NCBI GenBank assembly: GCA_944324685.1
Contig: CALUXG010000033.1
Span: 1 to 43,405 of the forward strand
DNA from: an uncultured Elusimicrobiales bacterium
GTDB lineage: Bacteria; Elusimicrobiota; Elusimicrobia; Elusimicrobiales; Elusimicrobiaceae
DNA length: 43,405 bases
Direction: 5' to 3'
Positions 1 to 43,405 of the stretch are shown here, piece by piece. A model generated the notes under the pieces. The model made no database searches and was not told the DNA's origin. It saw nothing but the letters and a program-made list of their open reading frames with translations. The number at the start of each line of letters is the position of its first letter. Positions within the stretch are counted from its first letter, which is position 1. A program made the position numbers and the translations under genes.

Positions 1-95
1 TTCCCTTCTTCGGGGATCGGGGCCGGATCATGCTTGGCGCCTTTGCAGACGCAGCACATTTCTTTTACTTCGGGGGTGCATTTTTCGCAGCTCAT
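1..95 (-). CDS. Small Cys-rich protein, N-terminal fragment cut by the window edge
   Basis: A minus-strand reading frame begins with ATG at 95 and runs off the left edge without a stop. The 31 visible residues begin MSCEKC and contain a CxxC followed by a CCxxC arrangement (five Cys in the first 17 residues), which suggests a small metal-binding protein, perhaps zinc. An AGGAG Shine-Dalgarno lies 5 nt upstream (about 101-105), which fixes the start. The function cannot be named from this fragment. It lies just downstream of the terminator of the 185-670 pilin gene, so it is probably transcribed separately. Confidence 0.5.
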   Translation of the reverse strand, partial: MSCEKCTPEVKEMCCVCKGAKHDPAPIPEEG

Positions 96-156
96 GAGGT
101 CTCCTAAATAAGAGTAATAAATCTTACTTTTATATTTTACAAAATCCAATGCGTAC

Positions 157-181
157 AAAAAAAGCCCGCCCAAAGGCGGGA
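157..181 (-). terminator. Rho-independent terminator of the pilin gene at 185-670
   Basis: On the minus strand, CCCGCC and GGCGGG form a 6-bp GC stem (165-170 with 175-180) around a 4-nt loop, followed by a run of seven T (163 to 157). It begins a few bases after the pilin stop codon. Confidence 0.85.
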
Positions 182-184
182 CTT

Positions 185-670
185 TTACCAGTTGTATCCC
201 TCTGCCCCTATTGAATTAGACACATTCGGTTCCTGCAAGCCGCTCAGCGAACGGCAAAGCCCGTGGCCCGAAGGCTCATTGACCCAGCAATTCATCTTTG
301 TACTGACAAAATATTTTTCCAACGATATTTCCGGCACTTTTTTGCTGGAACAATACAAAGAAACCGGCGTTGCGCCGTTGCCCATATGAATATAACATGA
401 AAAATCCGCATAGTACAGAGTTCCATGATTGCTGCCGAATGTTCCGCCGGCAGGCATGGAAATGTCCAAATTGTCAAAAGTGTCGGAATATGCGCCGTTG
501 GCCATATAATAACGCTTTTGCGCATCACAAATGCTGCGTATTAAAGGCATTAAGACAGCCGCACGGCTTCGTTTTACCGCTCTTTCATACTGCGGCAAAG
601 CCACAGCGGCCAATATACCAATGATTAAAACAACAACTAATAATTCAATCAGCGTAAATCCTTTTTTCAT
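185..670 (-). CDS. Type IV pilin-like protein (PilA/PilE class)
   Basis: 161 residues. The N-terminus MKKG|FTLIELL is a classic class III signal: a short basic leader, Gly before the prepilin peptidase cut, and Glu at mature position 5. A hydrophobic helix follows to about residue 25, then an LPQYERAV segment. The C-terminus carries a Cys pair with ten residues between (C-x10-CRSL), presumably the D-region disulfide and shared with the other pilins here. The protein should be held in the inner membrane, cleaved and methylated by PilD, and assembled into a pilus or pseudopilus. No assembly gene (pilB, pilC, pilD, pilQ) is in the window, so it is an orphan subunit. It has its own terminator and a conserved T-tract promoter (see 671-785). 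Pilin versus type II secretion pseudopilin cannot be settled from sequence. Confidence 0.9.
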   Translation of the reverse strand: MKKGFTLIELLVVVLIIGILAAVALPQYERAVKRSRAAVLMPLIRSICDAQKRYYMANGAYSDTFDNLDISMPAGGTFGSNHGTLYYADFSCYIHMGNGATPVSLYCSSKKVPEISLEKYFVSTKMNCWVNEPSGHGLCRSLSGLQEPNVSNSIGAEGYNW

Positions 671-785
671 TTTTTGTTCCTATAACGGCATTTAATTGTT
701 CAAAAACACGCCTTAGCGGCATTTTGTTTTTGAGCATGTATAGGGTATCAAAAAAAAAAAACGAGTCAAGGCTGGGGCGGTTTTC
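671..785 (-). promoter_or_regulatory. Conserved T-tract pilin promoter and leader, copy 1
   Basis: The core (735-785) is almost identical to 29387-29437 and 37634-37684. Read on the minus strand it has TTGACT (764-769), CG, twelve T (750-761), then GATACCC and TATACA (737-742). TTGACT to TATACA is 21 nt, too long for a normal spacer; the weaker TACCCT lies at 16 nt. The leader of about 60 nt contains TCAAAAACA and TGTTTTTGA, able to form a 9-bp stem, and an AGGAA ribosome site before the ATG. Confidence 0.7.
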
Positions 786-830
786 AACAAATAAACGGCC
801 ACGGCGTAACGGCCAAAAAAGTATTTTCTT

Positions 831-836
831 TATAAA
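831..836 (+). promoter_or_regulatory. Possible -10 for the serine operon
   Basis: TATAAA lies about 70 nt upstream of the serC start, in the divergent region shared with the pilin promoter. No convincing -35 was seen. Confidence 0.35.
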
Positions 837-908
837 AATGTGCGCGGGGGTTGCTTTTTTAAGCCAACATTTTTACAATGGGGGAGTAGGCTAAACAAGG
901 AGATTATC

Positions 909-2078
909 ATGACGCTAAACATACCGACGAATGAATTACCCACTTCCACTTTCACCTGCGGCCCCAGCCAAGGACATCCCGTCGTACGCGAAACGCCGCT
1001 TTACAAAACGCAATTTGAACGCAGCCACCGCGCCAAAGACATTTCCACGGACGGCTTATATAAAGAAGCCGGCGACAATTTGCGTCAACTGCTTAATTTG
1101 CCGCAAGATTACACCGTTATCTTTTTCATGGGCGGTGCCACACCGGCCTTGGACGCCGTGGCGTGGAGTTTAACCACCAATTCCATTTCCGGTTTAAGTT
1201 TTGGCGCGTTTTCTAAACTCTGGTGCAAAAAAATTGCGTCCTGCTTGGAAGACTCCGTCAAAAAAGATTTCAAAGAACCCGCCGAGGGCGAATTCTTCCC
1301 CGCGGAAAAACCGGATTACAATGCCAGCTTGGTCGTACTGACGCCAAATGAAACCTCCACTGGCACGCAAATTCCTGACGAATATTTGGAAGAAGCATGG
1401 CGCAGCAAAGGAAAAGACACGCTTATCGCTTGGGACTGCACGTCCTGCGCGGGCGGACGTTTTCTGCCGCAAAACAAATTTGACGTCATGGTGTTTTCTA
1501 TGCAAAAATGCTTTGGCGTAGGCGGAGGCAGCAGCGTCATTATTCTCAGCCCCGCCGCGGTCAAACGCATAGAAGAAGCCAAAAAATACCGCCGCATTCC
1601 TTACTCGCTGGATTTGACCGAAGCCGTCAAAAAAGCGCAGGAAAAAGCCCAAACCGTCAATACTCCCTCCACCACCAATATATGGATGTTCAACGAAGCC
1701 TGCAAATGGATGAATGAAAACGGAGGATTAAAAGCTATGGACGCGCTGTGCCGCGCGCACTATGATTACCTGATTACATGGGCCAAAAACACCGACTGGC
1801 TGGTGCCGCTGATTAAAGACGAAGCGCACCGTTCCTATACCACGCTGACGCTGGAAATCACGGACCCAAAAATTGATTGCGCCGAAATCAGCAAAGCCTT
1901 AAAAGCCACCGGACTGCCGAACTTGCAGGACGGTATAAAGAAATATTCTTCCGTCAAACAGAACTCGCTGCGCATTGCCTGCTTCCCGTTTGTGGACATT
2001 CACGGCACGCAGCAATATGAAAAACTTACCAAAGCGGTGGACGCCATTGTGGCGGCCCTGCGCGCGGAGGCAAAATGA
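909..2078 (+). CDS. serC: Phosphoserine aminotransferase
   Basis: 389 residues. It converts 3-phosphohydroxypyruvate and glutamate to phosphoserine, the second step of serine synthesis, and uses PLP. The N-terminal STFTCGPSQGHP segment matches the subfamily of SerC found in methanogens and alphaproteobacteria. The SMQK motif places the PLP-binding Lys at about residue 200, followed by a Gly-rich GVGGGSS. The ATG at 909 has an AAGGAGA ribosome site 6-8 nt upstream; an in-frame GTG at 840 would add 23 residues but has no such site. The stop overlaps the serA start by ATGA, so the two are translationally coupled. Assignment to SerC rather than another class V aminotransferase is strengthened by serA next door. 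Confidence 0.9.
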   Translation: MTLNIPTNELPTSTFTCGPSQGHPVVRETPLYKTQFERSHRAKDISTDGLYKEAGDNLRQLLNLPQDYTVIFFMGGATPALDAVAWSLTTNSISGLSFGAFSKLWCKKIASCLEDSVKKDFKEPAEGEFFPAEKPDYNASLVVLTPNETSTGTQIPDEYLEEAWRSKGKDTLIAWDCTSCAGGRFLPQNKFDVMVFSMQKCFGVGGGSSVIILSPAAVKRIEEAKKYRRIPYSLDLTEAVKKAQEKAQTVNTPSTTNIWMFNEACKWMNENGGLKAMDALCRAHYDYLITWAKNTDWLVPLIKDEAHRSYTTLTLEITDPKIDCAEISKALKATGLPNLQDGIKKYSSVKQNSLRIACFPFVDIHGTQQYEKLTKAVDAIVAALRAEAK

Positions 2079-3028
2079 ACATATTAATTGCAGATAAATT
2101 CCCCAAGCATTGGACCGACGTACTGGCCAAAGAAGGACACCGCATTACCTCAGACCCCTCTTTGGACGAAAATACGCTGACAGGCGCCATAGCAGACAAT
2201 GAAATATTGATCGTGCGCAGCACCAAAGTACCCGCCGCCGTCATCGACGCCGGAAAAAACTTAAAACTCATCATCCGCGCCGGCGCGGGGACCAATACCA
2301 TTGACGTTAAACATGCCGCCGAAAAAGCAGTAGCCGTCTGCAACTGCCCGGGAACAAATTCCATTGCCGTTGCAGAGCTGGCCATGGGGCTTATTCTGGC
2401 CTTGGACCGCCGCATTTACCACAACACCAAAGACCTGCGCGAAGGCAAATGGAACAAAAGCGAATACGGCAAAGCCAAAGGCCTTTTCGGTCGTACGCTG
2501 GGTATTATAGGACTGGGACATATCGGCAAAGAAGTAGCCAAACGCGCTGCGGCATTCGGCATGAAAATCGTGGCCTATGATCCCAACGGCAAAGCCGAAG
2601 AATTCCGCGCCGCCGGCATAACGCCGGAACCGGACATTTATGCACTGGCCAAAGTATGCGACGTCATTACCGTACACATACCCGAAACGCCGCAGACGAA
2701 AGGATTATTCAACAAAACTTTTTTTGACCAGATGAAAGACGGCGCCATTTTCATCAATGCCGCACGCGGAGGACTGGTAGTGGCCAAAGACTTGGCCGAC
2801 GCCGTTAAAAACAAAGGGATTAAAGCGGGCTTGGACGTTTACGAAACGGAACCCAAAGCCACCGACACAGCCTTTGATTACACTCCATACGCAGGAGCGG
2901 AAAACCTCTATGGTACGCACCATATCGGCGCCAGTACGGATCAAGCGCAGGACGCCGTGGCGGAATGTACGGTGCAAATCATTGACGAATATGCCAAAAT
3001 GGGCAAATTTCTGCATAAGGTGAACTGA
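2075..3028 (+). CDS. serA: D-3-phosphoglycerate dehydrogenase, short form
   Basis: 317 residues. It oxidises 3-phosphoglycerate to 3-phosphohydroxypyruvate with NAD, the first committed step of serine synthesis. The nucleotide-binding motif GLGHIGKE is at about 147-153. The expected catalytic triad is visible as R231 (NAARGG), E259 (YETEP) and H283 (HHIGAST). The protein ends right after the catalytic and NAD domains, so it lacks the C-terminal ACT domain that gives serine feedback inhibition in E. coli SerA. The start overlaps the serC stop by 4 nt. Members of this dehydrogenase family can act on other 2-hydroxyacids, but the partner serC makes SerA the best call. Confidence 0.88.
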   Translation: MNILIADKFPKHWTDVLAKEGHRITSDPSLDENTLTGAIADNEILIVRSTKVPAAVIDAGKNLKLIIRAGAGTNTIDVKHAAEKAVAVCNCPGTNSIAVAELAMGLILALDRRIYHNTKDLREGKWNKSEYGKAKGLFGRTLGIIGLGHIGKEVAKRAAAFGMKIVAYDPNGKAEEFRAAGITPEPDIYALAKVCDVITVHIPETPQTKGLFNKTFFDQMKDGAIFINAARGGLVVAKDLADAVKNKGIKAGLDVYETEPKATDTAFDYTPYAGAENLYGTHHIGASTDQAQDAVAECTVQIIDEYAKMGKFLHKVN

Positions 3029-3029
3029 T

Positions 3030-4262
3030 ATGGCTACCGTAAAACCTTTCAGAGGATATCGCCCCGATGGCAGAGCCGAGCAAATCGCCTGCCCGCCTTA
3101 TGACGTCATCAATTCGCGCGAAGCGCGTGAGATGGCCCAAGGGAATCCGCTTTCTTTCCTGCACGTGGAAAAACCGGAAATTGATCTGCCCGAAGACATG
3201 GACCTTTATGATCCGCAAGTCTACGCCAAAGGACGCGAAAATTTGGACAAGTTCATAGAACGCGGCATTTTGAAGCAGGACAGCAAGCCTTGCTTCTATA
3301 TTTACGCGCAAACCATGAACGGACGGACACAATACGGACTGGTGGCCATCGTCAGCGCGGAAGAATACGACAAAGGCATTATCCGCAAACATGAGCTGAC
3401 GCGCAAGGACAAAGAAGAAGACCGCACCCGTCACGTAGATACGCTGGGCGCGACGACCGGACCCGTCTTTTTGACCTATCCGGACCAAAAACCCATGGAT
3501 GAGCTGGTGCAGAAAATCGTACAGCACACCCCTGCTTACGATTTCATTACGCCCGACGGCATAGGCCATACGCTGTGGGTCATGGACGACGATAAAGACA
3601 TCGCTTCCGTGCGTAAAATATTTGACGCTCAGCCTATTCTTTACATCGCCGACGGCCATCACCGTTCCGCCTCCGCCGCTAACGTGGCGCGCAAACGCAA
3701 AGCGGAAAATCCGCACCACACGGGACAGGAAAACTACAACTTCTTCTTGGCCGTTATTTTCCCCGCCGGACAACTGTATGTGATGGATTACAACCGGCTG
3801 GTAAAAGACTTAAACGGTTTGAGTGAAGATGAGTTTCTCAAAAAAATAGCCGAGAAATTTGACGTACAGCCCACCGGCAAAGCACGTCCCGAACGACGCC
3901 ATGAATTCGGCATGTATTTAGAAGGCAAATGGTACACGCTGACGGCCAAAGACGGCAGCTTTGACGGGGCCGACCCCGTGGCGGCATTGGACGTGAGCAT
4001 TTTGCAAAACAATTTGCTCGCCCCCGTGCTGGGCATTGGTGATCCGCGCACGGACAAACGCATTAATTTCGTCGGCGGTATACGCGGCTTGAAAGAATTG
4101 GAAAAGCGCGTAAACTCCGGCGAATACAAGGTGGCGTTCTCCATGTACCCCACTTCCATGGAAGAGCTGATGAAAGTGGCCGACGCCAACCTGATTATGC
4201 CTCCTAAATCCACGTGGTTTGAACCAAAACTGCGAAGCGGTTTGGTAACGTATAAATATTAA
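3030..4262 (+). CDS. DUF1015 family protein linked to serine synthesis
   Basis: 410 residues, full length for the DUF1015 family. Visible family marks are the N-terminal PFRGYRP and PPYDVI segments and a YIADGHHRSASA motif near residue 208, whose paired His and Arg suggest an active site. There is no signal peptide or membrane segment, so it is probably cytosolic. The gene starts 1 nt after the serA stop, with AAGG 9 nt upstream of the ATG, and ends at a strong terminator, so it is the third gene of a serC-serA operon. No phosphoserine phosphatase (serB) is visible here. A role in phosphoserine or serine metabolism follows from the context only; the biochemical activity is not evident from the sequence. 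Confidence 0.8.
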   Translation: MATVKPFRGYRPDGRAEQIACPPYDVINSREAREMAQGNPLSFLHVEKPEIDLPEDMDLYDPQVYAKGRENLDKFIERGILKQDSKPCFYIYAQTMNGRTQYGLVAIVSAEEYDKGIIRKHELTRKDKEEDRTRHVDTLGATTGPVFLTYPDQKPMDELVQKIVQHTPAYDFITPDGIGHTLWVMDDDKDIASVRKIFDAQPILYIADGHHRSASAANVARKRKAENPHHTGQENYNFFLAVIFPAGQLYVMDYNRLVKDLNGLSEDEFLKKIAEKFDVQPTGKARPERRHEFGMYLEGKWYTLTAKDGSFDGADPVAALDVSILQNNLLAPVLGIGDPRTDKRINFVGGIRGLKELEKRVNSGEYKVAFSMYPTSMEELMKVADANLIMPPKSTWFEPKLRSGLVTYKY

Positions 4263-4266
4263 AAGC

Positions 4267-4299
4267 AAAACTCCCCAAGCATTTCGCTTGGGGAGTTTT
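4267..4299. terminator. Strong hairpin terminator after the serine operon
   Basis: A perfect 14-bp stem (4267-4280 with 4286-4299, core ACTCCCCAAGC) with a 5-nt loop, flanked by A on the left and T on the right. It can act in both directions. Confidence 0.9.
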
Positions 4300-4649
4300 G
4301 TAAATTCATAAAAACATCATCGCATGCGGCGCCGTGAATGTCCTTGGTAGCTGTTGCATGTATAAGCACCCTACATGCCTCCGAACAAATCACTTTCGCT
4401 TCTTACTTGCCGGAGGCGCAAATTTCAAGGTTTTTATAATCTCATGCAAATTATCGTTTATTGCGCCGCCGCTATTTCCGTTACGGCGGGCGGGACGCGT
4501 CCCGACAGAAGCTGACACACCGCATCCATGTGAACTATCCGACACGTAAAAAACGATTTCCCCCTTGCCAGCGTTTTCACTCAATGGACATATATGCAAA
4601 CGGCCAATGGGACAATTTTTGGCGCCGCTGTCAAATGCCGGCATGTTTA
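4300..4649. other. Intergenic stretch without a supported gene
   Basis: About 350 bp between two convergent genes. Short frames occur on both strands (for example 4334-4549 plus) but lack ribosome sites and recognisable composition. A 14-bp palindrome, CGGGACGCGTCCCG, sits at 4491-4504. No tRNA or clear terminator for the minus-strand ABC gene was found. Confidence 0.5.
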
Positions 4650-6434
4650 CTATTTGCGATGCTTAAACTGCACATTATACAGTGCTTTGTAGGCGCCATT
4701 TTCCAACGACAGCAATTCTTCGTGCGTACCGGCCTCTACGATTTCTCCGCCGTTAAGTACCACAATTTTGTCCGCATTGACTACCGTAGAGAGACGATGG
4801 GCGATGACAAATACCGTGCGGTTTTTCATCAAATTATCCAGCGCTTTTTGCACAATGGCTTCGGATTTGTTGTCCAATGCGCTGGTGGCTTCGTCCAATA
4901 CCACAATGGGGGCATTGCGTATAAACGCGCGCGCAATGGCCACCCGCTGACGCTGACCGCCCGAAAGCGTTAAGCCGCGTTCTCCCAACTGCGTATCCAA
5001 GCCGTCTTCCAAGGTAGCGATAAATTCTTCCAAATGAGCGCTGCGTACCGCATGAAGCAAGTCTTCTTCACTGGCGCCGCGGCGACCGATCAGAATATTG
5101 TCGCGTATCGTGCCGGAAAATAAAAAGTTGTCCTGAAACACCACGGCTATCTGATCCCGCAAAGAGGTCAGTGTAAAACGCCGAATATCCGCGCCGTCAA
5201 AAGTAATGCGTCCTTCCCGCACGTCATAAAAACGCGGCAATAAATTCACCAGCGTACTTTTGCCCCCGCCGGAGTTGCCCACCAACGCCAGCGTACTGCC
5301 TACAGGGACGGTCAAATTAATGTGGGAAAGAACATTCTCCCCTTCTTTATAGGCAAAGCTGACATTTTCAAATTTAATTTCTTTGAAAACGCCTGAGAGC
5401 GTCTGGGCGTCTTTGGCGTCCTGAATAGTGGGTTTCAAGGCGAAAATTTCAAAAATACGGTCAATGGCCAGCAATGCTTTTTTAATATCCACATAGTCGT
5501 CGCCCACTGTTTTAAGAGGCGTATACAACAGCAGCAGAGCGGCAACAAACGAAGTGAAATTTCCGCTGGTGATCGTTCCGCTGACGATCAATGAGCTGCT
5601 CTGCCATATCACAAAAGCCAACCCCAACGAAATAATAAAATGCATAACGGGAGAAAGCCAGCCCGTATGCTTAACAATGCCCATGTTCAAATTAAAAATA
5701 CGTTCCATCAGCGTGTTAAAAGCGCTTTGCTGTTCATGTTGCAAATTATACGCCGCAATCGTGCGGTTTCCGCTGAAAGCTTCGTTATAGGCTTTCATGG
5801 CTACGGCTCCCACTTGTACAGTGTTGCGCACCAATTCTTCCATTTTGCGCCGCACGATATAAATGGGAACAAAAGCCACCAGTACCGCTCCCACGGCAAT
5901 AATGGTCAATTGCCAAGAGTTGTAAAACAACACGCAAACCAAAGCCAGCGAAGAAAACACTTTGGATATGACCAAGCGTACATTATTAATCAATCCGTTG
6001 CAGGCGGTGTCGGCGTCATTGTTAAAACGCATCATCACAAAGCCGGAGTCTTTTTGGTCAAAAAACGCCGTATTAAGAGACATTAATTTGGCAAAAAGTT
6101 TTTTGCGCACGTCCAACGTAATTTTGCTGCCCACCCATGTGGTCAGGTATTTTACACTGTAATTCAGCACGCTCTGCACCAGTACAAACCCGACGATTAA
6201 CAACGGAATATAAGAAGCGAACGTGGCGTTTTTGGCCACCAGCACGTCATCGGTATAAGGCTTCAAAAATAAAGCCACCACCGAATCCAACGCCCCCACG
6301 GGCACAGCCAGCGCCACGCCTAGCAGCGCGCGGAACCAATACGGCTTGATATAGGGCCACATGCGGCGGTAATTGACCACCAGCGAATTTTTGAAAATCA
6401 ATTCATCCAACGGCTTTTGCAACAGGTTTTTCAT
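4650..6434 (-). CDS. msbA: MsbA-like lipid ABC exporter (membrane domain plus ATPase)
   Basis: 594 residues, the usual length for a half-transporter that works as a homodimer. The first about 330 residues hold the six-helix exporter domain. The ATPase follows: Walker A GNSGGGKST near 385, signature LSGGQRQR near 488, Walker B VVLDEATSALD near 507, and H-loop AHRLSTV near 543. MsbA flips lipid A-core across the inner membrane, and lpxK, an LpxL-like gene, gmhB and kdsB occur later in this window. Related half-transporters export drugs or peptides, so the substrate is an inference. It is monocistronic and divergent from the dksA-like gene. A TTATAAT -10 lies at about 6473-6478, giving a leader of about 30 nt. 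Confidence 0.75.
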   Translation of the reverse strand: MKNLLQKPLDELIFKNSLVVNYRRMWPYIKPYWFRALLGVALAVPVGALDSVVALFLKPYTDDVLVAKNATFASYIPLLIVGFVLVQSVLNYSVKYLTTWVGSKITLDVRKKLFAKLMSLNTAFFDQKDSGFVMMRFNNDADTACNGLINNVRLVISKVFSSLALVCVLFYNSWQLTIIAVGAVLVAFVPIYIVRRKMEELVRNTVQVGAVAMKAYNEAFSGNRTIAAYNLQHEQQSAFNTLMERIFNLNMGIVKHTGWLSPVMHFIISLGLAFVIWQSSSLIVSGTITSGNFTSFVAALLLLYTPLKTVGDDYVDIKKALLAIDRIFEIFALKPTIQDAKDAQTLSGVFKEIKFENVSFAYKEGENVLSHINLTVPVGSTLALVGNSGGGKSTLVNLLPRFYDVREGRITFDGADIRRFTLTSLRDQIAVVFQDNFLFSGTIRDNILIGRRGASEEDLLHAVRSAHLEEFIATLEDGLDTQLGERGLTLSGGQRQRVAIARAFIRNAPIVVLDEATSALDNKSEAIVQKALDNLMKNRTVFVIAHRLSTVVNADKIVVLNGGEIVEAGTHEELLSLENGAYKALYNVQFKHRK

Positions 6435-6494
6435 CTGGACGCACGCTCCGTTAATAGTTAAGAAATATCTTTATTATAACAATTCCAAAGCCCC

Positions 6495-6523
6495 TTGCAT
6501 TACATGTCCGTATTTGCTACATT
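6495..6523 (+). promoter_or_regulatory. Promoter of the dksA-like gene
   Basis: TTGCAT (6495-6500), a 17-nt spacer, and TACATT (6518-6523) preceded by TGC form a complete extended -10 promoter. The predicted leader is about 50 nt and ends in a TAAGGAG ribosome site. Confidence 0.65.
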
Positions 6524-6579
6524 AATCAAACGGCGTATAAACAGCGCCACCATTTTCCCATTTTCTAAGGAGCAGCCGT

Positions 6580-6960
6580 ATGGTAACAAAAAAGAAATCC
6601 AACAAAGACGTCTTAACCGCCGCGGAAATTAAAGAAATCAAAAAACATTTGGAAGAATTAAAAGCCGACGCGGAAAAACGCTTAAAAGAAAAGAAAAACA
6701 TGGACATGCCGGAAGCCGAAGTGGGAGACCCCATTGATGCGGCCAGCCAAAGTCTGGACAAGGAAATTTTATTTGAACTCTCCGGAAATTCCCACAACAC
6801 CATCGGCCAAATAGAAGCCGCCCTGCGCAAAATTGAAAAAGGCATTTACGGCCGCTGCGAACTGTGCCGCCAGCCCATTCCCAAAAAACGCATTAAAGCT
6901 TTGCCTTTTGCGCGTTATTGCGTCAACTGCCAGCATTCTTCGGAGAATAACCGCAATTAA
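6580..6960 (+). CDS. DksA/TraR-family zinc-finger protein
   Basis: 126 residues. The N-terminal half is Lys/Glu-rich and predicted helical, as in the DksA coiled coil. The C-terminal half carries CELC and CVNC separated by 17 residues, the C4 zinc finger typical of this family. DksA-type proteins bind in the secondary channel of RNA polymerase and adjust transcription with ppGpp, but the family also includes spore-associated and phage proteins, so the exact role is open. The start is fixed by TAAGGAG 7 nt before the ATG. It is a single gene ending at a hairpin terminator, with hydG next. Confidence 0.8.
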   Translation: MVTKKKSNKDVLTAAEIKEIKKHLEELKADAEKRLKEKKNMDMPEAEVGDPIDAASQSLDKEILFELSGNSHNTIGQIEAALRKIEKGIYGRCELCRQPIPKKRIKALPFARYCVNCQHSSENNRN

Positions 6961-6985
6961 CCCTTTCCCGTTGTGTCCTTTTCAA

Positions 6986-7012
6986 AACCCCGCCCAAACC
7001 GGCGGGTTTTTT
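6986..7012 (+). terminator. Terminator of the dksA-like gene
   Basis: A 6-bp stem CCCGCC/GGCGGG (6989-6994 with 7001-7006) followed by six T (7007-7012). Confidence 0.85.
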
Positions 7013-7055
7013 GATGTCATGGCATATAGGCCGTTTACGCGCCGGTGCTCAAAAG

Positions 7056-7064
7056 TGCTATGAT
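7056..7064 (+). promoter_or_regulatory. Extended -10 of hydG, predicts leaderless mRNA
   Basis: TGCTATGAT is an extended -10 whose last base is 6 nt before the hydG ATG. The transcript should therefore begin at or next to the start codon. No Shine-Dalgarno is present. Confidence 0.6.
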
Positions 7065-7070
7065 ATATGT

Positions 7071-8453
7071 ATGATTATAGATGATGAAAAACTGCAACGA
7101 ACCTTGGAAAAAGGCAAATCCCACACGGATTGCGAAGTAACGGACATTTTAGAAAAGGCCAAAAATTTACACGGCATCACGCTGGAAGAAGCGGCGGTGC
7201 TTTTGAATATTACCGACAAAAAACTGATGCAGAAACTGTTTGACGCCGCCAAATACGTCAAAGAGGCCATTTACGGCAACCGCATCGTATTATTTGCTCC
7301 GCTGTATATTTCCAATATCTGTACCAATGAATGCGTATATTGTGCGTTCCGCAAAAGCAATACCCGCTTAAAACGCCACGCCAGCACGCGTGAAGAAATA
7401 CACCAAGAAGTTACCGAACTGCTTAAACAAGGCCATAAGCGTATTTTGATGGTGGCGGGCGAAGCGTATCCGGGCGGCGGATTGCAATATGTCTACGACA
7501 GCATTAAAGCCATTTACGAAACGCGCTGGAACGGTCAAAATATCCGCCGCGTAAACGTCAATATTGCCCCGCTGGTGCAAAAAGAATTTGAAGAACTGAA
7601 AAAATGCGGAATAGGCACGTATCAGCTTTTCCAAGAAACATATCACAAAGAAAGCTATGAAAAGCTGCATTTGGACGGCGCCAAGAAAGATTATCAGTTC
7701 CGCCTTGACGCCATGGACCGTGCCTTAAAAGCCGGCATCAATGACGTCGGTATCGGGCCTTTGCTGGGACTGTATGATTACAAGTACGAAATACTGGCCA
7801 CACTGGAACACTCGTTCTATCTGGACAGCACCTACGGAGTAGGCCCCCACACCATATCCATTCCGCGCATAGAACCGGCGGAAGGATCTGACTTCAGCCT
7901 GCATCCGCCTTATCAGCTGAGCGACGATGATTTCAAAAAAGTCGTGGCCGTTATTCGTCTGGCGGTTCCATATACGGGCATTATATTAAGCACGCGCGAA
8001 AGCCCCGCCATGCGCAATGCGTGTCTGGAGCTGGGCGTATCGCAAATTTCCGCCGCTTCGCGCGTAAATCCGGGCGGGTATTCCTATGACAAACAGAACG
8101 GCAGCCAGTTTACACTGACCGATGAGCGCACCTTGGCCGAAGTGATAGACGCCATTGTGGATGCCAAACACATGCCGTCTTTCTGCACGGGCTGTTACCG
8201 CTTGGGCCGCGTGGGCAAGGACTTTATGGACATGGCCAAACCCGGATTAATTAAAAAACATTGCCTGCCCAATGCCATGTTTACGTTTGCGGAGTATTTG
8301 GAGGACTTTGCCCCCGCCGCATTGAAGGCCAAAGGCTACGCGCTGATTGAAAGCACCACAAAGGAAAACTTTCAGCAAGGCACGCCGATACGCCAAATGA
8401 TAGACGAAAATCTGTCCAAGATAAAAACCGGCAAGCGCGACCTGTATTTTTAG
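7071..8453 (+). CDS. hydG: [FeFe]-hydrogenase maturase HydG (radical SAM tyrosine lyase)
   Basis: 460 residues. HydG cleaves tyrosine to p-cresol and supplies CO and cyanide for the H-cluster of [FeFe] hydrogenase. The radical SAM cluster motif C84-x3-C88-x2-C91 is visible. A second C-terminal motif, C372-x2-C375-x22-C398, is the CX2CX22C signature that separates HydG from the related ThiH (tyrosine lyase of thiamine synthesis). An in-frame upstream start at 7011 lies inside the preceding terminator and is unlikely. The ATG at 7071 has no ribosome site but sits 6 nt after a -10, fitting a leaderless transcript. hydE, hydF and the hydrogenase itself are not in the window. Its presence implies hydrogen metabolism and an anaerobic life style. 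Confidence 0.9.
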   Translation: MIIDDEKLQRTLEKGKSHTDCEVTDILEKAKNLHGITLEEAAVLLNITDKKLMQKLFDAAKYVKEAIYGNRIVLFAPLYISNICTNECVYCAFRKSNTRLKRHASTREEIHQEVTELLKQGHKRILMVAGEAYPGGGLQYVYDSIKAIYETRWNGQNIRRVNVNIAPLVQKEFEELKKCGIGTYQLFQETYHKESYEKLHLDGAKKDYQFRLDAMDRALKAGINDVGIGPLLGLYDYKYEILATLEHSFYLDSTYGVGPHTISIPRIEPAEGSDFSLHPPYQLSDDDFKKVVAVIRLAVPYTGIILSTRESPAMRNACLELGVSQISAASRVNPGGYSYDKQNGSQFTLTDERTLAEVIDAIVDAKHMPSFCTGCYRLGRVGKDFMDMAKPGLIKKHCLPNAMFTFAEYLEDFAPAALKAKGYALIESTTKENFQQGTPIRQMIDENLSKIKTGKRDLYF

Positions 8454-8464
8454 CGCCGTTAGTC

Positions 8465-8494
8465 AAAAAACCCGCCCATCAGGGCGGGTTTTTT
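8465..8494. terminator. Bidirectional terminator between hydG and the coiled-coil gene
   Basis: A perfect 13-bp stem (8465-8477 with 8482-8494) with six A on one side, six T on the other and a 4-nt loop. It serves two convergent genes. Confidence 0.93.
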
Positions 8495-8515
8495 ACAGCG
8501 AAAAACGGCAAAGCG

Positions 8516-10378
8516 TCATTGCGGATGAACCGGCGGATGCTGCCCCGACATATACGCTTCCTGAACGGCTTCAAATTCACGCTGTTGCTGCTCGGCCAGC
8601 TGTTGAATGCGGGTTTGATAGGTCTGCTGGTCGGTTGTTTGCATACTTAATTCTGCCCGCTGTTTATTGTATTTTTCCCAAATGGGCCGCAGTTGATCCG
8701 TAAAATCTTTAGGGGCTTGTTCAAACTGTTTTTCATATTGTTCATTAAACGCGCCTTCCAATCCCTCCATTCTGATCTGTTCCAAAGCCTGATTGGCCTT
8801 CTTCGTCGCTTCCATATCCAGCCGCATAACTTCCGCCACGCTCAAACCTTCTTCCATGGCTTGCTGCCGCAGCTGACGACGGTAATTTAACAGACCGTCC
8901 ATCTGTTGGCGGACCTGTTCTTGGACTTGCGGTCCCAACGGCTCAAAACTCTGCACCAGAGCTTCCCCTTCCTTCTTCCATGCCTCCTCGTTTTGTGTGC
9001 GGACTTCGGCGCTTTCTCGGTAAACGGGGGAAACCATTTCTCCGGCCTCCACTTTGCGCGCTTCTTCCAAAATTTCTTTTTCGGTCAATTCGTTTTGCAA
9101 AGCCGTCAAATTGCCGGCAGAGGCTTGCGGCGCGGTTTCTTTTACGATGCGTTCCTGTTCTTTGCGCAGCTGTTCGTCCAAAGCCAAAGTTTGGCGCACG
9201 TTCTCTTCTTCGCTCATCGGAGTGGCCCAAAGCTGCATGCGCTTGCCGGCAAATTCCTCCAACACGGGGCGCATGGCCGCCTGCGTCTGCGGGCCGTAAG
9301 TTTCGCCGATTTTCTTTAAGTACTGCTCATTTTGTACGCGAAGTTCTTCTCCCATTTTTTCCAAAGCTGCCTGATTGTTCAGCTCCTGCAGCTTGGAATT
9401 ATATTTATTGTTGACGGCTTGAGCTTTAATATTTTTTTCCTGAGGGTCTCCCTCCTCATTCAGCGTTTGCGCCATTTCCGCTTGAAAATCGTTCATAATT
9501 TCCTGCGCCTGCGCCGCGGCGGAATCCCCATAATTGGCGCGCACGTCATTGACAATGCCGGCCGCTTGCGAAGCCAAACGCTGCACCACTTCCTCGGCGG
9601 CGCTTTCTCCTCCCGCCTGACGCTGACCAACGGCATAAACGCCGTCATTCATAACGGCCGCCTCTCCTCGGGCACGGGCCAAATATTTCTCAATATTTTG
9701 TTCACGTTTGCTTTTAGGCAAGACAGCGGAGGCAATAGCCCGTTCCAACCCGACGGAGAAATCATTTAGTTTCCGATTGAAAGCGGTTTGTTCCCGCCGC
9801 GTCATCCGAGCGTCAAAAGGAGAAAAAATGTCCTCTGTTTTTTCCGCTAGTTCCCTACCGGAGGAAATATTCGGCAGGCCATGGTTATTTTCAAATCTGT
9901 TTGCACCGGATACGGACGCCACCGGAGGCGGTGTATATCCAGAAACGGGACCGACAGCGGACGGCCGTTTCAAAGAAGACGCTGCTTTCTCTTCCGCACC
10001 GGCAGCTCTTGCGGACGAAACGGGAACGGAGACCTTGGAAACGGAGGGAACAGACATTCCCGCTTGCGCCGCCGATGACGGCGGCAAATAAGGACGGGAA
10101 GCAGGCGACAAATGATTCTCTGCGGAGGGCGCCGTTTCGGAGCGGCCTAAAATATCACGCGCGGAAGGCAAATCTTTCTGCGGAGAGGACAACATGGCGG
10201 TAAAGTCCACTTCCTCCTCATCAGGCATTGTATCCGCTGGCGAAAGCGCTGCGCCGCTGGCGGCGATCGGAGCGGAGAGCGCCGCTCTGTGGCGGGGACG
10301 CGATATATAAACGGCCGCCAGCAACAACATCAGAATAATAAATATTAAAAAATAGAAAAGCCGTTTGTTTATATTCAT
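8516..10378 (-). CDS. Unknown membrane-anchored protein with repeated coiled-coil modules
   Basis: 620 residues from the ATG at 10378; I do not recognise the family. One membrane helix lies at about residues 7-24, followed by a basic stop, so most of the protein should be outside the cytoplasm or periplasmic. Residues about 30-180 are low-complexity, rich in Ala, Ser and Pro. Residues about 190-610 are Gln/Glu-rich and helical. At least three related segments resemble each other: a QNEQYLKK-like stretch followed by (Y/L)GPQ at about 361 and 481, an NEQYEKQF stretch followed by APKD at about 555, and a weaker YGDS copy at about 283. The start 13 codons further upstream is less likely because the 10378 ATG lies 8 nt after a TGCTACAAT -10. 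It is a single gene. Confidence 0.7.
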   Translation of the reverse strand: MNINKRLFYFLIFIILMLLLAAVYISRPRHRAALSAPIAASGAALSPADTMPDEEEVDFTAMLSSPQKDLPSARDILGRSETAPSAENHLSPASRPYLPPSSAAQAGMSVPSVSKVSVPVSSARAAGAEEKAASSLKRPSAVGPVSGYTPPPVASVSGANRFENNHGLPNISSGRELAEKTEDIFSPFDARMTRREQTAFNRKLNDFSVGLERAIASAVLPKSKREQNIEKYLARARGEAAVMNDGVYAVGQRQAGGESAAEEVVQRLASQAAGIVNDVRANYGDSAAAQAQEIMNDFQAEMAQTLNEEGDPQEKNIKAQAVNNKYNSKLQELNNQAALEKMGEELRVQNEQYLKKIGETYGPQTQAAMRPVLEEFAGKRMQLWATPMSEEENVRQTLALDEQLRKEQERIVKETAPQASAGNLTALQNELTEKEILEEARKVEAGEMVSPVYRESAEVRTQNEEAWKKEGEALVQSFEPLGPQVQEQVRQQMDGLLNYRRQLRQQAMEEGLSVAEVMRLDMEATKKANQALEQIRMEGLEGAFNEQYEKQFEQAPKDFTDQLRPIWEKYNKQRAELSMQTTDQQTYQTRIQQLAEQQQREFEAVQEAYMSGQHPPVHPQ

Positions 10379-10386
10379 ATAGTAAT

Positions 10387-10395
10387 ATTGTAGCA
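10387..10395 (-). promoter_or_regulatory. Extended -10 of the coiled-coil gene
   Basis: On the minus strand TGCTACAAT ends 8 nt before the ATG at 10378, with no Shine-Dalgarno between. A near-leaderless transcript is predicted. Confidence 0.55.
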
Positions 10396-10588
10396 AAAGC
10401 CATGCCGTTTCTTTCATCTTTAATATGTGGCTTTGCAGTTCCGAAAAAAGGAAAATATTGTATATGCTTTGAGAGAAAAATCATCCTTATCCGCGACAAA
10501 TCCTACTTCGACGCAAAATAGGCCAACTTGACGAAATGATGGGCAGGGCTAAGGGCCGACAACCAAAACTATCGTTATATCTCCAAAC

Positions 10589-10610
10589 GCCGTTTCTTAC
10601 AAAACGGCGG
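10589..10610 (-). terminator. Possible terminator downstream of aspS
   Basis: An 8-bp stem CGCCGTTT/AAACGGCG (10589-10596 with 10603-10610) with a 6-nt loop, followed on the minus strand only by TTT. It lies 54 nt after the aspS stop. Confidence 0.4.
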
Positions 10611-10663
10611 ACAAGACTTTTCATCTCATCCGCCGCCCATAAAACCACTGCGCTGCAAAACCG

Positions 10664-12412
10664 TTATTGCTTGCTAATCTCTATCCCCAAGTCTTTCAGC
10701 TGCTGTTCATCTACCACATTCGGCGATTCCGTCAACAGACACACCGCCTGTGTTGTTTTGGGGAAAGCAATCACCTCACGGATGGAATCTTCTCCGCACA
10801 AAAGCGCAGTTACGCGATCCAGACCAATTCCTATCCCCCCATGCGGAGGCGCGCCGTATTGCAAAGCGTTTAAGAGCATGCCAAAACGGCGGGAAGCTTC
10901 TTCCTTGCTGTGCTTCATCAGCGCCAAAATGCGCTCTTGCACATCACGGCGGCAATTGCGCACGGAGCCGGAAGCCAGCTCATTTCCGTTGAGTACAAGG
11001 TCAAACTGATAGGAACGTACCGAAGCGGGATCGGTTTCCAGTTTTTCCAAATCGTCTTCATGCGGAGCCGTAAACGGATTATGCGCCGCATCCCAGCGGT
11101 TTTCTTCGGCAATATACTCTAAAAGCGGGAAATCCGTAATCCACACAAAAGCCCAATTGTTTTTAGGCGTCAGATTTTTAACGAGTTCCTTGCGCAAGGC
11201 CCCCATAAACGTCTGGCACGTGCGCACATTGGCGTCGCTCCCCACAAAAACAATATCTCCCTCTTGCGCGCCCGTTTCCGTCTGCAAGGCCCGCATTTCG
11301 GCTTCGGTAAAGAATTTAGCGGTTGGGCTTTCCAGCTTGCCGTCTTTGATTTTCAGCCACACCAAGCCTTTGGCGCCGTTTTTCTTAACCAGTTCCGTCA
11401 ATTTGTCTATTTGACCGCGCGAAAGAGCGGCCCCTTTCTCCCCCCGTATGGCATAGATCGCCCCTTTGGCGGCCAGCACATCGGCAAACACTTTGAAAGC
11501 CGTTTTGCCGAATATGCCACTTACGTTTTTAATTTGCAGGTCATAACGCAAATCCGGCTTGTCGGAGCCGTATAAATCCATCGCTTCATTATAAGGCAGT
11601 TTTGCAAAAGGCGTTTGCAAAGTCTGACCGGCGGTTTTGAAAATTTCTTTCATCAGACCTTCCACCACTTCATGGATATCATTCGTCGTAACGAAAGACA
11701 TTTCCATATCAATTTGCGTATGTTCAGGCTGACGGTCGGCACGCAAATCTTCATCACGGAAACACCGCGCCAGTTGAAAATAGCGGTCAATGCCGCTGGC
11801 CATCAAAGTTTGTTTAAACATCTGCGGACTTTGCGGCAAAGCGTAAAACTGCCCGTGATGAATGCGCGACGGCACCAAATAATCGCGCGCACCCTCCGGA
11901 GTAGAACGCGTAAGGACGGGCGTTTCCACCTCCAAAAAGCCTTGTTCATCCAAATAACGCCTTGCGGCTTGGGCAATTTTATGACGCATGGTTAAGTTGC
12001 GCACCATAACGGGATTTCGCAAATCCAAATAACGATATTTCATGCGCGTTTCTTCGGAAGCGGCGCGGGAATTTTCCACATCAAAAGGCAAAGGAACGGA
12101 AGTGTTTAAGAGTTTTAAATTTTCTACGGAAATTTCTATTTCACCCGTCGGTATATTTTTATTGACTGCTCCTTCAATGCGGGGTTTGACTTCTCCGCTT
12201 ACCTCCACCACATATTCGTTGCGCAAAGAAGACGCCAGCTCAAAAAACGGATTTTCCGGTCCGACAACCACTTGCACCAAACCGCTTCGGTCGCGCACGT
12301 CAATAAACAGTACTCCTCCATGGTTTCGGTAGCTGTTCACCCACCCGCAAACCGTTTGTTTCGTGCCAATATGCGCAGCGTTCAGCGCCCCGCAATAATT
12401 CGTTCGTTTCAT
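10664..12412 (-). CDS. aspS: Aspartyl-tRNA synthetase
   Basis: 582 residues, the usual length of bacterial AspRS with its GAD insertion. The N-terminal OB fold (WVNSYRNHGGVLFIDVRD) binds the anticodon. Class II motif 2 is seen in FRDEDLRADRQPEHTQ and motif 3 in GIGIGLDRV. It charges tRNA-Asp with aspartate in the cytosol. The ATG overlaps the hisS stop by 4 nt, so hisS-aspS form a coupled pair, an arrangement also common in Firmicutes and other phyla. A separate asnS lies nearby at 14592, so this enzyme need not mischarge tRNA-Asn. Confidence 0.95.
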   Translation of the reverse strand: MKRTNYCGALNAAHIGTKQTVCGWVNSYRNHGGVLFIDVRDRSGLVQVVVGPENPFFELASSLRNEYVVEVSGEVKPRIEGAVNKNIPTGEIEISVENLKLLNTSVPLPFDVENSRAASEETRMKYRYLDLRNPVMVRNLTMRHKIAQAARRYLDEQGFLEVETPVLTRSTPEGARDYLVPSRIHHGQFYALPQSPQMFKQTLMASGIDRYFQLARCFRDEDLRADRQPEHTQIDMEMSFVTTNDIHEVVEGLMKEIFKTAGQTLQTPFAKLPYNEAMDLYGSDKPDLRYDLQIKNVSGIFGKTAFKVFADVLAAKGAIYAIRGEKGAALSRGQIDKLTELVKKNGAKGLVWLKIKDGKLESPTAKFFTEAEMRALQTETGAQEGDIVFVGSDANVRTCQTFMGALRKELVKNLTPKNNWAFVWITDFPLLEYIAEENRWDAAHNPFTAPHEDDLEKLETDPASVRSYQFDLVLNGNELASGSVRNCRRDVQERILALMKHSKEEASRRFGMLLNALQYGAPPHGGIGIGLDRVTALLCGEDSIREVIAFPKTTQAVCLLTESPNVVDEQQLKDLGIEISKQ

Positions 12413-13638
12413 AGAAGTTCTTTTACCTCTTGGACAATGCTTTCCAGCGGCGTCTGTTTCTGCTCGCCGCTTGTTAAATCTTTCAAAGTAATTTCTTGTT
12501 TGGCCAGTTCGTCTTCGCCTAGAATCAAGGCATACGCCGCCCCGCAGCGGTTGGCTTGTTTCATCTGGCCTTTGGCATTTTTGTCAAACAAACCGCCCTC
12601 TGTACGTACGCCGGCAGAGCGCAAGGCCTGCATTACGTTAAAAGCCGTTTCATGGCACTGTGTATCCAAAGAAACGACAAATACGCTTTTTTCTTTCGGT
12701 GCGGGAACATCTCCGCGCGAAGCGATTACGCGCTCCACGCCCAACGCCCATCCCACGGCCGGCGTGGCGGGACCGCCCATGCTTTTAATTAAACCGTCGT
12801 AACGACCACCGGCCGCTATGGCGTTTTGAGAAGTATCCCCCGCCTGAAATTCAAACACCGTGCGGCTGTAATAGTCCAGCCCGCGCACCAACATAGGATC
12901 TACGCTGAAATCTATTTTGCCTTTCAACAAACGCTGTACTTCGTCAAAATGCGCTTGGCATTGAGGACATAAAATCATCGTGGGTACGCGGCCGGCGAAA
13001 CGAGGACCGTCAATCTTACAGTCCAGCACGCGCAAAGGGTTTTTTTCCAGACGCGTTTGGCAATTTTCACACAGGGAGTCTTTTTCTTTGGATAAAAACT
13101 CCATCAGCGCTTGACGGTATAAGGGACGGCAGTGCTCGCAGCCCAAGCTGTTGATTTTTACGGAATAATTTTTTGCGCCGAAAGACGATACAATATCTTT
13201 CAGCATTAAAATCATTTCGGCATCGGCGGCCGGCGCGCTGTTGCCTATAGACTCGGCGCCGATTTGTTCAAACTCACGGTAACGGCCCGCCTGAGGACGT
13301 TCGGCGCGAAACATATTGCCGATATAATAAAATTTCTGCACTGGAGCAGCCTGTGTAAAATTATTTTCCAGATACGCACGCACCACTCCGGGCGTGCCTT
13401 CGGGACGTATGGCCAGCTGACGATGCCCGGCATCTTCAAAACTGTACATTTCTTTTTGTACAATATCCGTTGTTTCGCCGGTGGATTTGACGAATAATTC
13501 TTTGTGTTCCACCGTAGGTAAACGCAATTCCGAAAATCCATAGCGGCGCAATACGCCGCGGGCGCAGTTTTCCAGCTCGGTAAACAAATTGGACTGCGGT
13601 TCAAAAATATCCCTAAATCCTCTAACCAGTTTGCTCAT
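12409..13638 (-). CDS. hisS: Histidyl-tRNA synthetase
   Basis: 409 residues, close to the family norm. Motif 2 is RAERPQAGRYREFEQIG and the histidine-specific HisA motif is LVRGLDYYSRTVFEF; a C-terminal anticodon-binding domain follows from about residue 315. The insertion between motif 2 and the HisA motif carries several Cys (GCEHC, LCENC, ILCPQC), suggesting a zinc-binding insertion. Translation starts at the ATG at 13638 with MSKLVRGFRDI. There is no Shine-Dalgarno; a TGCTAAAAT -10 lies 8 nt upstream, so the hisS-aspS message should be nearly leaderless. Confidence 0.95.
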   Translation of the reverse strand: MSKLVRGFRDIFEPQSNLFTELENCARGVLRRYGFSELRLPTVEHKELFVKSTGETTDIVQKEMYSFEDAGHRQLAIRPEGTPGVVRAYLENNFTQAAPVQKFYYIGNMFRAERPQAGRYREFEQIGAESIGNSAPAADAEMILMLKDIVSSFGAKNYSVKINSLGCEHCRPLYRQALMEFLSKEKDSLCENCQTRLEKNPLRVLDCKIDGPRFAGRVPTMILCPQCQAHFDEVQRLLKGKIDFSVDPMLVRGLDYYSRTVFEFQAGDTSQNAIAAGGRYDGLIKSMGGPATPAVGWALGVERVIASRGDVPAPKEKSVFVVSLDTQCHETAFNVMQALRSAGVRTEGGLFDKNAKGQMKQANRCGAAYALILGEDELAKQEITLKDLTSGEQKQTPLESIVQEVKELL

Positions 13639-13646
13639 ATATAGTT

Positions 13647-13655
13647 ATTTTAGCA
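13647..13655 (-). promoter_or_regulatory. Extended -10 of hisS-aspS
   Basis: TGCTAAAAT on the minus strand ends 8 nt upstream of the hisS ATG. Confidence 0.55.
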
Positions 13656-13687
13656 TTTTAGGCAGTATGATAGCTTTGGTGCATGGA

Positions 13688-13706
13688 CGAACCGACGACC
13701 TCCTCG
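13688..13706 (-). repeat. Remnant copy of the tRNA-Ala 3' half
   Basis: Nineteen bases here are identical to 13795-13813 inside tRNA-Ala (variable and T-arm region). The flanking TGGACG on the plus strand also matches the tRNA end, but the T-stem partner is missing. The rest of a tRNA fold is absent, so this is a fragment and not a second gene. Confidence 0.6.
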
Positions 13707-13747
13707 GCTCACTTCGGAAGCGTTACGCGCCTGAGATATCCAAACAA

Positions 13748-13768
13748 AAACCCCGCTTTGCGGGGTTT
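13748..13768 (-). terminator. Terminator of tRNA-Ala
   Basis: A 9-bp stem AAACCCCGC/GCGGGGTTT (13748-13756 with 13760-13768) with a 3-nt loop, followed on the minus strand by TTTTTG-type sequence. Confidence 0.8.
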
Positions 13769-13778
13769 ATTTAGATTG

Positions 13779-13852
13779 TGGACGTGATCGGGATCGAACC
13801 GACGACCTCCTCGTTGCGAACGAGGCGCTCTCCCAAGCTGAGCTACACGCCC
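13779..13852 (-). tRNA. tRNA-Ala (anticodon CGC)
   Basis: The minus strand folds as a complete cloverleaf of 74 nt. The acceptor stem starts GGGCGTG and pairs with CACGTCC, including the G3-U70 wobble pair that identifies alanine tRNAs. The anticodon stem CCTCG/CGAGG holds the loop TTCGCAA, giving anticodon CGC for codon GCG. The T arm is GTCGG TTCGATC CCGAT. The CCA end is not encoded and must be added. A TGCTATAAT extended -10 at 13883-13891 gives a leader of about 25 nt, and a hairpin terminator follows. Confidence 0.95.
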
Positions 13853-13882
13853 GAAAAATTCGCTGTTTCTGATGACTTATTT

Positions 13883-13891
13883 ATTATAGCA
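13883..13891 (-). promoter_or_regulatory. Extended -10 of tRNA-Ala
   Basis: TGCTATAAT on the minus strand, a perfect extended -10, with TTGCA further upstream as a possible -35 element. Confidence 0.65.
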
Positions 13892-13945
13892 TAATGCAAA
13901 GAGAAAAAGAAATCTTTTCTTCTCAAAACCCCTACAAGCACCCGT

Positions 13946-14467
13946 TCAAGCTGATAAACAATCCAATCTCCGCTTGACGTTTGTTTTCCGCCCATGGACT
14001 GGCAAACCTGCTGGGCTGTTTTTAGAAGAATGCCGCGCCACACACTCCGTTACGCCCTCCAATCGTTTGTTTACGGAACAGGGAAAAGGAATTGGGTGAT
14101 AAGTAAAATATAAATGCCATCCCACCGTAACAGTAATCGTTGCATTGCCCCAATCACACCTCTCCATATAACTGAGAGTAAACTTAGAACTCTGAGGCAA
14201 TTCTATATCCAGCAGCGACAAATCCTCCGTATAGTGGCCGTTAGTCATATAATAGCGCGTCTGAGCGTCCGCCGTATTTCTAAGCAAAACCAAAGCTTGT
14301 ACAGCCTTGGATTTAAGCACGGCCGCTTCATATTTGGGCCATGCCACGGCCGCTATTATACCTATAATCAGCACCACCGCCAAAAGTTCCATCAGCGTAA
14401 AGCCGCCAAATCCGCCTTTGACGGAATTTTTACAAAGAACAGCGTTTTTTTGATAAATTTTGATCAT
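13946..14467 (-). CDS. Type IV pilin-like protein with an apparent C-terminal frameshift
   Basis: 173 residues from the ATG at 14467. Near residue 24 is G|FTLMELLAVVLIIGIIAAVAWPKYE, a prepilin peptidase site with Glu at +5. The leader of about 23 residues is unusually long. After TECVARHSSK the frame diverges from the family, while the frame one base away (13843-14043) reads KTAQQVCQSMGG, exactly the C-x(10-12)-C-x-S end seen in the other pilins. One extra A in the run of five A near 14022 would explain this. The corrected protein would run on to about 13843. It is either a frameshifted gene, a sequencing error, or phase-variable. There is no Shine-Dalgarno, and an 18-bp inverted repeat surrounds the ATG. 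A TTG at 14473 is an alternative start. Confidence 0.75.
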   Translation of the reverse strand: MIKIYQKNAVLCKNSVKGGFGGFTLMELLAVVLIIGIIAAVAWPKYEAAVLKSKAVQALVLLRNTADAQTRYYMTNGHYTEDLSLLDIELPQSSKFTLSYMERCDWGNATITVTVGWHLYFTYHPIPFPCSVNKRLEGVTECVARHSSKNSPAGLPVHGRKTNVKRRLDCLSA

Positions 14468-14488
14468 AGACAAAATTTATCAAAAAAA
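14445..14488. repeat. 18-bp inverted repeat enclosing a pilin start codon
   Basis: TTTTTTTGATAAATTTTG (14445-14462) and its perfect complement (14471-14488) are separated by 8 nt. The ATG of the minus-strand pilin (14465-14467) lies in that 8-nt loop. In mRNA the start codon would sit in the loop of an AT-rich hairpin. Confidence 0.85.
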
Positions 14489-14498
14489 AACAATGCAA
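14482..14498 (-). promoter_or_regulatory. T-tract upstream element of the frameshifted pilin
   Basis: On the minus strand TTGCAT (14493-14498), TG, and nine T (14482-14490) are followed by GATAAA. The order (TTG-type -35, T tract, GATA) resembles the three conserved pilin promoters, though the spacing is shorter and no good -10 is at 17 nt. Confidence 0.4.
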
Positions 14499-14591
14499 GC
14501 CTCTTTATAGATACCGCCGAAACGCCGTTGAAGACAACGTGCGGAAAAGATACAATAATACTATATATTCCATAAAATTTGTGAGGAAACT

Positions 14592-15890
14592 ATGTCCAGT
14601 AAATTCAGAGTCAGCGACGTAGGCCGTTATGTAGGCCAAGAAATCACCTTAAAAGGCTGGCTCTATAATAAACGCTCCAGCGGCAAATTGCATTTTTTAC
14701 AGCTGCGCGACGGCAGCGGCATTATTCAATGCGTCATGTTTAAGGGTGATGTCTCGCCTCAGCTTTTTGAATTGGCCGACAAGCTGACTCAGGAATCTTC
14801 CATCATCGTTACGGGAACCATACGCGAGGACAAACGCTCCCCGCTGGGTTTTGAAATGGGCGTGAAAGATTTGCAGCTCGTGCAAATGGCAAAAGATTAC
14901 CCCATTTCCCCCAAAGAACACGGACCGGATTTTCTGATGCACAACCGCCACCTGTGGCTGCGTTCCCTCAAACAAAACGCCATTCTGAAAATCCGCGACG
15001 AAATTATTTTCTCCATCCGCCAATATCTGCACAGCAACGGTTTTGTTTTGGCGGACTCTCCCATTTTAACACCCTCCGCCTGCGAAGGAACCAGCACATT
15101 GTTTGAAACGGATTATTTCGGAGAAAAAGCATTCCTTACCCAAAGCGGCCAGCTGTATGGAGAAGCCTCCGCCATGGCTCTGGGACGCACGTACTGTTTT
15201 GGACCGACTTTCCGCGCCGAAAAAAGCAAAACGCGCCGCCATTTGACGGAATTTTGGATGGTGGAGCCGGAAGTGGCTTACAACGACTTGGACGATAATA
15301 TGGATTTGGCGGAAGATTTCATCAAATACATCATTGGACAAGTACTCAAAAACCGTGCGGCAGAACTGAAAGTATTGGAAAGAGACACCACAAAATTGCA
15401 GGCCACGGTGGACAAAAAATTCCCGCGCATAGCTTATACGGACGCCATTGAGATTCTGCACAAAAAAGGCAATGACACCCCATGGGGCGGAGACATAGGC
15501 GGGGATGAAGAAACGCTCTTGGGCGAAGATTATGATACGCCCATCATGATCCACCGCTACCCCACCGCCATAAAAGCCTTTTACATGAAACAAGACCCGC
15601 AAAATCCGGACGTCGTATTGGCTGTAGACGTAATAGGCCCCGAAGGGGCGGGAGAAATCATCGGCGGAAGTCAGAGAGAAGACGACTATGACACGCTGGT
15701 GCGCCGCATCAAAGAAAGCGGTCTTGATCCCGCCGGATATGACTGGTATTTGGACTTGCGCCGTTACGGCAGCGTGCCGCATTCGGGCTTTGGCATGGGC
15801 ATTGAACGCATGGTGCGTTGGGTATGCGGCTTACAGCATGTGCGTGAGACTATACCGTTCCCGCGCATGATGGACAAAATACGCCCCTAA
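14592..15890 (+). CDS. asnS: Asparaginyl-tRNA synthetase
   Basis: 432 residues. The N-terminal OB fold (about 1-110) is followed by a class II catalytic core: motif 2 is [19 protein letters not shown] and motif 3 is [15 protein letters not shown]. The ending IPFPR is typical of AsnRS. It charges tRNA-Asn directly, so an amidotransferase route is not required for asparagine. The ATG has GAGGA 6 nt upstream, and a TACTATATATT region lies before it. The gene is single and ends at a strong terminator. Confidence 0.93.
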
Positions 15891-15913
15891 AGCATCGGTT
15901 TTCATCCGATCAA

Positions 15914-15939
15914 AAAACCCCCGTTTTTACGGGGGTTTT
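15914..15939. terminator. Bidirectional terminator after asnS and the TPR gene
   Basis: An 11-bp stem AAAACCCCCGT/ACGGGGGTTTT (15914-15924 with 15929-15939) with a T4 loop, lying between convergent genes. Confidence 0.9.
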
Positions 15940-15959
15940 GCATATCCGTTTCACAGAGC

Positions 15960-17024
15960 TTACGTAAAGCTTTCCAAATACGTATGCAGCCCCTCCGCAC
16001 GGGCCTGCGTTACCCCTTGTTCGTAAAAGCTTTCCGCTTCATCGGTTTGGCCCATGGCATACAGCACCTGCGCCAATGCCAGCTTGGTCAAAATCTGCCC
16101 GCGGATCTCGTCAGAATTGGCAAACAACTGCTCCGCCGCGCGCAAATCCGCCAATGCCTGAGGCAATTTGTTGCGCCGTTTCAAAATATCGGCCCTGCCC
16201 CATTTGACAAAGCCCAAGTCCACCTTGTCTCCTATCCCGCTGTAAAGAACGTCGGCTTTGTTATAGTGGCGCAAAGCTTCATCATATTTGCCTTGCTGGC
16301 GCAAGCCGTTGGCCATGCCGCAATTTGTATAAGCTTTGCCGAACAAATCTTCCGTTTTATTAAAAATTTTCTCCGCCAACTTATAATTTTTGACGCAATC
16401 GTCAATTTTGCCCGCTATGCGGCTGATGCCCGCCAACCCGCAATAGGCATAAGCCAAATTGATATCGTCTTCGGCTTTTTTGGCGTATTTGACGGCCAGC
16501 TTAAACTGGGCAATGCCTTCCGCCAACAAGCCTTTCAAGCGGTAAATGCCGCCCTTTGCCCAACAAATAAAACTCATGCCGGCCCAGTCTTTTTGCTGCG
16601 TATAGGCCGCCAACACCGCATCCAATAAATCCAAAGCCTCGTCCAGTCTTCCCCATGCGCGAAGCGCCATACCCATCTCTTGCATGGCCCGCACCATATA
16701 TTCGTCATATTCCATTTCTTTGGACATTTTCAGCGCATCTTCCGCCAATTCATACGCTGCCGAAGACACCCCCAGCGTGCGGTAGCAGGCGGCCATAGCC
16801 AGCAAAATATCCATGCGTTCTTCGGCATTGAGAGTAACTTTTAACGCTTTGGCATAAGTTTCAATGGCGGGACGGAAAGACCCCAGCAGACGGTGCGCTT
16901 CGCCAAGCAAAAACAAAGCGCCCGCATCTAAATTCTTTTTGTTTTTTAATACGGCCAACACTTGGGAAGGTTTTTCTTCCAGCAAGGTTTGCAATTTTTC
17001 GGTATTGATTTTTTGAATGGACAT
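15960..17024 (-). CDS. TPR-repeat protein
   Basis: 354 residues with no signal peptide or membrane helix. From about residue 35 onwards it consists of helical pairs of about 40 residues, with TPR-type signatures such as LGEAHRLLGSFRPAIETYAKAL, ALAQVLYAMGQTDEAESFYEQ and NGLRQQGKYDEALRHYNKAD. The longer repeats resemble Rap/LGN-type TPRs used for protein-protein contact. It is the last gene of a four-gene operon and starts 7 nt after the receiver gene stop, with AAGGA 4 nt before the ATG. Its partner could be the stand-alone receiver next to it; this is an inference from adjacency. Confidence 0.85.
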   Translation of the reverse strand: MSIQKINTEKLQTLLEEKPSQVLAVLKNKKNLDAGALFLLGEAHRLLGSFRPAIETYAKALKVTLNAEERMDILLAMAACYRTLGVSSAAYELAEDALKMSKEMEYDEYMVRAMQEMGMALRAWGRLDEALDLLDAVLAAYTQQKDWAGMSFICWAKGGIYRLKGLLAEGIAQFKLAVKYAKKAEDDINLAYAYCGLAGISRIAGKIDDCVKNYKLAEKIFNKTEDLFGKAYTNCGMANGLRQQGKYDEALRHYNKADVLYSGIGDKVDLGFVKWGRADILKRRNKLPQALADLRAAEQLFANSDEIRGQILTKLALAQVLYAMGQTDEAESFYEQGVTQARAEGLHTYLESFT

Positions 17025-17031
17025 AGTATCC

Positions 17032-17397
17032 TTATATTTTCAGGTATTTTTTGATTTCCGCCAACGTGGCGGCCAAATCATAAGGTTTGGCTATAAAATA
17101 ATCCGCCCCCGCTTCTTTGGCGCGGTCTCGGCTGAGTGGATCGGTCAGCGTAGACATCACCACCACCGGAATACGCCATGTCAGATCATGGGTTTTAAGC
17201 ATTTTACACACTTCAAAACCGCTGAGTTTGGGCAGCATTAAATCTAATAAAATCAAATCCGGCTTCTCCCGCCGCGCCGCCGAAACGCCCTGCACGCCGT
17301 CAGCCGCCCATACGGTTTGCACGCCTTCCAACTCCAGCGCGCCCGTCAAAGCGCCGGCCAAGGTTTTGGAATCTTCTATTAAAACGACTTTTTTCAT
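17032..17397 (-). CDS. Stand-alone response-regulator receiver domain
   Basis: 121 residues, only a CheY-like receiver with no output domain. Acidic pocket residues E8 and D9, phosphoacceptor D52 (LLDLMLPKLSG), the conserved S82/T83 and K104 are all present, so it should be phosphorylatable. No histidine kinase is in the window. It overlaps the upstream gamma-carbonic-anhydrase-like gene by ATGA and precedes the TPR gene by 7 nt, so it is probably made together with both. Its output must be by binding a partner. Confidence 0.9.
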   Translation of the reverse strand: MKKVVLIEDSKTLAGALTGALELEGVQTVWAADGVQGVSAARREKPDLILLDLMLPKLSGFEVCKMLKTHDLTWRIPVVVMSTLTDPLSRDRAKEAGADYFIAKPYDLAATLAEIKKYLKI

Positions 17398-17912
17398 GCC
17401 AATTCTTCCGCCGCGTCTTTAAATTTGCGGGACAAACGTACATATTCGTGGGCATTGCGCAAAATACCGTTCATTTCGTCTTCGCTCAGTTCACGCACTA
17501 CTTTGGCCGGCACGCCCATGACCAAAGATCCTGCGGGAATATTTTTGCCCGCCGTTACCACGGCCCCCGCTCCGATAAGGCAATTGGGACCTATTTCACT
17601 TTCCAATACCACGGCGTTCATGCCGATAAGACAATTGTCCCCTATTTTGCTGCCGTGTACCACGGCCCCGTGCCCCACGCTTACCCCTTTGCCAATGACG
17701 GCAGGACAATCATAATTTACATGTATGCATGCATTATCCTGAATATTGCTGTTTTCGCCCACCACGATTTCCGCAATGTCGGCCCTCAGCACGGCGCAAG
17801 GCCATACGGAGGAGTTCTCCCCCAGCGTTACCGCGCCGCTGACTGAAGACATTTTGTGTACAAAAGCGCTGGGCGCGATCTTAGGAGACAATTCTTCAAT
17901 TCTTTCCTTCAT
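17394..17912 (-). CDS. Gamma-carbonic-anhydrase-like hexapeptide-repeat protein
   Basis: 172 residues. Left-handed beta-helix hexapeptide repeats run from about residue 15 to 135 (VSGAVTLGENSSVWPCAVLRADIA and following), ending with a GVPAKVVREL cap and a C-terminal helix. The metal-binding His pattern of the gamma class is visible: one His in CIHV and two in GHGAVVHG. Related proteins (YrdA, PaaY, CaiE type) are zinc or iron enzymes, some with carbonic anhydrase activity and some of unknown function. Its start overlaps the 3' end of the membrane protein gene by 17 nt, and its stop overlaps the receiver start by 4 nt. Confidence 0.85.
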   Translation of the reverse strand: MKERIEELSPKIAPSAFVHKMSSVSGAVTLGENSSVWPCAVLRADIAEIVVGENSNIQDNACIHVNYDCPAVIGKGVSVGHGAVVHGSKIGDNCLIGMNAVVLESEIGPNCLIGAGAVVTAGKNIPAGSLVMGVPAKVVRELSEDEMNGILRNAHEYVRLSRKFKDAAEELA

Positions 17913-18957
17913 AAAAAGGCACCTCTTTCATTTTTTTGGCTTTGGACGGTGTCTGGGACAGCTGCAAACCCCAGTAAATAAAAATACTCAAAATCCCGGG
18001 CAAAATATAATACACCACGCGGTAAATCAACGCGGCGGTCAAAGCCGCGTCCCAGTCAATGCCCATCTGGGAAAATACGGCTGTCATGGCCAATTCCATG
18101 GCGCCCAATCCCCCGGGCAGTACCGGAATTAACGTAGTAACCATCCCCACGGCAAACCCCGCCACCAAACTACCGGCCGATATATGCACCCCAACGGCGC
18201 GGAATGCAAAATACAATACCAAAATCGTAAACAGCCAATCCGCACAAATATACACGATGGCCCGCGTCAGATTTTTTTTCTTTTTATGAATCAGATTTAT
18301 TCCTTCATCCAATTGATCCACAAAATCATCGTAGCGGCCTTTGGGAATCAATGCCCGAAACACGTGAAAAAGCACCTTATTGAGCAGGCGGAACAGTTTC
18401 CGCACCCATTTGGAACGCCATTCATTGTTAAACAAAAACGCCGTAATGCACACGCACACCGCACACATAACAAGAATCAGCAAGAAATTTTTAAGAATTT
18501 GCATGGTGGTGGCTGAAGAATTAAAGAACATCAGCACCGACCCCTGCAAAATAATAACGGCCAACACGAAATATAAAAGCACGCTGATGACAATGCTGGC
18601 TGTAACGCACATGCCAAAAGGCACGCGGCGGCGGTTTAGCAAATGCGCGCGCAAAGCAAACCCGCTGACCCCCAATGAAGACACCACATAATTCACCGTT
18701 GTAGACACCAAGGCAATGCCTATGGCCGCGCCCTTATTAATGCGGCGGCCCATAATACGAAGCACCTCATAAAGGCTCATGCCCATGGCTACGTAAATCA
18801 ATGCGGAAGAAAGCAGCGAAAGCAACAAATATTTCGTCTGTACCTGTTCCCAAATTTTGACAATACTGTCTTTGCCTTGGTACACAAGCAAAACGATAAT
18901 GCCCAAGGAAAGGGCCACGCCCAGCAAATAAATTAAAAACTTCACGCTTTTTTTCAT
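17896..18957 (-). CDS. Integral membrane flippase-like protein (LPG synthase TM / UPF0104 family)
   Basis: 353 residues from the ATG at 18957; an ATG at 18969 would add four. About eight hydrophobic segments are visible. The conserved family features are SLGVSGFALRAHLL near residue 95 and FAVGMVTTLIPVLPGGLGAMELAM near 270. This fold is shared with the transmembrane part of MprF and with the archaeal AglD family, which handle lipid or lipid-linked sugars. The substrate cannot be told here. It is the first gene of the four-gene operon and is transcribed divergently from uvrA, from a palindromic -10 region at 18996-19018. Confidence 0.8.
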   Translation of the reverse strand: MKKSVKFLIYLLGVALSLGIIVLLVYQGKDSIVKIWEQVQTKYLLLSLLSSALIYVAMGMSLYEVLRIMGRRINKGAAIGIALVSTTVNYVVSSLGVSGFALRAHLLNRRRVPFGMCVTASIVISVLLYFVLAVIILQGSVLMFFNSSATTMQILKNFLLILVMCAVCVCITAFLFNNEWRSKWVRKLFRLLNKVLFHVFRALIPKGRYDDFVDQLDEGINLIHKKKKNLTRAIVYICADWLFTILVLYFAFRAVGVHISAGSLVAGFAVGMVTTLIPVLPGGLGAMELAMTAVFSQMGIDWDAALTAALIYRVVYYILPGILSIFIYWGLQLSQTPSKAKKMKEVPFYEGKN

Positions 18958-18995
18958 AAGATACACCATTACGGCGGCATCAGCCGCGCGCGCTT

Positions 18996-19018
18996 TATAA
19001 ATTATATAATTTATAGCA
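18996..19018. promoter_or_regulatory. Palindromic divergent promoter, flippase-like gene / uvrA
   Basis: TATAAATTATATAATTTATA (18996-19015) is a perfect 20-bp palindrome. It provides TATAAT on the plus strand (19005-19010) towards uvrA, and TGCTATAAA on the minus strand (19010-19018) towards the membrane protein gene. Both leaders would be several tens of nt. Confidence 0.6.
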
Positions 19019-19071
19019 CAGAAATTTACTAAAAAGCCGCATGCGGCGGCCGGCAATACGGATGAGAGATT

Positions 19072-22017
19072 ATGAAAAGCATTAAAGTCATCGGCGCAAA
19101 AGGACACAACTTAAAAAATATTACGGTGGAAATACCCAAAGACAAGATGGTGGTGGTTACCGGACTGTCGGGCAGCGGTAAAAGCTCTTTGGCTTTTGAC
19201 ACCATTTATGCCGAGGGACAGCGCCGCTATGTGGAAAGCATGTCCGCCTATGCGCGGCAATTTTTGGAACTGATGGAAAAACCGGACGTGGAGCATATTT
19301 CCGGACTCTCGCCCGCCATATCCATTGAACAAAGAAACCCCTCCAAAAACCCCCGCTCTACCGTGGCGACGGTAACGGAGATTTACGATTATCTGCGTCT
19401 GTTGTTTGCCCGCGTGGGCAAACGGCACTGTCCCCAATGCGGCCGCCCCGTGGAAAGCTGGAGCGTGCAAGGCATGACGGCGGATATGCTGAAAAAATTC
19501 CAAGACAAAAACGTCTATATTTTTTCCCCCGTCGTCCGCGGCCGCGCCGGCACATATGAAGAATTATTTACGCGCTTGAAAAAAGAAGGATTCGTGAAAG
19601 CCCGAGTGGACGGCACTCTGTGCGGACTGGATACGCCTCCTTCGCTGGAACGTTACAAAAAACATACCATAGAACTGCTGGTAGATGAAATGTACGTGGA
19701 CGAGTTTGAAAGAGAACGCATGGTGGAATCTTTGGAATTGGCGCTGAAATATTCCAAAGGACTGGTAACCGTACAGGAAACGGAAGGAGAAAAACCTTTG
19801 GAATTTACCTACAGTGAAAGCAACGCCTGCGCGCATTGCGGCATAGGGTTTTCGGAATTGGAACCGCGGTTGTTCTCATTTAATTCCCCATATGGAGCCT
19901 GCCCCGAATGCAACGGACTGGGTATTAAAATTCAAATCGCCGAAGACTTGGTCGTACCTGATCCGACGCTGTCTATTAATGAGGGCGCCATAGCGGCGTG
20001 GGACAACCCCGTCACCACGCGCACACACCGCTGGAAAACGTCTTGGAGCGGCTACTATTATGACATACTAAAACAGGTATGCCGCCGCGCCAAAATTAAT
20101 ATGAACACGCCGTGGAATAAATTGTCCAAAGCCCAGCGGGATTTATTGCTGTACGGATCGGGAGACGCCCACTACACCTCCGTTATCTCCGGCACCGATC
20201 AGCATTTTGAGGGAGTTATTACAAATCTGAAACGCCGCCATGACGAAAGCGAAAGCGAATTTGTCAAAGAAGAAGTATACAACCGTTTTATGCGCGAAAT
20301 TACCTGCCCCGTCTGTCAGGGCCGACGCCTCAAGCCTGAAGCATTATCCGTATATGTGGGCGGCAAAAATATTGCCCAAATAGGCGCTATGCAGGTATCA
20401 GCGGCCATGGATTTTTTTGCCCGCTTGCAATTAGATGAAAAAGAAAAAATTATCGCCAAAGACGTGCTGAAAGAAATCAAAGCGCGGCTGGAATTTCTAA
20501 ACAGCGTGGGACTTTCTTATTTAACGCTGGAACGCAAAAGCCAAACGCTTTCCGGCGGCGAATCTCAGCGCATACATTTAGCCACGCAAATAGGCTCCGG
20601 TTTGACCGGCGTTTTGTACGTATTGGACGAACCGACCATCGGCCTGCATCCGCGGGACAATGACCGGCTCATAGCTACCTTAAAAGAATTGCGCGATCTG
20701 GACAATACGCTGATTATTGTGGAACACGACAAAGACACCATTCTGGCTTCCGACTGGGTGGTGGAGCTGGGACCGGCCGCAGGCGAACACGGCGGACAAA
20801 TCGTGGCGCAAGGTCCGACAAAAGACTTCTTAAAAGATCCTAATTCCCTTACGGCCTCATACTTAAACGGACGCCGCTGTATTTTGCCCCCGCATCTTTT
20901 GCGCAAAGGAAACGGCAAATATATAGAAATTTTAGGCGCCAAGCAATTCAACTTAAAAAATATTGACGTCAAAATCCCGCTGGGCAAAATGGTATGCGTT
21001 ACGGGCGTTTCCGGTTCGGGCAAAAGTACGCTGGTGCATCAGATTCTGTACAAAGCGCTGGCGCAAAAATTTTACCGCGCCAAAGACGTAGCCGGAGAAC
21101 ACAAAGCCATAAAAGGACTGGAAAACATTGACAAAGTCATTATAGTCGACCAAGCTCCCATAGGCAAAACGCCACGTTCCAATCCGGCCACGTATATCGG
21201 TTTATTTACTCACATTCGCGAGCTGTTCGCCGCCATGCCGGAAGCCAAGCGGCGCGGCTACAAGGCCGGACGCTTTTCGTTTAACGTCAAAGGTGGCCGC
21301 TGTGAAAAATGCCAAGGGGACGGCATTTTGAAAATTCAAATGCAGTTTCTGCCCGACATTTACGTAAAATGCGAAGAATGCAGCGGCAAACGCTTTAACG
21401 AAGACACACTGCAGGTAACTTTCAAAGGAAAAAATATCGCGGATGTTTTGAATATGAGCGTGGCACAGGCGCTGGAATTTTTTGACTCTATCCCTAAAAT
21501 CAAACGTTATCTGCAAACCTTAAACGACGTGGGATTGGGGTATATCAAGCTGGGGCAGGCGGCCACCACACTTTCCGGCGGAGAGGCGCAGCGCGTCAAA
21601 TTGGCCGATGAACTTTCGCGCAAAGGGACGGGACGCACGCTTTATATTTTGGACGAACCCACCACCGGCTTGCATTTTGCCGATATTGACAAATTGTTGC
21701 ATGTACTTCACGGGCTGGCAGACCGCGGAAATACGGTACTGATTATTGAACACAATTTAGACGTCATCAAAACGGCGGACTGGATCATAGACCTTGGTCC
21801 CGAAGGCGGCGACAAAGGCGGGCAAATTGTATGCGCCGGTACGCCAAGCGAAGTGGCGGCTTGTCCGTCTTCCCACACCGGCCAATATCTAAAAACGGAA
21901 TTGGCGGAAACGGAGGCTTTTTGCAAAGCCCACGGCTTGCCCATGGAAAGCGCCGACACAAGCCGGAGCGAAAAAAAGAAAAGACAGGCGGCACGCAAGC
22001 CAATAAAAACGACATAA
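19072..22017 (+). CDS. uvrA: Excinuclease ABC subunit A
   Basis: 981 residues, full length. UvrA recognises DNA damage and loads UvrB in nucleotide excision repair. Two ABC ATPase units are present: Walker A GLSGSGKSS at 31-39 and GVSGSGKST near 645; signatures LSGGESQR near 492 and LSGGEAQR near 834; Walker B VLDEPTIGLH near 517 and ILDEPTTGLH near 859. Zinc-binding CxxC pairs occur at CPQC, CAHC/CPEC, CPVC and CEKC/CEEC. The ATG has GGATGAGAG just upstream. The C-terminal tail is Lys/Arg-rich. It is a single gene. Confidence 0.97.
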   Translation: MKSIKVIGAKGHNLKNITVEIPKDKMVVVTGLSGSGKSSLAFDTIYAEGQRRYVESMSAYARQFLELMEKPDVEHISGLSPAISIEQRNPSKNPRSTVATVTEIYDYLRLLFARVGKRHCPQCGRPVESWSVQGMTADMLKKFQDKNVYIFSPVVRGRAGTYEELFTRLKKEGFVKARVDGTLCGLDTPPSLERYKKHTIELLVDEMYVDEFERERMVESLELALKYSKGLVTVQETEGEKPLEFTYSESNACAHCGIGFSELEPRLFSFNSPYGACPECNGLGIKIQIAEDLVVPDPTLSINEGAIAAWDNPVTTRTHRWKTSWSGYYYDILKQVCRRAKINMNTPWNKLSKAQRDLLLYGSGDAHYTSVISGTDQHFEGVITNLKRRHDESESEFVKEEVYNRFMREITCPVCQGRRLKPEALSVYVGGKNIAQIGAMQVSAAMDFFARLQLDEKEKIIAKDVLKEIKARLEFLNSVGLSYLTLERKSQTLSGGESQRIHLATQIGSGLTGVLYVLDEPTIGLHPRDNDRLIATLKELRDLDNTLIIVEHDKDTILASDWVVELGPAAGEHGGQIVAQGPTKDFLKDPNSLTASYLNGRRCILPPHLLRKGNGKYIEILGAKQFNLKNIDVKIPLGKMVCVTGVSGSGKSTLVHQILYKALAQKFYRAKDVAGEHKAIKGLENIDKVIIVDQAPIGKTPRSNPATYIGLFTHIRELFAAMPEAKRRGYKAGRFSFNVKGGRCEKCQGDGILKIQMQFLPDIYVKCEECSGKRFNEDTLQVTFKGKNIADVLNMSVAQALEFFDSIPKIKRYLQTLNDVGLGYIKLGQAATTLSGGEAQRVKLADELSRKGTGRTLYILDEPTTGLHFADIDKLLHVLHGLADRGNTVLIIEHNLDVIKTADWIIDLGPEGGDKGGQIVCAGTPSEVAACPSSHTGQYLKTELAETEAFCKAHGLPMESADTSRSEKKKRQAARKPIKTT

Positions 22018-22282
22018 GCCCCTATCAATGCCGGACGAAAAAACCTAATAATCACAAAAGGCACAATAACAATACCATGATTCCCGCCCGCGCCCCACAG
22101 CAAAGACAAGGCCGTTTGCTTTGACAACGACACGCGTTTTTCCTTCGGCATGAAACATCTTTCTTGCCGTCCGCTCAAAAATTTCCGCCGCCGGCGCAGC
22201 CATTAGCCGTTGCCGCGCGGTAGTGTTGCCATGCACAGCCACTCTGTCTGCCGCTGTTTTCCCTTAAAGCCGCACAAAGTTT
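22018..22282. other. Intergenic stretch between uvrA and ybaK
   Basis: About 265 bp. Minus-strand frames overlap the uvrA 3' end (21708-22178, 22045-22242) but have no ribosome site and follow uvrA codon structure in part. No terminator with a U tract was found after uvrA. Confidence 0.4.
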
Positions 22283-22288
22283 TATAAT
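22283..22288 (+). promoter_or_regulatory. -10 of the ybaK-like gene
   Basis: A perfect TATAAT ends 7 nt before the ATG at 22296, with no Shine-Dalgarno. A leaderless transcript is predicted. Confidence 0.55.
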
Positions 22289-22295
22289 ATAACAG

Positions 22296-22778
22296 ATGAA
22301 AGAAAAAATACACAAGACAAACGCCGCGCGCATTTTGGACGAACTCGGGCTGGCGTATGAACTGGTGGCTTATGAAACCAACGACGAAGACCTTTCCGCC
22401 GTCCATGCGGCCGCTTCCGTCGGTGAAAATATAGACCAAGTATACAAGACACTGGTACTTAAAGGGGATAAAACCGGTTATTTTGTCTGTGTCATAGGCG
22501 GAGCCAAAGAGCTGAATCTTAAAGCCGCCGCCCGCGCCAGCGGCAATAAAAGCTGTGAAATGCTGCACGTCAAAGATTTAGTGGCCGTTACCGGCTATAT
22601 GCGCGGCGGCTGCAGTCCTTTGGGAATGAAAAAACATTTTCCCGTTTTTGTGGATCAAGCCTGCCTGCAATGGGATTTCATCTATGTCAGCGCAGGCAAA
22701 CGCGGGCTTCAGCTGAAACTGCACCCGCAGGATTTGCTGAAAGCCGCCGCGGCCCACACCGCCGCGCTTACGGCATAA
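22296..22778 (+). CDS. ybaK: YbaK/EbsC-type Cys-tRNA(Pro) deacylase
   Basis: 160 residues. The family hydrolyses cysteine mistakenly attached to tRNA-Pro. Family marks are TNAARILDELGL at the start, the conserved Lys in YKTLVLKG, the hydrophobic core VIGGAKELNLK, and GYMRGGCSPLGMKK near the end of the active-site region. The length matches the stand-alone form rather than the ProRS-inserted INS domain. It is a single gene preceding the RDD-pilin gene by about 100 bp. Confidence 0.88.
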   Translation: MKEKIHKTNAARILDELGLAYELVAYETNDEDLSAVHAAASVGENIDQVYKTLVLKGDKTGYFVCVIGGAKELNLKAAARASGNKSCEMLHVKDLVAVTGYMRGGCSPLGMKKHFPVFVDQACLQWDFIYVSAGKRGLQLKLHPQDLLKAAAAHTAALTA

Positions 22779-22883
22779 AATTTGCGCCAAAGCGGATTAT
22801 GTTTGTTTTATTTCCCCGCTTCTGGCTTGCGCCGCGGCAGCCGTGTATTATACTATATAGTATTCCCGACGGAGGTAACAAAT

Positions 22884-23720
22884 ATGTATGCAAGCGTATG
22901 GAAACGTTTTTGGGCGTTTATGATTGATTTGGCGGTATTTATTCTGCTGTTTGTTGTTCTGGCCCAATTGCTTGACGACTTTACCGTTTCCGTTATCCTG
23001 CTGGTCATCATTTGGCTCTATTATGCTTTTATGGAAAGCTCCCCTTGGCAAGCCAGCTTGGGCAAACGGCTGATGGGCTTAAAAGTGGTGGACAAACGAG
23101 GGCGGCGGCTGACTTTTGCCAAAGCCAGCAAAAGACTGCTTTCTCGTTTGGTAACAAACTTAACGTTTTATATCGGTTTCTTTACGGCGGCTTTTGACAA
23201 GCATAAAGAAACCCTGCATGATAAAATGAGCCATAGCGTCGTGATTGCCAAAAACGCGGAATTTAATCCAAACGACTATGAAGAAGAACCCGCCCAACAT
23301 GATTTGACGCTGCTGACCGTCGCTTCCGTACTGGCGGCGCTGGTTTTTGTATTGCTTCTGCTGCGCTGGGTGGTGCTGCCCCAGTATCAAAAATTCGGCG
23401 ACCGCCTAAACGCCGCCCACATCACGGAAAATTTGAATTTGGCCGCACAGAACCGTCCCGCCCGTTTGGAAGCGGCGCGGGGAGGTCAAGAAGTATGGCT
23501 GAAAAGTTACAGCGGCTGCGTCAATAACGCCAAAGATCCGCAAACCTTGGATTGCAACGGCTACCGCATGACATTGAGACAAGACGGCATTTTTGCCGTC
23601 AGCCGGCTGGCAAATTGGCAGGAGTATACGTTGTTTAAGTCCTATGCAACAGGGAAAATTACCTGTGAGGCGAACGGGAAAGCCGCGCAAAAATTTTGCC
23701 GCAGTTTGGACCTGCCTTAA
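22884..23720 (+). CDS. RDD membrane protein fused to a pilin-like C-terminal domain
   Basis: 278 residues. Residues 1-125 form an RDD domain: helix 1 with R8 and D15, a second helix around 33-50, SPWQASLGKRLMGLKVVD, and a closing DKMSHSVVI. After an acidic linker, a helix at about 141-164 runs straight into VVLPQYQKF. The rest resembles the ectodomain of the pilins in this window: Cys at 212, 224, 261 and 272, with the last pair written C-x10-CRSL exactly as in the pilin at 185-670, whose equivalent helix ends in ALPQYERAV. There is no prepilin peptidase site, so the pilin-like part should stay fixed to the membrane by a normal helix. GGAGG lies 8 nt before the ATG. The domain reading is an inference from motifs, not a profile search. 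Confidence 0.75.
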   Translation: MYASVWKRFWAFMIDLAVFILLFVVLAQLLDDFTVSVILLVIIWLYYAFMESSPWQASLGKRLMGLKVVDKRGRRLTFAKASKRLLSRLVTNLTFYIGFFTAAFDKHKETLHDKMSHSVVIAKNAEFNPNDYEEEPAQHDLTLLTVASVLAALVFVLLLLRWVVLPQYQKFGDRLNAAHITENLNLAAQNRPARLEAARGGQEVWLKSYSGCVNNAKDPQTLDCNGYRMTLRQDGIFAVSRLANWQEYTLFKSYATGKITCEANGKAAQKFCRSLDLP

Positions 23721-23967
23721 CTTCTTGCTGCGGGCAACGGCTGGAAACCCTTGCCAAGTTGCCCCGTTTTTTCAAACGGCGCTTATCGCTGTCTTTGGAA
23801 AGGTCTCTTGTCCGCATATCACATGGGCGAGGTCTTGTACGCCGCGGCATACGGAGATTTTATTCGGACCGGTTATATTCAGCCTAACAATCACCCCCGC
23901 GCTTATAGCGCGGGGGTGATGAGTCTAGGGATAAAGCTCTCCATACAGGCCGTCGCAGCGAGATTCT
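23721..23967. other. Intergenic region between the RDD-pilin gene and the Cys-rich gene
   Basis: 247 bp without a supported gene. It holds the hairpin at 23891-23919. Short plus-strand frames are shadows or chance. Confidence 0.5.
23891..23919. terminator. Long GC hairpin between convergent genes
   Basis: A perfect 13-bp stem TCACCCCCGCGCT/AGCGCGGGGGTGA (23891-23903 with 23907-23919) with a 3-nt loop. The flanks are not T-rich on the plus strand (TGAGTC) and only TTGTTAGG on the minus strand, so intrinsic termination is plausible but not textbook. Confidence 0.55.
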
Positions 23968-25164
23968 TTATGGGCAGCAGACCACGGAACGCTGTCTAAA
24001 ACCCAAAGTCCAATTGACCTTATAAAACGTTCCTCTGCATGTTGCAGTTGGAAAACAGTAAAGTTTATTAAAAGGATACGGATAACTATAGCTCCTTAAA
24101 AACTTCAAGGAAAGGGTACAGCCGTTTGTAATCTTTGAGTAGGATTCGTTGGGAAATACATATTTTATACATCCTTCTTCAATGCCCCGAGCTACAAAAT
24201 CATTTTTCTCTGTATCCGTTAGGGTCGTATTCATGCAAAGCTTTGATCCTTGCTGTAGGCCATCGTCTCCCGTTTGCATACATACCATTGCAGGAATTCT
24301 AAAAAAGCTAGATCCTGTAGTATCAACATAAATATCCGTACACGCTTTTGAAGGAGAAGAAGCCTTTGTATAAATATTTCCATCGCAAGTATCGGCAGAG
24401 GCCCTGGGCTGAGCGGTAAGCTTTTCCGGAGTACCCTCTTTCAGCGTAGTACTGCGGGCGACGTCATTGCAGAGACGGGCCGATGTAACTCTACTGCAGG
24501 TATAGGCTATACTTGTATTGCCATTGCATGTATCTGTTACCATATTAGCCGTTACTTCCTGCCATTTGCCGTATGTTTTTTCGCATTTATCCGGCCCCTT
24601 GCAGGAATCAAAACCCAACACCTGCACGCTTTTTTTGTCATCGGTTGTGCGGGTTACCCACACCAGATTTTTGCACTGGCTCAATCCGCTGCTGGACGGC
24701 GGAGACACCCGCACGCCTCCCAAAGAAAAAGAAGCCGTTTCCGCTATTTGCAGTTCAGAGGCATTCAAATAATTGGTTTCTATTTCTGTCGCCGACGTGG
24801 TAATGTTGTTGATTCTGGACAAGGTAGAAGAAGAACGCGGTTTGGCAAAAGTCGCCACGCCGGTAATGCCAAAAAGTCTTGTCCGAAAATCCGTATCTTC
24901 CATGAGCCAGCTGGTACCTCTCAGCAGCCGGACATTAGGCAAAGTATAAGGAGTTGAAGCACTCTGCATAGTAACCGTACCGCCGGACTGAATGGTCAGC
25001 GCTTGGTTAATCAGATCCGCCTCCGTGGACAAACGGTCCGCCACTTTCAGCGTTTCATAACGTCCCAGACGTGCAGGATTAAACGAAACGCTTTCAATCG
25101 TCTCTGCCGTCAAAAACGGCACACAAAAAAACAAGCCCAAAACGGCCCTTAAAAAAATCTTCAT
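23968..25164 (-). CDS. Secreted Cys-rich protein of unknown function
   Basis: 398 residues; the family is not recognised. A signal peptide of about 20 residues is clear (MKIFLRAVLGLFF...FLTA, then ET). Residues about 25-170 are Ser/Thr-rich with a pattern suggesting beta strands. The C-terminal 230 residues contain 16 Cys, ending in a double Cys just before the stop (RSVVCCP), which suggests many disulfides outside the cytoplasm. GGAGG lies 7 nt before the ATG. Its upstream region has TTGACT and a nine-T tract like the pilin promoters, so it may be co-expressed with pilins, for example as a pilus-associated or adhesive protein; that is only an inference. It is a single gene. Confidence 0.75.
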   Translation of the reverse strand: MKIFLRAVLGLFFCVPFLTAETIESVSFNPARLGRYETLKVADRLSTEADLINQALTIQSGGTVTMQSASTPYTLPNVRLLRGTSWLMEDTDFRTRLFGITGVATFAKPRSSSTLSRINNITTSATEIETNYLNASELQIAETASFSLGGVRVSPPSSSGLSQCKNLVWVTRTTDDKKSVQVLGFDSCKGPDKCEKTYGKWQEVTANMVTDTCNGNTSIAYTCSRVTSARLCNDVARSTTLKEGTPEKLTAQPRASADTCDGNIYTKASSPSKACTDIYVDTTGSSFFRIPAMVCMQTGDDGLQQGSKLCMNTTLTDTEKNDFVARGIEEGCIKYVFPNESYSKITNGCTLSLKFLRSYSYPYPFNKLYCFPTATCRGTFYKVNWTLGFRQRSVVCCP

Positions 25165-25197
25165 AAATGTCCTCCGAAAAACGGTCTGTACCCCGAA

Positions 25198-25227
25198 ACT
25201 TTAGCAAAAAAAAAGAATTGGAGTCAA
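25198..25227 (-). promoter_or_regulatory. T-tract promoter of the Cys-rich gene
   Basis: On the minus strand TTGACT (25222-25227), seven mixed bases, nine T (25206-25214), GC, then TAAAGT (25198-25203). The spacer is 18 nt. TTGACT preceded by GGC and followed by a T tract recalls the conserved pilin promoters. Confidence 0.5.
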
Positions 25228-25265
25228 GCCATCGTGCGTAATTCAAAACGACTACAACTGCCGAC

Positions 25266-25727
25266 CTACTGCAACACACTGGGCGGCGGCAAAGTCCCGT
25301 CGTCCGGCAAATTCTCTTCCTCGAAAGCTAAATTCTCCGTCTCCGTTTCTGTTTCGGTCTCGGTTTCGGTTTCGGCGGATTGGACGGTTAAATCCGGCTC
25401 TTTCGTCTCTTCTTTCGCGGAAGCGGCAGACGCCGACGACGGACGGACGGCAGCCTGCTGCGACGGAGTAATAATTTTCCCAGCGTCCTGAGGCGCGCCC
25501 AAAGGAGACAAATTCAACTCCTCATATTCTTCCACCAGCGGTTCTATGGTTTGCTCGGCAGGCATTTCTTCCGCCGCGGCGGGCACAGAAACTGAAGGCT
25601 CCGCCTCCGCCGCCGGCTGTGTTTGCGGCGCACTGTCATATGCGCCGGAGGGATTCCACCATTGCGGAGGATTGCCGGCGCAAGCACACAAAAAACAACT
25701 TACGAAAAGCAGCGTAAATTTTTTCAT
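25266..25727 (-). CDS. Small lipoprotein with an acidic Glu-Thr repeat
   Basis: 153 residues from the ATG at 25727. The signal MKKFTLLFVSCFLCAC ends in a lipobox (LCAC), so Cys16 should be lipidated and the protein anchored in a membrane. The mature part is low-complexity, rich in Pro, Ala, Glu and Ser, and includes an alternating E(TE)6 stretch coded by a six-base repeat (25335-25373). No domain is recognised. It starts 7 nt after the lipA stop, and its TATAAT overlaps that stop, so it can have its own leaderless transcript as well as read-through from lipA. Confidence 0.75.
   Translation of the reverse strand: MKKFTLLFVSCFLCACAGNPPQWWNPSGAYDSAPQTQPAAEAEPSVSVPAAAEEMPAEQTIEPLVEEYEELNLSPLGAPQDAGKIITPSQQAAVRPSSASAASAKEETKEPDLTVQSAETETETETETETENLAFEEENLPDDGTLPPPSVLQ
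25335..25373 (-). repeat. Hexanucleotide tandem repeat coding Glu-Thr
   Basis: Thirteen codons of alternating GAA/GAG and ACC/ACA/ACG. The units differ mainly at third positions, so they are imperfect repeats, but slippage would change the protein in frame. Confidence 0.8.
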
Positions 25728-25733
25728 ATTTGT

Positions 25734-25739
25734 ATTATA
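25734..25739 (-). promoter_or_regulatory. -10 of the lipoprotein gene
   Basis: TATAAT on the minus strand ends 6 nt before the ATG at 25727 and overlaps the lipA stop codon. No Shine-Dalgarno is present. Confidence 0.5.
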
Positions 25740-26643
25740 CTTGTTTTGAAGCGTGTAATTTCGCGCGCAGCACGGCTTGTCTGTACAAAGCCCCCGCGCG
25801 ATAACTGCTGCGCACCAACGGCCCGCACGCCGCGCCGGCAAAACCCAAGTCCAAGGCATACTGCGTCCACATATCGTATTCGGCCGGATCGGGATAACGC
25901 AAAACGGGATGATGTTTGGCCGACGGAGCCAAATATTGCCCTACGGTAAGCAAATCCACCCCCGCTTCCCGCAAATCCTTTAAGGTTTCTTTGACTTGAC
26001 GTTCGGTTTCGCCCAACCCCAGCATAATGCCGGATTTGGTAAAAATATGCGGGGCGGCTTTTTTGGCGTAAGCCAATAAATCCAAAGAACGGCGATAATC
26101 CGCCCCCACACGCACGGACGCATAGAGCTGGGGTACGGTCTCTATATTATGTGCCAATACGGCCGGTGCGGCGGACAACACCGTATCCACATCCTGCATA
26201 TGACCGCGGAAATCGGGTATCAGCGGTTCGGTCAAAACGTCGGGATTTAAGGCCGTTATCGCGCGCATGACGCGGGCAAAATGCGCCGCCCCGCCGTCGG
26301 GCAAATCGTCGCGCGTCGGAGAGGTCAGCACCGCATAGCGTATATGCCAGTCCCGCACCGTTTGCGCAATTTTGTCCGCCTCCGTTTCGTCTACGGGCAG
26401 AGGTTTTTGCTTGGTTACGGCGCAGAATTTGCAGCCGCGCGTGCAGATACCGCCCAGAATCATAAACGTCGCGTCGCCGCAATTTAAGCATTCGCCGCGG
26501 TTGGGACATTGGGCTTCCACACACACGGTATGCAAAGCGGCGCGGTCCAAACCGTTCTGGGCTTGCTGCGCCGTTTGAGTACGCAAGGCCGCTTTATTGC
26601 GGCCCACCATTTCTTTGAGCCAGTGGGGTATTTGTGCCGTCAT
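25735..26643 (-). CDS. lipA: Lipoyl synthase
   Basis: 302 residues. It inserts two sulfurs into octanoyl groups on carrier proteins to make lipoyl cofactors. Both iron-sulfur cluster motifs are visible: C41-x4-C46-x5-C52 for the auxiliary cluster and C67-x3-C71-x2-C74 for the radical SAM cluster. The C-terminal QYLAPSAKHHPVLRY and a late conserved Ser (VRSSYRA) are also as expected. The ATG at 26643 is preferred because it gives normal length and follows a TATAAT by 9 nt; longer in-frame starts run into the divergent gene. lipB or lplA partners are not in the window. Confidence 0.93.
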   Translation of the reverse strand: MTAQIPHWLKEMVGRNKAALRTQTAQQAQNGLDRAALHTVCVEAQCPNRGECLNCGDATFMILGGICTRGCKFCAVTKQKPLPVDETEADKIAQTVRDWHIRYAVLTSPTRDDLPDGGAAHFARVMRAITALNPDVLTEPLIPDFRGHMQDVDTVLSAAPAVLAHNIETVPQLYASVRVGADYRRSLDLLAYAKKAAPHIFTKSGIMLGLGETERQVKETLKDLREAGVDLLTVGQYLAPSAKHHPVLRYPDPAEYDMWTQYALDLGFAGAACGPLVRSSYRAGALYRQAVLRAKLHASKQV

Positions 26644-26645
26644 AT

Positions 26646-26659
26646 TGCTATAATTATAG
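26646..26659. promoter_or_regulatory. Palindromic divergent promoter, lipA / SpoIID-like gene
   Basis: CTATAATTATAG (26648-26659) is a perfect 12-bp palindrome that gives TATAAT on both strands. On the plus strand it is preceded by TG (TGCTATAAT, 26646-26654). The two start codons are only 21 bp apart, so both messages should have almost no leader, and the two polymerase sites overlap. Confidence 0.65.
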
Positions 26660-26664
26660 TAAAT

Positions 26665-28734
26665 ATGAACAGAATACTTGGCGCTTTTATGTTTCTTTTT
26701 CTTTTGGCGGGAGCGGCACACGCCCAGCCGGCCGACGTACAAAACCGTCTGCAACAAGCGGCGGAGATCTATTTTGACGGCCGGCCGATACAGGCGCTGG
26801 AGGAATATATAGCCATATCCAAAGACACGCAGGAGCGGGACGCTTTCTTGAATGCGGCCTTTATCGCTTTGGAACAAGGCAAACCCAAGCAGGCAGTGGA
26901 CATTATGACATCGGCGTATTTGTTATACCCTCAGGACGAAGACGTCATTGAATTTACCGCCGAGGCGTACCTAGCCGACGGACAATACGAAAATGCGGAA
27001 AAATTCTATTCTCTGCTTTCCGGCGGAGGGGAACGCTCGGAATTTATCCTCATCAATTTGGCGCGCGCACAGGAAGGCATGGGAGAAAACAAATTGGCCA
27101 AAGACAATTTACGTCACGCCGCCAAAGGAAAGAACCATACTTCTTTGTCCAATTATTTGCTGGGACTCTTGTATGAAAATGACAAAAAATGGAACAAAGC
27201 GGCCGACGCTTTTGGCAAAGCCGTGGCATATGACCATCAATTTACCGAAGCGCGCCGCCATTACGCCCGCGCACTGGAACAAGACAAACAATATGACGAA
27301 GCCTACCGCCAGTACCGCATGATACGTTCCGCCAGTCCGCGCGACGCCGCCGCCAAGGCCGCCATTGCGCGCCTGCTGCCCAAACTGACCAAAACCGAAA
27401 AAGAATTGACCCCGCGCAAAGAACGCCGCCGCCATACCATCGTCAAACCGGTGGTGTCTTTGGAAGGCAGACTGCAGCCGCTGCGCGTGGCGCTGGGAAC
27501 AACCGCAGGAGGACGCCCCTCCACCAGAAACAGTCTTATTTTTACCCCCTCCCATCCGTTTCGCATTACACTGAAAAATTCCGGCAAAACGTTAGCCATA
27601 GGCCAAGCCAAAGAAACATGGCGCGCCGAACTCCACAAAGGCAAAGCTTCTCTGCTCTCCCCCTCAGGGAAACGGTATGCCTTTTCCGGTGCGGTCATTA
27701 TTACGCCAAAGTCCGCCTCCGCACAGGAGGGAGCCACCATTTTAATAGAAAAAATCATGAGTGGGGCGGGTATGACGTGGGCCAGCGTAGATGACAAAGA
27801 ATACCGCGGCCGGCTGGAAATCATCCACGACAAAAAACGCAACACGCTGCTGCCGGTCAATTTGGTCAATATTGAAGAATACCTAATGGGCGTCATGTCT
27901 TCGGAAATGCCGGCACAGTTTCCCATGAACGCGCTGCGCGCGCAAGCCGTATTGGCGCGTACGTATGCACTGAAACATTTGGGCAAACACAAAACGTACG
28001 GTTATGATCTTTGCGATACGCAAAACTGCCAAGTATACGGCGGAGTCAGCGCCGAAAGCGAAGCCGGCAACGCCGCCGTGGAATCCACCATGGGCCAAGT
28101 TTTAATGTACAAAGGCAAACCCGTGGAAGCGGTTTTTTCGGCCAATGCCGGCGGTTTTACGCAAAGCGCCAAAGGGGCCGGCTGGTATCAAACGCCCTAT
28201 TTAATCCCCACCAGCGATTATAAAGACTTTGATTTTGACAAACTGCAGCCCTATCAATTCAAAAGCCTGCTGCAACATCCGCATGACGCCTACAGCCGCT
28301 ATGACAAACACGTCAGCCGCGCCGCTTACCGCTGGGCCAGAGTCATAGCAGAAGAGGACTTGCGCCAAATCATCAAACGCCAGCGCAAAGACATCGGCCG
28401 TATTACGGCCATTATTCCGCAGCAGCGCGGACGTTCCGGCTATGTCAGCCGCGTATTGGTCCAAGGGACAAAGGGCAGCGTTACGCTGACCAAAGAAAAC
28501 AGCATAAGAAGCAACTTGGCCCCGGGCATGCTGCGGAGCACGTATTTTATCGTCGTGCCGCATTATGAAAACAGGGTGCTGAAAAATTTTGTATTCTACG
28601 GCGGCGGCTGGGGACACGGCGTGGGATTTTGCCAAACTGGCGCGGCGGGACGGGCCGAAGCAGGGCAGGAATATCCTGAAATACTAAGCCATTATTTCCC
28701 GGGCACGGAATTAAAAGACACGCGGGAAAAATAA
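26665..28734 (+). CDS. TPR protein with a SpoIID/LytB domain
   Basis: 689 residues. A signal peptide ends near residue 20 (AGAAHA). TPR-type helical repeats occupy about 25-240. A linker and a beta-rich region follow, then a SpoIID-type domain from about 390 to the end, with the catalytic-type Glu in MGVMSSEMP near residue 420, SANAGGFT, and the C-terminal GGGWGHGVGFCQTGAAGRA. SpoIID is a lytic transglycosylase acting on stripped peptidoglycan in sporulators; the family is widespread in non-sporulating bacteria, where it is thought to act in cell-wall remodelling. The protein should be periplasmic. The TPR-SpoIID combination is unusual to me but I cannot check its distribution. Confidence 0.85.
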   Translation: MNRILGAFMFLFLLAGAAHAQPADVQNRLQQAAEIYFDGRPIQALEEYIAISKDTQERDAFLNAAFIALEQGKPKQAVDIMTSAYLLYPQDEDVIEFTAEAYLADGQYENAEKFYSLLSGGGERSEFILINLARAQEGMGENKLAKDNLRHAAKGKNHTSLSNYLLGLLYENDKKWNKAADAFGKAVAYDHQFTEARRHYARALEQDKQYDEAYRQYRMIRSASPRDAAAKAAIARLLPKLTKTEKELTPRKERRRHTIVKPVVSLEGRLQPLRVALGTTAGGRPSTRNSLIFTPSHPFRITLKNSGKTLAIGQAKETWRAELHKGKASLLSPSGKRYAFSGAVIITPKSASAQEGATILIEKIMSGAGMTWASVDDKEYRGRLEIIHDKKRNTLLPVNLVNIEEYLMGVMSSEMPAQFPMNALRAQAVLARTYALKHLGKHKTYGYDLCDTQNCQVYGGVSAESEAGNAAVESTMGQVLMYKGKPVEAVFSANAGGFTQSAKGAGWYQTPYLIPTSDYKDFDFDKLQPYQFKSLLQHPHDAYSRYDKHVSRAAYRWARVIAEEDLRQIIKRQRKDIGRITAIIPQQRGRSGYVSRVLVQGTKGSVTLTKENSIRSNLAPGMLRSTYFIVVPHYENRVLKNFVFYGGGWGHGVGFCQTGAAGRAEAGQEYPEILSHYFPGTELKDTREK

Positions 28735-28746
28735 TTCATCCGATAG

Positions 28747-28776
28747 AAAACTCCCCGCCGTTTAGCGGGGAGTTTT
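28747..28776. terminator. Bidirectional terminator
   Basis: A perfect 12-bp stem AAAACTCCCCGC/GCGGGGAGTTTT (28747-28758 with 28765-28776) with a 6-nt loop, between the SpoIID-like gene and a convergent pilin gene. Confidence 0.9.
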
Positions 28777-29323
28777 ATTTTACAAGCTGAAATGTACAAC
28801 CATATTGAATACTGCTATCTTCTCTCCAATAACAGGTTTTATCACCGGTAATACCCTGACACAACTCATGCCCCCTTTCTCCTCTTCCCACACAAGACAT
28901 CTGGTAATCATAACGACCTTGATAATCAGGCGCTATTTGGGCTGTAATTTGATACAGATCATTCCATCCGCCCGCGGACAAAGATAAAATCTTAGATTGT
29001 AAATGTGTTTGCACATGGGTAGAAATCGTATAATCCCCCATATCAAAACATTCCTGATCATAACTGGATTTTGAATGACAATTATTACCGGAAGTTACGG
29101 GAAAATCCAAATCTAAATTTGAAGGTTTTAATCCCGCGAAACTGTTTCCATTTTGCCAATAATAGATAAGCGCCGATTTACGTATAGCATCAAACACTGT
29201 AACCAGCTCCGAAACACGGGCTTTTTCCACTGTTTTTTCATACTGCGGCAAGGCAATGGCCGCCAAAATGCCAATAATCAGCACCACAACCAACAATTCA
29301 ATTAATGTAAATCCTTTTTTCAT
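28775..29323 (-). CDS. Type IV pilin-like protein
   Basis: 182 residues from the ATG at 29323. MKKG|FTLIELLVVVLIIGILAAIALPQYEKTVEKARVSEL is the canonical pilin N-terminus with Glu5. The ectodomain has more Cys than its paralogues: an internal NC...EC pair, the shared C-x10-C (SCVGRGERGHELC), and a further pair near the end (TC, GC). An in-frame ATG 12 bases upstream exists, but the spacing to the ribosome site matches the paralogues at 29323. It is a single gene with the conserved T-tract promoter and a strong terminator. The assembly machinery is not in the window. Confidence 0.9.
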   Translation of the reverse strand: MKKGFTLIELLVVVLIIGILAAIALPQYEKTVEKARVSELVTVFDAIRKSALIYYWQNGNSFAGLKPSNLDLDFPVTSGNNCHSKSSYDQECFDMGDYTISTHVQTHLQSKILSLSAGGWNDLYQITAQIAPDYQGRYDYQMSCVGRGERGHELCQGITGDKTCYWREDSSIQYGCTFQLVK

Positions 29324-29437
29324 TTTTTCTACCATAACAGCGTTTAATCATTCAAAAACACGTCTCAGCGGCGTTTATTTTTTCGTCATGTATAGGGTAT
29401 CAAAAAAAAAAAACGAGTCAAGACTGGGGCGGTTTTC
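29324..29437 (-). promoter_or_regulatory. Conserved T-tract pilin promoter and leader, copy 2
   Basis: Core 29387-29437: TTGACT reads at 29416-29421, twelve T at 29402-29413, TATACA at 29389-29394. It differs from copy 1 by one base across the 51-bp core. The leader shares the TGTTTTTGA and ATTAAACGCTGTTAT segments with copy 3. Confidence 0.7.
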
Positions 29438-29942
29438 AGCAAATAAACGGCAACGACATAAAGACAAACTAAACATATCACAAAAATCCTGCACATCCTC
29501 ATATTCGGACATCTCTATCGGGCAGCGGTCTCTCTTTTGTTTTTTATAACGGAAATTGCCAAGCGAAACCCTCGGCCATGCCGCCATAGTTTTCTCAGAA
29601 ATAATCCTAAGATTTTGCCAGCCATGACGCATGTTTTTGCGTTAGCGGGAAGATCCGTTTTTCATGCCGCGGACAAACGTATTGGGCGTTTCCCTCTGCA
29701 TGAACCGCGTACGCCGCGTCTTTCCCTCCGTCCGCCGTACGCGGGGACTGTTATAAAAAACTTTCCCTTTTCTGTCGCCGTATTTTGTAAAATATATATG
29801 CAGGACAGATTTTTATTTTTGTACTTGCCCTTTAAGCCGACTCCGCCAGCCTTAAGCCCCCGCTTAAGCGGCAACCGGCCGGTACAGAGATAAAGAGCTG
29901 TCTGTTTTATTTTGCTTGACGAGAGGTTATCTAAAACAGAAA
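29438..29942. other. Intergenic stretch upstream of the YfcC-type transporter
   Basis: About 500 bp with no supported gene. A plus-strand frame at 29537-29893 (118 codons) has no ribosome site, is rich in Arg and Pro and looks like chance. A-T-rich tracts around 29750-29820 could hold promoter elements, but none is convincing. Confidence 0.45.
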
Positions 29943-31409
29943 ATGAAATTGAAGTGGAAACTGCCCCAGCTCAACACTTTCGCCGTTATTTTAAGCGTTA
30001 TTGTGTTGGTAACCGCGCTGACTTGGATTGTCCCCAGCGGCGCTTATGACAGAACGGAAATAGACGGACGCCAAATCGTCGTCCCGGGCACGTATCATGC
30101 GGTGCCAGCCAATCCGCAAGGCATTTTTGACGTATTGCAGGCGCCCATACACGGCTTTGAAAATACGGCATTGGTTATCGTGTTTCTGCTGGTTATAGGA
30201 GGAGTCTTGGCCGTCGTGGAAAAAACAGGCGCCATTACAGCGGGCATTAAAGAAGCCAGCCGTTTTTTCGCCAAACACCCGCAGTTTAAGTTTTTGTTCA
30301 TTCCTCTGGGCATTACCATGTTTTCCCTATGCGGCGCCACATTCGGCATGTGCGAAGAAGCGCTGATTTTTATTCCCATTTTAATTCCGCTGGCTTTATC
30401 GCTGGGCTATGATTCCGCCCTAGGCACCGCTATTCCTTTTGTGGGCGCGGGTGTCGGTTTTGCTACGGCGTTTACCAATCCGTTTACCGTAGGCATTGCG
30501 CAGGGCATCGCCCAGCTGCCGCTGTATTCGGGTTTGGGATACCGCATGATTATTTGGGCAGTCTGCACAGCGGTGGTTATCTCGTTTATGATGCTGTACG
30601 GACGGAAAATACGCAAAGACCCCACCAAAAGCATCACGTATCAATTTGACTTAAACAAACGCCGCGAACTGGGCATGGATCAAGCCGCGGAAAAAATTAC
30701 TACGCGCCAAAAACTGGTGCTGGCTGTGTTCGGCTTGGGCATGTTGGGGCTGATAGCCGGCGTACTGAAACCGCAATTGTGCGATTTTATTAAAGGTTTT
30801 ACGGGATGGGATTTGATAACCCTGCTGGGATTGGAAGAAAGCGGCTGGTATATCAGCGAAATTGCGGCTTTATTTTTGGGCGTAGGTTTCTTGGCCGCCA
30901 TAGCGGGCGGGCTGTCCATGAGCGAATTTAATGACAGTTTCTTTGACGGCGTGCGCGGCATGGCTTCCATCGCCATGCTGCTTTGTTTCGCTCAGGCCAT
31001 TATTCTGATTGCCCAGCAAGGGCAGATATTGGATACCATGTTGGATTTTATGTCAAAAGGCATATCCAAACTGCACCCGATTGTAGCTTCTTGGGCCGCC
31101 ATGATGCTGCAAACGATTATTGACTTTTTTATCCCCTCCGGCTCCAGCAAAGCCGTGCTGACCATGCCCATTCTGGCCCCGCTGGCCGATTTGATAGGCA
31201 TTACACGCCAAACCATGGTGCTGTCTTTCCAACTGGGCGGAAGCTGGCTGAATATGATTTTCCCCACCGATCCGGTAACCATAGCCGCCATCGGTTTTGC
31301 ACAAATCGCTTACGGCAAATGGCTCAAATGGCTGCTGCCGTTGCTGGTACTTATGTATTTGCTTTCCTTTGCGGCATTGATACCTCCGTATTTTATGCAC
31401 TGGCAGTGA
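29943..31409 (+). CDS. YfcC/DcuC-family membrane transporter
   Basis: 488 residues from the ATG at 29943 (MKLKWKLPQLNTFAVI). About twelve hydrophobic segments alternate with short loops. Family marks are TWIVPSGAY near the start, FSLCGATFGMCEEALIFIPI in the first half, and IIDFFIPSGSSKAVLTMPILAPLADLIG in the second, the pair of inverted hairpin-like motifs of this transporter superfamily. Relatives include C4-dicarboxylate carriers and amino acid antiporters of the ArcD type; the substrate is not visible. An in-frame TTG at 29916 with GAGAGG after it is an alternative. The message ends at a strong terminator. Confidence 0.82.
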   Translation: MKLKWKLPQLNTFAVILSVIVLVTALTWIVPSGAYDRTEIDGRQIVVPGTYHAVPANPQGIFDVLQAPIHGFENTALVIVFLLVIGGVLAVVEKTGAITAGIKEASRFFAKHPQFKFLFIPLGITMFSLCGATFGMCEEALIFIPILIPLALSLGYDSALGTAIPFVGAGVGFATAFTNPFTVGIAQGIAQLPLYSGLGYRMIIWAVCTAVVISFMMLYGRKIRKDPTKSITYQFDLNKRRELGMDQAAEKITTRQKLVLAVFGLGMLGLIAGVLKPQLCDFIKGFTGWDLITLLGLEESGWYISEIAALFLGVGFLAAIAGGLSMSEFNDSFFDGVRGMASIAMLLCFAQAIILIAQQGQILDTMLDFMSKGISKLHPIVASWAAMMLQTIIDFFIPSGSSKAVLTMPILAPLADLIGITRQTMVLSFQLGGSWLNMIFPTDPVTIAAIGFAQIAYGKWLKWLLPLLVLMYLLSFAALIPPYFMHWQ

Positions 31410-31420
31410 TTTGTTACAAT

Positions 31421-31446
31421 AAAAAGGCCCCGATTGGGGCCTTTTT
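31421..31446 (+). terminator. Terminator of the YfcC-type transporter gene
   Basis: GGCCCC/GGGGCC stem (31426-31431 with 31436-31441), flanked by five A and five T. A TACAAT (31415-31420) lies immediately upstream, so a promoter for the next gene could start inside this hairpin. Confidence 0.88.
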
Positions 31447-31454
31447 AGAATTCT

Positions 31455-32870
31455 ATGCTGCCAAAACTCAAAATTGTTTCTTATCTTTCCGCCGCGGACT
31501 GGTGCGTATTTTTCGGCGTATTGGCGCTGACTTTCGCCGCTGCGCTGTACGGCCGCCGACGCAAAAAGCGTCCTCAAAACACCGCTTTGGATTATCTGTT
31601 GATGGGACGGCAGCTGACCTTGCCTTTGTTTGTGGCTACGTTGGTAGCCACATGGTATGGAGGCATTTTCGGCGTTAATGAAATCACCTTCAATTACGGC
31701 ATTTACAATTTCGTTACGCAAGGCGTATTTTGGTATATCGCCTATCTGATTTTCGCATTTTTTATTGCGCAAAGGGTGGCTCAATACAAATCCGTTACGC
31801 TGCCGGATCTGGCCGGCAGCATGTTCGGCCCTAAAGCGGCCAAAGTGGCGGCCGTGTTTACGTTCTTTTATATCACGCCGGTGGCTTATGTGCTGAGCTT
31901 GGGGCTGTTCTTAAATATGGCCTTCGGCATAAGCGTATTGCAGGGCATGATTTACGGCACGCTGTTTGTATGCCTGTATACCATGTGGGGCGGATTTAAG
32001 TCCGTGGTCTTTTCGGATTTGGTACAGTTTTTTGTCATGTGTTCCTCTGTGCTGATTGTGGTGCTGTTTTCACTGCATGATTTCGGGGGGCTGGGCTTTT
32101 TAAAAGAACATTTGCCCGCCTCTCATTTCAGCCTGACGGGAGGAAACAGCGTCTTAAATACGTTAATTTGGGGTTTTATCGCCTTGGCTACGCTGATTGA
32201 TCCCAGCTTTTACCAACGCTGTTTTGCCGCCAAAAGCCCGCAAGTCGTCAAAAAAGGCGTATTAATATCTACGTTTATCTGGTTTTGTTTTGATTTGTGT
32301 ACAACGGCAGGCTCTTTATATGCGCGCGCTCTTTTGCCGCAGGCGGAACCGGCGGAAGCGTATTTTTTCTATGCGGTACAGCTGCTTCCGTCCGGACTGA
32401 AAGGCTTTTTTATCGCGGGCATTTTGGCCATTATTCTCTCCACGCTCAATTCTTTTTTATTCATCGCTGCCAACACGCTGAGCTTTGATCTGCTGCGCAA
32501 CCGTTTTAAGAATATTGTTCTTACCAACCGCTTATCCATGCTGGCCGTAGGAGCGCTGGCGGTGGGAATGTCGTATATTCTGCACGGCAGCTTCAAGGAA
32601 ATATGGCTGACGCTGGGATCCTATTTTTCCGCCTGTCTGCTTATGCCTATTTTGTTAGGATATATTTATCCGCGCCGCATCAGCGACAATCTGTTCGTAC
32701 TCAGCACTCTGTGCAGTGCGGCGGCCATGACGCTGTGGCGATTGTGTCCGCTGCCAGTGTTTTGGCGGCAGTTTGACCCTTTTTACATAGGAGTTGCCGT
32801 CAGCGCGCTGATTTTGCTGTGTAATTTGCGCAAAGGAAAAAGCTATGTCAAAAGCCTTACTGATCTGTAA
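31455..32870 (+). CDS. Sodium:solute symporter, candidate thiamine (precursor) transporter
   Basis: 471 residues with about thirteen hydrophobic segments. The SSS family pattern is visible in ALDYLLMGRQLTLPLFVATLVATWYGGIFG near the N-terminus and in FIAGILAIILSTLNSFLFIAANTLSFDL near residue 330. It should use the sodium gradient to import a small molecule. The 3' end overlaps the thiamine pyrophosphokinase gene by 26 nt, which argues for a common task: importing thiamine for direct pyrophosphorylation. SSS-family thiamine transporters (called ThiV) have been predicted in other bacteria from such linkage. No TPP riboswitch was seen in the short upstream region. No good Shine-Dalgarno precedes the ATG. 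Confidence 0.8.
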   Translation: MLPKLKIVSYLSAADWCVFFGVLALTFAAALYGRRRKKRPQNTALDYLLMGRQLTLPLFVATLVATWYGGIFGVNEITFNYGIYNFVTQGVFWYIAYLIFAFFIAQRVAQYKSVTLPDLAGSMFGPKAAKVAAVFTFFYITPVAYVLSLGLFLNMAFGISVLQGMIYGTLFVCLYTMWGGFKSVVFSDLVQFFVMCSSVLIVVLFSLHDFGGLGFLKEHLPASHFSLTGGNSVLNTLIWGFIALATLIDPSFYQRCFAAKSPQVVKKGVLISTFIWFCFDLCTTAGSLYARALLPQAEPAEAYFFYAVQLLPSGLKGFFIAGILAIILSTLNSFLFIAANTLSFDLLRNRFKNIVLTNRLSMLAVGALAVGMSYILHGSFKEIWLTLGSYFSACLLMPILLGYIYPRRISDNLFVLSTLCSAAAMTLWRLCPLPVFWRQFDPFYIGVAVSALILLCNLRKGKSYVKSLTDL

Positions 32871-33462
32871 CGGAGAAAATGACTCCGCATTGCTGAAACG
32901 GCTGGCGCGGGAAGCCGATTTTATACTGACGGCCGACGCCGGCGCAGACGCCGCCTTGCAAGCCGGAGTAATGCCCGATGCCGTTATCGGAGATTTGGAT
33001 TCGGTTTCCCCCGCCTGCCGCCGTGCGCTGAACAATACGCCGTTTATTCACATAACTCGCCAAGACAATACGGATTTTGCCAAAGCGATGCTCTGGCTGG
33101 CGCGCAAAAAATATGCCTCTTGTGCCGTTGCCGGCGCCGCAGGGAAACGAATGGATTTCACCATAGGCAATATACTGGCGGCGTTTACATTTGCCAAAAA
33201 AATGTCTGTCATTTTTTACGGCAAAGGCTGGCGCATGCTGCCGCTGGTACATGGCGGCAAATTTACCGCGCGCGCCGGCGCACGTTTGAGCCTTATTCCT
33301 TTTACCGCCTGCCGCGGCATTACCCTAAAAGGTCTTAAATTCCCCTTAAAAAACGCTTCGTGGAAAGCGGGCCAAACAACAGGCACTTCCAACGAAGTCT
33401 TGTCGGAAAACTTTGAAATTTTATTCACGTCCGGAAAAATGCTAATGTACGTGGAAGATTAA
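32845..33462 (+). CDS. thiN: Thiamine pyrophosphokinase
   Basis: 205 residues. It transfers pyrophosphate from ATP to thiamine to give TPP. Conserved segments are TADAGADAA, VIGDLDSVSP, RQDNTDFAKA in the N-terminal half, and TTGTSNE in the C-terminal beta domain. GGAAA lies just before the ATG. Its 26-nt overlap with the upstream symporter gene makes them one transcription and translation unit. The enzyme acts in salvage; no thiamine biosynthesis gene is in the window. Confidence 0.9.
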   Translation: MSKALLICNGENDSALLKRLAREADFILTADAGADAALQAGVMPDAVIGDLDSVSPACRRALNNTPFIHITRQDNTDFAKAMLWLARKKYASCAVAGAAGKRMDFTIGNILAAFTFAKKMSVIFYGKGWRMLPLVHGGKFTARAGARLSLIPFTACRGITLKGLKFPLKNASWKAGQTTGTSNEVLSENFEILFTSGKMLMYVED

Positions 33463-33483
33463 AAAGCTCCTCCACAAAACCAA

Positions 33484-33509
33484 AAACCCCGCGTGCAGAC
33501 GCGGGGTTT
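33484..33509. terminator. Bidirectional terminator
   Basis: A perfect 11-bp stem AAACCCCGCGT/ACGCGGGGTTT (33484-33494 with 33499-33509), 4-nt loop, between the kinase gene and the convergent dap-pilin operon. Confidence 0.88.
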
Positions 33510-33528
33510 GCCAAAAGAAAACAAACGG

Positions 33529-34038
33529 CTAAAGATTGACGTCAGTCAACAGACCCATGGACTTGCAGATTTTCTTGGCGTTTTCGCTCTCGCCATAGCA
33601 GGCCAACGTGCGTTTGCTGTCCGATTTTCCGTACGGATTCCATATATAATACACGTCCCCGTCCAGACGTGCCGCCACCACACCGCCGCAATTGGTGGCG
33701 GGGATTTTGGCGTTTTGGGCGGCATTGAGACGGTAAGAAAAATATTCACTTCTTATTTCCGCCCCGTCTGAAGATATCTCGCCCGGGACTTCAATTAAAA
33801 GTTTATAAAACGCCGATGGACAGGCATTGCGCTCGGCCGCATACGTATATACGGCGTCATTGAGCGATTTAACCATATTCATGGCCTCTGTGGCGCGTGA
33901 TTTTTCTATGCTGCGCATATAATTGGGTATGGCCACCGACGCCAAAATGCCCAAAATCATTACCACCACCAACATTTCCACCAGCGTAAAACCGCCGACG
34001 CTTCCGCGCCGCAGCATACGGCATATATATTGTTTCAT
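33529..34038 (-). CDS. Type IV pilin-like protein coupled to dapL
   Basis: 169 residues from the ATG at 34038. The leader MKQYICRMLRRGSVGG ends at G|FTLVEMLVVVMILGILASVAIPNYMRSIEKSRATEAM, a variant N-terminus (VEM, IPNY) that differs from the LPQY type of the other four. The ectodomain ends C-x10-CKSMG, the shared disulfide pair. The start overlaps the dapL stop by ATGA, with AAGGAG 7 nt upstream, so it is translationally coupled to dapL. An ATG two codons earlier (34044) is too close to that ribosome site. It lacks the T-tract promoter, so it should follow dapF-dapL expression. Confidence 0.88.
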   Translation of the reverse strand: MKQYICRMLRRGSVGGFTLVEMLVVVMILGILASVAIPNYMRSIEKSRATEAMNMVKSLNDAVYTYAAERNACPSAFYKLLIEVPGEISSDGAEIRSEYFSYRLNAAQNAKIPATNCGGVVAARLDGDVYYIWNPYGKSDSKRTLACYGESENAKKICKSMGLLTDVNL

Positions 34039-35279
34039 AGACATTCTCCTTTGAATGGAAACTGCATAATGCGCTCGGCGGCTTGGCGCGTCAAATCCGG
34101 CGTATTAAAAGCCGTCAAGCGAAAAAATCCTTCCCCGCATTGGCCAAACCCGCTGCCCGGGGTACCGACGATTTGCAGCTTATCCAACATAAAATCAAAA
34201 AATTCCCATGAAGTCATGGCATTGGGCGTTTTGAGCCACACATAAGGAGAGTTTTCCCCGCCATATACGCAAAACCCCGCCCCGCGCAAAGCGCGCAAAA
34301 TAACTTGAGCATTGTTCAAATATCCGTCAATGGCTTCTCGGGTTTGTTTCTGTCCGTCGGGGCTGAACACGGCCTCGGCGCCGCGCTGCACAATATACGA
34401 TACACCGTTAAATTTGGTGCTTTGGCGGCGCAGCCACAAATCACGCACATGATGCACGGCCCCCTGAGCATCCTTGACCGTCAAATCTTTCGGCACCACG
34501 CAATACGCACAGCGCGTGCCGGTAAAACCGGCGGTTTTGGAAAATGAGCGGAACTCTACAGCGCAAGTTTTGGCGCCGGAAATTTCAAAAATACTTCGGG
34601 GCAGTTCCTTTTCTCGGATAAACGCCTCATACGCCGAATCATACAAAATAACGGCTTCATGCTCATTGGCCCAATCCACCCACCGCTGCAACGCCTGACG
34701 CGTCATGACCGCGCCGGTGGGATTGTTCGGCGAACATAAATACGCCAAATCCACCCTTTCCTGAGGAGGCAGCGGAGAAAAACCGTTCTTCTCCGTACAA
34801 GGCAAATAAACGATTTTGCTGAATTTTCCGCCGATAAAACCGCCGCTGCGGCCTGCCATGACATTGCTGTCCACATATACGGGATATACGGGATCCTGCA
34901 CCGCCACAACAGCTTGCTGCGAAAATACTTCCGCAAAGCAGGCCGTATCACTTTTGGCTCCGTCGCTGACGAAAATTTCGTCATCTTGTATGTCCACCCC
35001 GCGCGCACGGTAATCATGCTGCGCTATGGCCCGACGCAAAAACTCATATCCTTCATACGGTCCGTACCCGCGGAAAGTTTCCGCTCGGCCCATTTCGTCG
35101 CAAGCTTTTTTAAGCGCTTCCACCACGGCGGGAGCCAATGGACGGCTGACGTCGCCTATTCCCAAACTGATTACTTCCCGCTTTGGGCCGGAAGCTCGGT
35201 ATGCGGCGGCGCGGCGCACCACTTCCGCAAACAAATAACTTCCCTGCAAATTCAAATAATTTTCATTGATCCGCGTCAT
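34035..35279 (-). CDS. dapL: LL-diaminopimelate aminotransferase
   Basis: 414 residues, the family norm. DapL makes LL-diaminopimelate from tetrahydrodipicolinate and glutamate in one step, bypassing DapD/C/E. Fold-type I PLP motifs: SDGAKSDTACF near 100, CSPNNPTG near 175, and SFSKTAGFTGTRCAY near 247, whose Lys binds PLP. Continuous N-terminal INENYLNLQGSYLFAEV matches DapL. The ATG overlaps the dapF stop by 4 nt; an upstream in-frame start at 35354 would lie inside dapF. With dapF it supplies meso-diaminopimelate for cell wall and lysine. Confidence 0.92.
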   Translation of the reverse strand: MTRINENYLNLQGSYLFAEVVRRAAAYRASGPKREVISLGIGDVSRPLAPAVVEALKKACDEMGRAETFRGYGPYEGYEFLRRAIAQHDYRARGVDIQDDEIFVSDGAKSDTACFAEVFSQQAVVAVQDPVYPVYVDSNVMAGRSGGFIGGKFSKIVYLPCTEKNGFSPLPPQERVDLAYLCSPNNPTGAVMTRQALQRWVDWANEHEAVILYDSAYEAFIREKELPRSIFEISGAKTCAVEFRSFSKTAGFTGTRCAYCVVPKDLTVKDAQGAVHHVRDLWLRRQSTKFNGVSYIVQRGAEAVFSPDGQKQTREAIDGYLNNAQVILRALRGAGFCVYGGENSPYVWLKTPNAMTSWEFFDFMLDKLQIVGTPGSGFGQCGEGFFRLTAFNTPDLTRQAAERIMQFPFKGECL

Positions 35280-36106
35280 AATTTTTCCAAAAAATTCCCC
35301 GTAAATACCTTTTGCGCAGGCCCTGTCATGAACAAATGGCCGTTCTCGCGCCATTGCAAATGCAAGATGCCGCCGTCCAAAATGACATGCGCCTGCCGGT
35401 CCGTACGCCCCGTCAGCACCGCCGCCGCCAAAGCCGCGCAGGAACCGGTGCCGCAGGCTTTAGTAATGCCTGCCCCTCTTTCCCACACGCGCATGCGCAG
35501 CGTTTGTCCGTCCAGCTTTTGTACAAATTCCACATTTGTTTTTTGAGGAAAGGAGGCATGGGTTTCAATTTGCGGTCCGATGAAAGCTATATCCGTTTTT
35601 TCCGCATCCGGAACAAAAATCACAAAGTGCGGGTTCCCCATGGAAACGGCCGTTCCGCGCCAAGTTTGTCCCGCCGCCTGCAAGGCAATATCCACCGCTT
35701 GTTCCTCAGGATTTCCGACCATGGGGATTTGACCCCGTTTCAGACGCGGCGCCCCCATATCTACACACACCCAATTATTTTTGTCATCGGTGATTTCCGT
35801 GACAATAGGCCCCGCCAAGGTCTGCAACGTCAGCGTATTTCCAGAAAACCAACCCCTCTCCCGCGCAAAAAGCGGCACACAGCGGGAAGCGTTGCCGCAC
35901 ATTTCGGCTTCACTGCCGTCGGGGTTGAAAATGCGCATTTTTACGCCATTTTCTTCCCGCCACAAAAGCACCAGTCCGTCAGCGCCGATTCCGAAACGCC
36001 TGTCGCACACGCTGCGGGCGACATGCGGAAAATCGGACAAAGTTTCCGCCGCCGCATCCACCATCACAAAATCATTTCCCAACCCCTGATATTTATCAAA
36101 ATGCAT
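35276..36106 (-). CDS. dapF: Diaminopimelate epimerase
   Basis: 276 residues. It epimerises LL- to meso-diaminopimelate with two catalytic Cys. The N-terminus is MHFDKYQGLGNDFVMVDA. The first Cys is in MCGNASRC, where the usual second Gly of CGNGxRC is replaced; the second is in KACGTGSCAALAAAV. A start further upstream (36298) would add about 60 unrelated residues and is rejected. The ATG at 36106 has no Shine-Dalgarno; TAAAAT ends 7 nt upstream, so the dapF-dapL-pilin message is predicted to be leaderless. Confidence 0.92.
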   Translation of the reverse strand: MHFDKYQGLGNDFVMVDAAAETLSDFPHVARSVCDRRFGIGADGLVLLWREENGVKMRIFNPDGSEAEMCGNASRCVPLFARERGWFSGNTLTLQTLAGPIVTEITDDKNNWVCVDMGAPRLKRGQIPMVGNPEEQAVDIALQAAGQTWRGTAVSMGNPHFVIFVPDAEKTDIAFIGPQIETHASFPQKTNVEFVQKLDGQTLRMRVWERGAGITKACGTGSCAALAAAVLTGRTDRQAHVILDGGILHLQWRENGHLFMTGPAQKVFTGNFLEKL

Positions 36107-36113
36107 ACGCTTT

Positions 36114-36121
36114 ATTTTATA
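36114..36121 (-). promoter_or_regulatory. -10 of the dapF-dapL-pilin operon
   Basis: TATAAAAT on the minus strand; TAAAAT (36114-36119) ends 7 nt before the dapF ATG, and TATAAA (36116-36121) 9 nt before it. Confidence 0.5.
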
Positions 36122-36169
36122 AAACCCTAGCCCTCCGCGCCAGTATTTTTTCCCTTGCCCGATTTTAAG

Positions 36170-36175
36170 TACAAT
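36170..36175 (+). promoter_or_regulatory. -10 of uppS
   Basis: TACAAT ends 6 nt before the uppS ATG at 36182; the bases between are all A and T. No Shine-Dalgarno. Confidence 0.5.
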
Positions 36176-36181
36176 ATATAT

Positions 36182-36877
36182 ATGCCCGACACACAAAATT
36201 CTCTCCCCCGGCATATAGCCATTATTATGGACGGCAACGGCCGCTGGGCCGCCGCCCACGGCCTGCCGCGTTCCGCCGGACACCGTGAAGGAGCGCAAGC
36301 CGTGCGCCGCACGCTGGAAGCAGCGCGGGAAATGGGCATTGCATACCTGACTTTATATGCTTTTTCCACGGAGAACTGGTCCCGTCCGCCTGAAGAAATA
36401 GATACATTGATGAAATTGTTGGACCGCACTTTGGACGAATACCAGAAATCCGCCCATCAAAAAGATTACCGCATCTTGGTCAGCGGAGAAAGAGAGAGAC
36501 TGAGCGCCGGCATTTTGGCCAAAATAGACGCGTTGACCCGTTCTACGGCTCAAAACAAAGGTCTTACCGTCAATTTGGCGTTAAACTACGGGGCGCGGCA
36601 AGAAATCACATACGCCTTCAACCGCCTGCTGAAGGCCGGCCTGAAAGAAGCAACCCCCTCCGACATTGCCAAACATCTTTATCAGCCGGAAATACCCGAT
36701 CCGGAGCTGATTATCCGCACTTCCGGAGAAGAACGTTTGTCCAATTTTCTCTTATGGCAGGCGGCATACAGCGAGTTTTATTTTACCCCCGTGTTATGGC
36801 CGGACTTTACCAAAGAAGAACTGCAAAAAGCCATAGATGCATACCGCATGCGCAAACGCCGCTTCGGAGGGATTTGA
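36182..36877 (+). CDS. uppS: Undecaprenyl diphosphate synthase
   Basis: 231 residues. It builds the C55 carrier lipid for peptidoglycan and O-antigen from farnesyl diphosphate and IPP. The cis-prenyltransferase signature HIAIIMDGNGRWA carries the catalytic D17; YAFSTENWSRP and IIRTSGEERLSNFLLWQAAYSEFYF are also present. The ATG at 36182 is chosen because the message appears leaderless from a TACAAT 6 nt upstream; a TTG at 36155 would add nine residues. cdsA and dxr, often next to uppS, are not here. The gene is divergent from dapF. Confidence 0.93.
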   Translation: MPDTQNSLPRHIAIIMDGNGRWAAAHGLPRSAGHREGAQAVRRTLEAAREMGIAYLTLYAFSTENWSRPPEEIDTLMKLLDRTLDEYQKSAHQKDYRILVSGERERLSAGILAKIDALTRSTAQNKGLTVNLALNYGARQEITYAFNRLLKAGLKEATPSDIAKHLYQPEIPDPELIIRTSGEERLSNFLLWQAAYSEFYFTPVLWPDFTKEELQKAIDAYRMRKRRFGGI

Positions 36878-36940
36878 GACAAATCCATAGTTGACGCCGC
36901 AGCACGACGCTCACTATGTATGCGGCAGAGATGATGATAT

Positions 36941-37045
36941 TTGAAAAAAGGAAAGCAGAAGCTTAAGCGCAAACACCGAAACCGCCGCTATTCAAACGCC
37001 GCTCAAAATGACTGCAGCGTCTGCGGCACCCGCGCAACAGCCTAA
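36941..37045 (+). CDS. Possible small basic CxxC protein
   Basis: A 34-codon frame from a TTG at 36941: very rich in Lys and Arg in the first half (KKGKQKLKRKHRNRR), then DCSVCGTRATA. The basic stretch and CxxC could suit a nucleic-acid-binding or ribosome-associated peptide. The TTG start is weak (only AGAG about 10 nt upstream) and the frame is short, so it may be chance. It lies just after uppS in an otherwise empty stretch. Confidence 0.25.
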   Translation: MKKGKQKLKRKHRNRRYSNAAQNDCSVCGTRATA

Positions 37046-37113
37046 CAAACTCCCTGCAAAACTCATATAACCCGTTATATCCGAACATCTCTGGCGGGTA
37101 TTTGTTTGGCCGG

Positions 37114-37569
37114 TTATTTCATGAGATAATACTTTGTTTGTCCGTCATAAGTATGAGAATATGTCCCATAGGTAGCGCAGACGTCATTGGCAGCTTTGTC
37201 ATCAACGGGCGCAAAACACCAGCGGTTTTTATTACCCACCAAAGAAAACTCAAAATAAGGCAAAGCCATGTCGAAATTTGCCGGCATAATTTGTATACGG
37301 ACATTGTTGTCTGTGTTCGTCCGAATAAAATACATATAATAATTCGAATTGGGAATGGTAATATCCAAGTCTTCCAAATTGGTGGTAAAAGTACCATTGG
37401 CCAAACGATATCGTTCCAAAGCCTGTTCCAGCGTTTTTCCGACCACCAAAGCTTCCGTTGCCCGGGCGCGCGCGACCGATTTTTGATATTGCGGCAAAGC
37501 GATAGCCGACAAAATACCGATAATTAACACAACCACCAATAATTCAATCAAAGTAAAACCTTTTCTCAT
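37114..37569 (-). CDS. Type IV pilin-like protein
   Basis: 151 residues. MRKG|FTLIELLVVVLIIGILSAIALPQYQKSVARARATEAL is the canonical N-terminus with Glu5. Only two Cys are in the ectodomain, in the shared position (C-x12-C, WCFAPVDDKAANDVC). It is the smallest of the five and ends TKYYLMK. It has the conserved T-tract promoter but no strong terminator was seen. It stands alone between uppS and lpxK. Confidence 0.92.
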   Translation of the reverse strand: MRKGFTLIELLVVVLIIGILSAIALPQYQKSVARARATEALVVGKTLEQALERYRLANGTFTTNLEDLDITIPNSNYYMYFIRTNTDNNVRIQIMPANFDMALPYFEFSLVGNKNRWCFAPVDDKAANDVCATYGTYSHTYDGQTKYYLMK

Positions 37570-37684
37570 TTTTTCTTCCTATAACAGCGTTTAATCGCTC
37601 AAAAACACGTCTCAGCAGCGTTTGTTTTTCCGCCATGTATAGGGTATCAAAAAAAAAAAACGAGTCAAGGCTGGGGCGGTTTTC
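37570..37684 (-). promoter_or_regulatory. Conserved T-tract pilin promoter and leader, copy 3
   Basis: Core 37634-37684: TTGACT at 37663-37668, twelve T at 37649-37660, TATACA at 37636-37641. The leader holds AAAAACA and TGTTTTT able to pair, and TATAGGAAG as ribosome site. Confidence 0.7.
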
Positions 37685-37769
37685 GGCAAAGAAACGGCAA
37701 CGTCATAACGACAACGGCAAACAAAACAAAAACCTCTGCCTGTCTCCGGTAAAAATGGCATAAAACAAT

Positions 37770-37797
37770 GCGGTGCAAAACACCCGTTTTGCACCGC
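37770..37797. terminator. Hairpin after lpxK
   Basis: A perfect 12-bp stem GCGGTGCAAAAC/GTTTTGCACCGC (37770-37781 with 37786-37797), 4-nt loop, followed on the minus strand by ATTGTTTTAT. Confidence 0.7.
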
Positions 37798-37820
37798 CCA
37801 TTATTCAAGAAAGCCTTATG

Positions 37821-38918
37821 TTATTTCATTTTGGAAAATTTAGGATACAGAATATTGGTAAATTTTTCCATTTCCCCGTCGCCGCCGCGTATTCGTAAAT
37901 TTATAGACAATACATATACGCCGCCGGTGAGAATATCGCGCCAGTTATCGGGAAACTTCACAAAGTCCTTAAACGTGGTAATAAGCGGCAAATTTCCGCG
38001 CGTCTGTTCAAAGGTGTACAAATTGTCTTCCGTATAATGTTCATGATCCGGAAAACGCCACACCTGTTTTAATTCCACTCCCAGTCCTTTTAAGGTATTT
38101 TCAAAAGTTTCCGGATGCCCCAACGCGCTAAAGCAAGCCGCCGGTCCTTGGATTTTCTGCAAATCCACTTTTTGCCCTTTGCACACGTCAAAATAATATT
38201 CTGGATGATGTTCGCTTTCCAAAATCTCCACCAGATCATTATATTCTCGGACCGTATCTTTCACGTTTTCCAGTTCCCGCTCGGAGACTTGATCGCAATG
38301 TGTCAGAATCACTAATGAGGCACGTTTTAAGGCGCTTAACGGTTCGCGCAAATTGCCAAACGGCAGCAGCTTGCCGCCTCCAAACGGATTTTTGGCATCC
38401 ACCAAAATAATATTGGCGTCGCGTTTTAAGCGGTGATGCTGCAAACCATCGTCCAACAAAATAATTTGGTTTTTGAAACGGCGCAACGCTTCCGTGGCGG
38501 CTGCGGCACGGTCTTTAGATATGGCAATAGGCACTTTATACTGGCTCAGCACGCGGCTCATCATATACGGCTCATCTCCGGCACTGCGCCAATCGGCATC
38601 GGGATTGTCAAACAAAATTACCACATCATCGCCTTTTTGCTGCCGTTTGTATCCACGGGAAACTATCGCCACGCGTATACCTTCCTTGGCCAGGACGGTG
38701 GCGGCCAGCAGCACGGCGGTGGTTTTGCCGGTGCCTCCGGCGGTAATATTGCCTATGCACACCACGCGGGAATTGACGGTCTTGACGGTTTTCCAGCCGT
38801 TTTCATAACAAGCTTTGTCCAACCATACGCCCGCCCCGTAAATTTTACTTGCGGCCAAAAGCAACAACCGACCGGCCCAATTTTGTTTTAATCTTTCGCG
38901 CAAAGCCAAAGCGTCCAT
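37821..38918 (-). CDS. lpxK: Tetraacyldisaccharide 4'-kinase
   Basis: 365 residues from the ATG at 38918. LpxK phosphorylates the 4' position of the lipid A disaccharide at the inner membrane. An N-terminal hydrophobic segment (AGRLLLLAASKIYGAG) anchors it, followed by the P-loop CIGNITAGGTGKTTA near residue 53 and LLDDGLQHH near 150. AGAGG lies about 8 nt before the ATG; the longer frame to 38978 has no such support. A TGCTAAAAT -10 gives a short leader. It is divergent from the LPS core operon. Confidence 0.92.
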   Translation of the reverse strand: MDALALRERLKQNWAGRLLLLAASKIYGAGVWLDKACYENGWKTVKTVNSRVVCIGNITAGGTGKTTAVLLAATVLAKEGIRVAIVSRGYKRQQKGDDVVILFDNPDADWRSAGDEPYMMSRVLSQYKVPIAISKDRAAAATEALRRFKNQIILLDDGLQHHRLKRDANIILVDAKNPFGGGKLLPFGNLREPLSALKRASLVILTHCDQVSERELENVKDTVREYNDLVEILESEHHPEYYFDVCKGQKVDLQKIQGPAACFSALGHPETFENTLKGLGVELKQVWRFPDHEHYTEDNLYTFEQTRGNLPLITTFKDFVKFPDNWRDILTGGVYVLSINLRIRGGDGEMEKFTNILYPKFSKMK

Positions 38919-38946
38919 AATGAAACCTCTGTAAAAGTATTGATAT

Positions 38947-38955
38947 ATTTTAGCA
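38947..38955 (-). promoter_or_regulatory. Extended -10 of lpxK
   Basis: TGCTAAAAT on the minus strand, about 28 nt before the lpxK ATG, leaving room for its Shine-Dalgarno. Confidence 0.55.
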
Positions 38956-39006
38956 TTTCCGGCAGTCCCGCGTGGCAACTCTTGCCCGCATTGGCAATAA
39001 AAAAGT

Positions 39007-39012
39007 TATAAT
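39007..39012 (+). promoter_or_regulatory. -10 of the LPS core operon
   Basis: TATAAT ends 6 nt before the ATG at 39019 with no Shine-Dalgarno, predicting a leaderless five-gene message. Confidence 0.55.
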
Positions 39013-39018
39013 TGAAAT

Positions 39019-39957
39019 ATGCGTTTTGAGAAATCTCCTTCCTATTTTATGGAATACGTCGGCTTGAAAGCGGTATGTTTGCTTTTCCGGCTGCTGCCAT
39101 ACCGCGCCGCCAGAGCGCTGGGACGCTTCAGCACCGGTTTGGCGGCCCGTTTTGCCCCTAAACGCTTCAAACGCAATTTACAGGACATTGCGCGCGCATT
39201 TCCGGATAAAACGCCTCAGCAAGTCCATGAAATTGCGTTAAATTCTTGGCGCAATATGGGACAAGTGCTGGCGGAATTTGTCAAGCTGTCTTCTTTTTCA
39301 AAAGAAACGTTCAAAAAACACGTCCGCGTGCGTGGTATAGAAAAACTGCTGAAAGCACAAGAAGAAAAAACCGGCGGCATTATACATATCGGCCATTTTA
39401 CCAACTGGGAAGCTTTTGGACTGGCCACCTCCGTATGGGGATTGGACAAAGCCGTTCTGGCCCAGCGGGTGGACAATCCTTACGTGGACGCCGAAACAAA
39501 CCGTTTGCGCCACATTTTCGGCGGACGGACTTTTTACAGCAACCATGACGCCAATCCTTTCTTTTCCTGTGCGCGTTGGCTTAAACGCGGCAAACTCATC
39601 GGGATATTAACGGATCAAAACGTGGTTGCCAGCGAGCTTTTTATGCACTTTTTAGGCCGGCCGGCGGCAGTGTCCCCCATCACGGCCCTTTTGGCCATAC
39701 GTCTGCAAGTGCCGGTATTTCCCGTAGTGGTAACAAGAGAACACGACCGTTTGGTCTGCACCATAGAAGACCCCATTTACGCGCCGAAAGAACAAAATCA
39801 GGAACACATTCGCGCTTTTGTACGCCAATTGACCGATATTTACGAAAGCTGGATACGCCAAACGCCGGAAAACTGGCTGTGGGCGCACAACCGTTGGAAA
39901 AGAGAAGAGGAAGGCAAACGTTGGTTTGCCCAACATCCCGAATGCAAAATACCGTAA
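39019..39957 (+). CDS. LpxL/HtrB-like lipid A acyltransferase
   Basis: 312 residues. The lysophospholipid/lipid A acyltransferase fold is shown by an N-terminal hydrophobic segment (VGLKAVCLLFRLLPYRAARALG), the catalytic H-x4-E type motif in HIGHFTNWEAF near residue 124, and ILTDQNVV...FLGRPAAVSPITALLA. It probably adds a secondary acyl chain to Kdo-lipid A, fitting its operon with core-sugar genes. Which acyl chain (LpxL or LpxM type) cannot be told. It is the first gene of a five-gene operon and overlaps the next by 16 nt. Confidence 0.87.
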   Translation: MRFEKSPSYFMEYVGLKAVCLLFRLLPYRAARALGRFSTGLAARFAPKRFKRNLQDIARAFPDKTPQQVHEIALNSWRNMGQVLAEFVKLSSFSKETFKKHVRVRGIEKLLKAQEEKTGGIIHIGHFTNWEAFGLATSVWGLDKAVLAQRVDNPYVDAETNRLRHIFGGRTFYSNHDANPFFSCARWLKRGKLIGILTDQNVVASELFMHFLGRPAAVSPITALLAIRLQVPVFPVVVTREHDRLVCTIEDPIYAPKEQNQEHIRAFVRQLTDIYESWIRQTPENWLWAHNRWKREEEGKRWFAQHPECKIP

Positions 39958-40499
39958 AAGCCGTTTTTTTTGACAGAGACGGTACGCTGATACACGAAAA
40001 GCCCGGGGTATATTTGAGTGACCCCGACAAGGTGCGGCTTTATGCGCCCGTTCCCAAAGCGTTAAAAAAATTACAAAAAGCGGGGTTCTTGTTTTTTATC
40101 GTCTCTAACCAATCCGGCATTGGACGCGGATATTTTACGGAAAAAGAAGTATGCGCCGTGCATGCACGTCTGCAAGAATTGCTGCCCGTACCCATACGCG
40201 AAATCGTTTTTTGTCCTCACGCTCCCGACCAGCATTGCGCCTGCCGCAAGCCCGCCACGCTGTTGGGAAAACAATTGATAGAAAAATACCACATTTCACC
40301 GAAAGACTCGTTTATGGTGGGAGATAAAAAAGCCGATGTTTTATTCGGTCAGGCTTTAGGATTCAAAAGCGTACTCATGACCACCGCCAATGGGAAAAAA
40401 CACCTGAAAAAATATCCCGACCTGCGGCCCGATTTTGTAGCCTCCGATATGCTGGCTGCCGCACGCTATATCATAAAAGAGGACCAGTCCAATGACTAA
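39942..40499 (+). CDS. gmhB: D-glycero-beta-D-manno-heptose 1,7-bisphosphate 7-phosphatase
   Basis: 185 residues from the ATG at 39942. A HAD-type phosphatase: FFDRDGTL carries nucleophile D11 and acid/base D13; NQSGIGRG and VGDKKADV are motifs II and IV. The zinc-binding loop CPHAPDQHCACRKP is diagnostic of GmhB and histidinol-phosphatase relatives; with the heptose kinase two genes on, GmhB is favoured. Its start lies within the acyltransferase 3' end, and its stop overlaps the lipoprotein start by 8 nt. Confidence 0.9.
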   Translation: MQNTVKAVFFDRDGTLIHEKPGVYLSDPDKVRLYAPVPKALKKLQKAGFLFFIVSNQSGIGRGYFTEKEVCAVHARLQELLPVPIREIVFCPHAPDQHCACRKPATLLGKQLIEKYHISPKDSFMVGDKKADVLFGQALGFKSVLMTTANGKKHLKKYPDLRPDFVASDMLAAARYIIKEDQSND

Positions 40500-41628
40500 A
40501 TATGCGCTTTGCTGTTTCCTCTGCCTGATCTTGCTGGCGGCCTGCCACAGCGCAAAACGTCAAGGAGCCGCTTCCCAAACGGCCCAAATTTCCGCCGTGC
40601 AGATGGAACAACGGCCCATTTTGCCCGATGATGCCGAGCCGGCACAAGACGTCAAAACTGTCATCGTTCCCGCCCAATCTTCGCCCGCGCCTTCTTCGCA
40701 AGACCAAAATCCCTCCGCCCCGCAAACCCAACCGCCGCACGGCCAAGACGCTCTTGACGAAACGAACAGCGTCGACGCTCATCATCCGGCGCCGTCTGTC
40801 CAAGAAGAAAAAACCCTTTCCCCTGCTGCGGACAAAGCCGTATTTAAAGGTGAAAAACTCATTGATTTTGAAGGACGCATGCTGCACCCGTATGCGGCGT
40901 ATGCGCCGGACGCTTCCGCCCCGCAAAACGCGCCGTGGGCATATGAACAGTTAAAATACGGCGTGTATTATACGTTCATTAAAGCGGGAACCGCATATAT
41001 ACGCAACCGCGGTTTGGTAAATATTGACGGACGCAAGGCGTATCTGTTGCAAACCACGGCTTTTTCGGCGCCAGTCATTGACGCGTTTTTCAAAGTGCGC
41101 GACATTAACCAATCATGGCTGGATGCGGAAGATTTTTATTCGCTGGGATACGGACAGAGCGTGCGCGAGGGCGGATACAAGCGCGACGAATGGATTATCT
41201 TTGATTACGAAAACGGACTGTACACGGGCAAAATCCAAAAAAAAGAAGAACCGCGCAATATTCAAGGCCCGCTGGAAATGGGCATCTTGGATATTTTAAC
41301 ATCGCTTTATCATGTCCGCTCGCAGCAGTTAAACGCCGGAGAGGACATTGTATTTGACATCATTAACCGCGAAAAACAATACCCCCTCGTCGTCAAAGTG
41401 TTAGGCAAAGAAAAAGTAAAGACGGACGCGGGAACATTTGACTGCATTGTGGTGGAACCGCAGTTCCGCGGAGAAGGGATTTTTGTATCCAAAGGCAAAA
41501 GTCTAAAAGTATGGCTGACCGATGACGCTTATAAAATGCCCGTAAAAATGCAGGTGGAAGTGTTTATAGGTTCCGTCTCGGCCAAATTGCTGGACTATAA
41601 AAGACAAGCGCCGGAAAATATTTTATAA
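40492..41628 (+). CDS. DUF3108-like lipoprotein in the LPS core operon
   Basis: 378 residues. A lipobox LLAAC puts lipidated Cys at residue 18. Residues about 20-115 are low-complexity (Pro, Gln, Ser, Ala). From about 140 to the end it looks like a DUF3108-type beta-rich domain (LKYGVYYTFIKAGTAYI, NQSWLDAEDFYSLGYGQSVREGG, GKSLKVWLTDD). The family fold may bind lipid or act in the envelope, but no activity is established to my knowledge. Its place between gmhB and the heptose kinase suggests an envelope role tied to LPS. The domain assignment is from memory of the family pattern. Confidence 0.75.
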   Translation: MTKYALCCFLCLILLAACHSAKRQGAASQTAQISAVQMEQRPILPDDAEPAQDVKTVIVPAQSSPAPSSQDQNPSAPQTQPPHGQDALDETNSVDAHHPAPSVQEEKTLSPAADKAVFKGEKLIDFEGRMLHPYAAYAPDASAPQNAPWAYEQLKYGVYYTFIKAGTAYIRNRGLVNIDGRKAYLLQTTAFSAPVIDAFFKVRDINQSWLDAEDFYSLGYGQSVREGGYKRDEWIIFDYENGLYTGKIQKKEEPRNIQGPLEMGILDILTSLYHVRSQQLNAGEDIVFDIINREKQYPLVVKVLGKEKVKTDAGTFDCIVVEPQFRGEGIFVSKGKSLKVWLTDDAYKMPVKMQVEVFIGSVSAKLLDYKRQAPENIL

Positions 41629-41648
41629 TGGGAGAAAAAGAGGCTGAC

Positions 41649-42638
41649 ATGCAAACCGTTACAACAAAAAGACTGAAAGAAATCTTACGCGCTTTTAAGG
41701 GAAAAGAAATGATTGTGGTGGGGGACGTCATGCTGGACCACTTTATTAAAGGGGACGTATCGCGCATCTCGCCTGAAGCGCCCGTACCGGTGGTAGCCGT
41801 AAACAAGGAATTTTTTGTAGCCGGCGGAGCAGGCAACGTAGCCGTCAACTTGGCCGCGCTGGGCGCCAAGCCCACCTTGGTTTCCGTCGTCGGGCGGGAC
41901 GCCGGCGGCGAAATCTTGAAAGAATTTCTTCGCAAACAAAACGTGGACATTTCCGGTGTTACGGAAGATTATGACCGACCCACCACGCAAAAAGTGCGCG
42001 TCATGGCCGAACAGCAGCAAATCGTACGATTTGACCGCGAAAGCAAACAGCCCATCTCCCACGGCATATCCGCTTGCTGTATGGGCAGCTTCCAGCGCGC
42101 TTTGCAGCAGGCAAAAGGCGTTATTTTATCCGATTACGGCAAAGGAATGCTCAGCGATCAAAACATAAAAACGCTTATTACCGCCTGCCGCAAACGCAAA
42201 ATTCCCGTCTGCGTTGACCCGAAAATAGATAATTTCCGCAAATATAAAAATATCACTTGCATGACGCCCAACACCAAAGAAGCGTGGGAAGGCTCCGGCT
42301 TGGCCCCCAAAAGCGGCGAAGAAGCCATGCAGCATTTAGGCCAGAAAATACTTAAAATGTTAAATGCCGACTCCATTTTAATTACCCGAAGCGCCGACGG
42401 AATGAGCCTGTTTGAAAAAGGCAAAAAGCTTCCCATCACCGTCAAAGCCACCGCACGCGAAGTTTTTGACGTTACCGGTGCGGGAGATACGGTCATATCC
42501 GTTTTTACGCTGGCATTGGCCTGCGGGGCAAAACTGCACGAGGCGGCCGTCCTATCCAACTACGCCGCGGGCATTGTGGTGGGCAAAAGCGGCACGGCCA
42601 CGGTTACCCCTCAGGAAATAGAGGAGGCGCTTGCATGA
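41649..42638 (+). CDS. rfaE1: D-glycero-beta-D-manno-heptose-7-phosphate kinase (HldE N-terminal domain, RfaE1)
   Basis: 329 residues. A PfkB/ribokinase fold: DHFIKGDVSRISPEAPVPVV is the heptose-kinase signature, GGAGNVAVNLAALGA binds substrate, and DVTGAGDTVISVF carries the catalytic Asp. It makes heptose 1,7-bisphosphate, the substrate of GmhB. It is the stand-alone kinase, lacking the nucleotidyltransferase half of HldE. The ATG at 41649 has AGAGG 5 nt upstream; the ATG at 41628 overlaps the previous stop and lacks this. The stop overlaps kdsB by ATGA. Confidence 0.92.
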   Translation: MQTVTTKRLKEILRAFKGKEMIVVGDVMLDHFIKGDVSRISPEAPVPVVAVNKEFFVAGGAGNVAVNLAALGAKPTLVSVVGRDAGGEILKEFLRKQNVDISGVTEDYDRPTTQKVRVMAEQQQIVRFDRESKQPISHGISACCMGSFQRALQQAKGVILSDYGKGMLSDQNIKTLITACRKRKIPVCVDPKIDNFRKYKNITCMTPNTKEAWEGSGLAPKSGEEAMQHLGQKILKMLNADSILITRSADGMSLFEKGKKLPITVKATAREVFDVTGAGDTVISVFTLALACGAKLHEAAVLSNYAAGIVVGKSGTATVTPQEIEEALA

Positions 42639-43372
42639 GCGACGTTTTAGTCGTTATTCCCGCACGGTACGGCTCCACCCGTTTGCCTGCAAAAGCGCTT
42701 AAGCCTTTGGCGGGCAAGCCCGTCGTACAGCATGTATGGGAAGCCTGTATGAAAGCCAATGTGGGAGAGGTGCTTATCGCCACGGAAAATCCCATTATCG
42801 TGGAGGCGGCCGCGCGCTTTGGCGCCAAGGCCGTCCTGACCAGCGAGTCCTGCCAAAGCGGCACGGACCGCGTATACGAAGCGGCAAAAAACCGCCCCGA
42901 AAACATTATCATAAACGTACAGGGTGATGAGCCTTTTATCGCGCCGTCCACCGTGCAGAAAATCGCCCGTTTATTGCAGCAGGACCCGTCCTGCGACATA
43001 GCTTCTGCCGTCGCGCCCACGCTGGACGAAAATAAAATCAACAATCCCAACTGCGTCAAAGCTGTTTTGAACAAACAGGGCCGAGCCTTGTATTTTTCCC
43101 GTTCGCCGGTGCCGTATAAACGCGAACTGACCGAAGAAAACAGAAAAGTGCCGTATTGGCAGCATTGCGGCATTTACGGCTATCAGCGTAAAGCCTTGGA
43201 ACGTTTTGTCAGCCTGCCGCCCAGCCCGCTGGAACAGCTGGAAAGATTGGAACAGCTTCGCGCGTTGGAAGACGGCATGAAATTGTTATGTGTACTCATA
43301 GACGCCGCCGGCCCCGCCATTGACACCGCCAGCGATTTGGCCGCGGCCGAAGAATATTTTAAGTCGCATTGA
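42635..43372 (+). CDS. kdsB: CMP-Kdo synthetase (3-deoxy-manno-octulosonate cytidylyltransferase)
   Basis: 245 residues. It activates Kdo with CTP for transfer to lipid A. Motifs are PARYGSTRLPAKALKPLAGKP at the start, NVQGDEPFI near 90, and YFSRSPVPY near 148, with PYWQHCGIYGY after it. It is the last gene of the operon, translationally coupled to the heptose kinase, and followed by a hairpin at the window edge. Confidence 0.95.
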   Translation: MSDVLVVIPARYGSTRLPAKALKPLAGKPVVQHVWEACMKANVGEVLIATENPIIVEAAARFGAKAVLTSESCQSGTDRVYEAAKNRPENIIINVQGDEPFIAPSTVQKIARLLQQDPSCDIASAVAPTLDENKINNPNCVKAVLNKQGRALYFSRSPVPYKRELTEENRKVPYWQHCGIYGYQRKALERFVSLPPSPLEQLERLEQLRALEDGMKLLCVLIDAAGPAIDTASDLAAAEEYFKSH

Positions 43373-43379
43373 AACGCAG

Positions 43380-43403
43380 GACTCCCGCCCTCCGGCGGGA
43401 GTC
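43380..43403 (+). terminator. Hairpin at the window end, probable operon terminator
   Basis: A perfect 10-bp stem GACTCCCGCC/GGCGGGAGTC (43380-43389 with 43394-43403), 4-nt loop. The expected T run would lie beyond the edge. Confidence 0.7.
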
Positions 43404-43405
43404 GC

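What the first reader, a model, noticed from the sequence alone, without database searches (positions are those of the whole stretch)
671..785. Three dispersed pilin genes share a 51-bp near-identical promoter with a 12-nt T tract
The cores at 735-785, 29387-29437 and 37634-37684 are almost base-identical although the genes they serve differ strongly in their ectodomains. Each has TTGACT, exactly twelve T, and TATACA 21 nt from TTGACT. A spacer 4 nt shorter would give an optimal promoter, as in phase-variable promoters where homopolymer length sets expression. Alternatively TACCCT at 16 nt is used, or an activator bends the T tract. Equal tract length in all three copies points to selection or gene conversion.
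Basis: partly seen in the sequence, partly recalled or inferred. Interest (0 to 1): 0.65.

Follow-up and report, generated by a model that had tools for sequence, protein, structure and literature searches.

The report
Homopolymer-spacer promoters on pilin genes
In a group of gut bacteria (Elusimicrobium relatives), dozens to perhaps hundreds of pilin genes per genome each sit behind a promoter whose spacer is mostly one pure run of T (or A); copy-to-copy length changes in that run suggest a built-in slippage switch for surface pili, although switching itself has not been observed.

Summary
The three cores in the window are 51/51 and 50/51 identical, each with T12. The genome (1.40 Mb Elusimicrobiales MAG) has 76 pilin-like genes. 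Of its 72 T-runs of 9 or more, 55 lie just upstream of a pilin (about 1.2 expected), and essentially all runs of 10 or more are in such promoters. The design, TTGNNN + 2-4 nt + pure T or A run + 1-2 nt + TANNNT, recurs across the genus and one sister genus. T-run number tracks pilin number over 66 species (rho 0.84). Bases change between species, and in one the run is poly-A, but the -35/-10 spacer stays at a modal 16 nt. So the -10 is TACCCT at 16 nt, not TATACA at 21 nt. Tract length is not fixed: T8 to T17 in this genome, and near-identical promoters (no flank indels) differ (T9/T14, T12/T14, T10/T11). In one ortholog pair a 3-T loss is the only indel near the promoter. Best reading: slippage-prone spacers that tune or switch each pilin independently, T12 being the favoured state, as in Mycoplasma hyorhinis vlp. 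Switching was not observed; a fixed structural A-tract remains a live rival.

The parts
737..769 (-). Class A homopolymer-spacer promoter: -35 TTGACT 769-764, T12 761-750, -10 TACCCT 747-742 (16-nt spacer); TATACA 742-737
185..670 (-). Type IV pilin-like gene (161 aa, KGFTLIEL) downstream of the first promoter
29389..29421 (-). Class A homopolymer-spacer promoter, T12 at 29413-29402, 16-nt spacer
28775..29335 (-). Type IV pilin-like gene (186 aa)
37636..37668 (-). Class A homopolymer-spacer promoter, T12 at 37660-37649, 16-nt spacer
37114..37569 (-). Type IV pilin-like gene (151 aa)
14474..14498 (-). Fourth T-tract pilin promoter in the window (class B): TTGCAT 14498-14493, T9 14490-14482, TAAATT 14479-14474, 13-nt spacer (off-mode length)
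14452..14481 (-). Palindrome GATAAATTTTGTCTATGATCAAAATTTATC overlapping the -10, with the start ATG (14467-14465) in its loop; conserved in class B promoters
13946..14467 (-). Class B pilin-like gene, MIKIYQK...GGFTLMEL
671..736 (-). Class A 5' leader; conserved short leader ORF (MxKNxxPLRRVFExLNAVIG) in a different frame from the pilin

Best explanation
These are vegetative-sigma-type promoters of individual pilin genes in which the -35/-10 spacer is largely one pure homopolymer (T in most, A in one subfamily). A 16-nt spacer (T12 with 2+2 flanking bases, T11 with 3+2, A11 with 4+1) is the favoured state. Replication slippage adds or removes bases, moving the spacer over roughly 12-19 nt and so weakening or silencing that gene independently of the others. 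With dozens to probably well over 100 pilins of differing ectodomain per genome, each cell would display its own heritable, reversible pilin set. Shown here: the anatomy, genus-wide recurrence, the near-exclusive link to pilins, conserved spacing, tract purity, and length differences between near-identical paralogs and in an ortholog pair. Inferred: sigma factor and start site, the effect of spacing on expression, reversibility and population switching.
For: Of 72 T-runs of 9 or more in the genome, 55 lie within 600 nt upstream on the same strand of a pilin (expected 1.2, P about 5e-83). All runs of 10 or more seen carry this promoter signature except one terminator tail. T-run number versus pilin number over 66 species: Spearman 0.84. 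TANNNT at tract end +2 in 82% of own and 80% of other-species promoters; spacer mode 16 in own (26/44), G004 (26/32) and other species (37/61) although the bases and even the strand of the tract differ. Tract purity: 0.8% non-T sites against 19-55% pairwise divergence in flanks. Tract varies where flanks do not: L042/L065 T9/T14 with 6 mismatches and no indel in 96 nt, L008/L025 T12/T14, L052/L053 T10/T11. Orthologs L015/L019 T12/T9, the only indel near the promoter. Spacers outside 15-18 nt (about 20% of own) are candidate OFF alleles. Pilus machinery present: two PilT homologs.
Against: No within-clone length variation or expression data exist here. 60-85% of promoters sit at the modal spacer (16/19 T12 in the two-contig genome G014), more uniform than the mixed lengths usually seen at contingency loci. 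mutS is intact, and T12 is a moderate length for slippage. TACCCT is a weak -10 by the E. coli matrix. Most assemblies are metagenome bins, probably short-read, so tract consensus may carry errors.
Confidence: 0.62

Rival explanations
1. Fixed structural A-tract: the homopolymer is a rigid or bent DNA element, or a binding site for a shared activator, that makes these promoters a co-regulated pilin regulon. Length changes are merely deleterious slippage that selection removes; there is no functional switching.
For: Strong modal length (T12 or T11/A11) and 16-nt spacer in every species sampled in depth. A rigid A-tract can lie on either strand, as seen in G004. Class A has a conserved block up to 40 nt upstream of the -35, and class B a palindrome over the -10, both compatible with protein binding.
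Against: About 20% of copies depart from 15-18 nt yet their pilin ORFs are intact. Long T or A tracts are otherwise nearly absent from the genome, so they are not a general promoter feature.
Confidence: 0.28
2. One reading: TATACA at 21 nt is the -10, and loss of four T (T8) would be the ON state.
For: TATACA scores slightly better than TACCCT by the E. coli matrix in class A; the arithmetic is right.
Against: TATACA is absent from class B and from most other species with the same tract, and degenerate in L013, L014, L051, L054. TANNNT at a modal 16 nt is shared by all classes. No class A copy with T8 was found in this genome (L058 was mis-parsed).
Confidence: 0.04
3. Recent amplification or gene conversion alone: promoter plus N-terminal cassette is homogenised by recombination, and equal tract length reflects descent.
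For: Homology block covers promoter, leader and N-terminal codons only. Many contigs end in this block.
Against: The same spacing and purity occur in classes and species whose surrounding bases are unrelated (TTGACAAATC-A11-CGATAAT, TTGACCCG-T12-CTTACAAT), which descent or conversion from one cassette cannot readily explain.
Confidence: 0.06

Closest known systems
vlp lipoprotein genes of Mycoplasma hyorhinis
   Same: A family of surface-protein genes, each with its own promoter holding a homopolymeric A tract whose insertions and deletions switch transcription (PMC10502178, citing Citti and Wise 1995); conserved 5' part, variable exposed part (own knowledge).
   Different: vlp genes are few and the products lipoproteins (own knowledge); here dozens to over 100 dispersed type IV pilins per genome in another phylum, mostly T12 (or T11/A11), and switching not demonstrated.
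Bordetella fim2/fim3 and Neisseria porA/opc promoters (own knowledge)
   Same: Homopolymer in or next to the core promoter sets spacing and thus expression of surface proteins.
   Different: Poly-C or poly-G at single genes, in fim coupled to BvgA; here A/T tracts at a large gene family with the spacer mode at 16 nt.
Neisseria pilE/pilS pilin variation
   Same: Type IV pilins with constant N-terminus and variable ectodomain in many copies.
   Different: pilS copies are silent and lack promoters (own knowledge); here nearly every major-type copy has its own promoter and full N-terminus.
Sortase-dependent pili of Bifidobacterium breve (PMC9187656)
   Same: Slippage-driven ON/OFF pilus expression in a gut commensal (title and abstract).
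   Different: Different pilus type, and two clusters rather than dozens of promoters.

Membership tests
Homopolymer-spacer phase-variable promoter (vlp type) | Pure homopolymer between -35 and -10 | tested here: met
   TANNNT at tract end +2 in about 80%; spacer mode 16 nt; purity
Homopolymer-spacer phase-variable promoter (vlp type) | Tract length differs between copies or strains while flanks are stable | tested here: met
   Paralog pairs without flank indels; ortholog pair T12/T9. Within one strain not tested
Homopolymer-spacer phase-variable promoter (vlp type) | Drives a family of surface proteins with divergent exposed parts | tested here: met
   55/72 tracts upstream of pilins; ectodomains 28-30% identical
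Homopolymer-spacer phase-variable promoter (vlp type) | Reversible ON/OFF transcription within a clone linked to tract length | not testable with these tools
   No reads, RNA data or isolates available
Type IV pilin superfamily | Prepilin N-terminal motif GFTLIEL plus hydrophobic helix | tested here: met
   PF07963 7e-8 to 1.1e-8; TIGR02532 over cut-off
Type IV pilin superfamily | Pilus assembly machinery in the genome | tested here: met
   Two PilT-family ATPases over cut-off; other parts not tested
Neisseria pilE/pilS recombination system | One expression locus and promoterless silent copies | tested here: not met
   55 of 72 T-tracts each sit at a pilin gene with its own promoter; 76 pilin-like genes in all

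The most novel reading that the evidence does not exclude
A genus-wide transcriptional contingency system in Elusimicrobium-group gut bacteria: dozens to perhaps about 200 independently slipping homopolymer-spacer promoters per 0.9-1.8 Mb genome, each controlling one pilin variant. It would be among the densest slipped-strand repertoires known, with poly-T and poly-A versions kept around the same 16-nt spacer.
Probability: 0.5. Interest if true: 0.85.

Novelty: new variant of a known kind. Interest (0 to 1): 0.72.

Why it matters
Phase variation by simple repeats is best known in pathogens with modest numbers of loci. Here a little-studied phylum of gut bacteria appears to reserve almost all of its long homopolymers for pilin promoters. 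If switching is confirmed, every cell carries a combinatorial pilin code, relevant to adhesion, immune recognition and pilus-targeting phages, and readable directly from metagenomic reads. Several distinct classes and species with the same 16-nt mode make it a natural experiment on how spacer length and homopolymer composition set promoter activity. No earlier report was found in the held open-access library; subscription papers, including the Elusimicrobium minutum genome paper, were not available.

Tried and rejected
Intrinsic terminator reading of the T tract: no GC stem precedes it in the pilin promoters (one T11 run at C9:4882 is a terminator). Known RNA element: Rfam finds only a tRNA in the window. 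Mismatch-repair loss as a cause of variation: mutS intact in G000 and over the cut-off in 39 of 41 genus members searched. Phage or plasmid origin: no match to class A or class B patterns in viral contigs; only a weak match in the pilin-coding part on plasmids. Short-read artefact: G014 (two contigs, so probably long-read) shows the same T11-T13 pattern. Tract length within one strain could not be tested, since one genome per species is held. The spacer parse mis-read L058 (its -35 is TTCATT; true tract T11); that row was ignored. The generic promoter scanner does not list these sites, because TACCCT and TAAATT match too few consensus bases.

Full report
Observation. The three cores are as described: 51/51 identical between copies 1 and 3, one difference in copy 2, all with TTGACT-CG-T12-GATACCCTATACA, all on the minus strand in front of ORFs with the prepilin N-terminal motif. 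The homologous block runs from about 40 nt upstream of the -35 into or up to the N-terminal helix codons; ectodomains are 28-30% identical. The exact 33-mer occurs 10 times in the genome and 14 times with up to three mismatches. Related genomes sharing the strict core are named as Elusimicrobium or Elusimicrobiales metagenome bins, so the source is a member of that group.

Scale. The 1.40 Mb genome has 76 matches to the prepilin motif. It has 72 runs of T9 or longer; 55 lie on the same strand within 600 nt upstream of a pilin start, against 1.2 expected (P about 5e-83). Of the 17 others, several are cut by contig ends but carry the same promoter signature; the rest are T9 runs in other contexts plus one T11 terminator tail. 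Thus essentially every T-run of ten or more serves a pilin promoter. The pilins without such tracts include a pseudopilin-like cluster on contig C18.

Anatomy. Two main classes exist in this genome. Class A reads CTTGAYTYG-Tn-GATACCCTATACATGG and is followed by a leader of about 75 nt with a ribosome-binding site. Class B reads CTTGNNTYG-Tn-GATAAATTTTGYNTATGNNCAAAATTTATC, a palindrome that overlaps the -10 and has the start ATG in its loop, six nt after TAAATT, which suggests a leaderless mRNA (inference). Minor forms follow the tract with TACATT, TACACT, TATTAT or TATACT.

Which -10? In every class the element directly after the tract is TANNNT, two bases from the tract end: 82% of own promoters, 80% in other species. 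The species differ in everything else: TTGACATCG-T11-GCTACATT and TTGACAAATC-A11-CGATAAT in G004, TTGACCCG-T12-CTTACAAT in G016, TTGACTTTG-T11-GATACCAT in G030/G033. In each the spacer adds up to 16 nt (3+11+2, 4+11+1, 2+12+2). Modal spacer 16: 26/44 own, 26/32 in G004, 37/61 elsewhere, 16/19 in G014. TATACA at 21 nt is confined to class A and decayed in several copies. G025 is an exception with 19-20 nt.

Tract variation. In the whole genome tracts run from T8 to T17 with mode T12. Among near-identical promoters the flanks show substitutions but no indels while the tract differs: L052/L053 T10/T11 (2 mismatches in 96 nt), L042/L065 T9/T14 (6), L008/L025 T12/T14 (7), L053/L060 T11/T13 (9). An ortholog pair in two species (L015/L019, 96.5% identical over 835 nt) has a 3-T difference as the only indel near the promoter; another pair (L022/L024) keeps T12. 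Tracts are almost pure: 3 interruptions in 382 sites, while flanks differ by 19-55% per pair. All three interrupted tracts in that set have spacers of 17-18 nt.

Distribution. The signature TTGNNTYG-T9+ occurs in 54 of 66 species of the genus; others use a different -35 suffix or poly-A. In a phylum sample of 295 genomes a related signature is concentrated in this genus and a sister genus of the same family, with at most single hits elsewhere. G004 has 207 A/T runs of 9 or more and at least 105 pilins; in a 371-kb sample 45 of 55 pilins had a homopolymer of 8 or more upstream.

Mechanism. The conserved 16-nt mode across unrelated base contexts shows selection on spacing. Near-perfect homopolymer purity, which spacing alone does not require, shows selection on, or mutational maintenance of, the homopolymer. 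Its near-exclusive use at pilins, together with observed length change at stable flanks, makes a slippage-tuned switch the most economical account, as in Mycoplasma hyorhinis vlp (PMC10502178). The main rival is a fixed rigid or bent A-tract with non-functional slippage. The high modal fraction keeps this rival alive, and only read-level or expression data can separate the two. mutS is present, so any switching would occur with mismatch repair available. Two PilT ATPases show that a retractable pilus machine is plausible.

Limits. Gene names rest on profile matches; no start site, expression or within-strain data were available. Most assemblies are metagenome bins, and homopolymer consensus in short-read bins can be wrong by a base.

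Noticed in passing
G000 class B pilins, e.g. L075, L078, L080, L081, L101 (not in the window): The prepilin reading frame runs from the promoter ATG through one to several palindromic repeats (GTCATCCTGAGRRGTYGTAACTCAGGATCTC and GGGATGCCGAGTAAAAGCGTCTCGGCATGAC) in frame into GFTLIEL, giving leader peptides of roughly 40 to over 100 residues. This resembles in-frame palindromic elements of Rickettsia (own knowledge), but within a part that prepilin peptidase should remove.
   Followed up: partly
window 14452-14481 and class B promoters genus-wide: The palindrome over the -10 and start codon is kept in other species with different arm sequences, e.g. GATTTAATTAGC-TTATAC-GCTAATTAAATC in L175, suggesting an operator or other palindrome-dependent function.
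   Followed up: partly
Class A leaders, e.g. window 671-736 and L004, L008, L010, L012: A short leader ORF (MAKNQTPLRRVFERLNAVIGRK) is conserved, usually in another frame overlapping the pilin start but fused in frame in L010, L012, L013 and L023; possible translational coupling or a relic of a longer leader.
   Followed up: partly
L215 (G004): In G004 a prepilin leader carries a different repeat-like stretch (CHSKLDLESHRFLKRQQGEILKQVQDDG), so repeat invasion of leaders may recur with other repeat families.
   Followed up: no
G025 loci L200, L206, L212, L218: Near-consensus TTGACA and TACAAT/TACGAT, but a T12-T13 tract gives 19-20 nt spacing in all four copies seen; either a species-wide off-mode state or a different -35.
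   Followed up: no
window 33529-34044: A further prepilin-like gene without a T tract, matching GspG-like pseudopilin models below cut-off.
   Followed up: no

What the first reader, a model, noticed from the sequence alone, without database searches (positions are those of the whole stretch)
7056..7071. Widespread predicted leaderless transcripts
At ten starts a good -10 ends only 6-10 nt before the start codon and no Shine-Dalgarno is present: hydG 7071, coiled-coil 10378, hisS 13638, ybaK 22296, lipoprotein 25727, lipA 26643, SpoIID-like 26665, dapF 36106, uppS 36182, LpxL-like 39019. Since transcription starts about 7 nt after the -10, these mRNAs should begin at or a few nt before the ATG. 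In the same window other genes (serC, dksA-like, RDD-pilin, lpxK) have clear Shine-Dalgarno sites. The first genes of operons are leaderless while internal genes are coupled by ATGA overlaps.
Basis: partly seen in the sequence, partly recalled or inferred. Interest (0 to 1): 0.6.

Follow-up and report, generated by a model that had tools for sequence, protein, structure and literature searches.

The report
Leaderless genes in Elusimicrobiaceae gut bacteria
In this gut bacterium about a quarter of the genes at the front of operons have their promoter pressed against the start codon, so their messenger RNAs should begin at the first letter of the protein code; this is known from other bacterial groups but appears undescribed in this one.

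Summary
All ten starts carry a TAnnnT -10 hexamer ending 6-10 nt before an ATG and have no Shine-Dalgarno (SD) core. The window is from an Elusimicrobiaceae MAG. In a 378-kb sample of its genome, 41 of 165 predicted operon-first genes have a strong promoter 4-9 nt before an in-frame ATG, against 0 of 126 operon-internal genes and 1 of 149 first genes of E. coli, Bacilli and Clostridia. Spacing peaks at 6 nt and the excess is ATG only. Orthologues in the family keep the arrangement: hisS 19/19, lipA 30/30, LpxL 26/30, uppS 23/30. The promoter is an extended -10, roughly AAWWTGnTAWAAT, with no detectable -35. The same promoter at longer distance serves SD-led genes (SD in 41/62, against 2/66 when adjacent). 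Best reading: leaderless mRNAs alongside ordinary SD initiation. The kind is known (Actinobacteria, Deinococcus-Thermus and others); the clade looks new. "First genes are leaderless" overstates it: about a quarter are. No RNA data were available; 5' ends are inferred.

The parts
7059..7064 (+). -10 hexamer TATGAT, 6 nt before hydG ATG (7071)
   Evidence: protein is HydG by TIGR03955
   Evidence: no Pfam family
13647..13652 (-). -10 hexamer TAAAAT, 8 nt before hisS ATG (13638); block TAAAATGCTAAAAT kept in relatives
   Evidence: TIGR00442
22283..22288 (+). -10 hexamer TATAAT, 7 nt before ybaK ATG (22296)
   Evidence: TIGR00011
   Evidence: no Pfam family
26653..26658 (-). -10 hexamer TATAAT, 9 nt before lipA ATG (26643)
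   Evidence: lipoyl synthase
26649..26654 (+). -10 hexamer TATAAT, 10 nt before SpoIID-like ATG (26665); an alternative TATAGT ends 4 nt before it. Overlaps the lipA -10 as a palindrome in a 21-bp spacer
   Evidence: SpoIID domain
36114..36119 (-). -10 hexamer TAAAAT, 7 nt before dapF ATG (36106)
   Evidence: TIGR00652 aligned from residue 1
36170..36175 (+). -10 hexamer TACAAT, 6 nt before uppS ATG (36182)
   Evidence: TIGR00055
39007..39012 (+). -10 hexamer TATAAT, 6 nt before the ATG (39019) of an LpxL-like acyltransferase
   Evidence: PF03279
38947..38952 (-). contrast: -10 TAAAAT 28 nt before lpxK ATG (38918), with a GAGG SD between; divergent partner of the LpxL promoter
   Evidence: TIGR00682

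Best explanation
These are housekeeping sigma-70 promoters of the extended -10 type (A/T run, usually TGn, then TAWAAT, no -35 needed) placed so that the usual start point, about 7 nt after the hexamer, falls on or within a few nucleotides of the A of the ATG. The mRNA then has no usable 5' leader. The ribosome would start at the 5'-terminal AUG through initiator tRNA, without SD pairing. The rest of the operon is translated from SD sites or by ATGA-type coupling. In the same genome the same promoter, placed 20 nt or more upstream, serves ordinary SD-led genes. Shown here: motif, spacing, frame, codon and SD statistics, and conservation. Inferred: the 5' ends and the way the ribosome starts.
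For: Ten of ten starts verified. Genome sample (window plus 20 stretches, 377,980 of 1,397,896 bases): 41/165 first genes against 0/126 internal genes (P = 8e-12) and 1/149 control first genes (P = 7e-12). Distance to the next ATG: 41 promoters at 4-9 nt in the gene's frame, 5 and 2 in the other frames. With three genes used for the matrix dropped, 20 of 38 lie at exactly 6 nt; ATG 38 against 4 and 6 at two control offsets, GTG 2 (2 and 3) and TTG 5 (5 and 7) at background; 200 column-permuted decoy matrices give 3.9 genes on average, 17 at most. Loose SD in 2 of 66 adjacent-promoter genes (expected 3.0) against 41 of 62 distant-promoter genes (expected 5.9); a second strong promoter upstream in 4 of 66. 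Orthologues: hisS 19/19, lipA 30/30, LpxL 26/30, uppS 23/30, dapF 3/3, while lpxK on the other side of the LpxL promoter is 3/25. lipA/SpoIID: 21 bp between start codons. RpoD keeps H455 and E458 (extended -10 contacts; role and numbering recalled) and the region 4.2 motif.
Against: No RNA 5' ends. Start calls come from a home-made codon-usage caller on a 27% sample. With a looser hexamer rule (TAnnnT, 4 of 6) the own-sample contrast shrinks to 63 hits at 4-9 nt against 30-38 in later 6-nt windows, and E. coli shows 5 in-frame hits in 28 first genes. At a 7-bit threshold the three control groups give 3 adjacent cases. The intended positive control, Deinococcus, gave 0/48 with the AT-rich matrix and only 4 hits in 48 genes with the loose rule, against 1 at 10-15 nt, so the matrix cannot measure high-GC genomes. 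T at -1 is enriched before adjacent-promoter ATGs (26 of 38) but is also common at SD-led (49 of 99) and internal (50 of 125) starts, so it is weak support for +1 at the A. SpoIID orthologues are TA-led in only 13 of 30 rows, and its spacing (10 or 4) is off the optimum. Seven of 30 uppS and 4 of 30 LpxL rows fail the rule.
Confidence: 0.88

Rival explanations
1. The A/T-rich hexamer is not a promoter but a translational enhancer or S1-type site in an SD-less leader, with transcription starting further upstream.
For: SD-less genes of other phyla show A/T or U bias near -10 that might be S1 binding (PMC5397173, passages). The genome has an open frame with three S1-domain matches.
Against: 0 of 126 internal genes have it. 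The signal is sequence-specific and fixed at about 6 nt. A second strong promoter upstream is rare (4/66). The same motif occurs 18-50 nt upstream of mostly SD-led genes, where it is best read as a promoter.
Confidence: 0.06
2. Short-leader mRNAs: the promoter is real, but transcription starts a few nt before the ATG and the ribosome uses a minimal leader, not a strictly leaderless start.
For: Gaps of 7-10 nt (six of the ten window starts: coiled-coil, hisS, ybaK, lipA, SpoIID, dapF) would leave 1-4 nt upstream of ATG if +1 is 7 nt after the hexamer (the 7-nt rule is recalled).
Against: The mode is exactly 6 nt, where the seventh base is the A of ATG (20 of 38). Leaders under 8 nt are counted as leaderless for archaea in PMC10783764 (passage).
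Confidence: 0.25
3. Chance: A/T-rich spacers before ATG create TATAAT-like words.
For: Intergenic background of 5/6 hexamers is about 7-15% per 6-nt window (11-25 of 165).
Against: 43/165 in the 4-9 window, frame specificity, decoys, and conservation at about 40% protein identity (LpxL) while bases further upstream are not conserved.
Confidence: 0.01

Closest known systems
TA-led (leaderless) genes of Zheng et al. 2011, 207 of 953 bacterial genomes (PMC3160421; passages and section 7 read)
   Same: TAnnnT signal around 12 bp before the start, SD absent, both modes in one genome; TG-extended form with a probably missing -35 described for Lactococcus
   Different: Elusimicrobia is not among the groups named (one 'unclassified' genome is), and the word does not occur in the main text; here about 25% of operon-first genes of a mid-GC Elusimicrobiaceae MAG
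-10-motif adjacent to ORFs in Deinococcus-Thermus (Zhong et al. 2025, PMC12340547; outline, first of three parts of Results, and section 11 read)
   Same: -10 motif about 6-7 bp before the ORF, promoter function shown there with reporters, about 30% of ORFs
   Different: the Elusimicrobiaceae motif is TAWAAT with an A/T run and usually TGn; ATG only in my data; CarD, present in Deinococcus-Thermus, is listed as absent from Elusimicrobia, 3 genomes (PMC4593161, one table passage)
GeneMarkS-2 leaderless class (21.6% of bacterial species, as cited in PMC9581028, passages)
   Same: predicted leaderless transcription in part of the genes of a genome
   Different: the original paper was not seen; whether it includes Elusimicrobia is unknown

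Membership tests
Bacterial leaderless (TA-led) genes | -10 hexamer at a fixed distance of about 6 nt from the start codon | tested here: met
   peak at 6 nt, 20 of 38; orthologue spacing mode 6 or 7 for uppS, LpxL, hisS and lipA
Bacterial leaderless (TA-led) genes | no SD site | tested here: met
   0 of 10 in the window; 2 of 66 loose, expected 3.0
Bacterial leaderless (TA-led) genes | operon-first genes only | tested here: met
   41/165 first against 0/126 internal in the own sample; G016 and G008 each have 1 internal case (1/30, 1/33)
Bacterial leaderless (TA-led) genes | AUG start codon strongly preferred | tested here: met
   ATG in excess, GTG and TTG at background; SpoIID: 12/12 ATG when TA-led, 13/17 GTG when SD-led, by reading the 30 rows (one row empty)
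Bacterial leaderless (TA-led) genes | mapped mRNA 5' end at the start codon | not testable with these tools
   no transcript data
Extended -10 sigma-70 promoters without -35 | TGn before the hexamer | tested here: met
   G is the commonest base at -2 from the hexamer in hisS, LpxL and uppS sets (0.81-1.00); the lipA set has A (0.53); genome set T 0.74, G 0.58
Extended -10 sigma-70 promoters without -35 | no conserved -35 | tested here: met
   0.01-0.24 bits at every position from -44 to -8 of the hexamer; TTGACA at 5 of 6 or better in 2 of 98 rows at spacing 15-19 and 1 of 98 at 25-29; 1/66 against 3/66 and 2/66 at control spacings. Limit: uppS alone has both hits and a slightly higher mean
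Loss of the SD system (Flavobacteriia-like) | 16S lacks CCUCC | tested here: not met
   GGCTGGATCACCTCCTTT in 7 of 7 Elusimicrobiaceae searched; 8 of 9 genomes in all, G090 without a match. The own MAG has no 16S match

The most novel reading that the evidence does not exclude
Elusimicrobiaceae run two exclusive initiation tracks off one -35-less promoter type, chosen only by the promoter-to-ATG distance: about 6 nt gives AUG-only leaderless mRNA and about 20 nt or more gives SD-led mRNA, with fewer promoters between. Orthologues flip between tracks by sliding the promoter, changing start codon (ATG to GTG) and gaining an SD, as SpoIID does, while core envelope, lipoate and tRNA genes (lpxL, uppS, lipA, hisS) are held on the leaderless track across the family, perhaps because it is regulated separately.
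Probability: 0.3. Interest if true: 0.55.

Novelty: new member of a known kind. Interest (0 to 1): 0.42.

Why it matters
It adds a bacterial group in which sequence predicts many leaderless mRNAs, gives a promoter model for a clade known mostly from MAGs, and lets gene starts be called better (my codon-only caller missed the coiled-coil, SpoIID, dapF and uppS starts and lost lipA). The divergent pairs lpxL/lpxK and lipA/SpoIID give natural side-by-side comparisons of leaderless and SD-led initiation.

Tried and rejected
A search of plasmid records with hisS did not place the organism. Simple hexamer counts on codon-only starts gave the peak but noisy starts; replaced by candidate-start and frame-resolved tests. 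T at -1 as a mark of the transcription start was tested and found weak. An altered anti-SD was tested and rejected. A CarD link was dropped because Elusimicrobia are listed without CarD. Deinococcus as positive control for the matrix failed. The wider phylum: order relatives 7/65 (P = 0.001 against controls), class relatives 2/89 (P = 0.56), other families 11/233 (P = 0.03); with the loose rule the class set has 8 hits at 6 nt, so the boundary of the trait is open. One genome (G066) gave no genes and drops out of all counts. The more distant locus L019 shows no such motif at the guessed hisS start (its start is uncertain).

Literature: searches pairing Elusimicrobia or Endomicrobia with leaderless, promoter or SD terms (broader, ten of 15 hits listed) showed no description of leaderless genes there; apart from the papers named here I saw listings only, and most subscription papers are not held.

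Full report
What was claimed.

Check. All ten are there as described. Family models support hydG, hisS, ybaK, lipA, the SpoIID domain, dapF and uppS, and the LpxL-like acyltransferase at Pfam level; the coiled-coil and lipoprotein genes match no Pfam family. DapF aligns to its family model from residue 1, which supports that start independently of the promoter.

Organism. hisS is 92% identical to three MAG contigs named uncultured Elusimicrobiales. The window is bases 1-43405 of contig C33 of a 1,397,896-base MAG. I sampled 20 further stretches, 377,980 bases with the window.

Genome statistics. With a codon-usage gene caller I split genes into operon-first (upstream neighbour on the other strand or more than 60 nt away) and internal (same strand, 25 nt or less). 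A 5/6 TATAAT hexamer lies 4-9 nt before a candidate ATG in 43 of 165 first genes; same-width windows further upstream give 11-25. I built a matrix from the upstreams of four orthologue sets (hisS, LpxL, uppS, lipA) and measured the distance from each site of 9 bits or more to the next ATG in each frame. In the gene's frame 41 sites fall at 4-9 nt; in the other frames 5 and 2. First genes with such a site: 41/165; internal 0/126; E. coli 0/28, Bacilli 0/56, Clostridia 1/65, Deinococcus 0/48 (Fisher P about 1e-11 without Deinococcus). After removing the own genes used for the matrix (165 to 162; lipA is not a separate call in this caller), 38 remain, 20 of them at exactly 6 nt. The codon in that place is ATG 38 times against 4 and 6 at two control offsets, while GTG and TTG stay at background. 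One of 38 has a strict SD. Column-permuted decoy matrices give 3.9 genes on average, 17 at most. With a looser hexamer rule the contrast is smaller (see evidence against).

Two architectures. In five of the seven Elusimicrobiaceae genomes sampled, 66 first genes have the promoter adjacent and 62 have it 18-50 nt away. SD cores (loose) are in 2/66 (expected 3.0) and 41/62 (expected 5.9). Four of 66 adjacent cases and 8 of 62 distant ones have another strong promoter upstream. Both classes share the A/T run, TGn and hexamer. TTGACA at 5 of 6 or better at 15-19 nt: 1/66 and 5/62, with control spacings giving 3 and 2, and 1 and 4; the control organisms give 6/34 against 2, so the test can see a -35. 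In the own sample 41 sites lie at 4-9 nt, 8 at 10-20 and 36 at 21-50; the trough between is modest.

Conservation. hisS: the block TAAAATGCTAAAAT, with single variants in L005, L010, L015 and L016, plus a short spacer is the only clear conservation upstream in 18 Elusimicrobiaceae. By rows with distinct upstreams: hisS 19/19, lipA 30/30, LpxL 26/30, uppS 23/30 and dapF 3/3 are TA-led, all with ATG; lpxK, divergent from LpxL, only 3/25, with strict SD in 12 of the other 22. Hexamer-anchored, the four sets show 0.01-0.24 bits at every position from -44 to -8, and TTGACA is not enriched overall (2 of 98 against 1 of 98). SpoIID is mixed: 13 of 30 rows. Near relatives share the roughly 21-bp palindromic spacer with lipA (L081-L084, L086, L088; L089 slightly longer; L087 broken by extra sequence). 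Reading the 30 rows (L081-L110), 12 are TA-led and all 12 start with ATG (L105 and L106, at 10 and 9 nt, are the least sure); 17 are SD-led, 13 of them with GTG; one is truncated and empty.

Machinery. The anti-SD is intact in the seven Elusimicrobiaceae searched. RpoD in the own sample and in G005 keeps the residues that I recall as contacting the extended -10 and -35 elements in E. coli, so the sigma factor looks ordinary. Four sigma-70 region 2 matches and an S1-repeat frame are present.

Range. Six other Elusimicrobiaceae genomes: 28/208 (P = 2e-6 against controls). Order relatives 7/65, class relatives 2/89, other families 11/233. The trait is clear in the family and probable in the order; beyond that it is open.

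Verdict. Leaderless transcription as a regular mode in Elusimicrobiaceae, alongside SD initiation. The kind is known from Zheng 2011 and the Deinococcus work; I found no report for this phylum in the searches named. 5' ends remain to be measured.

Noticed in passing
window 37595 (-), 29348 (-), 696 (-); 20 matches of its core in G000 with 3 mismatches or fewer, 0 for the reversed control; 9 copies read: Type IV prepilin-like genes share a roughly 100-nt 5' region: TTGACT (7 of 9) or TTGATT (2), a poly-T run of about 10-17 whose length differs between copies (interrupted in L147), GATACCCT (altered in L153 and L158), ATAC, then a conserved stretch ending in an AGGA- or GGAG-type SD in 8 of 9 before the pilin ATG (the L153 frame is only 27 aa). 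A homopolymer between -35 and -10 would make these promoters candidates for phase variation by slippage.
   Followed up: partly
same 9 pilin copies, ATG or GTG right after CTATAC: A short ORF (..LRRVFERLNAVIG..) starts in all 9 copies and stays open through that stretch in 8; it is out of frame with the pilin ATG in 7 of 9. Minor-base counts by codon position are 20, 14, 26, so a leader peptide is possible but unproven.
   Followed up: partly
L314 upstream of the LpxL orthologue: The -10 ends 12 nt before the ATG, but an in-frame ATT lies 6 nt after it; a possible non-canonical leaderless start, one case only.
   Followed up: no

What the first reader, a model, noticed from the sequence alone, without database searches (positions are those of the whole stretch)
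22884..23720. RDD membrane domain fused to a pilin-like ectodomain without a prepilin peptidase site
Seen: residues 1-125 are RDD-like, a helix at about 141-164 runs into LPQYQK, and the C-terminus ends C-x10-CRSL. The pilins in this window have ALPQYEK or ALPQYQK right after their helix and the same C-x(10-12)-C end. Known: pilin subunits normally need a G|F site and PilD cleavage. Inference: this is a permanently anchored pilin-like domain carried by an RDD protein, possibly a minor-pilin mimic, a pilus anchor, or a receptor. I know of no described RDD-pilin architecture.
Basis: partly seen in the sequence, partly recalled or inferred. Interest (0 to 1): 0.65.

Follow-up and report, generated by a model that had tools for sequence, protein, structure and literature searches.

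The report
Membrane protein carrying an uncleavable pilin
A gut bacterium's membrane protein of the poorly understood RDD family ends in a pilus-subunit domain that lacks the site needed to cut it free and build pili, so it probably works fixed in the membrane.

Summary
Window 22884-23720 (+) encodes 278 aa: an RDD domain (PF06271, E 1.1e-26), an acidic linker, a membrane helix running into LPQYQK, and a head with four invariant cysteines. The head tests as a pilin. Its model (mean pLDDT 90.0) has a 49-residue helix and a beta sheet, and the top 15 structural rows are all type IV pilins. A profile of 32 canonical pilins ranks all 15 orthologous tails above all 165 scrambled or reversed controls, with the helix kept or removed. 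Of the 33 best non-orthologous matches to the tail, 30 are ordinary prepilins. The prepilin site is absent in 24 of 24 RDD-pilin proteins checked. Paralogues carry unmistakable pilin tails (E to 1e-20), also in another genus of the family and another family of the class. So this is a pilin domain anchored by an RDD module; I found no description in print. Its function is inferred: most likely a non-polymerising docking or sensing head. That the head faces the periplasm is not shown.

The parts
22871..22875 (+). GGAGG, likely ribosome-binding site 8 nt before the ATG
   Evidence: read from the sequence
22884..23720 (+). RDD-pilin fusion protein, 278 aa (P0001)
22887..23231 (+). RDD domain, residues 2-116; R8, D15, D113 conserved in 15 of 15 orthologues
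   Evidence: PF06271 E 1.1e-26
23259..23303 (+). acidic linker, residues 126-140
   Evidence: read from the sequence; variable in orthologues
23301..23450 (+). pilin-type alpha-1 helix, residues 140-189; its first half is the membrane helix and lacks G-1, F1 and E5
23376..23393 (+). LPQYQK, the pilin P22 region (P166-Q167-Y168 in 15 of 15 orthologues)
23379..23717 (+). pilin head, residues 166-278, with Cys 212, 224, 261, 272 in 15 of 15 orthologues
185..670 (-). canonical prepilin used for comparison
   Evidence: PF07963
13946..14473 (-). canonical prepilin used for comparison
   Evidence: (just under the PF07963 cut-off)
28775..29335 (-). canonical prepilin used for comparison
   Evidence: PF07963
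33529..34044 (-). canonical prepilin used for comparison
   Evidence: PF07963, TIGR02532
37114..37569 (-). canonical prepilin used for comparison
   Evidence: PF07963
22296..22778 (+). upstream neighbour, ybaK-like (name recalled); its homologue is next to the orthologue in 8 of 14 loci

Best explanation
The protein is an RDD-family inner-membrane module whose last membrane helix and C-terminal domain are a type IV pilin that has lost its cleavage signal. Shown by computation: the RDD domain, the pilin fold and ancestry of residues 141-278, and the absence of the G-1|F1...E5 site. Inferred: without that site, and tied to an RDD bundle of two or three helices, it is not processed by the prepilin peptidase and cannot be pulled into a pilus. 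The head therefore works in place, on the outer face of the inner membrane, as a fixed pilin-shaped recognition head. Most likely it docks to something there (free pilins, the pilus base or a ligand) and couples that to the RDD membrane module. I put the architecture at about 0.95, a non-polymerising anchored head at about 0.75, and docking or sensing coupled to RDD at about 0.45.
For: RDD. Fold: tail model pLDDT 90.0; rows 1-15 all type IV pilins, PilV Z 8.3, full-length PAK pilin Z 8.2 over model residues 5-139, first non-pilin Z 5.4. Sequence: 15 of 15 tails above 165 of 165 controls with helix and without; profile comparison 97.7%, score 74.6 against at most 54.1 in 30 controls; 30 of the 33 best non-orthologous matches are prepilins. 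Intermediates: paralogues with pilin tails at E 1e-14 to 1e-20; a profile of seven of them finds P0001 at E 4.8e-32 and, at its tail positions, prepilins. No cleavage site, 0 of 24. Constraint: four Cys, PQY, R8, D15, D113 in 15 of 15; head dN/dS 0.07-0.23 in 4 of 6 computable close pairs. Head lost but RDD plus helix kept in three relatives of one subclade, so the RDD part has a role of its own. A pilus system is present: 76 prepilin matches, a prepilin peptidase, ATPases, secretins.
Against: Pfam and NCBIfam give P0001 itself no pilin hit. Foldseek alone reaches only E 0.04-0.06, and Z near 8 can occur without kinship (note). The head-only match in the reverse direction is weak. The RDD part of the model is of low confidence. 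Topology: the studied RDD protein is predicted to have three membrane segments; three plus the pilin helix would put the head in the cytoplasm if the N-terminus is inside, and charges do not settle it. The gene is not in a pilus operon. Nothing here shows a ligand or partner.
Confidence: 0.45

Rival explanations
1. Pilus-base anchor or terminator: the head binds the growing or retracted pilus at the assembly platform and ties the filament base to the membrane, or caps assembly.
For: The head keeps pilin form and PQY; the genomes are rich in pilins (76 prepilin matches); the tails of class B paralogues are very close to the pilins of the same genus.
Against: E5 and F1, which as recalled make the contact between neighbouring subunits, are missing; the helix is one turn longer; the gene is not with pilus genes and the head is dispensable in one subclade.
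Confidence: 0.25
2. Domain shuffling only: because pilin genes are so numerous, a pilin body was captured as a generic exposed domain for an RDD protein, now serving a purpose unrelated to pili (for example shielding or regulating transport).
For: RDD proteins of this genus carry several other tails: ankyrin repeats in L047, class C tails, none at all; the RDD core is more conserved than the head (67% against 27% between ortholog groups).
Against: Pilin-type tails recur on separate RDD branches (classes A, B, D, E), more than a single accident; the head is under purifying selection.
Confidence: 0.25
3. The tail is not a pilin at all; a membrane helix and a small disulfide-rich domain resemble one by chance.
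For: No family hit for P0001's tail; Z near 8 can occur by chance (note).
Against: Head-only controls, 15 of 15 top structural rows, 30 of 33 matches, paralogous fusions with undoubted pilin tails.
Confidence: 0.04

Closest known systems
RDD family (PF06271), e.g. the Halobacillus andaensis Na+(Li+,K+)/H+ antiporter (PMC5996927; abstract start and passages seen)
   Same: RDD domain with its Arg, Asp, Asp; inner-membrane protein
   Different: That protein has 178 aa and three predicted membrane segments and no added domain mentioned in the passages seen; transport by P0001 is untested
Type IV pilins (Pseudomonas PAK pilin 1oqw, Neisseria PilV 5v23)
   Same: Long alpha-1 helix, P22 region, four-stranded type of sheet, C-terminal Cys pair
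   Different: No leader peptide, no G-1|F1...E5, helix one turn longer, anchored by RDD
CpaL of Caulobacter (PMC12607857; abstract and passages seen)
   Same: A pilin module fused to another domain, proposed as a sensor
   Different: CpaL keeps a potential prepilin peptidase site and carries a vWA domain behind the pilin; here the extra domain replaces the leader and the site is absent
Pilin-like domains behind other membrane anchors (GYF/DUF4190 proteins, cyanobacterial Pilin_GH proteins with kinases)
   Same: Pilin body without the usual leader
   Different: Recalled only, not tested here; the anchor is not RDD

Membership tests
RDD family (PF06271) | Match to the family model over its cut-off | tested here: met
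   94.2 bits against 24.1, residues 2-116
RDD family (PF06271) | One Arg and two Asp conserved (as named in PMC5996927) | tested here: met
   R8, D15, D113 in 15 of 15 orthologues; which R and D are meant is recalled
RDD family (PF06271) | Ion/proton antiport, as reported for one member | not testable with these tools
   needs an experiment
Type IV pilins | Class III leader with G-1|F1 and E5 (PF07963, TIGR02532) | tested here: not met
   No PF07963 or TIGR02532 hit; motif absent before P166 in 15 of 15 orthologues and in 9 of 9 paralogues
Type IV pilins | Pilin fold: long N-terminal helix packed on an antiparallel sheet | tested here: met
   Predicted model only
Type IV pilins | Sequence kinship to canonical pilins | tested here: met
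Type IV pilins | C-terminal disulfide-bonded loop | tested here: inconclusive
   C261 and C272 in 15 of 15 orthologues; bonding not tested
Type IV pilins | Processing by prepilin peptidase and assembly into a filament | not testable with these tools
   needs an experiment

The most novel reading that the evidence does not exclude
RDD-pilins are a widespread Elusimicrobiota family of tethered, non-polymerising pilins that hold or sense pilins at the inner membrane and pass this on to an RDD ion-transport module: a new kind of coupling between pili and membrane physiology.
Probability: 0.2. Interest if true: 0.85.

Novelty: new variant of a known kind. Interest (0 to 1): 0.6.

Why it matters
Pilins are normally recognised by a cleaved leader peptide, and annotation finds them by that motif. 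Here the pilin body is kept, the leader is replaced by a conserved multi-helix membrane protein, and selection keeps the head folded although it lacks the means to leave the membrane. It offers a concrete test of what a pilin can do other than polymerise, and gives the RDD family, whose function is little known, a partner domain that points to the cell surface. It also shows that motif-based counts of pilin domains miss members.

Tried and rejected
Chance resemblance was rejected by scrambled and reversed controls and by helix-kept column shuffles. Weak results, told as such: with the helix removed, the reverse comparison (tail profile against 32 pilin heads) puts only 5 pilins above the best control, and the head-only profile comparison covers 30 columns at 38.3% (100 column shuffles: at most 1.1%). 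RDD tails of class C (ending CC..C..C) are not distinguishable from controls as pilins (score 23.9 over 10 columns against 20.3), so I do not claim them. Class A against class D tails gave 0.5%. In one search the shuffles kept the helix and several shuffles of the strongest paralogues still score, so that call alone does not isolate the head; 11 rows were left out of it because the script's motif was not found and 7 because the tail was under 60 residues. Topology by charge was inconclusive: median net charge +4 before hydrophobic segment 3 and +1 after it. A plasmid search with paralogue L039 found four records, all covering the RDD part only. Occurrence outside Elusimicrobiota could not be surveyed further with the scans left. 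A sequence search of solved structures gave nothing. Paper searches: RDD domain + pilin none; RDD family + pilin one paper, where the two words are unrelated; Elusimicrobia with pilin or type IV pili, listings only; wordings for pilin fusions. Most subscription journals are not in that library. A genome paper on Elusimicrobium minutum is recalled but not held.

Full report
What is there. The window lies in a 1.4 Mb genome of 49 contigs. Its closest named relatives are Candidatus Avelusimicrobium and uncultured Elusimicrobiales genomes. The ORF 22884-23720 (+) starts with ATG behind GGAGG and encodes 278 aa. Pfam finds RDD at 2-116, E 1.1e-26, and no pilin model in the tail.

Is the tail a pilin? 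Structure. With seven sequences (the window and L033-L038) AlphaFold2 gives a poor RDD part but a confident tail. The tail alone gives mean pLDDT 90.0 and pTM 0.78: a helix of 49 residues, a second short helix, six strands and a C-terminal helix. Of 994 chains aligned by VIA-align 2, rows 1-15 are all type IV pilins: PilV Z 8.3, rmsd 2.9, 90 aligned; full-length PAK pilin Z 8.2, rmsd 3.7, 116 aligned; the first non-pilin has Z 5.4. For the full-length model rows 1-12 are pilins. Foldseek alone ranks full-length PAK pilin first, but at E 0.04-0.06, so the structural match by itself is suggestive and not proof.

Is the tail a pilin? Sequence. A profile of 32 canonical prepilins of this genome and window matches all 15 orthologous tails at E 7e-9 to 7.5e-4, the window's own at 3.4e-5. 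The best of 165 controls (15 reversed, 150 with the helix kept and the rest shuffled) is 0.34. With the helix cut off all 15 still rank above all 165 controls, more weakly. Profile against profile gives 98.2% and 97.7%, score 74.6, against at most 54.1 in 30 controls that keep the helix and shuffle the rest. A search of 61 genomes with the tail gave 33 non-orthologous matches up to E 0.0274. I read all 33: 30 have a prepilin-type motif, one is another RDD-pilin, and two look like glutamine synthetase (name recalled).

Intermediates. Other RDD proteins of the genus have tails that hardly need statistics, for example L044 (GILTAIALPQYFSAVERARIVEARKYAQ) and L041 (GMIAAIAMPQFFRAVEKARLTEA); six of them score E 1e-14 to 1e-20 with the pilin profile. 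A profile of seven such fusions (A4), which does not contain P0001, finds P0001 at E 4.8e-32 over positions 2-250. At its tail positions (about 157-302) it also finds short frames in the same genomes at E 1e-27 to 1e-34; among those, G007:C8:105769 and G001:C48:18646 are prepilins that I read as L139 and L145. NCBIfam's ComGC, GspG and PilA models match paralogue L039 below their cut-offs and only from their positions 8-18 onward, that is, without the leader.

The missing site. In 15 orthologues and 9 paralogues no E lies in the 22 residues before the helix-end proline; the only G/A-x4-E strings (4 of 24 proteins) lie in the acidic linker. Counting back from P166, F1 would be T145, with L144 at -1 and V149 at +5 (read from the sequence). 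Most orthologues have (S/D/A)-(L/F)-T just before, one helical turn too early; it may be a relic of G-F-T or chance.

Constraint. R8, D15, D113, P166-Q-Y and Cys 212, 224, 261, 272 are each in 15 of 15 orthologues. Against six close orthologues dN/dS is 0.05-0.12 for RDD, and 0.07-0.23 for the head in the four pairs that could be computed; synonymous changes are near saturation, so these are rough. Between the two ortholog groups RDD is 67% and the head 27% identical: a fast-changing head on a steady base. On the RDD tree the orthologues form one clade (100/100); three members of one subclade end soon after LPQYQ, having lost the head but kept RDD and helix.

Spread. Full-length orthologues are in 15 of the 37 genomes of the genus, head-less ones in 3; the genomes are drafts, so absences are soft. 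RDD-pilin fusions with clear pilin tails also occur in another genus of the family (L166, E 3.5e-15) and in another family of the class (L170, E 1e-6). An order-wide RDD protein (class D; L003 in this genome) has a tail related to pilins at 81.6%, score 36.6 against at most 16.3 in controls. Class C tails could not be shown to be pilins. No such fusion was found outside Elusimicrobiota, but only plasmids were searched.

Surroundings. The genome has a pilus toolkit: 76 prepilin-motif matches, one prepilin peptidase, four secretion-type ATPases over the cut-off, two secretins. The gene sits downstream of what I recognise as uvrA and a ybaK-like gene (names recalled). The ybaK-like neighbour is seen in 8 of 14 loci and uvrA in 8 of 14, many flanks being short.

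How it most likely works. Shown: an RDD module plus a pilin domain without a cleavage site. Inferred: it stays anchored and does not polymerise. Inferred with less confidence: the head docks or senses at the inner membrane and reports to the RDD module, whose one studied relative found here is reported as an ion antiporter (PMC5996927, abstract start and passages). Topology is open. Three spanning segments in RDD plus the pilin helix would put the head inside if the N-terminus is inside; two spanning segments would put it outside. Charges do not decide; the four conserved cysteines and the pilin ancestry favour outside.

Novelty. Both domains are known kinds. The architecture is, as far as reach, not described. 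I rate it a new variant of a known kind.

Noticed in passing
whole genome G000; window 185-670, 13946-14473, 28775-29335, 33529-34044, 37114-37569: 76 matches to the prepilin motif model in a 1.4 Mb genome, five of them in this window, mostly as scattered single genes; a very large pilin repertoire.
   Followed up: partly
L017, L018, L020: Three orthologues of one subclade have lost the pilin head but keep RDD, helix and LPQYQ.
   Followed up: partly
L003 and L059-L069, L073, L075-L077: An order-wide RDD protein with a tail G-x-YTxDL...KISAxAK that is distantly pilin-like (81.6%).
   Followed up: partly
L047 (G019:C44): An RDD domain followed by a membrane helix and what look like ankyrin repeats (name recalled), 516 aa frame: RDD serves as anchor for other domains too.
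   Followed up: no
L021-L026, L029, L030, L048, L054-L058: A group of RDD paralogues with short tails ending in CC..C..C, often two or three in tandem; nature of the tail unknown.
   Followed up: partly
window 23968-25164 (-): Cys-rich, apparently secreted 398-aa protein convergent to the RDD-pilin; a 41% relative lies at the same place in L033.
   Followed up: no
window 23881-23930: Perfect GC-rich inverted repeat (ATCACCCCCGCGC / GCGCGGGGGTGAT) between the two convergent genes, without a T run.
   Followed up: no
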